IMG/VR virus record: IMGVR_UViG_3300027805_000027
Coordinates: 1-41,875 of that record
Source: a virus
DNA: 41,875 nt
Strand: one strand, 5' to 3'
The position numbers were made by a program, and so were the translations under genes. Under the pieces are notes generated by a model. That model was not told the origin of the DNA and searched no databases. It was given only the letters and a program-made list of their open reading frames with translations. Positions 1-41,875 of this stretch are shown piece by piece (position 1 is the stretch's first letter; each line of letters begins with the position of its first letter).

Positions 1-120
1 AACATTGATTTGCCCTAATTCGTAGGTACGTCCAACAATGTCAAATGATGTTTGAAAGAACTTTGGGAAGTCCCGCAAGTATGTTCTTGCTATATTTTCA
101 ATGTCAGAGAGAGTAGCCAC
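1..120 (-). CDS. Partial hypothetical protein, 3' end outside the window
   Basis: The reading frame opens with GTG at 118-120 and stays open for 40 codons to the left edge. The visible N-terminus begins M-A-T-L-S-D-I-E-N-I-A-R and is rich in aromatic residues. I do not recognise it. It lies 14 bases after the stop of the small gene at 135-287, on the same strand as the capsid and collar genes, so it is probably the next structural gene of the late operon. The GTG start is the only reasonable start after that stop; there is no strong ribosome-binding site. Confidence 0.6.
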   Translation of the reverse strand, partial: MATLSDIENIARTYLRDFPKFFQTSFDIVGRTYELGQINV

Positions 121-134
121 TATACAATTCTACT

Positions 135-287
135 CTATTCAGAGTCAGCTGACCCTGGCCCAGGAATAGTATCTTGCTTAGGCTGACCAACCGCTGGGTG
201 TTCTTCACGCATACGCCCCACGTGGATGCCACGGCGATAGATAATATCGTTTGGGGTACCAGATGGTTGGGTTAGTTTCTCGTCCAT
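135..287 (-). CDS. Small hypothetical protein (50 aa)
   Basis: A 50-residue frame starts with ATG two bases after the TGA stop of the tail-collar gene and ends in TAG at 135-137. The product (MDEKLTQPSG...) is hydrophilic with a proline/glycine-rich C-terminus and has no membrane segment or motif I recognise. It fills the gap between the collar gene and the next gene on the same strand without overlap, which supports it being real. Function unknown; it may be a small structural or assembly protein because of its place in the late operon. Confidence 0.55.
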   Translation of the reverse strand: MDEKLTQPSGTPNDIIYRRGIHVGRMREEHPAVGQPKQDTIPGPGSADSE

Positions 288-289
288 AG

Positions 290-1738
290 TCATTTGGTAC
301 GAATAAACCAGCGCATTCCTACATACGCAGGAACCGTTGATACGGGGGTGCCTGACCCAACACTACCGGTGTCTGCAGATGAGCTAGAGGAAGTGTTACT
401 TGCTGTGGAGGCCGATGCAGTTCCAACTAACCCAAGTACAATTGTATGATTGTGTGCCCCAGCGGATCCCGTTTTGTTATCGTCATCATCACCGTCCGAA
501 CTAGAACTAGATGCTTTTCTAATTATAAGTCCGGGTCCAGGGGTATTGCTTCCACCTAGGTTTGCGCTACCACCGTAGCTATAGTGAACACCAGCACCAT
601 AACCAGGGTTTAATGTGTAGGAGAGTGGCGCAACATATTTAGTACCACTACTTACACTATCAGCAGTGACCACATTTCCTCGCCCGTATGAGTCCCCATA
701 GTGTGAGTGGACCCCAGCAGTAGAAGTGGTAACCGTTGTGTTTTCGATATTTATGTCATGGGTGTGGCTTCCAATTCCATGGGTGTGGTCACCTATGGAA
801 TGGGAATGGGAGGGGAGGTTTCCCACAGACAACGTAGTTGTGTCAGAACCACCAGAGGTGGCAGGAGTGCTACTCCCACGAATGAACTTAGAACGAAGAT
901 CAGGAATAGTAAATGTTGTTGGGGTGTCCTCACCATATAAAGTTCCCAACAACGCATAAAGTTCTGGGTAGGACTCCTTAGATAGCGCTTGCCCATTGCA
1001 CTCTCGCCAATTAACTGGGTTAGGATCAGTAATTGCGGGCCAAGCAATGATGGTTCCAATGGGTGTTAAGGAATCATTAAACTGAAGCTGGCCCCACTGC
1101 CCCTCACGCTTTACCCAGATGTTTGAAGTAGACCCAGCGGTAGGTACTTGATAGTAGAAATCACCATCGTTTCCGAATACGTTTGCTGGAATACGGGTGC
1201 CACGAATCATCGTGGTGGATAGCACATTTACACGCTTGTCTACGACATGTGCGTTGGTAATAAGGTTGATACCATTCCTAAACACGGCTGCCAAGATGAC
1301 ATCGGTTTCAGGATTAAAATACTGTGTTGCAACTGGCGGAATGACCGCTAACCGACTAGGGCTAGCAGGGTACGTTGGGTTTGTCTCACTCTCCTGACCC
1401 GTAAGTACCGTTAACTCCATATTGCTATTTGTTAGGCGCGCAACAACCAGGTCAAACCGTTTGTTGTTTGAGACAATACTCGGCAAAGCCAATATGGAGT
1501 TAATGGTTACAAGAGAGCCACCCTTGTAAAGGGGGTATACAACCCCCTTTAGAGCAACGTACCCCTCAGTGACCGACACCGAAGTAGACGCCACTGGAAG
1601 TGCTGAAACCTGGCTACCAGTTAATACGCCAGTAGACCGATCTCCAAGAATCTGGAAATCTAGGGCATCAGGTTCTGCCTGGTTCAGGTCATTGTAAATT
1701 GACCCGATATCGGTTGCGTTAGGGACGATGTAGGGCAT
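290..1738 (-). CDS. Tail collar domain fibre protein
   Basis: A 482-residue protein. The middle (about residues 225-290) matches the phage tail collar domain: P-I-G-T-I-I-A-W, then W-R-E-C-N-G-Q-A-L, Y-P-E-L-Y-A-L-L-G and the signature T-I-P-D-L-R-S-K-F-I-R-G. It is followed by a His-rich stretch (H-S-H-S-I-G-D-H-T-H-G-I-G-S-H-T-H), resembling the metal-binding HxH repeats of trimeric tail fibres. The C-terminus is Ser/Gly-rich and ends G-M-R-W-F-I-R-T-K, typical of collar proteins. A GAGG ribosome-binding site precedes the ATG. It is probably a receptor-binding or fibre-tip protein. It lies downstream of the capsid gene, away from the main fibre module. Confidence 0.88.
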   Translation of the reverse strand: MPYIVPNATDIGSIYNDLNQAEPDALDFQILGDRSTGVLTGSQVSALPVASTSVSVTEGYVALKGVVYPLYKGGSLVTINSILALPSIVSNNKRFDLVVARLTNSNMELTVLTGQESETNPTYPASPSRLAVIPPVATQYFNPETDVILAAVFRNGINLITNAHVVDKRVNVLSTTMIRGTRIPANVFGNDGDFYYQVPTAGSTSNIWVKREGQWGQLQFNDSLTPIGTIIAWPAITDPNPVNWRECNGQALSKESYPELYALLGTLYGEDTPTTFTIPDLRSKFIRGSSTPATSGGSDTTTLSVGNLPSHSHSIGDHTHGIGSHTHDINIENTTVTTSTAGVHSHYGDSYGRGNVVTADSVSSGTKYVAPLSYTLNPGYGAGVHYSYGGSANLGGSNTPGPGLIIRKASSSSSDGDDDDNKTGSAGAHNHTIVLGLVGTASASTASNTSSSSSADTGSVGSGTPVSTVPAYVGMRWFIRTK

Positions 1739-1746
1739 GGACTACC

Positions 1747-1989
1747 TCAGAGAGTGTCGTAGATGTTTCCGCTTTGACGAAGATATGTGTACAGGTCCTT
1801 CGGCAATTTATAACGCTTTCCGTCTACGAAATCGTATGAAGCGTGGCCCCAGAACATCTTCCAGGTTCCCTTTACACGGGCGCTTACCAAGTTGGTGCCT
1901 TCAGCGACCTCTACTACCGGGGTGTACTCAGCTTCTTCAATTTCATCGCCTTCAAGCTCAGCAAAGGACGGGTTTGTTTTACGGGGCAT
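1747..1989 (-). CDS. Conserved small protein downstream of the capsid gene
   Basis: An 80-residue acidic protein (MPRKTNPSFAELEGDEIEEA...) with a strong AAGGAGAG ribosome-binding site. The N-terminus is Glu-rich. The C-terminal half contains W-K-M-F-W-G, D-G-K-R-Y-K-L-P-K-D-L-Y and ends G-N-I-Y-D-T-L. It sits immediately after the major capsid gene and before the collar gene. Proteins of this size and place often belong to head completion or capsid decoration, but that is inference from position only. I cannot assign a family. Confidence 0.8.
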   Translation of the reverse strand: MPRKTNPSFAELEGDEIEEAEYTPVVEVAEGTNLVSARVKGTWKMFWGHASYDFVDGKRYKLPKDLYTYLRQSGNIYDTL

Positions 1990-2071
1990 ATTCTCTCCTT
2001 ATATCCGTATAAATGAGATGGTGGGGGGATTTCTCCCCCCACCATACTACAACACAACCAATGGCTACGTA

Positions 2072-3151
2072 TCAGGAGATAGCGCCACCCTTGGTGTTCA
2101 GGATCACACGGGACTCGTGGGTGATCACACCGAAGCCCCAGATGGCGTACCAAGCCAAGCCGTGCTCACGACCGAAGTCGATCACACCACCGTCACGGAG
2201 TTCCACCGGCAGAGCCACAGCATGACCAAAGGCGTTGTCACCGATCATGATGGCGCTATAGGTGTCAGCACCGGGAGCCTGGGCACCGCCCTGGTTCGGA
2301 TCCAGGTCAGCCGGGACCGTGAGGCCCTTCTTGACCTGAGTGGTCTCAATGAACACCACGTCATAAAGGCGTCCGATTTCACCAAGCATGAAGTTGCCGG
2401 GAGCGGCGTACTTGGTGACTTCGATGAACTCTGGCCAGTCACGGAGCGAGCGGCTCTGCGACGGGTGAACGAAGCACACGTAGGTGTCGCCCAGACGGGG
2501 GATGTTCTGGCCAGCCAGCACCTCAACAGCATCCTTGATGGATGCGGGGGAGAGGTATCCAGGGGCAGAAGCCGAACCGAGGGTACCAGCGTCATAGGGG
2601 CTGATAGCGCCACGGGTCGAAGCAGCGGTGCGACCGAACACGACGCTCGGGGCAACAGCCGATCCACCGGCAAACGGCACTCCATTGGAGTACAGGGTGT
2701 TACGAGCCTGGATGTCCATGCTCTGCGCCATGTGACGACCAAGGAGACGAGAGGCCGAAGCCATCACGTCATCGAAGGCAGCATTCAACAGGAGCTCAGT
2801 GACAGCGACGGCCTGACCATGTTCAGACACGGTGATCTGAATCTGGCTGGCGGACAGTGCCACCGGTTCCATGCGGACGCCCTCTTCCAGGGTTGCACCA
2901 GCGGTCTCACTGACCGACAGGTTGTTATAACGCATGAAGTTAATGGTAAGACCGGGCATAACGCCAAGTTCGGTCTTCTTAACAGCGAACTGCTCAAACC
3001 GGAGAACAGGCATAGCCTGGAATAGGATCTCCTTCGACCAGATTTGCTGGATTGCGGGTGAAAGGGTGCTGTCACTGGAGTAACCAGTCGTGGTAATAGA
3101 ACCAAGACCTGCTCCGGTAATTGCACCCCCTACGGGTGCGGGTAATGCCAT
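2072..3151 (-). CDS. Major capsid protein, N4-gp56 type
   Basis: A 359-residue protein with features of the N4-gp56 family of HK97-fold capsid proteins: an N-terminal Gly/Ala/Thr-rich arm, then L-S-P-A-I-Q-Q-I-W-S-K-E-I-L-F-Q-A-M-P-V-L-R-F-E-Q, a G-V-M-P-G-L-T-I-N-F segment, a glutamate-rich E-E-G-V-R-M-E loop, and V-S-E-H-G-Q-A-V-A-V-T. The length is normal for the family. The start has a good GGAGG site and follows the scaffold gene by 35 bases. GC at third codon positions looks higher than in neighbouring genes, as is common for highly expressed capsid genes. The long open frame on the opposite strand is a by-product of that codon use. Confidence 0.9.
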   Translation of the reverse strand: MALPAPVGGAITGAGLGSITTTGYSSDSTLSPAIQQIWSKEILFQAMPVLRFEQFAVKKTELGVMPGLTINFMRYNNLSVSETAGATLEEGVRMEPVALSASQIQITVSEHGQAVAVTELLLNAAFDDVMASASRLLGRHMAQSMDIQARNTLYSNGVPFAGGSAVAPSVVFGRTAASTRGAISPYDAGTLGSASAPGYLSPASIKDAVEVLAGQNIPRLGDTYVCFVHPSQSRSLRDWPEFIEVTKYAAPGNFMLGEIGRLYDVVFIETTQVKKGLTVPADLDPNQGGAQAPGADTYSAIMIGDNAFGHAVALPVELRDGGVIDFGREHGLAWYAIWGFGVITHESRVILNTKGGAIS

Positions 3152-3186
3152 TTGGGTATCCTCCGATGGATTAGTTAGGTTTTAAG

Positions 3187-3966
3187 TTAGTAGCGTCCCC
3201 GTGGACCACGGGTAGCCGATAAAAGTCGCTCACGCATTTTCATGTACTGATCCATCGGCATGTTGCGGATATCCTCCGCAGATAGCGTTTGGTATTCCTC
3301 TTGGTTATCCATGGGCCCAACAGGGGGTGCCGTCACCGGTGCCCCTTTAACACGAGTCGGTTGACTCGCTTGCTGGATTGATTCGATTATAGCACTACTA
3401 CGTTCACGTAGTACAGTAATGCTATTTTCGATTTCTTCAGGTGTGTTACCTGCGATCAAATCACGTAGTTCAGGAATGATGGATTCCTGCTCTTCACCAA
3501 GACGGCGCTGGCGATAAGACTCCAACTGCTGAGCAAAGCGCTCCTTTTCCAGGAGGGCATCTTGGGCTTGTCGTTCTGCCTCTAGCCGAGAGAACTTCTC
3601 GCTCCACTCTTGTTCAACCTGGTTAATGCGCTGGTTGAACTCATCTTCACGCTTTGACAGAAGCTCCTTAGCGGACAACTCCTCCATCTCACGCTGTCGA
3701 AGGATCTCGGCCTCCTTCTTGGCTCGCTCTTCGGCTTCCTTGATTGCCTGTTCCCGCTCAGCGGAAATGACATTCAATTGTTCCTCCATAGCCTTTGTAC
3801 GGCGGTCAGCATCTTCTAACCGCTTGTACATCTTGTCCTTCTCCTGCTGTCGGATCTTCTGAACGTCGTCAGCTGAGAAGTGTTGGTCTTCCTGGGGCTT
3901 AGGAGCCTCGGGAGTATGCTCTTTTTCAACGGGAATGCTAATCCCGTCTTCAGTGTTTACTGCCAT
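3187..3966 (-). CDS. Capsid scaffolding-type protein (coiled coil)
   Basis: A 259-residue, highly charged protein between portal and capsid genes, the usual scaffold position. Residues about 30-190 are an almost continuous Glu/Lys/Arg/Gln-rich helix predicted to form a coiled coil, with acidic and Pro-rich ends and a basic C-terminus (R-G-P-R-G-R-Y). This fits phage scaffolding proteins, which direct procapsid assembly and leave before packaging. A GAGG site precedes the ATG. Assignment rests on gene order and composition rather than on a sequence signature, and no protease domain is visible. Confidence 0.75.
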   Translation of the reverse strand: MAVNTEDGISIPVEKEHTPEAPKPQEDQHFSADDVQKIRQQEKDKMYKRLEDADRRTKAMEEQLNVISAEREQAIKEAEERAKKEAEILRQREMEELSAKELLSKREDEFNQRINQVEQEWSEKFSRLEAERQAQDALLEKERFAQQLESYRQRRLGEEQESIIPELRDLIAGNTPEEIENSITVLRERSSAIIESIQQASQPTRVKGAPVTAPPVGPMDNQEEYQTLSAEDIRNMPMDQYMKMRERLLSATRGPRGRY

Positions 3967-4010
3967 GTCTTAACCTCTTTTTGTTTGGTTGCTGTTGAAA
4001 TAACGAATAA

Positions 4011-5690
4011 TTATTCTTCGTCAGGCATACGTCGCTGGGCGAACCTTGCTCCGTATGCGCGTTGAATCAGTTTGTTTAACGTATCCATTTCTGGACCACC
4101 TACCATAGTGCCGGGGAGCATACCGTTACCAGCGTTCTCTCCAGCGCTAATTACACTACCATCTTCTGGTACTAAGGGTGTACCGTCCGGTGCTACCCCA
4201 ACTACCATCATAATTGACTGCTGAATTTGGGCGTTAAGCATTTGAAGTGCACCTTGGTCAAGGGCATCATCAACAAGCTCTTCAAAGATCTCAGCCATCT
4301 TTTCATTGGGGAACTCTTCTCCCAAAGTACGAAGCGCCCCCTTCTTTGACTCCAGCCCAACTGCCATCTTGGCCTGGACTTCATTGAGTTTAATAAGGAC
4401 ATCAACGGGGAGGGGTTCTGGCCAATGGATATTCGTTTGGTACGTTAGAGGGTCTGTCGGATCCAATTGAGTGAGTTGATCTCGCTCAGGCATTTCTGAT
4501 GACAGAGGGTTATATAGGAGCATCTCTGGACGGAAGATAGCGGCAGTCTTAATTACGATGGCATTAACTCGCTCAAGTCCCTTTGTAAAGTGAATCCGCT
4601 TCATCATGTAGCGGTTCATAAGAGGCTGGTACTGGATAGCAAGTGCAACACCAGAGGTATTAGAGACTGGCTGGAACTGCCCTAGGGCTGTTTCTGGCAC
4701 ACCCGTGATCTCATGCATGGCTCGCTTTAAGAAAGAAATGTATTCCAGTGCCCCAGCCATCTCACCACGGGATTCCAAGTTAAAGACACTGGCTTCTTTG
4801 GGTAAGCCTGCCCAAACCTTCTTAGGCCCACGCTCTAACTGGGAAGCCTTAGCGCCAGTAATAATGGTCACTGGGGCAGCGTGGTAATTAATGATGTCAG
4901 AGACTTCTGTCATCTTTTCGTTAAGTTCACGGTTCAGAGAAATGATGTCCCAGATATCTCCTTGACCCCAAGGGGATGACGAGATAGTCGTATTAGGAAT
5001 ATGAACAACAGGAATTTCACCGATGGGGTTCGGGTACTGGTCAATCAATTCATCATTGATGTACTGTTCGATAAGATCGTCAGTCAGGATCTCAGTAAAG
5101 GTATAGACCTGGCGTGTACCCTCCGGTGATGTCCCCCAGAAGCGGTACTTTAATTTGAATCGCAACAGACGATCACGGTCATGGGGGTGATACTCCGGAA
5201 AACAATGAGCCGGATTGAGAGGGATGATACGAATGCGCCCCTCATGTTGGAGACCGATACTGTCCTCATAGGGTTCTTCATATGCCACTTTGACAAAGCA
5301 GTCACCGGTAACACCAGCCAGCTGCCCCATTTCCCACAACAAGTAATGCTTATTGTTATGAGTTTCCCAGACTGTCTGTAGAAGGTGAGGAATGATTGCT
5401 GAGTTTTGTTCAGGACATTTAAACTGCACACCTTTACCAAAACAGAAGTTAGTAATGTAATCGGACAGTGTCCTGGTGTAGTTCATTGTGATGTTCTGTT
5501 CGCCCATCTCACGACGGTACGACCAGTGGTGACCCAGATACCACGCCCAGCAGGACCCATAACGATTTAGGCGGGGGCCATGAACTTCAAACTCCTCGTC
5601 AGCAAGCTCTACAAGGCCCAAAGGGGATATTGAGACGGTCAGGTCACTAGAGGAAGCCCTATAACTTGGGGACCAGAAATCAATCGGCAT
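4011..5690 (-). CDS. Portal protein, SPP1 gp6-like
   Basis: A 559-residue protein. The N-terminal half carries the portal pattern: W-Y-L-G-H-H-W, N-Y-T-R-T-L-S-D-Y-I-T-N-F-C-F-G-K-G, L-L-W-E-M-G-Q-L-A-G-V-T-G-D-C-F-V-K-V and I-R-I-I-P-L-N-P. The centre has S-L-N-R-E-L-N-E-K-M-T-E-V-S-D-I-I and the conserved I-T-G-V-P-E-T-A-L-G-Q segment followed by S-N-T-S-G-V-A-L-A. The C-terminus is acidic. It forms the dodecameric ring at the packaging vertex and partners the terminase at 10.7-12.3 kb. An AGAGG site precedes the ATG. The length fits SPP1-type portals. Confidence 0.9.
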   Translation of the reverse strand: MPIDFWSPSYRASSSDLTVSISPLGLVELADEEFEVHGPRLNRYGSCWAWYLGHHWSYRREMGEQNITMNYTRTLSDYITNFCFGKGVQFKCPEQNSAIIPHLLQTVWETHNNKHYLLWEMGQLAGVTGDCFVKVAYEEPYEDSIGLQHEGRIRIIPLNPAHCFPEYHPHDRDRLLRFKLKYRFWGTSPEGTRQVYTFTEILTDDLIEQYINDELIDQYPNPIGEIPVVHIPNTTISSSPWGQGDIWDIISLNRELNEKMTEVSDIINYHAAPVTIITGAKASQLERGPKKVWAGLPKEASVFNLESRGEMAGALEYISFLKRAMHEITGVPETALGQFQPVSNTSGVALAIQYQPLMNRYMMKRIHFTKGLERVNAIVIKTAAIFRPEMLLYNPLSSEMPERDQLTQLDPTDPLTYQTNIHWPEPLPVDVLIKLNEVQAKMAVGLESKKGALRTLGEEFPNEKMAEIFEELVDDALDQGALQMLNAQIQQSIMMVVGVAPDGTPLVPEDGSVISAGENAGNGMLPGTMVGGPEMDTLNKLIQRAYGARFAQRRMPDEE

Positions 5691-5707
5691 TAGAACCTCT
5701 AATAACT

Positions 5708-6028
5708 TTATGAGACATCAGTTACGCCCTCTATCGTACCTGGTACATCCAGATACGTTATAGATTGTACCATTCCCTCTGGGATATGAGAGGGAGTACT
5801 ATAATGTACATGACTGTCATCATTTTTGTCAATGAGGTATGAGCCCATCAAAGTGATGTGTCCCTCCATAAAGTCTGGGACTAACCAACCAACCGTAACT
5901 GGTTTCATAACATGCGGACGGTACAACTCCAAGTCAACCCAACCAGGGTGCCCATCGAAAGCATCAATCCATTCAATAAGTACTAATTTAGGTAGGTGCT
6001 CACGGTTGACTTTCCTACGGCGCGGCAT
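5708..6028 (-). CDS. Hypothetical protein upstream of portal
   Basis: A 106-residue protein starting M-P-R-R-R-K-V-N-R-E-H-L. I chose ATG 6028 rather than the longer open frame because an AGAGGGAAG ribosome-binding site lies at the right distance. The start overlaps the 3' end of the phosphoesterase gene by 14 bases, indicating translational coupling. The protein contains W-I-D-A-F-D-G-H-P-G-W, M-K-P-V-T-V-G-W-L-V-P-D and I-P-E-G-M-V-Q-S-I-T-Y-L, consistent with a small beta-rich fold. I do not recognise a family. Position between phosphoesterase and portal suggests a late accessory role. Confidence 0.7.
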   Translation of the reverse strand: MPRRRKVNREHLPKLVLIEWIDAFDGHPGWVDLELYRPHVMKPVTVGWLVPDFMEGHITLMGSYLIDKNDDSHVHYSTPSHIPEGMVQSITYLDVPGTIEGVTDVS

Positions 6029-7184
6029 GGTAAATCTTCCCTCTGTAGAAGGCTTCACCATCATGGATGGGAACCTGCTCATAAAAGAATCGTGATTCAC
6101 CTGTCGGCTGGTAGGTAACTACTGCCAGGCCCTGTTGCCAGTCTTCTACTACGGTGAGAGGGCGTCCATCAAGATCCAGACCCCCCTTTGTTGAAGGAAC
6201 TTCTCCAGACACCTTAGCGAGACATCCTGGTGATGCCGCCATGATGGTCTTGGGTCCATCCCAGTCTCCACGGGTCTTTTCATTCCATTCACGCCTATGG
6301 ATGTGCCCGTAGATCACGGACACCTTTTCAGAATTCAAATATAAATGGCTTGTAGACCCACTGGACTTCACACGGGTGCCATGAATAATCTTAAGGCGCT
6401 CGTTAACCCAGTAGTTCGCTGCTGGGTAACCTGGCAGATATGTAATCCCATACTCGTCCATTCGGCACAGGTATGGAACACTCATTACCGGCCAAGACTC
6501 TGGAGCATTTCCTTTACGTAACCCGAATGCAGAAATCGCATTGTCAATGAGCATTCGTGGTAACCGTTCTTCATGGTTACCAGCAAGCCAAACGATCTCA
6601 GCATTGGGCGCAATTGAACGAAGCTGAGCGCACAGTGTTGTAGCGCGATCAATAGTTGCTTGGGTTGTGCGTTGGTAAGCAGGGCTTAGTCGGTACTTCC
6701 CAAACTCTGGGAAGTCTAAGTTGTCACCCAACAAAATAATCTTAGTTGGCTTGATTGACTTAGTAATTTCAAGAGCAACTGACAACGCTTCTTCATCATG
6801 CGTAGCGTCAAGGGCGTCATCCTTCATTCGGTAATACCCAATTTGAATATCTGGAAGGATTACAGCAGTCTCGTAATCTGAAGAACTGGGGCGTGAAGCC
6901 CCTTTAAATGCAGGTAGTTTGTATGCAGGCCCTGGTTCAATCGTTGGCCAATCGGGCCCACTTTCCCATTTTGGGCTGAACTGAATAGCGGTGAGGTCCT
7001 GAGTCTCAGCCTCACCATCTTTATTCTTGATAATGGACTGGTACAGAGATACACGCTTAATATCCCCAACGTCTGCAAGATCAATGTTGTTGTTCTCAAG
7101 AAGTTCGGAGATGCGTCCTAACTTGTCACGACGATCTTGATTCTTAAGTTCGTTTACGAGATCACTCACAGCCACACCGCCCAT
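6015..7184 (-). CDS. Calcineurin-like metallophosphoesterase
   Basis: About 389 residues. The binuclear-metal phosphoesterase motifs appear in order: L-P-D-I-Q-I-G (motif I, with Gln where His is usual), I-L-L-G-D-N-L-D (motif II), L-A-G-N-H-E-E-R (motif III), I-I-H-G-T-R-V and Y-G-H-I-H-R-R-E (motif V). It could act on nucleotides, nucleic-acid ends or phosphoproteins; the substrate cannot be read from sequence. About 110 N-terminal residues precede the catalytic domain. The start is uncertain: ATG 7184 is used here, but GTG 7211 and GTG 7169 are possible, the last giving an 8-base overlap with the preceding gene. Sitting between the HTH-like gene and the portal suggests a role in late growth. 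Confidence 0.82.
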   Translation of the reverse strand: MGGVAVSDLVNELKNQDRRDKLGRISELLENNNIDLADVGDIKRVSLYQSIIKNKDGEAETQDLTAIQFSPKWESGPDWPTIEPGPAYKLPAFKGASRPSSSDYETAVILPDIQIGYYRMKDDALDATHDEEALSVALEITKSIKPTKIILLGDNLDFPEFGKYRLSPAYQRTTQATIDRATTLCAQLRSIAPNAEIVWLAGNHEERLPRMLIDNAISAFGLRKGNAPESWPVMSVPYLCRMDEYGITYLPGYPAANYWVNERLKIIHGTRVKSSGSTSHLYLNSEKVSVIYGHIHRREWNEKTRGDWDGPKTIMAASPGCLAKVSGEVPSTKGGLDLDGRPLTVVEDWQQGLAVVTYQPTGESRFFYEQVPIHDGEAFYRGKIYHAAP

Positions 7185-7437
7185 TGATATGGCGGAGGAT
7201 AGTACTATCACTTATTGGGTACCCACACTTAGTCAAAACGTTTGATAACCAGCGAGCCGAGTACGTACGAGTTCTACCATTACCGGTATCCATCTTTACC
7301 GATTCCTCGGCACGTTCAATACTAGAGCGTTCTTCATCAGACATCTGTTCTTTGATGCGCGTGAAACGACACTGTTGTCTGAGGTCCTCTGGGCTTCGAC
7401 GTTCTATTTCTTGTATCAACTTACTTGCGTTGGCCAT
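7162..7437 (-). CDS. Small HTH-like DNA-binding protein, possible small terminase
   Basis: A 91-residue protein. The N-terminal half is a charged helix (A-N-A-S-K-L-I-Q-E-I-E-R-R). The C-terminal half reads S-A-R-W-L-S-N-V-L-T-K-C-G-Y-P-I-S-D-S-T-I-L-R-H-I-N-G-R-C-x-C. This looks like a helix-turn-helix with a recognition helix after P-I-S-D-S-T and a terminal Cys pair, a pattern familiar from small actinophage HTH proteins. The gene is in the packaging/head operon and no other small terminase is evident, so that role is possible but unproven. It overlaps or abuts the phosphoesterase start. Confidence 0.65.
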   Translation of the reverse strand: MANASKLIQEIERRSPEDLRQQCRFTRIKEQMSDEERSSIERAEESVKMDTGNGRTRTYSARWLSNVLTKCGYPISDSTILRHINGRCGCE

Positions 7438-7462
7438 TTGTACTCCTTGTTGTAACCAGGAA

Positions 7463-7606
7463 CTACGCCGCTTCTTTTTCCTTTTGGCGCATAGTCAGTT
7501 TATGCAGCGAGTTTAGCAAACGAATAAGTTCCTGTTCTTCGTGGTGCCCACGAGGGATAATTCTACCCAAATAAGAAATGAGTTTGTGGATCTCTGAGGA
7601 AGTCAT
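7463..7606 (-). CDS. Small hypothetical protein (47 aa)
   Basis: A short basic, helical protein (MTSSEIHKLISYLGR...) ending R-Q-K-E-K-E-A-A. I chose ATG 7606 because a perfect AAAGGAG ribosome-binding site lies 5 bases upstream; the longer frame would start inside the intergenic inverted repeat. It sits 25 bases before the HTH-like gene on the same strand. No family is recognised. It may be a small nucleic-acid-binding or regulatory partner of the HTH protein, but that is only positional. Confidence 0.65.
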   Translation of the reverse strand: MTSSEIHKLISYLGRIIPRGHHEEQELIRLLNSLHKLTMRQKEKEAA

Positions 7607-7654
7607 CGTTGCTCCTTTAGTGTGTCGGAGTAACGAGGATAGCAGAGAGTACCT

Positions 7655-7675
7655 ATTTTGGTTGTACACCAAAAT
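7655..7675. promoter_or_regulatory. Perfect inverted repeat, candidate operator or hairpin
   Basis: ATTTTGGT and ACCAAAAT are exact 8-base arms around a 5-base TGTAC centre. The element lies in the 75-base gap between the stop at 7682 and the start at 7606 on the minus strand. The stem is AT-rich and no T-run follows on either strand, so a rho-independent terminator is unlikely. An operator for the 7463-7606 / HTH unit is more plausible. The TGTAC centre recurs in the -10 boxes and origin palindromes at 34-39 kb. Confidence 0.45.
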
Positions 7676-7681
7676 GGTGTG

Positions 7682-8341
7682 TTAAGCCAATTTCATACCT
7701 AAGTTAGAGAGATCATCGGGAAGGCCCATCGATCGACCAATCTCCTCAGCCTCAACGTTCACCATCTCCTGACGAGATGGGGTAATACGTACACGTCGGC
7801 GTCCAGAAGTCCCAACGTTGCCCAGATCCTCTACGGTTGTTGATTCGGGGTATACGAATTGGTTTTTCTGGAGATGACTTGGTAGGGCTATATCCCCCTC
7901 ATACCCCTTCTTACCAAGGTTACCAACGGACTCTTGAGAGCCCTCAGAGGCAATATGGAGAGCAGCCGATAACCCACCCATTGTTCGGGGAGTTAAAACA
8001 GACGTGTCCATCTGGACCTTGCCAGTTTCCGGGTCATTCCACCCACCCAGAGCAAACGGACCGCCAGAGGACCCAAGCACATCTAATTTGTTTTTATTAA
8101 ATGTACTCATTTGCTCTTCGACAGGCATGTTAGGGTCAATCGCTACTTCTGCACCCCGTCCTGTATCAGGGGCGTAGCCAGTTGAGAATACATTGCGTGC
8201 GGGTTTACCAACACCACGTCCTGTAGCCCGGATAGTAAATCCATCATTTGGTTTTGGGGCGTTCTTCTGGATTTCACCAGGTGTCAACTCACCCCTCTGC
8301 ATACCTGCTCGGGATCCTTTTGCTTTATATTTACGGGCCAT
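7682..8341 (-). CDS. Hypothetical protein
   Basis: A 219-residue protein with a basic N-terminus (M-A-R-K-Y-K-A-K-G-S-R), then a Gly/Asn/Pro-rich, low-hydrophobicity middle and a basic R-R-R-V-R-I segment near the C-terminus. No catalytic motif, membrane segment or coiled coil is evident. It follows the 522-aa gene by 11 bases in the same operon between terminase and portal. Both proteins have Lys/Arg-rich starts and similar composition, suggesting they work together, perhaps as internal virion proteins. Family not recognised. Confidence 0.7.
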   Translation of the reverse strand: MARKYKAKGSRAGMQRGELTPGEIQKNAPKPNDGFTIRATGRGVGKPARNVFSTGYAPDTGRGAEVAIDPNMPVEEQMSTFNKNKLDVLGSSGGPFALGGWNDPETGKVQMDTSVLTPRTMGGLSAALHIASEGSQESVGNLGKKGYEGDIALPSHLQKNQFVYPESTTVEDLGNVGTSGRRRVRITPSRQEMVNVEAEEIGRSMGLPDDLSNLGMKLA

Positions 8342-8352
8342 TGTTTACTTCC

Positions 8353-9921
8353 TTAAAATCCAGGAAAACTTAGCTGTTGATCTGGCTGTTGATCTGGCTG
8401 TTGCTTTTTAAGAGCCTTGCGTTCTTTAGCAGCATCTTTTTCTGCTTTGGCAGCCTCCTGGTCCTTGGCAACCTTCTCTTTTGATACAGCCCCAGTGAAC
8501 TTACCTTTGTCCTTGTCAAAAACAGGAGTATAATCTTTATCAGCACCAGCCTGACGACGTTTCTCAGTCCATACTACTTCTTGAATTAGAGAAGACGGGG
8601 TAAATATCTTTTCACCGAACTGGTCAAAAGATATTGGACCAATAACGTTTTCGCTAGTTTTCCTTACAGCCTCATTCAAATGAGCTGACACAGCTGCTTC
8701 TGGAGTAACACCCGCTCCGGTGTCTTTTAATCCTAATCTTTCTTTACCATAGGCAGTAGCATCTAGTGGCATACCTTTGTCAGTTAACTTCTTTGAAACT
8801 CGGACGCCTTTACCTACTGGCTTACCTTTGTCATTAACGTTTTTATGGAAAGCTGGTTGCCCAGATGCTGCTGCGTTCATCCAGGTATCTATAGCAGTAG
8901 GTGATCTAGAGCTAATGGCATGGGGACGCTGAGCACCCTCTTCTTGGCTAAACACCATCATTCCCTGGTCTTTACTAACCCGACCTGCTCGTACATCAAC
9001 TAGGTGTCGTGTGATGTTTCGGTAATCACCCTCCACAAGACTTCCCGGCACTGAACTAGCGGTCATCTCAGCGTAAGATGCAGTCTTTGGGGTGGTTCGT
9101 ACATTAAACGATTCTTCCGGTGTTATATTCCCACGAGCGACATCTAGGGCTGTGCCAACGTTTTGAGCGTGCGCTCTCCCGGCATTAACCATTGACACTC
9201 TAAGATCATCATCATCCCCAAAGTCCGGTCTAGCACCTTCGGGAGTCGATTTGCGTTTTCCTGCCTTAGTATCTTCATCATATGCATTCCACGAGCTGGC
9301 ATTAGCAGCTATATCCCCAAGTTCTGCGCTAGGTATATCTTTGATTAACCGATCACCAAACTGTTTACCACTCTGAGTAGATACTAAATGGCTAACTCCT
9401 GACAGACTGACTCGTTCATCTTCTGGTGTTTTGCTAGCAGACAAGTGTCCGCCCATGGCAGCCCGCTGACGGGAAGTAAGACCTGCTTCTGGGGCGGCTG
9501 TGTCTTCTTGCATCCGGTGGTGCTCAAAGTACCAGCCAGCTCCTGATGCCCCAGGACCCTCGGTCTCTTCTCTTGCTAAACCAGCATCAAAGTATCCAGC
9601 AAATTGGTTAGACATGGTGCGTATAGTAGTAGGTTTGTCTTTTACTACTCCGCTGTCTTTTAGATACTGTGCTGATCTTATTTGATCGACACGCTTCTTT
9701 CGTGAAGCCTCATTAATATTGCCTGCTTTGAGACTTTCCTCTGCCTTGGTAATAGTAAAGTCAAGACCAGTTAAAGCGTTGCCACCACGGGTTTCCCCCA
9801 TAGTTTTGTCCAACTGTCCCTTGTTAGGTAGTTCTTTACTACCCCAAAAAAGATAGTCGTCTACAAAACTTTCATTACCAGATGATCGTGCGGGCTTTCT
9901 GCCCTTTTTCTTCGACGCCAT
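8353..9921 (-). CDS. Large hypothetical protein of the head operon
   Basis: A 522-residue, very hydrophilic protein with a strongly basic N-terminus (M-A-S-K-K-K-G-R-K-P-A-R) and a Lys/Ala/Glu-rich C-terminal helix ending in a short P-D-Q-Q duplication (P-D-Q-Q-P-D-Q-Q). A G-A-G-W-Y-F-E-H-H-R motif occurs near residue 125 and S-S-L-I-Q-E-V-V-W-T-E-K-R-R near residue 445. Both are distinctive, but I cannot name the family. The size and place between terminase and portal fit an internal or ejected virion protein. No membrane segment or signal peptide is seen. Confidence 0.7.
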   Translation of the reverse strand: MASKKKGRKPARSSGNESFVDDYLFWGSKELPNKGQLDKTMGETRGGNALTGLDFTITKAEESLKAGNINEASRKKRVDQIRSAQYLKDSGVVKDKPTTIRTMSNQFAGYFDAGLAREETEGPGASGAGWYFEHHRMQEDTAAPEAGLTSRQRAAMGGHLSASKTPEDERVSLSGVSHLVSTQSGKQFGDRLIKDIPSAELGDIAANASSWNAYDEDTKAGKRKSTPEGARPDFGDDDDLRVSMVNAGRAHAQNVGTALDVARGNITPEESFNVRTTPKTASYAEMTASSVPGSLVEGDYRNITRHLVDVRAGRVSKDQGMMVFSQEEGAQRPHAISSRSPTAIDTWMNAAASGQPAFHKNVNDKGKPVGKGVRVSKKLTDKGMPLDATAYGKERLGLKDTGAGVTPEAAVSAHLNEAVRKTSENVIGPISFDQFGEKIFTPSSLIQEVVWTEKRRQAGADKDYTPVFDKDKGKFTGAVSKEKVAKDQEAAKAEKDAAKERKALKKQQPDQQPDQQLSFPGF

Positions 9922-9946
9922 AAATTACCCCCTTCTGGGGATAATC

Positions 9947-10348
9947 TCAGTCGTAGACTGCGGTCGGAGCCGGACGCTTCTGATAGCCACCATTGTTATA
10001 GGCGTACTCAAAGGTCGGCATACCATCACCCGACATTGCACCCTGGACGAAGTCACCAAGCATAGCCGGAGCCTCAATCCACGTAGCAGAACCAACGTGG
10101 GCACGTTCACGCATGGTCTCTTCTGGGTACTTGTAGAACATCTCCGGGTTATTGTGGTTCATGCGACGCGGCGACGGAGCGGTGTCAGCGTATGCACCAC
10201 GACCGAAGTCATTCGGAACGTCCGTGTCAGTAGCCACACCCTCCTCAAAACGCAGAGGTCCACGGTTACCGGGGATGCTCGGTGCCAAGGAACGCTCAAA
10301 TACCGGAGTACCCTTTTCTGGGAACATGGGGGCGGGGGCAACATTCAT
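9947..10348 (-). CDS. Hypothetical protein
   Basis: A 133-residue Pro/Asn/Gly-rich protein (MNVAPAPMFPEKGTP...) starting 8 bases after a strong AGGAGG site. It has no long hydrophobic run. Local features are F-G-R-G-A-Y-A-D-T, N-N-P-E-M-F-Y-K-Y-P-E-E-T and an Asn/Gly/Tyr-rich end. The codon use is GC-rich and capsid-like, suggesting high expression, so it may be an abundant structural protein. A 61-base non-coding gap separates it from the preceding gene and could hold a promoter. Function unknown. Confidence 0.7.
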   Translation of the reverse strand: MNVAPAPMFPEKGTPVFERSLAPSIPGNRGPLRFEEGVATDTDVPNDFGRGAYADTAPSPRRMNHNNPEMFYKYPEETMRERAHVGSATWIEAPAMLGDFVQGAMSGDGMPTFEYAYNNGGYQKRPAPTAVYD

Positions 10349-10409
10349 ATATTATTCCTCCTAGGGGAGTTATATTGGTAATTGTAGATTACCACATTTT
10401 TATGGTGAT
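10349..10409 (-). promoter_or_regulatory. Candidate promoter in a 61-base gap
   Basis: Read on the minus strand, the gap holds GTGGTAATC, then a TACAAT hexamer and, further on, the AGGAGG site of the 9947-10348 gene. ACCAT and TGTGGT form a weak stem upstream. The GTGGTA start resembles the GTGGTAG element of the 15.6 kb and 20.0 kb promoters. No convincing -35 box is seen. Confidence 0.35.
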
Positions 10410-10679
10410 CTAAGAGACTTCGGAACATCCAGTACCAAAGCAACCGGAACGGTCGCTGTATTCTGGCGTTAATGGGTTCGAGTAGTACGCAGGATTAAGA
10501 GGTTGCTCAGCTACGTCATTCAATCCGCCAACTACACTACCTACGGCATTAGCTACCCCACCAACTACCTTACCGGTAATATAGCTAGTTGCTAATTTAC
10601 GGCCTAACCCGCCTCCTGCAGCCTTAGCAGCCGCTCCGGCAGCGACACGTCCTAGGATTGGGGCAAGAAAAGCAGCCAT
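10410..10679 (-). CDS. Small Ala/Gly-rich hydrophobic protein
   Basis: An 89-residue protein. Residues 1-50 are Ala/Gly/Val-rich (F-L-A-P-I-L-G-R-V-A-A-G-A-A-A-K-A-A-G-G-G) with a second V-V-G-G-V-A-N-A-V-G-S-V-V-G-G block, then a polar tail with two Cys (C-F-G-T-G-C). The glycine-zipper-like blocks suggest membrane insertion or tight helix packing, as in small ejection or minor head proteins. An AGGAG site is present. It lies directly downstream of terminase. No named family. Confidence 0.6.
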   Translation of the reverse strand: MAAFLAPILGRVAAGAAAKAAGGGLGRKLATSYITGKVVGGVANAVGSVVGGLNDVAEQPLNPAYYSNPLTPEYSDRSGCFGTGCSEVS

Positions 10680-10693
10680 TATAAACTCCTATA

Positions 10694-12268
10694 TTATCTG
10701 GAAAAGAACGGGTTCTCAGAAACTGTTACTACAGGCATTGTATCAGCAAATGACATAGAACATGCTATTGCTAAACTATCTGGGTAGTCATCGAAAGCCC
10801 CCTTCTCATCCGGGGCGGCAGCTAAAAGATACGGGCCCCGATATACCTTTTCAAGGTCCAGCATCTGTTGATTAAAGCGTTTCCAGGTACGTACTCGTCG
10901 TGCCTTGGAATGACCAGGAATAATCAATTGACCACGCTGAATCAATTCTGTTAGGTGTACCCAGCGCTCATTCTGAGTCTTGGCATCTGAGGAGACAGAA
11001 GTGACTTCAATCTGGGGAAGGAGGACCTGGAGACGTTCTGCCACTGCCCCACCAACACCCTGGGCATCCACCCCAATACGGTACACATCATAGTTTCGTA
11101 GGAAGTCAATGATCTCAAAGTACTGGGATTCCCATTCCTCGTTATTGATTTCTAGCCAGTTCAGGACTCTGTGTTCGTAGAAACCAAAGCCATCAGGATG
11201 ATCCCAATCCACCCACACAACCGTCACAACTGTAGAGTCATTGGAGCGGGCTACGTCGATACCGACTACGACTGGGGTACGCCACCATTGTTTAACCAGG
11301 GCCATAGAGGGGTCATACAGACTGGATAGGCGGTCGTCAGTTACAAACATTCCTTTTTCCAGAATCCACTTGTTGCAGTAGGACATCTGGAACTCATCAG
11401 AGTCTTCTCCGATGCGAACCTTTTCTTTGGAGATGAATTTAGAGTAGTTCTCGTTGTACTTTGCCGCAGTCCTCCAGTCGTACTCAAAATGAGTCTGACG
11501 GTGACTACGCTTTCCGTTTACGTCTCGTCTCCTATTGAACTGAATCATCTTGTAGAAGTAGGACTTGTTCCTGGTGGCCGTTCCAGTAAGAGCAATAGAT
11601 CCGTTATTGAACGCCAACATGGGCTTGATCGACTTGGTGATCATGAACTCGTCAGCCTCTTGGGCCTCGTCAATCATGACAAAGTGGTAGGTTTTGGATT
11701 CAATCTTGGCCTTAGGGTTACAGGTTTGCATCCGGCAAAGGGAGCCGGAGTGCTTTAGGCTGATGATCTTTCCCTTACCACGGGAGCCACCAGATGATGC
11801 CTTGTCATCAATCTCTGGATCTAACAGGAAATCCATAGCGTGCTCACTGGTCAACTTGTTTACGACACGGCTGAATACTGTGTCAGCCTGATCCTCCGTT
11901 GGGGCAAAAACCCCACACCAGAAACCATTCTCAAATTTGCCCAACCAGGTGGGATACACCTTAGCCAGCTTAGGAAGGATGACCATCAACGAAGCAATGA
12001 CGTTAGACAGGACTTCAGATTTACCTGACTGGCGAGTCGCCACGACAGTCATTTCTTCACCATCTCCAATGACAATGGATTGAATCAGCCGGTAGGCGAT
12101 TGGAACCTGGTATGGGAACAGGGTGACATTGCAGAACTCTTCCAGGAAGAGAATTAGTTTTAGTACTAGCTGATCAATAAACTCGGCAGAGGTCTCGTCA
12201 AGTTCTTCTTGCATCTCTTCTGCAAGAAGGCCTTCATCTTCTACGACATCCTCTAATACTTGATCCAT
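10694..12268 (-). CDS. terL: Terminase large subunit
   Basis: A 524-residue packaging motor. ATPase part: Walker A A-T-R-Q-S-G-K-S at about 77-84, Walker B H-F-V-M-I-D-E-A-Q at about 195-203, and coupling motif A-L-T-G-T-A-T at about 226-232. The RNase H-like nuclease part has V-V-G-I-D-V-A-R (about 334-341), R-I-G-V-D-A-Q-G (about 398-404) and the late acidic F-D-D-Y-P-D-S-L-A. It cuts concatemers and pumps DNA through the portal at 4.0-5.7 kb. The start follows the preceding stop by about 13 bases without a clear ribosome-binding site, suggesting coupled translation. Confidence 0.95.
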   Translation of the reverse strand: MDQVLEDVVEDEGLLAEEMQEELDETSAEFIDQLVLKLILFLEEFCNVTLFPYQVPIAYRLIQSIVIGDGEEMTVVATRQSGKSEVLSNVIASLMVILPKLAKVYPTWLGKFENGFWCGVFAPTEDQADTVFSRVVNKLTSEHAMDFLLDPEIDDKASSGGSRGKGKIISLKHSGSLCRMQTCNPKAKIESKTYHFVMIDEAQEADEFMITKSIKPMLAFNNGSIALTGTATRNKSYFYKMIQFNRRRDVNGKRSHRQTHFEYDWRTAAKYNENYSKFISKEKVRIGEDSDEFQMSYCNKWILEKGMFVTDDRLSSLYDPSMALVKQWWRTPVVVGIDVARSNDSTVVTVVWVDWDHPDGFGFYEHRVLNWLEINNEEWESQYFEIIDFLRNYDVYRIGVDAQGVGGAVAERLQVLLPQIEVTSVSSDAKTQNERWVHLTELIQRGQLIIPGHSKARRVRTWKRFNQQMLDLEKVYRGPYLLAAAPDEKGAFDDYPDSLAIACSMSFADTMPVVTVSENPFFSR

Positions 12269-12281
12269 TTTATTAGTTTAG

Positions 12282-12515
12282 TCACTCTTTCCGACTAAGT
12301 ACCTCATCCCAAATAGCGTTAATAACATTTAGGTGTGTTCCAACTTCTTCGTCTGGTAGACCGTGGTAACGCCACTTATCAAAGACTTCACCGAGACCCA
12401 TTATCGTGGTGTCCATCCAGTTCAATAGGGATGGGGTATCCATACGAACAATACGACCGATCTGCTCGGGCTTAGCTTTGCTGTCTGCTTCCTTCGTTTT
12501 AATGAACAATCTCAT
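12282..12515 (-). CDS. Small protein upstream of terminase
   Basis: A 77-residue protein. ATG 12515 is chosen because it forms an ATGA overlap with the stop of the preceding gene and has GGAGAG five bases upstream; the longer frame would use GTG 12521. Sequence features are M-D-T-P-S-L-L-N-W-M-D-T-T-I-M-G-L-G and F-D-K-W-R-Y-H, giving two amphipathic helices. Proteins of this type often sit just before actinophage terminases, so a packaging accessory role is reasonable. No experimentally known function comes to mind. Confidence 0.75.
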   Translation of the reverse strand: MRLFIKTKEADSKAKPEQIGRIVRMDTPSLLNWMDTTIMGLGEVFDKWRYHGLPDEEVGTHLNVINAIWDEVLSRKE

Positions 12516-12862
12516 TGCCACTCTCCAATTTCAGTAATGGGAGTATCAAGTATACGGCCTTTTACAGCATAAAGTAAACCAGACTGGTCATCAAGGCCTC
12601 TTGGTTTACGGCATACACCAAACTGGTATATGTATTTACATACCCGTACCTGTACTCCCCATCCTGTTTTCCATGGGTGGGAGGTCTGCCTCATGAACCC
12701 AAAGGATAAGGAAACCGGGAACCTCTTAGTTTGATCCGAGTCCCTAACAATCCAATAGATCGGTCCTGCTATCCAGACTGTATTGAGATGTTTATAGCCT
12801 GTTGATATTGTGACCATAGTCACAATAGCTACAGTGCTTACACAAATTGATACCCATATCAT
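12512..12862 (-). CDS. Hypothetical membrane-anchored protein
   Basis: A 116-residue protein. Residues 1-22 form a hydrophobic segment (M-I-W-V-S-I-C-V-S-T-V-A-I-V-T-M-V) and residues 29-38 add an I-A-G-P-I-Y-W-I-V stretch, so it is likely anchored in the membrane with its C-terminus in the cytoplasm or virion. The rest is mixed, with several aromatic and Cys residues. It is translationally coupled to the next gene through ATGA. No family is recognised, and its place between the fibre module and terminase gives no clear role. Confidence 0.6.
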   Translation of the reverse strand: MIWVSICVSTVAIVTMVTISTGYKHLNTVWIAGPIYWIVRDSDQTKRFPVSLSFGFMRQTSHPWKTGWGVQVRVCKYIYQFGVCRKPRGLDDQSGLLYAVKGRILDTPITEIGEWQ

Positions 12863-12882
12863 ATGTTGTTTTCCGCCAAATC

Positions 12883-13437
12883 TCAGCTTATCCCCGACCG
12901 ACTAAACATCGGATGACTTGTTCCGTTATTACTAAAATCATATGATTCAAGTAAATGTACTACTGCTCTTCCTTTAGAATAGTAATCTTTAAATATACGA
13001 TATACAGATAATGGTATTAAGGTTCCTATTCCATACACGGTCACCCCACCCTGTTTTCCACTTTTTTGCCACTTAACGAACACGAGCCCGTATGGCCCGT
13101 GTTCCATATCAGGAATCTTTGTTTTACCGTACGTGGCATTACTCATCTGGTACTGCTGAGAAGGGATGAATTTATCCCTTTCATAAGGGTTTCCGTTTTC
13201 ATCAAGCGGTACAAAAGCATGTTGAGCGACTCTCGTACTGAACCAAGGCCCCTGGTAGTACTGTTCTGCCTTACCAACCGTATAGACCTCTTCATCAGCC
13301 CGAGATGCTATAAAGCTGGGCCGCACGAACTCTTCAGGGTCTTCAGGAGGCGCTGGTCGTGTGTCTTTAAATCCCCTGTTTAAATCATCCCGAATACGCT
13401 CTATGGCGTTCGGGTCTAACCCCCTACGCCTGGGCAT
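12883..13437 (-). CDS. Hypothetical protein with KTSC-like C-terminus
   Basis: A 184-residue protein starting M-P-R-R-R-G-L-D-P. The N-terminal third is charged. The C-terminal part reads G-L-V-F-V-K-W, then V-T-V-Y-G-I-G-T-L-I-P-L-S-V-Y-R-I-F-K-D-Y-Y-S-K-G-R-A-V, which resembles the KTSC domain pattern (short strands, then V-Y-x-x-F and S-K-G-R). That domain is found in small phage proteins and RNA-associated proteins; its biochemical role is not established. The gene starts one base after the stop of the Mtd-N fibre gene, so it may be a fibre accessory protein. Domain call tentative. Confidence 0.6.
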   Translation of the reverse strand: MPRRRGLDPNAIERIRDDLNRGFKDTRPAPPEDPEEFVRPSFIASRADEEVYTVGKAEQYYQGPWFSTRVAQHAFVPLDENGNPYERDKFIPSQQYQMSNATYGKTKIPDMEHGPYGLVFVKWQKSGKQGGVTVYGIGTLIPLSVYRIFKDYYSKGRAVVHLLESYDFSNNGTSHPMFSRSGIS

Positions 13438-13438
13438 A

Positions 13439-14716
13439 TTAGGCTACTTCGTAAGTTACGGTAAACGAAATAACGTCGTTAGTCTGCACATCAAAGTAAA
13501 AATCGTAGTTGTACCGGCTGTAATACCACCAATAACGCCATCCACCCCAAGGAATGACTACCCCGTTGCGGTAAATAGCAGTCGTAGAACCACCGTACCA
13601 CCAGCGGAAATAACGTTCTTCATCACTCTGGTGTAAGAATGATCCAATTGCGATCTTGTCTCCAGACTGCAAATTTGCAGCAAACACCGGTACTAAGGGA
13701 AGATCAAACGATACGTTTGTATTAAGTCTACTAGGGGTGTCCTTAACACGAATAGCTGTATGCACTTGACACGTATTATTTAATTTCATGTATTTGGAAT
13801 AAATAATATCCCATTGAGAAGTAGTGAGACCACTAACAGTAGGTGTCCATGATTGCCATACCCCAATACCTTCAGACCCAGCCGTGTTGCTCAATTTACT
13901 GACGGTGATGGATCTATCTGTGTAATTTCCAGATACAGTTTTAATGGCAGTTGGCAAGTTCCCGGTATTTAGTTTTGTTAAATCAATACCAGCCGAAGCA
14001 CTTATGTCGTCATTAACAATTGTGCCGTTTGCAATCTTTGCCGATGTAATAATGTTATCTGCAAATTTTGACCCTGTAATAGCAAGGTCTGCGATTTTGT
14101 CAGTAGTGACAGAACTCGTAGCTAACTTATCTGTGGTTACTGCTCCGTTGTTAATCTTTGATGTAACAACTGAGTTGCTTGCTAACTTTGTATCTGTAAC
14201 AGCTCCGTTTATTATCTTCTCGGTGCTGATTGACAAATCACGTATTTTTGATGTGCTAACACTTGTGTCTAATATTTTACTTTCGGTGATAGCGTTGTTC
14301 TCAATAGCTGTGCTTTTCACTTTTCCATATGAAAGCCCATTTACTGAAGTTGAAGTTACTTGTAGAACATCGAAGTCAGTTGAGCCTACCGGAAGCAACG
14401 ACGGCTCATTATTAGCAGTAGCCGTAAGAAGGTCACCTCGGTTATTGAAAACCGTACCGGTTAGGACAGCAGAATCCAGGGACAAGGTAACTTCCCCATT
14501 AGAACCGCCTCCTGTCAAACCACCACCAGCTATAACACTGGTAATTGTCCCCTGAGCGTAATACGGGAAACTAACATCGTTCCATCGTTTATCTCCTGTA
14601 CCGATCTTGAACTTTCTGGTGTCTGTCTCAAACCCAACCTCACCAACGGCGAGGATTGGATTTGTACTAAACCATTCAGCGGCGGTACCACGTCTAAATT
14701 GAATCCTAACTGCCAT
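13439..14716 (-). CDS. Tail fibre with Mtd-N-type domain
   Basis: A 425-residue fibre. Residues 1-50 (V-R-I-Q-F-R-R-G-T-A-A-E-W then L-A-V-G-E-V-G-F-E-T-D-T-R-K-F-K-I-G-T-G) match the N-terminal attachment domain seen in Bordetella phage Mtd and many tail fibres. Residues about 130-280 are a repeated I-x-x-x-A-I-T-x-x-K-I shaft, built like a trimeric beta-structured stalk. The C-terminal 150 residues are rich in Trp/Tyr (G-G-W-R-Y-W-W-Y-Y-S-R-Y) and probably bind the receptor. The ATG has an AGGAG site. No reverse transcriptase or template repeat is seen nearby, so diversification is not supported. Confidence 0.85.
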   Translation of the reverse strand: MAVRIQFRRGTAAEWFSTNPILAVGEVGFETDTRKFKIGTGDKRWNDVSFPYYAQGTITSVIAGGGLTGGGSNGEVTLSLDSAVLTGTVFNNRGDLLTATANNEPSLLPVGSTDFDVLQVTSTSVNGLSYGKVKSTAIENNAITESKILDTSVSTSKIRDLSISTEKIINGAVTDTKLASNSVVTSKINNGAVTTDKLATSSVTTDKIADLAITGSKFADNIITSAKIANGTIVNDDISASAGIDLTKLNTGNLPTAIKTVSGNYTDRSITVSKLSNTAGSEGIGVWQSWTPTVSGLTTSQWDIIYSKYMKLNNTCQVHTAIRVKDTPSRLNTNVSFDLPLVPVFAANLQSGDKIAIGSFLHQSDEERYFRWWYGGSTTAIYRNGVVIPWGGWRYWWYYSRYNYDFYFDVQTNDVISFTVTYEVA

Positions 14717-14728
14717 ATTCTTCTCCTA

Positions 14729-15568
14729 TCAGCCAAACATCTTTTTCCATGTTACAGGACCAACTACTCCGTCCGCTAACAAACCATTCCGGGACTGCCA
14801 ATCTTTTACCCTCCGCTCAGTGACAGAGCTAAAGTCCCCGTCTGGGGTTGCCCCAACCACGGCCTGTACTAACTTTACGGTATCCCCTTTTGACCCCATC
14901 CGTATGGGTGTCCCTGGGTACGCAAAGACTAACGCTGGTCCAGACGTGTCAATTGGTGAAACCCCATTCTTTTCGTAGAGTTGCGTAGCAATCGGGATGT
15001 TGTCTCCGGCTACGTACCTCCAATGCCACGGCTCACTTTGTAGTTCTGCGGAGATACCATAGCGGTGTGCGTTACCTATTAACCACCTAACAAACCCCTC
15101 TCGTATGGGGTCAGGGGCGGTATCGTTATCGTATTCTTCAGCAATGTCGAGAGCAAGACCCCAACCGTGGTTAGATTGGCCCGGCGTAGCGGCAGTTGCT
15201 GGGTACCTCCCATTTATTAGTTTCTTTACCCAGTACATAGAGGGGTATCCGTGCTGTATGGCCTTATCCCATACCTTACGCCGGGTAGACGGGGTACCAT
15301 CGTAAATAGATTTGTTAACTGGATCATACCGTGATACAAATAGATTCTTTTGCGCTTCAAAGGACCGGTAGTCACCTACGTGTTTAATAACAAACCCTTG
15401 CGTACGTGCTTCCGCAAACATCGCCATGAATGAACGAGCAGCGGTCTTCTCCATACGTGCACTACCTACACCAATCGTTGTTAGAGAAGAATCGGGAAGT
15501 TTGCCGTTTTCTTTACCGCTTAGGGACGATGGTTTTATCATAGGGGATATAGGAAGAGTGTATGACAT
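14729..15568 (-). CDS. Endolysin: VanY-type peptidase plus peptidoglycan-binding domain
   Basis: A 279-residue lysis enzyme. The VanY/D-Ala-D-Ala carboxypeptidase zinc site is visible as S-N-H-G-W-G-L-A-L-D-I (His about 134, Asp about 141) and E-P-W-H-W-R-Y (His about 182). The C-terminal 55 residues (G-S-K-G-D-T-V-K-L-V-Q-A-V to G-V-V-G-P-V-T-W-K-K-M-F-G) form a PG_binding_1 domain. I chose ATG 15568, nine bases after a perfect AGGAGG, over the TTG two codons upstream. It has its own upstream promoter-like element and is flanked by fibre genes, 15 kb from the holin-like genes. It probably cleaves stem peptides in the cell wall. Confidence 0.88.
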   Translation of the reverse strand: MSYTLPISPMIKPSSLSGKENGKLPDSSLTTIGVGSARMEKTAARSFMAMFAEARTQGFVIKHVGDYRSFEAQKNLFVSRYDPVNKSIYDGTPSTRRKVWDKAIQHGYPSMYWVKKLINGRYPATAATPGQSNHGWGLALDIAEEYDNDTAPDPIREGFVRWLIGNAHRYGISAELQSEPWHWRYVAGDNIPIATQLYEKNGVSPIDTSGPALVFAYPGTPIRMGSKGDTVKLVQAVVGATPDGDFSSVTERRVKDWQSRNGLLADGVVGPVTWKKMFG

Positions 15569-15589
15569 ACGCAAGAGCCTCCTGAAAGG

Positions 15590-15615
15590 TACAGAACTTA
15601 GTTGTATTCTACCAC
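15590..15615 (-). promoter_or_regulatory. Candidate promoter upstream of endolysin
   Basis: On the minus strand the gap reads GTGGTAGAATACAAC followed by TAAGTTCTGTA. TAGAAT is a good -10 box (15606-15611) preceded by TGG. Nearly the same element, GTGGTAGCATATAGG plus AGTTCTGTA, lies at 19978-20001, so it is probably a phage late promoter. No strong -35 hexamer is visible. Confidence 0.5.
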
Positions 15616-15631
15616 TGAGCAGGTGGTGGTA

Positions 15632-16489
15632 TTACCCAAATACTTGACCAGCCAAAATAGAGTCAGATGTGTCACTAGCATTAATATCACCGTTTACCCA
15701 TACCCCAGAACTGTCGTAAATAAGAGCTTGACCAGCTTGTGGGTTAGTTAGAGTTACTGATTCATCATTTGATAGCTGGGACCCAAACGTTGGGCGTACA
15801 AATAATTCACCATTGTTTGCATGATCGGTAACGACAAGGGCAATAAGAGTCTTCCAATTAGGGGCTGCCGGTTGAGTAGCAGTCAGACCACCTGGGGTAG
15901 ACGGGTCGGCATAAAGAATATCCCCTTCTTGCCATTGGGTTGTGTCAATTTTACGAAGTTTGCCGAAGTGTAGTATGTACCCACGTTCTCCGTTAGCTAT
16001 ATTTGACGCTGCTAAGCCCATCAATCTTTGTGATTGAATGTTTGTGAGCAACCCGTATGAGGTTCTGGCTTTTGCTACTTTGATAACACCAGAGGCACCA
16101 AGAGTGCCAACAGCCATTACTAGGTCACCCTTGGTTAGGGCCTCGTCTGCCTGTACTTGATAAAACACTTCTTGACCTATATGTTGTATAACATTATCTG
16201 CCATACGCAGATCAATAGTTCCGTAGTCAATATCCCAGGCTAGTTGGCCCTCCGTGGTTAACGTTACACCAGCGTCTGTATTAAAAGATAAAGAGTTAAC
16301 TATTAGTGGGTCAGGCAATTCTGTATTCGGAGAAAACGGTAGTTCAGTCCAAGTCTTAGTGCCATCCCCAACTTTGAAACTACGTGTATCAGTTGCAAAT
16401 GCTATTTCACCACTTGCAAGAATCAGAGTTGACAATGACCAGTTAGCCTCTGTGGCATGTCGAACTTGGATAATTGCGTTCCGGGCCAT
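15632..16489 (-). CDS. Tail fibre protein with Mtd-N-type domain
   Basis: A 285-residue protein. Residues 1-50 (I-I-Q-V-R-H-A-T-E-A-N-W, then L-A-S-G-E-I-A-F-A-T-D-T-R-S-F-K-V-G-D-G-T-K-T-W) repeat the attachment domain of the 13439-14716 fibre with clear divergence. A central domain contains A-L-T-K-G-D-L-V-M-A-V-G-T-L-G-A-S-G and E-G-D-I-L-Y-A-D-P, a pattern common in phage structural proteins. The end, D-S-I-L-A-G-Q-V-F-G, resembles the I-I-L-A-N-Q-I-F-S end of the 1637-aa collagen-like fibre, suggesting a shared C-terminal docking or trimerisation tail. Confidence 0.8.
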   Translation of the reverse strand: MARNAIIQVRHATEANWSLSTLILASGEIAFATDTRSFKVGDGTKTWTELPFSPNTELPDPLIVNSLSFNTDAGVTLTTEGQLAWDIDYGTIDLRMADNVIQHIGQEVFYQVQADEALTKGDLVMAVGTLGASGVIKVAKARTSYGLLTNIQSQRLMGLAASNIANGERGYILHFGKLRKIDTTQWQEGDILYADPSTPGGLTATQPAAPNWKTLIALVVTDHANNGELFVRPTFGSQLSNDESVTLTNPQAGQALIYDSSGVWVNGDINASDTSDSILAGQVFG

Positions 16490-16491
16490 CC

Positions 16492-17538
16492 CTAGTCTTT
16501 CTTTGTATGAGCCCCCATCATCAACGCATTTTGTTTAACACGTTCATCGTTTGGGTTAATTTCAAGAGCCTTCATAGTATATATCAAGGCTCTATCTGGC
16601 ATACCCAAATACCAACAGGCAATGCCAGCAAGATCGTATGGGAGTGACCCCCACGCTTGCTCTTCACAAAGATACTCAAGGGGCTTTTCTTGAATCCTTA
16701 GTGCTCTCGTGGAAGCGTACAGACATGATTCCCAGTCTTTATTTTCGTAGTATACACGAGCAAGGTCAACCCATGGCTCTCTACGGTTAGGGGCTTCGGC
16801 GCATGCCAATATACTCCATTTTTCCCGCTCACCGGTTACTACACCTAGGTACCTCATACACGTAGCTCTTTCAGGGGCCCAGGATGATAACTCTAAGTGG
16901 CGCTTAAAGTGTTCTTTCGCTTCCTCATACCGTTGGTGGTACATCAATTCGCGCCCTAAGTAAAATCGGTTACGATCATCATCTGGGCGTTCTCTAACTG
17001 CTAGTTCTAGTAATGGGAGATACTGGGAACGAGACTTAGTGTTATCAGGGTAGTGGTGTATTTGTAGGTCTGTCCAACCCTGTATTTCATGGTGCACGGG
17101 GGTAATGACCTCATGTACTGGGTGGACCCATCGATAGCCAGTACGTGCATGTATTTTGTCTCCTGAATAAGACAGTCCCTCTCCACCGTCAGGTGTCCAT
17201 GACCATACGTACTTGTATCGTGGGCGAGTGACTTGTGGGTCTACCTTTTCTAAAGCCTCTCGCCAACCTTCTACTAGGACCTCATCTGCATCAAGAGCAA
17301 TACAGTAATCGATGTCGTCGGGGACTAAGGAGAGGGCAGCGTTCCGAGCATCATCAAAACGCCATGGTGCCACATGTATGTGGGATACATGACATCCTGC
17401 TAATTCTGCAATGAATATGGTGTTATCTGTGGACCCAGTATCAACAATAAGTCGGTAATCAGCTTCCTTACAAGATGCTGCCCATCGCTCAATGAACTGT
17501 TCTTCGTTTTTTGTGATTGTGTAAACAGCAACCTTCAT
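16492..17538 (-). CDS. Family 2 glycosyltransferase with TPR-like repeats
   Basis: About 348 residues. The N-terminus is M-K-V-A-V-Y-T-I-T-K-N-E-E-Q-F, then V-D-T-G-S-T-D-N-T and the D-x-D motif A-L-D-A-D-E-V-L, all typical of GT-A fold GT2 enzymes. After the catalytic part (about 1-185), residues 190-345 form alpha-helical repeats such as F-Y-L-G-R-E-L-M-Y-H-Q-R-Y-E-E-A-K-E-H-F and A-L-I-Y-T-M-K-A-L-E-I-N-P-N, typical of TPRs. I chose ATG 17538, 10 bases after the preceding stop. Lying inside the fibre module suggests it glycosylates fibre proteins, though host polysaccharide is also possible. Confidence 0.85.
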   Translation of the reverse strand: MKVAVYTITKNEEQFIERWAASCKEADYRLIVDTGSTDNTIFIAELAGCHVSHIHVAPWRFDDARNAALSLVPDDIDYCIALDADEVLVEGWREALEKVDPQVTRPRYKYVWSWTPDGGEGLSYSGDKIHARTGYRWVHPVHEVITPVHHEIQGWTDLQIHHYPDNTKSRSQYLPLLELAVRERPDDDRNRFYLGRELMYHQRYEEAKEHFKRHLELSSWAPERATCMRYLGVVTGEREKWSILACAEAPNRREPWVDLARVYYENKDWESCLYASTRALRIQEKPLEYLCEEQAWGSLPYDLAGIACWYLGMPDRALIYTMKALEINPNDERVKQNALMMGAHTKKD

Positions 17539-17548
17539 TGGCGTGTGA

Positions 17549-17992
17549 TTATTCTTGTTCCCGAGTGTCAACATACTCCATCATTGAGCCCTGCACAAAG
17601 ATCTCACCTTGATCCAGGAAACCTTCTTGACTTAGTTGCACTCGTTTTTCTAGGGCCATTTCAAGAGAGCTATGAGCAAAGTTGGATGTGTTAACCCACA
17701 CGGACTTGTTGAACTTACCAAATTCTGCGTAGTTACTTTCAAATGTTTCTTTATTAAAGTTTAAATACTGTATCCAGTCTTTCCCTCGGTAGTCGGGATA
17801 AACCTCTAGATATAGAGCGTACAAAGTTTCATCACGTAATACGTAATCCACAAAGAAAATAGGGGCATCGTCCTTGGTTCTTGTGAGGCGACGCACCTCG
17901 GTGTTTGGGTCATCTGGAAAGTAAGTAATTGGGCACGGTTCATCTACCATACCCATACCGTCTCCGCCTTCAAAAGTTCTTTTTCCTATCAC
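17549..17992 (-). CDS. Hypothetical protein preceding the glycosyltransferase
   Basis: A 147-residue protein starting at GTG 17992, which has a perfect AGGAGG eight bases upstream. It contains P-C-P-I-T-Y-F-P-D-D-P-N-T-E-V, D-A-P-I-F-F-V-D-Y-V-L and D-W-I-Q-Y-L-N-F-N-K-E-T-F and is rich in aromatic residues. No known motif. It ends 10 bases before the glycosyltransferase start, so the two are probably co-expressed and may cooperate, for example as target and enzyme. The family is not recognised. Confidence 0.65.
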   Translation of the reverse strand: MIGKRTFEGGDGMGMVDEPCPITYFPDDPNTEVRRLTRTKDDAPIFFVDYVLRDETLYALYLEVYPDYRGKDWIQYLNFNKETFESNYAEFGKFNKSVWVNTSNFAHSSLEMALEKRVQLSQEGFLDQGEIFVQGSMMEYVDTREQE

Positions 17993-18016
17993 GCTTTGTG
18001 CCTCCTATTAAGTGTG

Positions 18017-18403
18017 TCAGAGGTTAGCATAATTGGGGATCAGACTATAGGCAACTTCTAAGTATCGCCATTGCCAGTCCTGTAAAGGTTCCCCTGTATC
18101 AGGGTGCACCCCAACTGGAGAATGCCAGGCGTAGTCATCTCCAAGTTCGTACCATGGGTGTGGAGGTTGGTGCACAAACACGTCTTTCCCAGCGTGGTAC
18201 AACATCCCTGGCCCAGCAAAGTTAAGACGGATACGACCATTGTATGATGTTTGTTTCCACTTAGTAGATCCAAACAGTTTTTTGCAAGTTGCTATACCGA
18301 TCTTTTCTGATTCATTTCCAGCACTATCAAGACAGTCTTCGTCTGGTATAGACACACAACGTAGAACAATACTGTTTTTATCTAGCTCAGCGAAGTATGC
18401 CAT
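18017..18403 (-). CDS. Conserved phage fibre-associated protein
   Basis: A 128-residue protein beginning M-A-Y-F-A-E-L-D-K-N-S-I-V-L-R and containing W-K-Q-T-S-Y-N-G-R-I-R-L-N-F-A-G-P-G-M-L-Y and F-V-H-Q-P-P-H-P-W. This pattern is known from small proteins encoded beside tail fibres in marine and freshwater phages (M-A-x-F-A-x-L-D starts, then W-K-Q-T-S-Y-N and an F-A-G-x-G segment). The function has not been established to my knowledge; the usual neighbours suggest a virion or fibre accessory. It follows the glycine-rich fibre gene by one base. Confidence 0.72.
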   Translation of the reverse strand: MAYFAELDKNSIVLRCVSIPDEDCLDSAGNESEKIGIATCKKLFGSTKWKQTSYNGRIRLNFAGPGMLYHAGKDVFVHQPPHPWYELGDDYAWHSPVGVHPDTGEPLQDWQWRYLEVAYSLIPNYANL

Positions 18404-18404
18404 A

Positions 18405-19289
18405 TTAAATTCTATACCTTATAATGACAATTCCAGATCCACCGGGGGCTCCTGCCCCTCCTCCGCCACCTAGGTTAGCGGTTCCAGCGACTAATGCTGC
18501 TCCCCCACCACCAGTGCCGCCAGCACCGTTGGTTCCGCTTGTTCCAGGAGACGAGGCAAAGCCTCCTCGTCCTCCTCCTCCTCCACCGTAGGTTACTGAA
18601 TCGCCAGAATAGTTATTCGATACCCCATTACCACCATTACCACCATTGCCGCCTAGAGTAGCGTGACCATTAGAGTTATTCCCAGAAGCGTTGCCCCCCG
18701 TTGCTCCGACAGCTCCTGCACCGCCACCGCCACCGCCACCGCCGTATGCTCCATTAAACGTACCTCCGCCTGACTTACTCCCCCCAACGTACCCGTAATC
18801 TCCTAAACCACCATTTCCGCCAGCAAATCCTTGTCCTGAGGTGCCAGCGCCACCTGTAAATAAAGTCTCGGTAATTCCTGATCCACCACCACCAGAACCA
18901 CCGGGTCCTCCGTTTGTGGCACTTCCACCAAAACCCCCACCGGTAGCAGTAGCCAAAGCCCCTATAGAGGAGTTAGATCCTGGCGTGGCAGCAACTGAAC
19001 TTGTGGCTGACGCCCCTCCGGCTCCAACTGTAACGGTATAACTGGTTGCTGAAACCTCAGAACTGCCTACTACAACACCCCCGCCTCCTCCTCCAGCATC
19101 TCCACCTCCACCACCACCGGCTACAACTAAGTATTCAATGGTTTTAGAGACTCTGTAAGGTTGTACTACGGTGAAAGTACCAGAAGCCCGAAATGTATGT
19201 ATACGGTAGCCATTAATTTCTGTGATTTCTCCACCAGTAGCTACTAGAACAGGTCGAAAACTAGAAAAGGGTGCGTGGATACCAGCCAT
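18405..19289 (-). CDS. Glycine-rich tail fibre / adhesin
   Basis: A 294-residue protein. Residues 1-55 form a short N-terminal domain with N-G-Y-R-I-H-T-F-R-A-S-G-T-F-T-V, followed by I-E-Y-L-V-V-A-G-G-G-G-G-G and about 220 residues of glycine-rich blocks (G-G-S-G-G-G-G-S-G, G-G-N-G-G-N-G-G-N-G), ending G-S-G-I-V-I-I-R-Y-R-I. This is the architecture of glycine-rich domain tail adhesins, in which polyglycine-II helices present variable loops for receptor binding. It is a paralogue of the 20230-21150 gene, with the same V-I-I-R end. Confidence 0.85.
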   Translation of the reverse strand: MAGIHAPFSSFRPVLVATGGEITEINGYRIHTFRASGTFTVVQPYRVSKTIEYLVVAGGGGGGDAGGGGGGVVVGSSEVSATSYTVTVGAGGASATSSVAATPGSNSSIGALATATGGGFGGSATNGGPGGSGGGGSGITETLFTGGAGTSGQGFAGGNGGLGDYGYVGGSKSGGGTFNGAYGGGGGGGGAGAVGATGGNASGNNSNGHATLGGNGGNGGNGVSNNYSGDSVTYGGGGGGRGGFASSPGTSGTNGAGGTGGGGAALVAGTANLGGGGGAGAPGGSGIVIIRYRI

Positions 19290-19295
19290 ACGTTA

Positions 19296-19922
19296 TTAGA
19301 CGACGTTCCCTGAGATAATACAAGACGTAGCGCTTAAAAATAGAACTGTGGCAACGCCACGAGTTACTAATGAAAGAGAGGTTACAGCTGTGTTAGAGCC
19401 AGCCACATAAGAGGTGACAGCAGAGCATGTTATGTTGACGCTCCCTGAGGTGTTATTAACAAGCACAACAACTTTCCCAGCGGAAAACACCCCAGTGGGA
19501 ACAACTATAGATCCACCAGACCCAATTTGGATGTACTTACCCGTGTCCCCAGATACAAGTGTATAGGATGCTGTTTTCTGAGATCCGCTTAGTGGGATGT
19601 CGTTTGCTTGTGGACCCGTTGGGCCAGTCGGTCCGGTTGGTCCGGTTGGTCCTTGTGGGCCTGCTGTTAACGACAAACCTGCCACGGTGTCTGCTAGGTC
19701 CGTTACTTCAGTCCCTAGCGTTGAAACTTCAGACTCTAACTGTCCAATCTTATAGGTATGTGAGGTAGTAACTACAGACCCATTAATACCAACTTTTATT
19801 TGAATGGCTTCAATAGCGTCGTTCGCATTAGCATGCTGGGCAGCATGTGATGGGTCATCCAGAACGTCTGTGGGGTCCGGGTTTTCTAATGTATCAAGAG
19901 ATACAGGAAAGTTTGTTGCCAT
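19296..19922 (-). CDS. Fibre protein with short collagen-like stalk
   Basis: A 208-residue protein. The N-terminus (N-F-P-V-S-L-D-T-L-E-N-P-D-P-T-D, then S-H-A-A-Q-H-A-N-A-N-D-A-I-E-A-I-Q) is a common phage fibre attachment motif, followed by a short coiled coil (residues about 60-85). A brief collagen-like run of Gly-Pro-Thr/Gln triplets spans about 89-104. The C-terminus is a beta-rich domain (Y-T-L-V-S-G-D-T-G-K-Y-I-Q-I-G) similar to trimeric fibre tips. A GGGGAG site precedes the ATG. It is probably a small fibre or an adaptor for the larger collagen-like fibres. Confidence 0.8.
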   Translation of the reverse strand: MATNFPVSLDTLENPDPTDVLDDPSHAAQHANANDAIEAIQIKVGINGSVVTTSHTYKIGQLESEVSTLGTEVTDLADTVAGLSLTAGPQGPTGPTGPTGPTGPQANDIPLSGSQKTASYTLVSGDTGKYIQIGSGGSIVVPTGVFSAGKVVVLVNNTSGSVNITCSAVTSYVAGSNTAVTSLSLVTRGVATVLFLSATSCIISGNVV

Positions 19923-19977
19923 TAATGTCTCCCCGGTAGAGGTGTGGTTTCGTAATTGGGAACTACGATAAGTTTAA

Positions 19978-20001
19978 TACAGAACTCCTATATGCTACCA
20001 C
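19978..20001 (-). promoter_or_regulatory. Candidate promoter, second copy of the GTGGTAG element
   Basis: On the minus strand it reads GTGGTAGCATATAGG and then AGTTCTGTA, matching the endolysin-side element at 15590-15615 apart from a short length change. TAGCAT (19992-19997) would be the -10 box. It lies in the 119-base gap between 20042 and 19922, leaving room for a 5' leader before the fibre gene. No clear -35 box. Confidence 0.45.
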
Positions 20002-20041
20002 GGGGAACATGAATACTAAATAATTAAAAGTACACGTTTTA

Positions 20042-20233
20042 CTATTCCATAGGTTCTTCGGGAGTAATAGGTGGCTGAAATCCATTTGTTTCATCCCATG
20101 TCCAGCCAATACCAACAAGTGTTTCTGAGGCAATCCATAGACCGCCCAAGTTTTCGTTTGCCCATTGAGAAGTACCAATAATTACTTGTTCCACAACTCC
20201 ATTAATAATGAGCGCAGCGTATAATTCATTCAT
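20042..20233 (-). CDS. Small fibre-cassette protein (63 aa)
   Basis: A 63-residue protein (M-N-E-L-Y-A-A-L-I-I-N-G-V-V-E-Q-V-I-I-G) with G-I-G-W-T-W-D-E-T-N-G-F near the C-terminus. The pattern (Y-A-L-I-x-N-G-x-V, then V-G-I-G-W-x-Y/W-D) occurs in small proteins next to phage tail fibres. I chose ATG 20233 because it makes an ATGA overlap with the preceding stop and has AGGTGG five bases upstream. It could be a fibre assembly helper or small virion protein. Confidence 0.7.
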   Translation of the reverse strand: MNELYAALIINGVVEQVIIGTSQWANENLGGLWIASETLVGIGWTWDETNGFQPPITPEEPME

Positions 20234-21150
20234 AGTGGCCACCTAATAATAACGGTACCAGAGCCGCCATTACCCCCAGAAAGAAGTGTCGTAGCACCTC
20301 CAGTTCCGCCGCCCCCGGCCCCGCTATTTGCTGTTGCACTTAACCCAGCAACCCCATTTCTTCCGTTTCCTCCCCCGTCAGTTCCTGATCCCGGTGTATC
20401 CGTACCCCCGGCTCCTCCTCCTCCGCCTCCAGCAAGAGAAAGAGAGGATCCTGTAATTGTTGTGGTTATACCAGAACCACCATTTCCACCATTTGTTGTA
20501 GTTCCAGCGTTTCCAGCAGAAGCATAACCTCCTCCTCCTCCTCCTCCTCCGCCAAGAACACTATACCCACCGTTATTACCGGTTACACCAGATACATATG
20601 CGCTTCCTACCCCACCCAGAGCAGCCGTACCTCTAACAGAGGTTCCTCCTCCACTTGCCCCACTTGTCCCTGCAGTTTCACTACCAGAGGTACTCGAAGT
20701 AGATCCACCGCCTCCACCACCTAGTACTACTATCGTATCAAAACTAGAGTATCCACCATTAGAACCGGGAACACTAGAGCTAGTTGCTCCCGGCCCCCCC
20801 GCACCAATTACAACGGTGTATGTCCCAGAAAGAAGAATTAATTCGGTAACACATACTCCTCCCGCTCCTCCTCCCCCCGTTGCGTTGCCTGTTCCTGTTC
20901 CTGAACTTTGAGCACCGCCTCCACCGCCTCCACCAACTACTATTAATTCAACTTCTCTAAGAATGTCATTTGACACAACTAATGAGCCTGAACCAGTAAA
21001 GGTGAACCCTTTATAATTACCAGTCGTAAATGCTGTCGGGTTACCAACAGATTGTGTTGCTGTCACTTGAGCGAGACGGTTCACATACTGTGGTGGAGAA
21101 CCGAACTTCGTGACAAGGCCACCAGAATCACTGCGGTCACGTTTACTCAT
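20230..21150 (-). CDS. Glycine-rich tail fibre / adhesin
   Basis: A 306-residue protein. Residues 1-65 are a charged N-terminus plus Y-K-G-F-T-F-T-G-S-G-S-L-V-V; residue 70 onward reads V-E-L-I-V-V-G-G-G-G-G-G-G and continues as glycine-rich blocks (G-G-G-G-A-G-G-V, G-G-N-G-G-S-G-I) to a G-S-G-T-V-I-I-R-W end. It is the second member of the glycine-rich adhesin pair in this module, with the same domain order as 18405-19289. It is coupled to both neighbours by ATGA overlaps. Likely role: receptor recognition. Confidence 0.85.
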   Translation of the reverse strand: MSKRDRSDSGGLVTKFGSPPQYVNRLAQVTATQSVGNPTAFTTGNYKGFTFTGSGSLVVSNDILREVELIVVGGGGGGGAQSSGTGTGNATGGGGAGGVCVTELILLSGTYTVVIGAGGPGATSSSVPGSNGGYSSFDTIVVLGGGGGGSTSSTSGSETAGTSGASGGGTSVRGTAALGGVGSAYVSGVTGNNGGYSVLGGGGGGGGGYASAGNAGTTTNGGNGGSGITTTITGSSLSLAGGGGGGAGGTDTPGSGTDGGGNGRNGVAGLSATANSGAGGGGTGGATTLLSGGNGGSGTVIIRWPL

Positions 21151-21497
21151 GAGATTCGATTTACATATCCATGAATAACAAGAGCGTTGGCATCTGCAGC
21201 AGTCGCACGCACAATTAAGGCAGTAGCTACACCACGAATTAGCAATCCAGGAACCACAAGTATCAAACCAGATTCTCCAGGGATCAGTTGCTCAATAAAG
21301 TCGCCAGCCTCAGTCGTACCGCCCCACTTGACAGTTAACTTAGACGCCGATGTCGTCACATTTGTGGCGTACAACCATATTTCGTCATACACCGTTGTAG
21401 TTGTAGAACCAGTATGAATTGTTGTGTCAGTTGTACCAACAAGTATGCCTCTTCCATTTGTTGATGCAGAAAGATTTTGTTTTGCAAATGTTGCCAT
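21147..21497 (-). CDS. Conserved small structural protein
   Basis: A 116-residue protein starting M-A-T-F-A-K-Q-N-L-S-A-S-T-N-G-R-G-I, with Y-D-E-I-W-L-Y-A-T-N and a V-I-H-G-Y-V-N-R-I-S end. This pattern occurs in short beta-rich phage proteins encoded within tail-fibre cassettes. It probably folds as a beta-sandwich and is part of the virion. A good AGGAG site is present, and the stop overlaps the start of the glycine-rich adhesin (ATGA). No specific function known. Confidence 0.75.
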   Translation of the reverse strand: MATFAKQNLSASTNGRGILVGTTDTTIHTGSTTTTVYDEIWLYATNVTTSASKLTVKWGGTTEAGDFIEQLIPGESGLILVVPGLLIRGVATALIVRATAADANALVIHGYVNRIS

Positions 21498-21506
21498 ATT
21501 AATCTC

Positions 21507-26646
<5,140 letters not shown>

Positions 26647-26655
26647 TATCCCCTC

Positions 26656-26838
26656 CTACACCGTTCTCGGATAGATTTGACCTGAAGTTGGTCGTTTCGT
26701 TATGTTGAATAGCGCAATTGTTGCTGAGCCAACAGAGTTTTTAGAAGAAAATGTTACTGTTTGATATCCTGAATCGTAAGACAAGTAAAAACTGTTGTAC
26801 GCATCAACTGCTGCGCCGTTAATGGGAATGTTTGCCAT
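26656..26838 (-). CDS. Small hypothetical protein of the fibre cassette
   Basis: A 60-residue protein (MANIPINGAAVDAYN...) whose ATG shares one base with the TGA of the upstream gene (TGATG), a coupled start. It contains S-F-Y-L-S-Y-D-S-G-Y-Q-T-V-T-F-S-S-K-N and looks like a small beta-sheet protein. No family recognised. The tight packing among fibre genes suggests a virion or fibre accessory role. Confidence 0.6.
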   Translation of the reverse strand: MANIPINGAAVDAYNSFYLSYDSGYQTVTFSSKNSVGSATIALFNITKRPTSGQIYPRTV

Positions 26839-28778
26839 CACACTGTCCTTGCTGCAAAGGCCAAACCAGTGTACGTAATCTGGTTTGTGGCTAATTGAAC
26901 AATTGTGTAAACCTCTGTTTCACTAACGGTAATTGTGTCTCCGATTGCTGCGTTAATCCACGGTATTTCTATCAGCACAAAGTCTTCTGGCAGATAGTAG
27001 GGAACTGGAGCAAAATAAATGTTTATTGGTATATTTTTATAGATTGGGTATGAGGTTGTCAAAGATGTTTGAAGGTCACCTAATTGTCGCGAATACAATG
27101 CAGGGAAGGAAGTAGTCCAAGCGCTCTGCAACTGCCTTGAACCGGTGCTAGAAGTGAAATATATGCTTGTTGTCGCAGCCGTATAGTTGCTATACCCGGA
27201 TTCGGCCATCCGTTTGGGCGCTCCGACGCGAGTTCTGAAAAGAAGTCCTGCATCGTTGACGTTGATGACAGGGTTTTGAAATACTTCTGTAAGACCACCG
27301 AGGAAAACATCATTCAAACTCCACGGTTGATATGCAGTGTTGTATTTCGATAGAAAAAATGGGTTACGGTTGTTATTGCCTTCGAGAATTGCGAATGTTG
27401 CGAAGTTTGGGTCAAGCCCGCTTTGGCGTGTGCGTAAAGTGGTGGGTATGAAAGGCGAGGAAGCGACTTGGAAAAGGGCCGGGTGGAACGCCCCCGTAAA
27501 TGTTGCTGCAGTGGACCCTGACCCCGGTGTGAAATCAAGAGTTGAAACGCCTTGACACACATTTGATAGCGCATTAAAACCTGTTAAAGGTCTTACTCCA
27601 AGTGTAACTCCATTGTAGAAAGTGTTGTTATATCCTGCATAGAAAAGCCAGAACGTGTTGCGAAGTTTCCCTGATTCAGCATTTTTAATTTTTGCTACAG
27701 CCCAGCAATATGTTTGTGGTGCTGTATGCAAGTCAAGTTCAAACCATTCGTTGTCTGTCCCTGAAGAAACATTAAAAGTGACTGCACCTGTTGTTGTGAA
27801 ACCTTTAAAGGTGTTTTCTTCGTTACGTAACGTTATCGTATAAGGTCCTGTGCCGCTGACTGCGCTTATAATTGCGCGCCCATTTGATGTTTCCCATGTA
27901 GGGCCTGAAGTAATTTCAACTGTTGCGCCAACATAGATATTGTTGTTGACAGCAACGTTGGTGATTTGTAAACCGGAGGCCGTTCCAACCAGTCCGTTAA
28001 CGTTTGAGACACCTGTTGCGGTCACGATAATCTCGTCAGAAAACGTGACATTTCCGGAGACAGTGCCAACGTTTGCTTTGGAAAGAGTAACAACTGTTCC
28101 GGCAATAGAAGAAACAACGCAAAGAGGGCCAATGCCTGTGCCAGTTACTACTTGACCTGGGAAAACATTTGTTGCACTAGCGACGGTAATTGTTGTTTGA
28201 CCTGATGTCCCTGTGGCAGAAACAGTGTATGTGGAGCCTCCAATGCTTGCGGCAGATAAAGTCATTGTGTCTGCTAGCCGGATAGTCGCACCGCTTAATG
28301 GAGTTGTCGGTGTTTGATTGACAGAAAACGTTGTTGAACTCAAAATTTCAACAACTTGAGTGTTCGTTTGTAATGCTCCGGTACCCGCAACTCGTTCAAC
28401 GATCATTCCGGGATTAATGCCCGTGGTGTCACCAACAGTTACTGTGGTCCCTGAACTGCTTGCACCAGTGCGTCCTATTACAAAATACCCTTCCCCTCCG
28501 GTTACCAGAGTTACAGCAAGAATGCCACCTACGGGCGAACGCAGAACGTCAAAAACTGCACCCTGACCGCTTGGTGCGGTTGTTGTGGCTGGCCCAACTA
28601 AATAACGGTCATTTGCGCGCGCAACAATAGTAGAACCAGGAGTGTTTGTAAAAGTGCACAAATATCCTAATGGCTGCGCTTCAAACCACCCGAGGTCATC
28701 TATTGCATCGTGCAATGCTTGAATAACGTCCTTGGGTCGGGTAGTTGCCATTTGATATGTGCGTGTGGTGATAGCCAT
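26838..28778 (-). CDS. Tail / virion structural protein
   Basis: A 646-residue beta-rich protein. The N-terminus (T-R-P-K-D-V-I-Q-A-L-H-D-A-I-D-D-L-G-W-F) is helical. Residues about 110-270 contain repeated strands such as G-T-T-V-T-V-G-D-T-T-G-I-N-P-G-M and G-Q-T-T-I-T-V-A-S-A-T-N-V-F-P-G-Q-V-V, typical of fibre or tailspike repeats. The second half (W-F-E-L-D-L-H-T-A, F-W-L-F-Y-A-G-Y-N-N-T-F) has many aromatic residues and may be a receptor- or baseplate-facing domain. Codon use differs from its neighbours, with more GTT, GCG and TTG, suggesting separate acquisition. No enzymatic motif. Confidence 0.7.
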   Translation of the reverse strand: MAITTRTYQMATTRPKDVIQALHDAIDDLGWFEAQPLGYLCTFTNTPGSTIVARANDRYLVGPATTTAPSGQGAVFDVLRSPVGGILAVTLVTGGEGYFVIGRTGASSSGTTVTVGDTTGINPGMIVERVAGTGALQTNTQVVEILSSTTFSVNQTPTTPLSGATIRLADTMTLSAASIGGSTYTVSATGTSGQTTITVASATNVFPGQVVTGTGIGPLCVVSSIAGTVVTLSKANVGTVSGNVTFSDEIIVTATGVSNVNGLVGTASGLQITNVAVNNNIYVGATVEITSGPTWETSNGRAIISAVSGTGPYTITLRNEENTFKGFTTTGAVTFNVSSGTDNEWFELDLHTAPQTYCWAVAKIKNAESGKLRNTFWLFYAGYNNTFYNGVTLGVRPLTGFNALSNVCQGVSTLDFTPGSGSTAATFTGAFHPALFQVASSPFIPTTLRTRQSGLDPNFATFAILEGNNNRNPFFLSKYNTAYQPWSLNDVFLGGLTEVFQNPVINVNDAGLLFRTRVGAPKRMAESGYSNYTAATTSIYFTSSTGSRQLQSAWTTSFPALYSRQLGDLQTSLTTSYPIYKNIPINIYFAPVPYYLPEDFVLIEIPWINAAIGDTITVSETEVYTIVQLATNQITYTGLAFAARTV

Positions 28779-28779
28779 G

Positions 28780-30084
28780 TTAGATCTCCAGTCTGATTAG
28801 GTTGAACCCAACACTGATTACGGCTGCTCCGCCGGACAGGTTTGTGATTCGCAGGTAGGTGGTTGTGGTTGCGGGGTTGTCTAGGTTTCCGCCAAAAACG
28901 AATGGCGTTATTTTCTGAGTGTCTTCTTCTGTTGTAATAATTTCTGCGATAACTCCACTCCCTGGGGCGGGGTCTTCTGAGATATCTCGTGTCTGGTCTA
29001 AAGTTCGTGATGTTCCATCTGTATATAGTCTAATCCATGCAGCATGAGAACTATAGACTTCTAATAACACATAACTTTTGAATGTTTGCAATGTCAGGTT
29101 TTGAGATGCTGATGCTGCTAAAGACTCTGTGCTGGTTGAAAAAAAGGATCTGTTGTACAGTGTCCCAATTTCGGAACTACCAACCTCAATCCAATAGTTG
29201 TCGTAGTACGCATATGTTTTTATGGTCTCTGAATTAAACCATAGTTGTCCTTCATATGGGCTTGAAGGAGGCGTGACTGCTGAAACACTGACTGTTCCCT
29301 GGGAACCCGTAGGACCTGTTGGCCCAGCGGTACCAGTTGGTCCGAGTGGTCCGGTGGGGCCGGTATGCCCCATAGGGCCTTCGATACCCTGTAACCCTTG
29401 AACTCCTTGGGGTCCAGTGGGCCCCAATACCCCTTGAATACCTTGTGGTCCGGTAACACCAACTGGACCAGTAGCACCTGTTCCACCAGTGGGACCTGTT
29501 GGCCCAATATTTCCAATAGGGCCAGTGGGACCAGTTACACCTTGTACCCCTTGTAATCCTGTGGAACCAGTGGGTCCAGTTGGGCCAATAGGACCAGATC
29601 CACCGGTCGCACCGGTAGGTCCAGTAGCCCCGACTGCACCCGCTGGTCCTTGGATACCCTGTAGCCCCTGTACCCCCTGAGGGCCAGTTGCACCGCGTGG
29701 ACCGGTTGGACCAATTTGGCCTTCTATACCTTGCGGCCCAGTGGCTCCGGTTGCACCTGTAATACCAATAGGCCCTGTGGGGCCAGTTACAAACGAATCA
29801 GCTCCAGTCGGACCTGTGGGGCCAGTGGGCCCTGTGGGGCCAGTGGGGCCAGTGGGGCCTGTAACAAAAGAATCTGCTCCTGTGGGGCCTGTGGGGCCCA
29901 ATGGTCCTGTTGGTCCTACTGGCCCTGCTGGTCCAGGTTCACGAATCTCAACAACACCTGTCCTAGTATCAGAAATGACAGCAGTAGACCTCGGTTTAGA
30001 AGAGTTGACCTCAACAACATAGGGCGACGTACGTGTGACCTCTACGTTGTAGTTTTTGTCTCCACCCGTCTCAAATGTAGGCAT
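28780..30084 (-). CDS. Collagen-like fibre protein
   Basis: A 434-residue protein. Residues 1-50 form an N-terminal beta-module ([15 protein letters not shown]). Collagen-like Gly-X-Y triplets run from about 52 to 261, mainly G-P-T, G-P-Q and G-I-Q, with G-A-D-S-F-V-T interruptions. The C-terminal 170 residues form a non-collagen domain with [11 protein letters not shown] and a long beta-rich tip ([15 protein letters not shown]). The start shares a base with the preceding stop (TAATG). It is a shorter relative of the giant fibre and could form a separate trimer or a hetero-fibre. Confidence 0.85.
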
Positions 30085-30818
30085 TACGGCTTCACCGACA
30101 CCGAAGCCTCTACCACAAGGGTTCCCTTAGTTAGACGACTCCAGTCTCCCGCTGTGTCCTGCACAAAGATATCAAACGGGTACTCCCCAGCCGATATTGG
30201 GTTGATATCTGATATGTGCATGATAAGACTCGCCCCTGATACTGGGGCCAAATACCCACGACGAGTCTCCGGGAGGGTAGAAATTGTGTTCTCATTAGGG
30301 GTAGTTGCAAACCAACGAAGATCTAGTACCGTGGTGTCAGTGGAGTTAACTGCCTGCATGTAAGCGTTTTGGACGACTACAACCTGCCCATTGTCATCAC
30401 GCCATGTAAACGTACGATAGAAATCTTCTCCCTGGGCAATTCGGATTTCCATGTAATCGATCTCCTCAATCGGTGTGATATTCCCCAACTCAGAAACGGT
30501 GATGACCCCCTCGGCTACCGGACGAGTTACGGTTGTAGCGTCCCCCAAAAACAAGGCTTTTTTAGGCAATGTAGCGATTACATCGAATTGTAAATCACCA
30601 GCTGGTAAGTCCTTGGTCTCTTCTTCTGAGAGTGATATAAGGATGCCACCTTCAGACGTAATAGTCACTGTAAACGGCATCTTAGTGATGCCGCTGGTCT
30701 TGACAACCCCCCAAGCATCCAGGGGTTTTTGAATTCGACGTGTCCAGTTATCACGTACAATTATTAAGCGCTGCCAGGGCAGTCCTTTAGTAGCGTTGTA
30801 CGCAAGATGAGTCGTCAT
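30084..30818 (-). CDS. BppU-like baseplate / fibre-anchor protein
   Basis: About 244 residues, using ATG 30818; the longer frame needs a TTG start. Two similar halves are visible. The first has [13 protein letters not shown] and [14 protein letters not shown]. The second has [21 protein letters not shown] and [14 protein letters not shown]. This resembles the beta-sandwich domain of phage baseplate upper (BppU-type) proteins, which hold receptor-binding trimers. It is the first gene of the fibre module after the holin cassette and would suit an anchoring role. The domain call is moderate. Confidence 0.65.
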
Positions 30819-30897
30819 ACCAATAGTGTACCTGATATGTGGGAAAGGCGGGCTACCAAAAACGCCCAATCTTTACTGTTTATGGGTATTAACTATA

Positions 30898-31164
30898 CTA
30901 TTTTTGGGACCGTGAGATAGTCTTTTTAATCTCTAAGGACGATACTCGCTCGTGCACATCTGCTACCTTCTTATCGATGTGAAGAACTTTATTGTCTAGA
31001 TGATCAGTCTTAGAATCCAAGCGGTCTACTTTTGCTTCAACACGGGTCAATACCTGGATACTCTGACCGTGTTGCTTCGTATTATTTCTATCCAGCCTGG
31101 CCAAAAGCCACATTATGGGTCCGCCAATTAGTGCAACGATAATAGGAGCAAGTACGGAGTCCAC
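30898..31164 (-). CDS. Membrane protein with coiled coil, holin-like
   Basis: An 88-residue protein starting at GTG 31164. Residues 3-20 form one hydrophobic segment (V-L-A-P-I-I-V-A-L-I-G-G-P-I-M-W-L-L), and residues 30-75 form a heptad-rich coiled coil (V-E-A-K-V-D-R-L-D-S-K-T-D-H-L-D-N-K-V). The C-terminus is basic. A single N-terminal membrane helix plus coiled coil resembles XhlA-type holin partners. It is the third of three consecutive small membrane proteins. Membrane location is well supported; the lysis role is inferred. Confidence 0.7.
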   Translation of the reverse strand: MDSVLAPIIVALIGGPIMWLLARLDRNNTKQHGQSIQVLTRVEAKVDRLDSKTDHLDNKVLHIDKKVADVHERVSSLEIKKTISRSQK

Positions 31165-31170
31165 TGTCTT

Positions 31171-31425
31171 TTACTCTTCAGGCTCGTCAACGAGGGTGTA
31201 CACAGGCTGGTATTTGGCCCCAAGAAGAACACCTGCCTCTGGCCACTTCGTTTCAACAAAACGAACTACGGTGTAGTAGAGAGCGGAGATAAGCCCCGAG
31301 AGGAACGTATCTAGAGTGGCATTGTCAATGTATCCTCCCAAGAAGGAGGCACCCACAACACCTACCAGTATTGGGATTAACGTGCGCTTTAAAGACGTTA
31401 GAAGGTTAGTCTTCTCACTGGTCAT
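31171..31425 (-). CDS. Probable holin
   Basis: An 84-residue protein with two likely membrane helices: residues 15-31 (L-I-P-I-L-V-G-V-V-G-A-S-F-L-G-G-Y) and 38-57 (L-D-T-F-L-S-G-L-I-S-A-L-Y-Y-T-V-V-R-F-V). A charged tail with W-P-E-A-G-V-L-L-G-A-K-Y-Q-P-V-Y is typical of actinophage holins. A perfect GGAGG lies upstream, and the ATG overlaps the TGA of the preceding gene. It would make pores that release or activate the endolysin (14.7-15.6 kb). Confidence 0.75.
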   Translation of the reverse strand: MTSEKTNLLTSLKRTLIPILVGVVGASFLGGYIDNATLDTFLSGLISALYYTVVRFVETKWPEAGVLLGAKYQPVYTLVDEPEE

Positions 31426-31703
31426 GTGCTTTCATCCTCCTCGGAGTATATTTCTTCTTGCGATTCATTAGAGTATAGAAGTTCAGCAGCCTCGTCCTTA
31501 ACTTTCCACAGTTTCATATCTTCATAGGTTGCAAATGCTGTGTAAGCAGTGAGGGTGATCGATAGGAGTGCCACCCCACCGATAATCAATTGGGTGCTGA
31601 CCTGAGTGTCGGACTTGTAAGTTACGGCTGCAAATATGATCATCCCAGCAGCAAGTACACAAGTTCCATATATAAGTCTGCGTCTATGTTTCCAAGGCGG
31701 CAT
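31422..31703 (-). CDS. Two-helix membrane protein, holin-like
   Basis: A 93-residue protein. A basic N-terminus (W-K-H-R-R-R) precedes hydrophobic segments at about 10-27 (L-I-Y-G-T-C-V-L-A-A-G-M-I-I-F-A-A-V) and 39-60 (L-I-I-G-G-V-A-L-L-S-I-T-L-T-A-Y-T-A-F-A), with a strongly acidic C-terminal tail. The topology resembles holins or antiholins. It is the first gene of the membrane-protein cassette after the terminator at 31720-31752. Confidence 0.68.
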   Translation of the reverse strand: MPPWKHRRRLIYGTCVLAAGMIIFAAVTYKSDTQVSTQLIIGGVALLSITLTAYTAFATYEDMKLWKVKDEAAELLYSNESQEEIYSEEDEST

Positions 31704-31719
31704 ACGTATCTCTTATTCC

Positions 31720-31752
31720 AAATAAAAGAAGAGCAACACTAAGCTGCTCTTC
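31720..31752 (-). terminator. Rho-independent terminator
   Basis: On the minus strand an exact 8-base stem (GAAGAGCA / TGCTCTTC) with a 9-base loop is followed by TTTTATTT. It ends transcription coming from the methyltransferase/glycosyltransferase genes before the holin cassette. A possible -10 box (TATACT, about 31775-31780) lies upstream of the hairpin, so the element could also act as an attenuator for the lysis and fibre operon. Confidence 0.75.
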
Positions 31753-31818
31753 ATATGTAGTAAGCAGTAATAAGTATACTGTATGCCCTAGATGATAAAT
31801 GTAACCTTAATGAGGGTA

Positions 31819-32334
31819 TTATTTGGACTTGTTTTTCGTGGACCAGCACCTTAGGTCTGATCCAAGCACATCTACTTGTACATCCCCAAATAATGACTTT
31901 AGGTGCCTGTTTAACTCCCAGGCCCCAACGTTGTCGTAGTACTCCCAATCCCTAATTGGGTTTTCATCAATTGCTGAATGGGGGTACCGACCCTCTCCTG
32001 CCATGGTTGCAATAAACAGGCCACCATCTTTTAGTAGACGATGAGAGTTAGAAATGATCTCACGCCACACCGGAGTGTGCTCGAACACCTCACAACATAC
32101 AACTACATCAAATAACATATCGGGATTAAAGGTATGGGCGTCTTCAATGAAGTCAACTCCAGGCCCTTCTTGAAGGTCAACCCCTATGTAGGTACGTGTG
32201 TATGGTTGAAAAATGCCTCGTACATTCCCATTGATATCTAGACTTCCAAATTCTAAAACTATTAAGTCCTTTGTCTCTGGTTTCCTCCAATGCTTAAAGG
32301 AGGTGTCAACCCATAGAAAAGCCTCAGTATGCAT
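31819..32334 (-). CDS. Class I SAM-dependent methyltransferase
   Basis: A 171-residue protein. The SAM-binding start is atypical: V-L-E-F-G-S-L-D-I-N-G, then Y-I-G-V-D-L-Q-E-G-P-G-V-D as the acidic loop, and F-D-V-V-V-C-C-E-V-F-E-H-T as motif IV, typical of small-molecule or sugar methyltransferases (UbiE/FkbM-like). L-K-D-G-G-L-F-I-A-T follows. ATG 32334 is chosen for its GGAG five bases upstream; it overlaps the upstream glycosyltransferase by 11 bases, so the two are co-expressed. It may methylate a glycan made by the neighbouring enzymes. DNA methylation motifs (N/D-P-P-Y/F) are absent. Confidence 0.82.
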   Translation of the reverse strand: MHTEAFLWVDTSFKHWRKPETKDLIVLEFGSLDINGNVRGIFQPYTRTYIGVDLQEGPGVDFIEDAHTFNPDMLFDVVVCCEVFEHTPVWREIISNSHRLLKDGGLFIATMAGEGRYPHSAIDENPIRDWEYYDNVGAWELNRHLKSLFGDVQVDVLGSDLRCWSTKNKSK

Positions 32335-33061
32335 GATTACTCCATTTACTTTCAAATATCAAACGGTCGTTTTCCACTAATTCAAGGAATCGATCTGGGC
32401 TGTCGTTGTTAATAGTCCAAGAAGTGTTATCTGAGACAGCTGAATTTCCCACTATCCCAGCTTTCCTTCCCTTACTCAAAACCCATTGGACAATGTCATC
32501 ATCCCCATACCACCACATCATCTTCTCATCAAATCTCCATGTATTAGTAAGATCAGAAGAAAGCATCATGGCAAATCCTGCCAAACCTCCAGTACCGTCA
32601 TACCTACCTCGGCAGGTTGTAAAAACCTCCACAGCCCCATTTGGGGTTAACCGACCGTCATAGTTAGGGCAAACAATTCCAAATTCTTTGTGTGCGTCCA
32701 AAAACTCTGCAAGTCTTGATGTTGTTAGTTCCCCAATAGACACGTCATCATTAACAAAAAAACAATGAGAGTTACTGTAGGAATGTGTCAATCGGTCCAT
32801 TCCCATATTCCACATATGGTGAATTCCCATACTTAAATCCGCTGTAATGACCCTAAGCCGGTTACCCAGAAGGTCTGCAAAATTGTTACGTACATATAAA
32901 AACGCTTTTTCCCCGTGTGCAATAATTGTAATATTCTCCACAACTGGGTCAGGTAACAATTGGGTGATTACTCTCTCTAGTCCAACAAAATTAGACTTAG
33001 TTGGGATGATCACAAACACCCCTGGCTTCTGATGGTCCTTTTTGGCTACAATTTCAGTCAT
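32324..33061 (-). CDS. Glycosyltransferase, GT2-like
   Basis: A 245-residue protein. The N-terminus (G-V-F-V-I-I-P-T-K-S-N-F-V-G-L-E-R-V) and C-F-F-V-N-D-D-V-S-I-G (D-D in the D-x-D position) fit GT-A enzymes, as do Y-D-G-T-G-G-L-A-G-F-A-M-M-L-S-S and W-W-Y-G-D-D-D-I-V-Q-W, typical of rhamnosyl- or glucosyltransferase-like proteins. An AAGGAG site precedes the ATG. It faces a second glycosyltransferase 31 bases away on the opposite strand. The substrate is unknown: it may decorate fibres or modify host glycans. Confidence 0.8.
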   Translation of the reverse strand: MTEIVAKKDHQKPGVFVIIPTKSNFVGLERVITQLLPDPVVENITIIAHGEKAFLYVRNNFADLLGNRLRVITADLSMGIHHMWNMGMDRLTHSYSNSHCFFVNDDVSIGELTTSRLAEFLDAHKEFGIVCPNYDGRLTPNGAVEVFTTCRGRYDGTGGLAGFAMMLSSDLTNTWRFDEKMMWWYGDDDIVQWVLSKGRKAGIVGNSAVSDNTSWTINNDSPDRFLELVENDRLIFESKWSNHAY

Positions 33062-33092
33062 TGGGACTCCTTAAAAAAAAGAGATTTTGTTT

Positions 33093-33671
33093 ATGAGTAA
33101 AGACATCACTGTTTGTATCCCTTCCATACCGAATCGCTCAAAGTACTTATCTGAAAGAGCAGTTCCAAGTGCATTGGCGCAAACGTTACCTGTTTCAAAT
33201 ATTGCCATTACTATGGACTATAGCAGGGCGGGTGCTTGGGACGCACGCAACAGGGCTCTTAGTATGGTTACCACGACTTGGATTGGATTCTTAGACGACG
33301 ATGATGAGTTACTACCCCATCATTTCCAGACACTAATGGATGCTGCGATATCTAATGATGCCGACGTTGTGTGGGGCTGGTTTAAAGTAATCGGGGGCAC
33401 TGATCCGTTTCCAGCCCACCGTGGACGACAATGGGACGTTTCCGACCCTCATATCTTTCCAATTACGTGTTTAGTGCGTAACGAACTGGTTGTAGAATCC
33501 TTTGCCCGTTTCGCTTCAGATGACAACAACACGGGATCTTGGGGTGTCCAAGATCTTCCATTTTGGTTGGCTCTTCACAATGTTGGAGCTAAGTTTCTTG
33601 CGATCCCTGATGTAACCTGGAATTGGTACCACCATGCGTCAAACACATCGGGCTTAGGCACTCGTTATTAA
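33093..33671 (+). CDS. Glycosyltransferase family 2
   Basis: A 192-residue, single-domain GT-A protein. I-T-V-C-I-P-S-I-P-N-R begins the nucleotide-binding fold, A-R-N-R-A-L-S-M follows, and W-I-G-F-L-D-D-D-D-E-L-L is the D-x-D metal site. W-G-V-Q-D-L-P-F-W-L-A-L-H lies near the C-terminus. ATG 33093 is used; the frame also allows TTG 33087. It is the only plus-strand gene within the left 34 kb and it abuts the minus-strand gene at 33672-33887. The opposite orientation and the A-rich 31-base divergent gap suggest a late-acquired cargo gene. Confidence 0.85.
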   Translation: MSKDITVCIPSIPNRSKYLSERAVPSALAQTLPVSNIAITMDYSRAGAWDARNRALSMVTTTWIGFLDDDDELLPHHFQTLMDAAISNDADVVWGWFKVIGGTDPFPAHRGRQWDVSDPHIFPITCLVRNELVVESFARFASDDNNTGSWGVQDLPFWLALHNVGAKFLAIPDVTWNWYHHASNTSGLGTRY

Positions 33672-33887
33672 TCAGTGTTTGCGCCACTGTGAGGGAGAAT
33701 GTGTGGATTCCACAAGTTTCTTTGTTTCAGGTGAGTCATAAAGACGAAGAATATGGATGCAGGGATCGCTTTCCCAAAACAATTCTTCTTCTTCGCTAGA
33801 GAGAGGTAGGCCGTCGTGGGTTTCACAGATTGTTGGGCCACACCAGTCGTTGTCAATTCCTATTTGTAACCACTCTTGAAAAGTCAT
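33672..33887 (-). CDS. Conserved small acidic protein
   Basis: A 71-residue protein with the pattern W-C-G-P-T-I-C-E-T-H-D-G-L-P-L-S-S-E-E-E-E-L-F-W-E-S-D-P-C-I-H-I-L-R-L-Y. This matches a small protein common in actinophages (Cys-x-T-H-D-G, then a run of Glu, then D-P-C-x-x-x-x-R-L-Y). Three Cys and a His could bind a metal. Its stop abuts the stop of the plus-strand glycosyltransferase with no spacer. Function unknown. Confidence 0.75.
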   Translation of the reverse strand: MTFQEWLQIGIDNDWCGPTICETHDGLPLSSEEEELFWESDPCIHILRLYDSPETKKLVESTHSPSQWRKH

Positions 33888-33932
33888 AAACTCAACTTAG
33901 CAGAAAAACTAAGAGAGTGGCAACCTCTAGGA

Positions 33933-34574
33933 TCAGTCGTCAAACATAGACAATTGTGTATGGGGCTCAAACTGGGGTGACAAAGGCTTTTTGCGTCCCA
34001 ACATCGTCCGTAGTGTTTCCTTGCCTTTTTTGACTTCGGCATCAGGAATCGGAGATAACCTAGATGCGGACTCACTATAAATGAATATAGGCTTTTCTTC
34101 AAAGGTAACGTCGTTCATTGGTTCGTCTGGAATATCAGATGAGTCACTTATTAAACCACGACTTGCTGCGTTCTTTACGAATTTCAGGCTGTGAGGAGAT
34201 AAGTCATGTGATGGAGTTAGGTCAACACCTAGGCGGTTTCTTACTTCGTTTTGAGCGATACCCAGCATTATTGGAAAGTGCACACGTCCTTTTTTAGTGC
34301 CAAATGCTCCCTGAACTGAGGCCCTGGGGGGTGTGTAGTGGTGTTCAAACATTGGTATTTGACCACCCTTGGGAACCCGTTTCACCATGTGTGCAAATTG
34401 ATCTTCATTGTATGGGACAAACGTTTCGTCTTCGGCGGGGTGGTATGTAACATCCAACTGCATATCTGAATGCATCGAGCCCCCCTCCTCTGGGCGTTTT
34501 TCACCAGAGTGGTACTGCATCATCTGAAAATCATCTCTTGTGTATCCAGGACTCATGGTCTTGCGGTAGTACAT
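33933..34574 (-). CDS. Hypothetical protein
   Basis: A 213-residue hydrophilic protein (MYYRKTMSPGYTRDDF...). Features are H-S-D-M-Q-L-D-V-T-Y-H-P-A-E-D-E-T-F, M-F-E-H-H-Y-T-P-P-R-A-S and a P-H-T-Q-L-S-M-F-D-D end. The Q-L-S-M-F end resembles clamp-binding peptides (Q-L-x-L-F type) that bind the bacterial DNA sliding clamp; this is only a resemblance. No catalytic motif recognised. It follows the zinc-finger gene by 4 bases. Confidence 0.65.
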   Translation of the reverse strand: MYYRKTMSPGYTRDDFQMMQYHSGEKRPEEGGSMHSDMQLDVTYHPAEDETFVPYNEDQFAHMVKRVPKGGQIPMFEHHYTPPRASVQGAFGTKKGRVHFPIMLGIAQNEVRNRLGVDLTPSHDLSPHSLKFVKNAASRGLISDSSDIPDEPMNDVTFEEKPIFIYSESASRLSPIPDAEVKKGKETLRTMLGRKKPLSPQFEPHTQLSMFDD

Positions 34575-34578
34575 TAGG

Positions 34579-34764
34579 TTACGCCCCTATCTCTTGAGCA
34601 TTACTAATAGCACAAAGCTTGGAGCAGTATAGTTGTCCTTCACGCTCCCACATAATGCCACGGCGCACAGCAACAGAACACTCACAGGTACGTGGAATGC
34701 CAGCAACCTGAATAGGTGCTAATCCGTAGGGGTTCGGTGCTGCGGGGGTCTTAGGACGTGCCAT
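34579..34764 (-). CDS. Small Cys-rich, probably zinc-binding protein
   Basis: A 61-residue protein: a Pro-rich start (A-R-P-K-T-P-A-A-P-N-P-Y-G), then R-T-C-E-C-S, 17 residues, and Y-C-S-K-L-C. The two Cys pairs could hold one zinc, as in small FCS/MYM-like fingers. ATG 34764 is used because a TGTACAAT -10 box lies 8 bases upstream, suggesting leaderless or near-leaderless expression; no ribosome-binding site is visible. Confidence 0.7.
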   Translation of the reverse strand: MARPKTPAAPNPYGLAPIQVAGIPRTCECSVAVRRGIMWEREGQLYCSKLCAISNAQEIGA

Positions 34765-34772
34765 ACGTCTTA

Positions 34773-34780
34773 ATTGTACA
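34773..34780 (-). promoter_or_regulatory. Near-leaderless promoter -10 box
   Basis: TGTACAAT on the minus strand ends 8 bases before the ATG at 34764. It is the same box as at the ADP-ribosyltransferase-like genes at 37.2-38.7 kb. No -35 hexamer close to TTGACA is seen. Confidence 0.5.
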
Positions 34781-34828
34781 TCACCAAGAAGTTGCAAATC
34801 CCCAGGACTCGTGGTACTCTCCGCTCAT

Positions 34829-34911
34829 GCCCGAGTGGCGGAATGGCAGACGCAGGGGACTTAAAATCCCTGTCCCGCAAGGGAGTGCGGGTTCGACTCC
34901 CGCCTCGGGTA
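34829..34911 (+). tRNA. tRNA-Leu (anticodon UAA)
   Basis: Acceptor arms GCCCGAG and CTCGGGT (one G-U) with discriminator A. The anticodon stem-loop is AGGGA-CTTAAAA-TCCCT, giving UAA. A long variable arm (type II) and the T-arm GCGGG-TTCGACT-CCCGC support leucine. No CCA is encoded. It is on the plus strand, opposite to the surrounding genes. UUA is rare in GC-rich actinobacterial hosts, so it probably helps translate the AT-richer phage genes. Confidence 0.93.
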
Positions 34912-34921
34912 CATATAACAG

Positions 34922-34993
34922 GCCCCTGTCGTCTACTGGTTAGGACCGCACTCTTATAAGGTGCTTAAGGTGGTTCAATTCCACCCAGGGGTA
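34922..34993 (+). tRNA. tRNA-Ile (anticodon UAU)
   Basis: Acceptor arms GCCCCTG and CAGGGGT (one G-U) with discriminator A; anticodon stem-loop GCACT-CTTATAA-GGTGC gives UAU, reading the rare AUA isoleucine codon; T-arm GGTGG-TTCAATT-CCACC. No encoded CCA. It follows tRNA-Leu by 10 bases. A UAU anticodon reads AUA directly without the lysidine modification needed by CAU isoleucine tRNAs. Confidence 0.9.
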
Positions 34994-34997
34994 CTAC

Positions 34998-35588
34998 TTA
35001 CTTAAAGCTTTCTGGGTCGATCAACCATTCTCGCTCTGGGCGACGGGATCTACCTACTGTCATATTATCTATGCCGAACTGGACTAGGTTTAATCCGCGC
35101 ACCTGTCCTGGCGCTGCTTTAAATATCTTTCCTGATTTTCCTCCGCCGTACCCCTCTGTCTTGGCGAACGACCTAGCCACATGGTGGTCCTCAGAATAGG
35201 GAACGGCGTTGGCTGGGCGGTTGTTCTCAATAGCAAGTTCATGAGGAGGTGTTAACCCGCCGTGGTATAGCGGCACATCATTAACACGAGAATCATCCCG
35301 CATGTGCCTCGTTAACACATCAAGATTAGATGCAATCTCAAGACGGTGCCCCACAAAGAAGTTGTCAGCATCCTTCTTCCAGTCTTTCAAAACATGCTCA
35401 ATTGGGTTTGGTTTGGCAGAGAGTGCCTCCTCTACGGACTGATCCGTTGGGGGTCGTATCACACTTTCTTTAAAGTCTGGTGTATACCCAGCTAGTGCGT
35501 CCTCCGGACTAATACCGTGTATACGCTGATACTGCTCACTGAATACCAATCGACGTGGGGTATTAGAGGTAAAGGGGGTATTAGGCAT
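34998..35588 (-). CDS. ADP-ribosyltransferase-like protein with ExE motif
   Basis: A 196-residue protein. Residues 1-100 are charged and helical. The C-terminal half has the order of an ART catalytic core: V-P-L-Y-H-G (His 109, the NAD-binding position of motif 1), A-V-P-Y-S-E-D-H-H-V-A-R-S-F-A (Ser 132, motif 2), and P-E-R-E-W-L-I (E185-x-E187, motif 3). ExE is the signature of arginine-type ARTs. I infer NAD-dependent modification of a host protein or nucleic acid, as T4 Alt/Mod enzymes do. The start overlaps the upstream stop (TAATG). Strength: moderate, from motifs only. Confidence 0.7.
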   Translation of the reverse strand: MPNTPFTSNTPRRLVFSEQYQRIHGISPEDALAGYTPDFKESVIRPPTDQSVEEALSAKPNPIEHVLKDWKKDADNFFVGHRLEIASNLDVLTRHMRDDSRVNDVPLYHGGLTPPHELAIENNRPANAVPYSEDHHVARSFAKTEGYGGGKSGKIFKAAPGQVRGLNLVQFGIDNMTVGRSRRPEREWLIDPESFK

Positions 35589-36160
35589 TACTTAATATCC
35601 GGCCCGTAGCTTTTGCGTACTCTCTTACTTACTTGCTCGTAGCTTCCTGGATCTTCATCATAACTCTCTTCAACGCCCTCGTACGTAATTCCCAGTTCCC
35701 CCATATGGGGTTTGGGCAATATATAGGATTGGGTGTTTCTTATCTCATCCCCATCCTTTGTAAAAACGGTTTCTGCGTTGTTAACGAATCGGATAACCTG
35801 CTTTTGGCGCAGGGCATCTAAACGACTAGCAGGAACCTGTTGCCATAGTTGGGGGCTCTTCTGCCATTTAGGAAGAATTGGTGTGCCCTCTTCATACATA
35901 TCGTCATCAGCATAAAGCTCTGAAGAAATCGAAGAGACGGGTACCTTGTATCGGTGGGCATATTTCCTACCGCCCATACCACCTAACGCCTTCTCTTCCG
36001 TCCCGAAGATCACGTCATTAGAGCCTTTACGCTTCTCCGGAACATTACGCTCATCAATAATCCCGTAGTCGGGGTGATCCACCGTATGTGGGGGCGTAGC
36101 GCTCTCAGACAAGTGATAGATAGTCTTAAACTGATCACCTATATTGTCTTTAGCGGCCAT
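35588..36160 (-). CDS. Hypothetical protein, possibly ART-fold related
   Basis: A 190-residue protein. The N-terminus has T-I-Y-H-L-S-E-S followed by V-I-F-G-T-E-E-K-A-L-G-G and Y-A-H-R-Y-K-V-P-V, an order that resembles the first half of ART-fold proteins (x-Y-H-x, then x-G-T-x-x-x-A). The Gly after Y-H is missing, and no ExE motif is convincing; Y-E-G-V-E-E-S-Y-D-E-D near the end is acidic but not typical. Translationally coupled to the 34998-35588 ART-like gene, so they may act together. Family call weak. Confidence 0.6.
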   Translation of the reverse strand: MAAKDNIGDQFKTIYHLSESATPPHTVDHPDYGIIDERNVPEKRKGSNDVIFGTEEKALGGMGGRKYAHRYKVPVSSISSELYADDDMYEEGTPILPKWQKSPQLWQQVPASRLDALRQKQVIRFVNNAETVFTKDGDEIRNTQSYILPKPHMGELGITYEGVEESYDEDPGSYEQVSKRVRKSYGPDIK

Positions 36161-36161
36161 G

Positions 36162-36599
36162 CTATTTCTTAGGCTTACCGGTCTTCAGGTCTCGTCCCTC
36201 ATCAATGCGCTTCTTCATTGACTCAGCAGCAATCATGGCTCGCTTAGGAGTCTTAGTGGTTCCTGATACAACCAGAGCATCAGACCCTTCGTATCCCACC
36301 GCCCTCTTACCACGACCAAGATCTTTTCGGGTAGACACCACTTCTTTTTCACGGGTCGTTGGTTGGGTGGGGCCTTGTGCGTTGACCTGCCAGGTAGTTT
36401 CATTAGGGTCTTCCTCAAAGCCATGCTGTACGACCATTCCAGCAGTGTTCCACGGACTTTGACCCTTGGCGTAAATAGTGCCCCCTACTGGATATTGGTT
36501 CCAACCACTCTGGCGAGCATAGGCGTTAGCGCTATTCTCCATATCCTGAGTGGTGCGCTTTCCAGCATGTAAGTCCCTACCACGATGATCTGACGCCAT
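36162..36599 (-). CDS. Hypothetical basic protein
   Basis: A 145-residue protein rich in Lys/Arg/Gly/Thr (M-A-S-D-H-R-G-R-D-L-H-A-G-K-R-T-T) with W-N-Q-Y-P-V-G-G-T-I-Y-A-K-G and a basic end (K-T-G-K-P-K-K). A GGGAGG ribosome-binding site is present and a TACAAT box lies at 36624-36629, so it probably starts a three-gene transcript with the two downstream ART-region genes. No recognised domain; it could bind nucleic acid. Confidence 0.65.
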   Translation of the reverse strand: MASDHRGRDLHAGKRTTQDMENSANAYARQSGWNQYPVGGTIYAKGQSPWNTAGMVVQHGFEEDPNETTWQVNAQGPTQPTTREKEVVSTRKDLGRGKRAVGYEGSDALVVSGTTKTPKRAMIAAESMKKRIDEGRDLKTGKPKK

Positions 36600-36623
36600 A
36601 ATAGACCTCCCTAATTACAGTAA

Positions 36624-36629
36624 ATTGTA
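36624..36629 (-). promoter_or_regulatory. Promoter -10 box (TACAAT) with a leader
   Basis: TACAAT on the minus strand lies 24 bases before the ATG at 36599, leaving a short leader with GGGAGG. This is a conventional promoter, unlike the leaderless ones nearby. It is back-to-back with the plus-strand box at 36674-36679. Confidence 0.5.
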
Positions 36630-36673
36630 TCAGATTCGCCCAACCAGCCAGTAAGCCGAGGATTTTTTACAAC

Positions 36674-36679
36674 TACAAT
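36674..36679 (+). promoter_or_regulatory. Leaderless promoter -10 box
   Basis: TACAAT ends 7 bases before the ATG at 36687, so transcription would begin at or next to the start codon. No ribosome-binding site is present in the gap (AGACATC). Confidence 0.5.
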
Positions 36680-36686
36680 AGACATC

Positions 36687-36809
36687 ATGGACACATGTTC
36701 CCCCTATGGGATTTTCCCACACTGCCCCCTCTGCGATGGAGAACTGTACCCAGAGCACGCCCACTACCGCTGTTCAGAGTGTGGGTGGCGCGATTCCTGT
36801 TGTGACTAA
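36687..36809 (+). CDS. Small zinc-ribbon protein (40 aa)
   Basis: A 40-residue frame with C-P-L-C-D-G-E-L-Y and Y-R-C-S-E-C-G-W-R-D-S-C-C, a classical two-knuckle zinc ribbon (CxxC...CxxC) plus extra Cys. Such small ribbons bind nucleic acids or proteins. Translation appears leaderless. Its TAA overlaps the TAG of the minus-strand gene at 36806, so the two genes converge with no spacer. Confidence 0.75.
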   Translation: MDTCSPYGIFPHCPLCDGELYPEHAHYRCSECGWRDSCCD

Positions 36810-37192
36810 CCGTACCGTAGGTAATCGTCTGGGTTGGTATTTGGGGTTACCTTAAATTGTTCAGGTTGTTTTACATCAGGATTAATTGGGTATGCGACAG
36901 GCTTTACAACATTAAATCCCTTCTTGTCTAAGGCGTAGTCTTTATCACCAAGTCCTTCGTAACCAACCATCTCAATGTCTTTCGACATAGGTTCTACTTG
37001 ATAGACAGTCCCAAACAGGCGACCTTCTCTCTGAGCCGCTTCTTCTGCATACCCTGATGCTTCATCTCTACGTACTGTTGCGTAAGCTCCAGTACCAAAT
37101 TTGTTCCTCGTCCCAGGTTTGACGATGCCACCGGATATTTCTCCACCAGTACCGTGAAACAATCTTTTATTGAGATGGTTGTTTGCTGCCAT
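36806..37192 (-). CDS. Arr-like ADP-ribosyltransferase-fold protein
   Basis: A 128-residue protein. L-F-H-G-T-G-G-E-I (His 13), I-V-K-P-G-T-R-N-K-F-G-T-G-A-Y-A-T (Tyr 37), A-S-G-Y-A-E-E-A and V-Y-Q-V-E-P appear in the same order as in rifampin ADP-ribosyltransferase (Arr): F-H-G-T, then the lid Tyr, then I/V-Y-x-V-E-P. The length matches Arr (about 140). I do not conclude rifampin resistance: the fold is shared by enzymes with other substrates. Promoter and ATG arrangement suggest leaderless expression as a single gene. Both neighbours are on the opposite strand. Confidence 0.72.
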   Translation of the reverse strand: MAANNHLNKRLFHGTGGEISGGIVKPGTRNKFGTGAYATVRRDEASGYAEEAAQREGRLFGTVYQVEPMSKDIEMVGYEGLGDKDYALDKKGFNVVKPVAYPINPDVKQPEQFKVTPNTNPDDYLRYG

Positions 37193-37198
37193 GATTTC

Positions 37199-37206
37199 AT
37201 TGTACC
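37199..37206 (-). promoter_or_regulatory. Leaderless promoter -10 box
   Basis: TACAAT on the minus strand ends 6 bases before the ATG at 37192. A TAGCCC sequence is upstream, as in the promoters at 38.15 and 38.69 kb, but here the spacing to TACAAT is 7 bases shorter. Confidence 0.55.
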
Positions 37207-37233
37207 CCAGGGCTAGGTGTACGATCTAATGCC

Positions 37234-37270
37234 AAAACACGAGGGGGGTAAACCCCTAAAACACGAGGGG
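37234..37270. repeat. Thirteen-base direct repeat in a divergent promoter region
   Basis: AAAACACGAGGGG occurs at 37234-37246 and 37258-37270 (24-base period), with a GGGG/CCCC palindrome between. It lies between divergent genes at 37192 (minus) and 37306 (plus), directly upstream of the TTGAAA -35 box, so it probably binds a regulator of one or both genes. Confidence 0.6.
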
Positions 37271-37299
37271 TTGAAATACTGCCCCTAGAGAGATAAAGT
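37271..37299 (+). promoter_or_regulatory. Sigma-70-type promoter for the 37306 operon
   Basis: TTGAAA (37271-37276), a 17-base spacer and TAAAGT (37294-37299) form a good promoter. The ATG follows after 6 bases, so the transcript should begin at or near the start codon. This is the only leaderless promoter here with a clear -35 box. Confidence 0.65.
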
Positions 37300-37305
37300 G
37301 GCCCC

Positions 37306-37473
37306 ATGGAAGACATTGTAGAACGACTCATTGCACTTAACCATGCTGACGCTTGTGATGCAGCCGATGAGATTGAACAACTCCGCATTCTTGGGGATGC
37401 ATTGGCAAAGGGTATTCGTACTGGGTACTACGACGATGCCCTGGACGCATGGGAGGAGGCCCGCCGTGGCTGA
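37306..37473 (+). CDS. Small hypothetical protein (55 aa)
   Basis: A 55-residue acidic helical protein (MEDIVERLIALNHADACD...) with A-D-E-I-E-Q-L-R-I-L-G-D-A-L, G-Y-Y-D-D-A-L-D-A-W-E-E-A. This looks like a helix pair found in small phage proteins of the pattern D-I-V-E-R-L, A-x-E-I-x-x-L. The end carries GGGAGGAGG, the ribosome-binding site of the next gene, which overlaps by 8 bases. Expression probably leaderless. Confidence 0.72.
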   Translation: MEDIVERLIALNHADACDAADEIEQLRILGDALAKGIRTGYYDDALDAWEEARRG

Positions 37474-37795
37474 CCTTGTCAAGCGACTCAACACCCTTGC
37501 TGACCTAGTAGAAGGGGAACCTGGTGGTATGGACATGACCATGACCTCAGGCGCTATCTTCCGTGAGGCAGCTACCTACATTGAACACTTGCTCTCTATT
37601 ATCTCTGACTTAGAGACCTCACTCCCTATCCTCATTGAGGGAGCACGACGACCATTCCGTGAAGAGATCGAACGTCTCTCAGCCTTGATCCCTGCTGACA
37701 CTCAACCCTTGGGCGATGTACCACGTACATTTACTCCTCGTGACCTCACCGATGCTGAACGACAGGAGATCCGTCAGGCGTTTCACCTGGATTAG
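37466..37795 (+). CDS. Hypothetical helical protein
   Basis: A 109-residue protein. GTG 37466 is chosen for GGGAGGAGG six bases upstream and an 8-base overlap with the 37306 gene. It begins V-A-D-L-V-K-R-L-N-T-L-A-D-L-V-E and contains F-R-E-A-A-T-Y-I-E-H-L-L-S-I-I-S-D-L-E, then F-T-P-R-D-L-T-D-A-E-R-Q-E-I-R. It appears all-helical, resembling its small partner at the N-terminus (I-V-E-R-L / L-V-K-R-L), so the two may form a complex. No enzymatic motif. Its TAG overlaps the TAA of the minus-strand gene at 37792. Confidence 0.7.
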   Translation: MADLVKRLNTLADLVEGEPGGMDMTMTSGAIFREAATYIEHLLSIISDLETSLPILIEGARRPFREEIERLSALIPADTQPLGDVPRTFTPRDLTDAERQEIRQAFHLD

Positions 37796-38139
37796 TAGTT
37801 CTCTCCAGCCTCACGACGCTGACGGTAGAGGGCTTCGTAGTGTGCCTGCCTACGGGATTTAGGAACTTGTTTCCCGACACGAAAGCCATCTTCACTGATG
37901 GTCTCATAATGGGTCTGATTTCCCATGTACTTCATTTGGCGAGTGTACGTAGACTCCGGGTTGACGGGCTCAACTTCGTACACATTGCCACCAAACCGAC
38001 GAGCCGTTTGAAGATGAGGGGTTGAGTACGCCACTTTCCGTGTACGTGGGGTCACAATGTCACCCTCTTTCAACTCCGTATCTGTGCCATGAAAGAGGTT
38101 GCGGAACTGATGGAATTGCTCAATGTTAAATTCAGCCAT
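37792..38139 (-). CDS. Arr-like ADP-ribosyltransferase-fold protein
   Basis: A 115-residue protein. N-L-F-H-G-T-D-T-E-L-K-E-G-D-I-V-T-P-R-T-R (His 17), A-Y-S-T-P-H-L-Q-T-A-R-R-F-G (Tyr 38), N-V-Y-E-V-E-P and S-E-D-G-F-R-V-G-K follow the order of Arr (H-G-T, G-D-L-I-x-P, lid Tyr, I-Y-x-V-E-P, then a basic/hydrophobic end). It is the clearest Arr-type member of the cluster. ATG 38139 is used because TACAAT lies 6 bases upstream; the longer frame would translate through the promoter. Substrate unknown. Confidence 0.78.
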   Translation of the reverse strand: MAEFNIEQFHQFRNLFHGTDTELKEGDIVTPRTRKVAYSTPHLQTARRFGGNVYEVEPVNPESTYTRQMKYMGNQTHYETISEDGFRVGKQVPKSRRQAHYEALYRQRREAGENY

Positions 38140-38145
38140 GACACC

Positions 38146-38173
38146 ATTGTACAACCTGGACTAGGGCTACTGG
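38146..38173 (-). promoter_or_regulatory. Leaderless promoter, conserved copy
   Basis: On the minus strand TAGCCCTAG is followed by TCCAGGTTG and TACAAT (38146-38151), which ends 6 bases before the ATG at 38139. About 30 of 33 bases match the promoter at 38683-38710. Part of it overlaps the 3' end of the upstream ART-like gene. Confidence 0.65.
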
Positions 38174-38676
38174 GGTCGTTTCACTCTGAACTGTTCAAGG
38201 TTTATGTAGTTAATATGGTTCTTAGGATGATCAATGCCTATGTACTCAGGTACGGTTACACCAAGACCATGTAACTCATCACGGTTAGTAACTCGGAGAC
38301 GTGCTCCAGGACGTACATGGTATTCCTGCTCTTCGTCACGAACGATTTTTACTAATTCATCATCACGAGGGTCTTTGTGTCGAAGACTAAGTCTAGGAAT
38401 GATTTGGTTCTCTGGATCTTCAATCTCTGCGGCAATAATAGGGCGTCGTTCAACACTGGCGAATCTCGCAGCGACACGAGGTCTAGTAGTCCAATGAATA
38501 CCTGTGTTGTGGGGAAGCATATCCCACTCGGGCAGTTCAACACCGTGGTAAATAGCCGTACCTGGTTTAGGAAGCTCACCCTGCTTTGGTGGCCCAAAGT
38601 GGCCACTATCGTCGTCTTCGTACTTAAGGATGTGTTCTTCCCATTTAGATTCATCAAACTGGGGACCAAGTGCCAT
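38167..38676 (-). CDS. ADP-ribosyltransferase-like protein, R/H-S/T-E type
   Basis: A 169-residue protein with the full ART motif order: T-A-I-Y-H-G-V-E-L (His 44), G-I-H-W-T-T-R-P-R-V-A-A-R-F-A (T63-T64), and D-E-E-Q-E-Y-H-V-R-P-G-A-R-L-R-V (E116-Q-E118). The third motif, E-x-E followed by P-G-x-x-x-R-V, is very typical of arginine-targeting ARTs and of VIP2-like toxins. Residues 1-35 are a charged extension. It is a single-gene transcript behind a leaderless promoter, facing the origin-like region. It probably modifies a host target early; the target is unknown. Confidence 0.8.
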   Translation of the reverse strand: MALGPQFDESKWEEHILKYEDDDSGHFGPPKQGELPKPGTAIYHGVELPEWDMLPHNTGIHWTTRPRVAARFASVERRPIIAAEIEDPENQIIPRLSLRHKDPRDDELVKIVRDEEQEYHVRPGARLRVTNRDELHGLGVTVPEYIGIDHPKNHINYINLEQFRVKRPQ

Positions 38677-38682
38677 ACAACC

Positions 38683-38710
38683 ATTGTACAGCCTGAACTA
38701 GGGCTATTGG
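38683..38710 (-). promoter_or_regulatory. Leaderless promoter, conserved copy
   Basis: On the minus strand TAGCCCTAG is followed by TTCAGGCTG and TACAAT (38683-38688), ending 6 bases before the ATG at 38676. The block matches the promoter at 38146-38173, with changes only at single positions. A second ATAGCCCTA lies further upstream. Confidence 0.65.
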
Positions 38711-38791
38711 GGCCGATTTTCTAGTGCCCCCATTTCGCAAATAGGGCTATCTATGGAGTAGTTGATCAGTGGGGTGTCGGCCCTACCCACC

Positions 38792-39171
38792 TTGTCCACA
38801 GCCCCTGTGGATAAAGGGTGGGGGGTGTGGATAACCCTGTGGACAGCTGGGGATAACCCTGTGGATAACACTGTGACAAATGTCACATCTGTGGATGGCA
38901 CTGTGGATAACTCCGTGTCAATATGACATGTGTCACAGTGACCGTGACATTGGTCACACCAGACCCTGTGGATATCCCTCTCTCTGTGGATAAAGCTGTG
39001 GATAAGTGCCGATTTGGGCCGTTTTCTGTGGATAACGCCGTTAGCCCCCCTGTGGATAACTTTCAGGAAAGTGCCATCTACCAGGGCTTTTGTAAAACCC
39101 CTGTTGTTTTCACGTTTTTCGGCCCATTTTGACACGTTTCCCCTGGTCAGAGGGCATAAATGTTATCCACA
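38792..39171. other. Origin-like array of DnaA boxes
   Basis: The exact DnaA box TTATCCACA (TGTGGATAA on the other strand) occurs nine times in about 370 bases: 38806, 38826, 38860, 38902, 38985, 38997, 39027, 39051 (all in one orientation) and 39163 (opposite). There is also one TTGTCCACA (38792-38800), the form preferred by actinobacterial DnaA, plus variants at 38848, 38890 and 38967. GTGAC/GTCAC palindromes are interleaved and an AT-richer stretch follows at 39100-39165. The density is that of a bacterial oriC. I infer a phage replication origin opened by host DnaA, or a DnaA sink. The long minus-strand frame through it is made of box translations and is not coding. Confidence 0.82.
38872..38957. 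promoter_or_regulatory. Cluster of GTGAC/GTCAC palindromes between DnaA boxes
   Basis: TGTGACA-AA-TGTCACA (38872-38887), TGTCA-ATA-TGACA (38916-38928), TGACA-TG-TGTCA (38924-38935) and GTGAC-ATTG-GTCAC (38944-38957). The same half-site recurs at 39279-39294 and 39550-39563 and, inverted, before right-arm genes. These are candidate binding sites for a phage or host regulator acting at the origin. Confidence 0.6.
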
Positions 39172-39278
39172 AGCAACTGTGGAAACTCGATATGGGCGGG
39201 GTACGGCCCGAATATGACTCGTAGTGCCATATCCAGGCCAAACGGCTCAGAGAGCGTTTTAGGCACCAATCAGGGCAA

Positions 39279-39294
39279 TGTGACATTAGTCACA
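39279..39294. promoter_or_regulatory. GTGAC-type palindrome
   Basis: TGTGAC-ATTA-GTCACA, a perfect 6-base arm palindrome with a 4-base centre, very similar to the one at 38944-38957 (GTGAC-ATTG-GTCAC). Confidence 0.5.
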
Positions 39295-39356
39295 CTCCCA
39301 GCCTAGGAATGGGCCTATGGTGTGACCAATGGCACATATGCGGGGATAAGGGTAGA

Positions 39357-39408
39357 TATTTGTACGGTACAACTATCCCGGTAGCAACTATTTGTACGGT
39401 ACAACTAT
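39357..39408. repeat. Two iteron-like repeats with a TTGTACGGTACAA palindrome
   Basis: A 20-base sequence containing TTGTACGGTACAA is repeated exactly at 39357-39376 and 39389-39408. The period is 32 bases, and each unit ends in GCAAC. The core is a perfect palindrome (TTGTAC-G-GTACAA), so each copy could bind a dimer. It may be an operator pair or replication iterons; the TGTAC core also occurs in nearby -10 boxes. Confidence 0.7.
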
Positions 39409-39549
39409 TGTGATCGCAACTACTCCACTCACGGCATACCCCTATGGGTACCCATACCCCATATCTCCCCCATACGTATATATGTAAAAGGGGAATACTT
39501 GTACCCTACAAGTATCTCGTCCTGTATATATAACGTGTGGGCCGAAAAC

Positions 39550-39563
39550 GTGACCCCGGTCAC
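39550..39563. promoter_or_regulatory. GTGACC-CC-GGTCAC palindrome
   Basis: A perfect 6-base arm palindrome of the GTGAC family, located 5 bases before the first parS-like site. Confidence 0.45.
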
Positions 39564-39568
39564 ACTAT

Positions 39569-39582
39569 GTTCCACGTGGAAC
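39569..39582. promoter_or_regulatory. parS-like palindrome 1
   Basis: GTTCCACGTGGAAC, differing from the bacterial chromosomal parS core (GTTTCACGTGAAAC) by one symmetric change. It is flanked by T on the left and G on the right. It lies 10 bases from copy 2 on the same stretch. Confidence 0.65.
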
Positions 39583-39592
39583 GTCCGTGAAT

Positions 39593-39606
39593 GTTCCACG
39601 TGGAAC
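39593..39606. promoter_or_regulatory. parS-like palindrome 2
   Basis: GTTCCACGTGGAAC again, exact, 24 bases centre to centre from copy 1. The two have the same flanks (ATGTT...AACGTC). Confidence 0.65.
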
Positions 39607-39912
39607 GTCACGAGATTTGACACGGCATGTACCTTGGGTCTTGTGAAGGACGGGAGACAGTGTTCGCCCCGTCCTGACTGTGAATGCGTACCGCCTGCGG
39701 TCACTACCTAGTCATCCGAGAGACAACGGATAAGGGGAACGGCCCAAGGATTACGGGGCGCATTCAATGTGTCCGTGAATAGCACTTGCTGGGTCATCAG
39801 CGTCTGGGGTGTGGTCTTACACACTGCTACCCAGGGTGCCGGTCCTTGTGTCCGTCATCAGTACGTCTGCCAGTGCGAACACCGCCTAACCATTCTCAGG
39901 GTGGGCCGGTGA

Positions 39913-39930
39913 ATGTTCCACGTGGAACAT
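39913..39930. promoter_or_regulatory. parS-like palindrome 3
   Basis: ATGTTCCACGTGGAACAT, an 18-base perfect palindrome extending two more bases on each side and flanked by GGCC on both sides. It lies 310 bases from copies 1 and 2. It could bind a ParB protein; no parA/parB gene is in this window. Confidence 0.68.
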
Positions 39931-39937
39931 TCTGGCC

Positions 39938-39979
39938 GGAGCGCACTTGCTCCTGTGGGGTTCGATTCCCCACTCATCC
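39938..39979 (+). other. tRNA 3'-end-like segment, possible attP
   Basis: GGAGC-GCACTT-GCTCC makes a perfect hairpin like a long variable arm, followed by a perfect T-arm, TGGGG-TTCGATT-CCCCA, and seven bases CTCATCC where an acceptor strand would be. No matching 5' half (GGATGAG) is found nearby, so it is not a full tRNA. Phage attachment sites often copy the 3' end of a host tRNA gene, which would fit, but no integrase is present in this window. Confidence 0.35.
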
Positions 39980-39982
39980 TCT

Positions 39983-40003
39983 GATGCGTCACCGTGACGC
40001 ATC
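39983..40003. promoter_or_regulatory. GCGTCAC-type palindrome before the first right-arm gene
   Basis: GATGCGTCAC-C-GTGACGCATC, ten-base perfect arms. Copies with eight-base arms occur at 40754 and 41438. It may be an operator; the hairpin lacks a T-run. It lies 33 bases before the ATG at 40036. Confidence 0.6.
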
Positions 40004-40035
40004 TACTTCAACCAACCAACAGAAAGGCATTTGCC

Positions 40036-40710
40036 ATGAACAACGTCCATGAAAACCCAAACACTGACGGCGTGCTGTCCGTCATTGACCGTCACTGCTC
40101 CCTCGCTGAGCAGGCCATCGTCCAGGCCAACGAGAGCCTGGCTACCTTGCCCGTCATCTTCGAAGCCTTCGGTGACATCCCGAACCGTGGGCCGAAGAAC
40201 GCAGACGGTACGTATGACACGGCCTTCTGGGGCGTGAACGAAACCAGCGTTCGTCGCTACCGTCTCGTTTCATCCATCATCGAACTTGAGCGTGATGATG
40301 ACTTCGACCTGCTCGGTGTTCGTACCCTCATCGGCAACGCATTCCGTACCAAGGGTGTGGCCGTGGATGACATCCGTGATGCCATCGAAGAGTGCGATAC
40401 CGCTATCGAAGCAGTCATCGCTGTTCAGGCTCTGATTGACGGAGTCAAGGCCGAGGCCCAGGCTCAGGCCGATGCCGACGAGGCCGAGGATGCCGACGAG
40501 ACCGAGGCCGAGACCAAGAGCGCCGACGACGTACTCAAGTGGCTCAAGGCTGTGCGTGGCCCACTCGGCAAGGTGCGTGAGGCCGTGACCGCTGGTCACA
40601 CTCTCACCGAGGAGCAGGCCACCGCATTCGATGAGGTCCTCAGCCTGGTCTCGGGTATCGCATCGGCTCGGGCATTCGTCCCGGCTCAGCCGGTGGCGGT
40701 GTCCGTCTGA
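40036..40710 (+). CDS. Hypothetical acidic protein
   Basis: A 224-residue protein (MNNVHENPNTDGVLSVID...) with helical N- and C-terminal halves and an acidic Ala/Glu/Asp-rich linker at about 150-175 (A-D-A-D-E-A-E-D-A-D-E-T-E-A). ATG 40036 is preferred because GAAAGG lies upstream after the ACCAAC-rich leader. The GC content is clearly higher than in the left 38 kb, with GTC/CTC codons. It is the first gene of the right arm. Not recognised; abundant expression is plausible from the codon use. Confidence 0.75.
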   Translation: MNNVHENPNTDGVLSVIDRHCSLAEQAIVQANESLATLPVIFEAFGDIPNRGPKNADGTYDTAFWGVNETSVRRYRLVSSIIELERDDDFDLLGVRTLIGNAFRTKGVAVDDIRDAIEECDTAIEAVIAVQALIDGVKAEAQAQADADEAEDADETEAETKSADDVLKWLKAVRGPLGKVREAVTAGHTLTEEQATAFDEVLSLVSGIASARAFVPAQPVAVSV

Positions 40711-40753
40711 TCATCTGGACGGGACAGGGTCGCAACCGTGGCCCTGTCCTGTC

Positions 40754-40770
40754 TGCGTCACTGTGACGCA
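40754..40770. promoter_or_regulatory. GCGTCAC-type palindrome before gene 40812
   Basis: TGCGTCAC-T-GTGACGCA. Followed by ATCAACCAACAACCAACC and AGGAG before the ATG at 40812, the same layout as before the 40036 and 41491 genes. Confidence 0.6.
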
Positions 40771-40811
40771 CTGAATATCAACCAACAACCAACCAACAAA
40801 AGGAGCAAGCA

Positions 40812-41075
40812 ATGACCATATTCATCGCCTCAAAGTTTCGTCAGCCCATCCAAGAAGCGTGGGATGAGAGCGAGGGCTGGTACTACTGCGCCGAACACTT
40901 CAATGATTTCGCCTGGGATCTTCCAGAGGGATACCGCCTGGCTCCCGTTACGGCTGGCCTCATGGTTGCCGAGGTCCTGTCCAAGGGTCAGTGTGTGGGG
41001 TGCTGGGAAGTCTGGGCTGACGAGGAACGCATCCGTTACGAAACTGATGCTGTCGCCCGGTCCCGCTGGGCGTAA
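40812..41075 (+). CDS. Hypothetical protein
   Basis: An 87-residue protein (MTIFIASKFRQPIQEAWD...) with W-Y-Y-C-A-E-H-F-N-D-F and G-Q-C-V-G-C-W-E-V-W; the three Cys and a His (C-x2-H then C-x2-C) could form a zinc site. AGGAG precedes the ATG after an ACCAAC-rich leader. GC-rich like its neighbours. Family not recognised; probably an early-expressed small phage protein. Confidence 0.72.
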   Translation: MTIFIASKFRQPIQEAWDESEGWYYCAEHFNDFAWDLPEGYRLAPVTAGLMVAEVLSKGQCVGCWEVWADEERIRYETDAVARSRWA

Positions 41076-41117
41076 CGTACCGATCAACCAACAACCAACA
41101 ACGGAAGGAAAGTAACC

Positions 41118-41432
41118 ATGACCACTACAACCACCACCATCACCGCTCGGGTGTTTGCGTACAACGACGGGTACATCACCGATGGCGACGGCTGGACCAT
41201 TCTCAATGGGACCGAGGGTCTCTCGGTGACCCTCACCGAACAGCGCAAGAGCAAGTCCTACCGTGTCATCGTGACGCTGGGCGTGCGTGACACCGAGGGG
41301 GGCTTCTGGCCTTGCGAGTCGCCCAGCGTGTTCTATGCCCGGCCCACCCGTAACTTCGGGCCGAAGGAGATCACCAGGCACTTCGCCAACGTGGTGTGCC
41401 GTGAACTCGGCACCGAACTGCCGGTCGTCTGA
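41118..41432 (+). CDS. Hypothetical protein
   Basis: A 104-residue protein starting M-T-T-T-T-T-T-I-T-A-R-V-F-A-Y-N-D-G and containing L-S-V-T-L-T-E-Q-R-K-S-K-S-Y-R-V-I-V-T-L-G-V; the pattern of short strands suggests a small beta-sheet protein. GGAAGGAAAG lies before the ATG after an ACCAACAACCAAC leader. No TGCGTCAC palindrome precedes this one. Function unknown. Confidence 0.7.
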   Translation: MTTTTTTITARVFAYNDGYITDGDGWTILNGTEGLSVTLTEQRKSKSYRVIVTLGVRDTEGGFWPCESPSVFYARPTRNFGPKEITRHFANVVCRELGTELPVV

Positions 41433-41437
41433 CCGAC

Positions 41438-41454
41438 TGCGTCACCGTGACGCA
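41438..41454. promoter_or_regulatory. GCGTCAC-type palindrome before gene 41491
   Basis: TGCGTCAC-C-GTGACGCA, followed by ACCAATCAACCAAACAGG and the ribosome-binding site of the 41491 gene. It begins 6 bases after the preceding stop. Confidence 0.6.
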
Positions 41455-41490
41455 CCCATGACCAATCAACCAAACAGGAAGGAAAGTGAC

Positions 41491-41688
41491 ATGCCTAAGT
41501 ACAACCATGCGTTCTCCCTCGGATTCTCCATGCCGAAATCCGACTACGAGAACCCCGAGGATGCCCTGCGTTATGAGAAAGAGGCAGTGATCTCAGCCCT
41601 GTTAGAGCGAGTCCAGCAGTTCTTGGAATCTAAGTTTGAGATTTTTGAAGCATGTGAACCCTTTGACACCTACCAGGAAGTGGAATGA
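41491..41688 (+). CDS. Small hypothetical protein (65 aa)
   Basis: A 65-residue protein (MPKYNHAFSLGFSMPKSD...) with an amphipathic helix (V-I-S-A-L-L-E-R-V-Q-Q-F-L-E-S) and an acidic end. The start N-H-A-F-S-L-G-F-S/T-V is a pattern seen in small phage proteins. GGAAGGAAAG precedes the ATG. Its TGA overlaps the next ATG (ATGA), so the following zinc-finger gene is co-translated. Function unknown. Confidence 0.72.
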   Translation: MPKYNHAFSLGFSMPKSDYENPEDALRYEKEAVISALLERVQQFLESKFEIFEACEPFDTYQEVE

Positions 41689-41875
41689 CCATGAAACTGA
41701 TCACGCAATGCCGAGAGTGTTATCGCCGGTTCGATCTCACGGACGAGACCGATGCCGACGAGTGGGAATCAGGCCACGACTGTGAGCCGACTCCCAGCCC
41801 ATCTACCGCCAAGTGCGAGAAGTGTGGCGACCAATACGAGGACGGTGGCTGGGGCGACGACGGGCAATGCCCTCG
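41685..41875 (+). CDS. Partial zinc-finger-like protein, continues past the right edge
   Basis: The frame opens at ATG 41685 in an ATGA overlap (ATG 41691 is also possible) and runs to the edge, at least 63 residues. It has T-Q-C-R-E-C-Y-R-R-F-D, then H-D-C-E-P, then A-K-C-E-K-C-G-D-Q-Y-E-D and a further Cys: two C-x2-C knuckles plus His/Cys, typical of small zinc ribbons. GC-rich. It may bind nucleic acid. Confidence 0.65.
   Translation, partial: MTMKLITQCRECYRRFDLTDETDADEWESGHDCEPTPSPSTAKCEKCGDQYEDGGWGDDGQCP

Follow-up and report, generated by a model that had tools for sequence, protein, structure and literature searches.

The window analysed here is a record of 41,875 bases from a freshwater bacterial virus, and this 41.9-kb stretch represents a fragment, the genomes of its relatives being 90–99 kb long. 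It encodes the late block of a tailed phage, with terminase, an SPP1-type portal, capsid and tail proteins. We used the terminase large subunit (10694–12268, minus strand) as the query to find relatives, which reach 93% identity in this protein and include some contigs of 90–99 kb. Genes in the relatives were called with a simple ORF picker. Three of the relatives (G014, G015 and G041) have terminal direct repeats, as expected of complete assemblies.

A non-coding divergent junction of 1,359 bp (38677–40035), within which no supported gene was found, separates the leftward block of late genes from the rightward block of early genes. On its left side lies the first late-side gene (38167–38676, minus strand, 169 aa) and on its right side the first early gene (40036–40710, plus strand, 224 aa), neither with an assigned function. 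The product of the latter resembles, by eye, that of the first rightward gene of G016 (14232–14873). The cluster of DnaA boxes described below is located between these two genes, which agrees with its placement at the divergent junction of the gene blocks in the first-pass annotation. Elsewhere in the record, genes for tRNA-Leu(taa) and tRNA-Ile(tat) are found on the plus strand inside the leftward block (34829–34994); a phage-encoded integrase was looked for and none was found.

Among named phages, those of Streptomyces come closest, BRock and GiJojo being examples (about 53% identity in the portal). BRock (Borockvirus) also resembles the lineage in its terminase (46%) and in its overall genome plan, but it presents no DnaA-box array, and no close DNA relative of the junction was found among named phages. 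Since the relative G014 encodes WhiB, an actinobacterial marker, the hosts are probably aquatic Actinobacteria. The terminase has one match only in genome collections (L272, 75%); the contig that carries it was assigned to a Chloroflexi MAG, which may reflect a binning error or a different host. No IMG/VR relatives were found for the two junction-flanking proteins or for one nearby late protein.

Nine consensus DnaA boxes at the junction

The array spans 380 bp (38792–39171) and contains, over both strands, nine exact copies of TTATCCACA and three boxes with one mismatch. Eight of the exact copies are on the minus strand, starting at 38806, 38826, 38860, 38902, 38985, 38997, 39027 and 39051 (block 38806–39059), while the ninth is an outlying copy in the opposite orientation (39163–39171, plus strand). 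The one-mismatch boxes are TTGTCCACA at 38792 on the plus strand and TTATCCCCA at 38848 and ATATCCACA at 38967 on the minus strand. These positions confirm the nine exact boxes, eight in one orientation, reported previously; the near matches noted at that time are borne out as well, and the span is corrected from 370 bases to 380 bp. The spacings of the eight minus-strand boxes group near one, two and three helical turns, and the boxes of the array are almost all consensus, with no graded mix.

Exact TTATCCACA does not occur outside the array in the whole 41,875-base record, and the reversed control word is present in zero copies. Dinucleotide-preserving shuffles of the 380-bp stretch (n = 5,000) gave a mean of 0.008 exact boxes and a maximum of 1, compared to the nine observed, in line with the initial estimate of far fewer than one box by chance. 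In an unbiased count of 9-mers over 500-bp windows, the DnaA box or a one-base shift of it is the most clustered 9-mer in the record, in G014 and in G016. Judged by these counts, the array is a genuine, selected cluster of consensus DnaA boxes. Misassignment of a host-chromosome oriC as virus is ruled out by the terminase, portal, capsid and tail genes in the same record.

We found no recognisable DnaA C-terminal domain in 14 records of the lineage, which makes the DnaA of the host the probable ligand. We rate it as highly probable that the array, whatever its role, is a cluster of host-DnaA-binding sites.

Conservation and probable loss of the array

Comparing the array in related phages, as had been proposed as a check, gave a divided result over a set from which the records nearest to the window may be missing. 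Six relatives have exact boxes at the corresponding junction (11 in G016, 6 in G014, 5 each in G015 and G026, 4 in G027 and 2 in G038, a weak cluster), but the array is missing from the near-full-length sister genomes G021 and G023, in which the junction is only about 160 bp long. G041 retains one box. The junction was located independently by gene order and by the motif AATAGGGCTA; it makes up 0.6–3% of each of the six array-bearing records and holds 40 of the 45 exact boxes in our record, G016, G014, G015, G026 and G027.

Mainly the boxes and short motifs align between relatives, the DNA between boxes being mostly unalignable except in the comparison of G026 with G027. Box number, orientation and exact spacing differ among the relatives: the dominant orientation is that of the record in G014 and G016 and is flipped in G015, G026 and G027. 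On the PolA and DnaB trees the array is scattered through one clade, and a loss is the simplest account of why the sisters G021 and G023 are without it. This absence shows that the array is dispensable, whatever its role.

A separate lambda-type origin module in the lineage

Array-bearing and array-free relatives have in common a replication block with RecA, PolA, primase, DnaB and a DnaC-like loader, and some of them, not all, also carry a SNF2-type helicase in this block. The loader (phrog_50, E 1e-20) is encoded near DnaB and is adjoined by an O-like initiator of 396–416 aa, which matches replication-initiation and O-like families (in G014, phrog_270 down to 4e-8 and phrog_678 at 1e-6). The model of the initiator has a predicted N-terminal winged helix (residues 16–94, pLDDT mostly 61–87) within a whole-model pTM that is low, 0.36; a Foldseek search with it returned generic winged-helix matches only, none at E < 0.001.

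The initiator gene of G016 (L221, 15035–16261, minus strand) contains palindromic repeats and an AT-rich tract. The repeats within the gene are TAGGGTCACCCATGACCCTA in G016, G021 and G023, TAGGTCACCGGTGACCTA in G015 and GTGTCACCGGTGACAC in G014. They are followed in most genomes by an AT-rich stretch of 22–35% GC, with a stretch of 25% GC inside the G016 gene; in G021 and G023 the lowest-GC point comes before the repeats.

With an initiator, internal repeats, an AT-rich tract and a loader all found in relatives, the lineage appears to have a lambda-O-type origin. The likeness to the lambda origin covers the winged-helix initiator, the palindromic repeats in its gene, the AT-rich tract and the adjacent helicase loader; the differences are that the loader of the relatives is DnaC-like and accompanied by a phage DnaB, and that the module is separate from the array. 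The distance from module to array is about 43–46 kb in G014, G015, G016 and G027, and it is 28 kb in G026, a partial record of 73 kb. Because our record ends before the replication block, the module is assigned to this phage from its relatives, and the same module is presumably carried beyond the fragment end. A lambda-type origin module has in this way been found in an actinophage-like lineage, and the premise that a phage ordinarily relies on origin proteins of its own is borne out for this lineage.

Since the lineage has its own lambda-type origin, comprising the O-like initiator, internal repeats, DnaC-like loader and DnaB, the array is probably not the main origin of the phage. A main origin driven by host DnaA, one of two roles suggested in the first-pass annotation, is weakened by the distant lambda-O-type module, by the two array-free relatives and by the want of a consistently AT-rich element of the unwinding type at the junction.

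The array could instead serve as a second, DnaA-dependent origin of the oriC type, used at some stage of infection besides the lambda-type origin, which we consider rather unlikely. Consensus boxes that are dense, phased, largely of one orientation and placed at a divergent junction would suit such an origin; it could also recruit the DnaB and the DnaC-like loader that the phage encodes, and the record offers an AT-rich stretch with a GC of 0.33 (39472–39531). This stretch is the lowest 60-bp GC of the junction in the record, comparable values being 0.28 in G027 and 0.32 in G026, but the minimum lies at 0.38–0.47 in G016, G014, G015 and G038, so that an AT-rich element is not common to all junctions. 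Also against a second origin, the lineage carries an initiator and origin repeats of its own at another locus, and the array is absent from G021 and G023 while their replication block is otherwise full. GC skew at third-position and fourfold sites is negative in nearly every bin of the leftward genes and presents no replichore switch, although this is a weak test. Compared to a bacterial oriC, the array is similar in its many consensus 9-mer boxes, their helical phasing and their intergenic position; it differs in having neither a consistently AT-rich unwinding-type element nor a dnaA gene, in the initiator and repeats present elsewhere in its lineage, and in boxes that are nearly all consensus.

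Other elements of the junction and a possible promoter switch

The junction contains several further repeated elements. The motif A(A/C)TAGGGCTAT occurs twice on the plus strand, at 38696 and 38739 (38696–38750), the copies being 43 bp apart, and the same spacing of the paired motif AATAGGGCTAT is observed in G016 (12914 and 12957) and G015 (26518 and 26561). In the form AATAGGGCTA, the motif is present in 1–3 copies at the junction, is rare elsewhere and is also found in array-free genomes. The motif AATAGGGCTAT is probably a phage promoter or operator. In the record, G016 and G014 the array begins about 50–65 bp from it; motif and boxes are interleaved in G026 and G027.

Palindromes of the type TGTGAC-N4-GTCACA, a CRP/GlxR-like consensus, lie among the boxes (38869–38961, e.g. 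38872–38887), and further copies are located at 39279–39294 in the junction and at 12809–12824 outside it. Similar sites are seen in the junctions of G014, G038 and G009. Three palindromic repeats TTGTACNNTACAA (39360, 39392 and 39499, within 39357–39527) lie past the array and ahead of the first rightward gene, and related degenerate versions occupy the equivalent position in G016 and G014. Palindromes of the form GCGTCACNGTGACGC occupy gaps upstream of and between rightward genes (39986, 40755 and 41439) and are possible operators or terminators.

Three parS-like palindromes GTTCCACGTGGAAC are also within the junction (39569–39582, 39593–39606 and 39915–39928). Each core is preceded by T, and the sites match the 16-bp parS palindrome TGTTNCACGTGNAACA when tested against it; they agree with parS of P. 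putida and P. aeruginosa, TGTTCCACGTGGAACA, or with the G-ending form of M. xanthus. The GTTCCACGTGGAAC palindromes are absent from the relatives, and no ParB was found in the 14 records of the lineage; they are possibly sites for host ParB beside those for host DnaA.

These surroundings bear on a promoter switch, in which bound DnaA would repress or activate the flanking promoters and couple phage expression to the replication state of the host. The close and sometimes interleaved arrangement of boxes and AATAGGGCTAT is consistent with it, as are the other operator-like palindromes of the junction, and the stimulation of lambda pR by DnaA counts in its favour (PMC7466680). On the other hand, G021 and G023 keep the AATAGGGCTAT motif and the same gene layout without any boxes, the flanking promoters are putative, and 9–12 boxes are many for such a switch. 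We regard a switch as the main role of the array as fairly improbable, on a par with a second origin.

A sink for host DnaA as the favoured reading

The reading that we favour, with somewhat less than even confidence, is that the array mainly acts as a sink for host DnaA. Each phage genome would supply about 9–12 strong boxes, mostly phased on one helix face, and as phage copies accumulate free host DnaA would be drawn off. The host oriC would then stop firing, leaving nucleotides and replication proteins to the phage, and DnaA occupancy may also adjust the neighbouring divergent promoters, the sink and the promoter switch being compatible. We infer DnaA binding, its titration and the effect on the host from the sequence.

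A sink is favoured because the origin module is elsewhere and the boxes are nearly all consensus, and because the boxes are kept even though their number, orientation and spacing shift. The DnaA-titrating decoy suggested at first reading would fit the data better than a main origin. Several observations count against a sink. The fixed place of the array beside AATAGGGCTAT favours regulation, since a pure sink would not need it; phased boxes in the same orientation also fit an origin; moderately AT-rich junction stretches exist in the record, G026 and G027; and nine boxes at low copy number would hardly drain DnaA.

There is precedent for titration by boxes outside origins. Clusters of non-origin DnaA boxes, such as datA of E. 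coli or those on multicopy plasmids, titrate DnaA and delay initiation, and in E. coli, plasmids carrying such boxes lead to a higher initiation mass and to derepressed dnaA (PMC5835720). The array resembles datA as a cluster of strong boxes away from the origin module, which is located from the relatives and which we infer to be the working origin. It differs in that datA combines two consensus and several misfit boxes with an essential IHF site, whereas the array has nine consensus boxes and is carried on a phage.

Phased DnaA-box clusters in other viruses

We surveyed IMG/VR for clusters in which three exact boxes are separated by at most 30 bases. At least 120 stretches with three or more exact boxes exist (L009–L128), compared to 19 for the reversed control word in a complete scan. 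Some of these arrays reach 8–11 boxes (L047, L088, L111 and L076). No plasmid carrying an array of this type was found by blastn.

In 97 distinct survey arrays, the distances between same-orientation neighbours peak at 11–12, 21–22 and 33 bp (n = 308, Rayleigh R = 0.64), corresponding to one, two and three helical turns, and the phage family itself presents the same tendency (R about 0.55, n = 19). Such phasing suggests cooperative assembly along a single helix face. An 11-bp unit duplicated in tandem may contribute to the spacing peak in the survey, but duplication alone is disfavoured because spacing classes of 12, 21 and 22 bp exist. A few of the arrays in the survey could belong to host origins on contigs wrongly classed as viral.

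The survey also bears on whether the repeats merely look like DnaA boxes and are instead bound by a phage protein or serve packaging or recombination. DnaA binding is deduced here from sequence only, and the other repeated palindromes of the junction presumably bind other proteins, both of which leave room for this explanation. Against it stand the helical phasing and the clustering of the exact consensus word in so many virus contigs, far above the reversed word, and we consider it very unlikely.

Phased arrays may be widespread, unrecognised decoys in many unrelated environmental phages, which would soak up host DnaA and block chromosome initiation while the phage uses its own origin; we put this forward as a tentative proposal that is on balance doubtful. 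A literature search for phage DnaA-box arrays acting as decoys found no paper, with most subscription journals outside its reach. If the arrays are sinks, they would give phages a nucleic-acid rather than a protein means to stop host chromosome replication and would put the idea of initiator titration to a natural test. Should they be origins, there would be phages that possess an initiator and use that of the host as well. Either way, at least 120 environmental virus contigs bear helically phased box clusters.

Isolated phages also contain three or more exact boxes within about 100 bp: three in the Arthrobacter phages Seahorse (L295, 2513–2556) and Tiff81 (L296), three in Lactococcus phage AM4 (L297, 1501–1543) and four in Pseudoalteromonas phage H101 (L298, 1427–1521). 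Their clusters differ from the array in having fewer boxes, in belonging to unrelated phages and in their positions, those of Seahorse and Tiff81 being at the end of an HNH gene. All four phages are culturable and hence useful for experiments.
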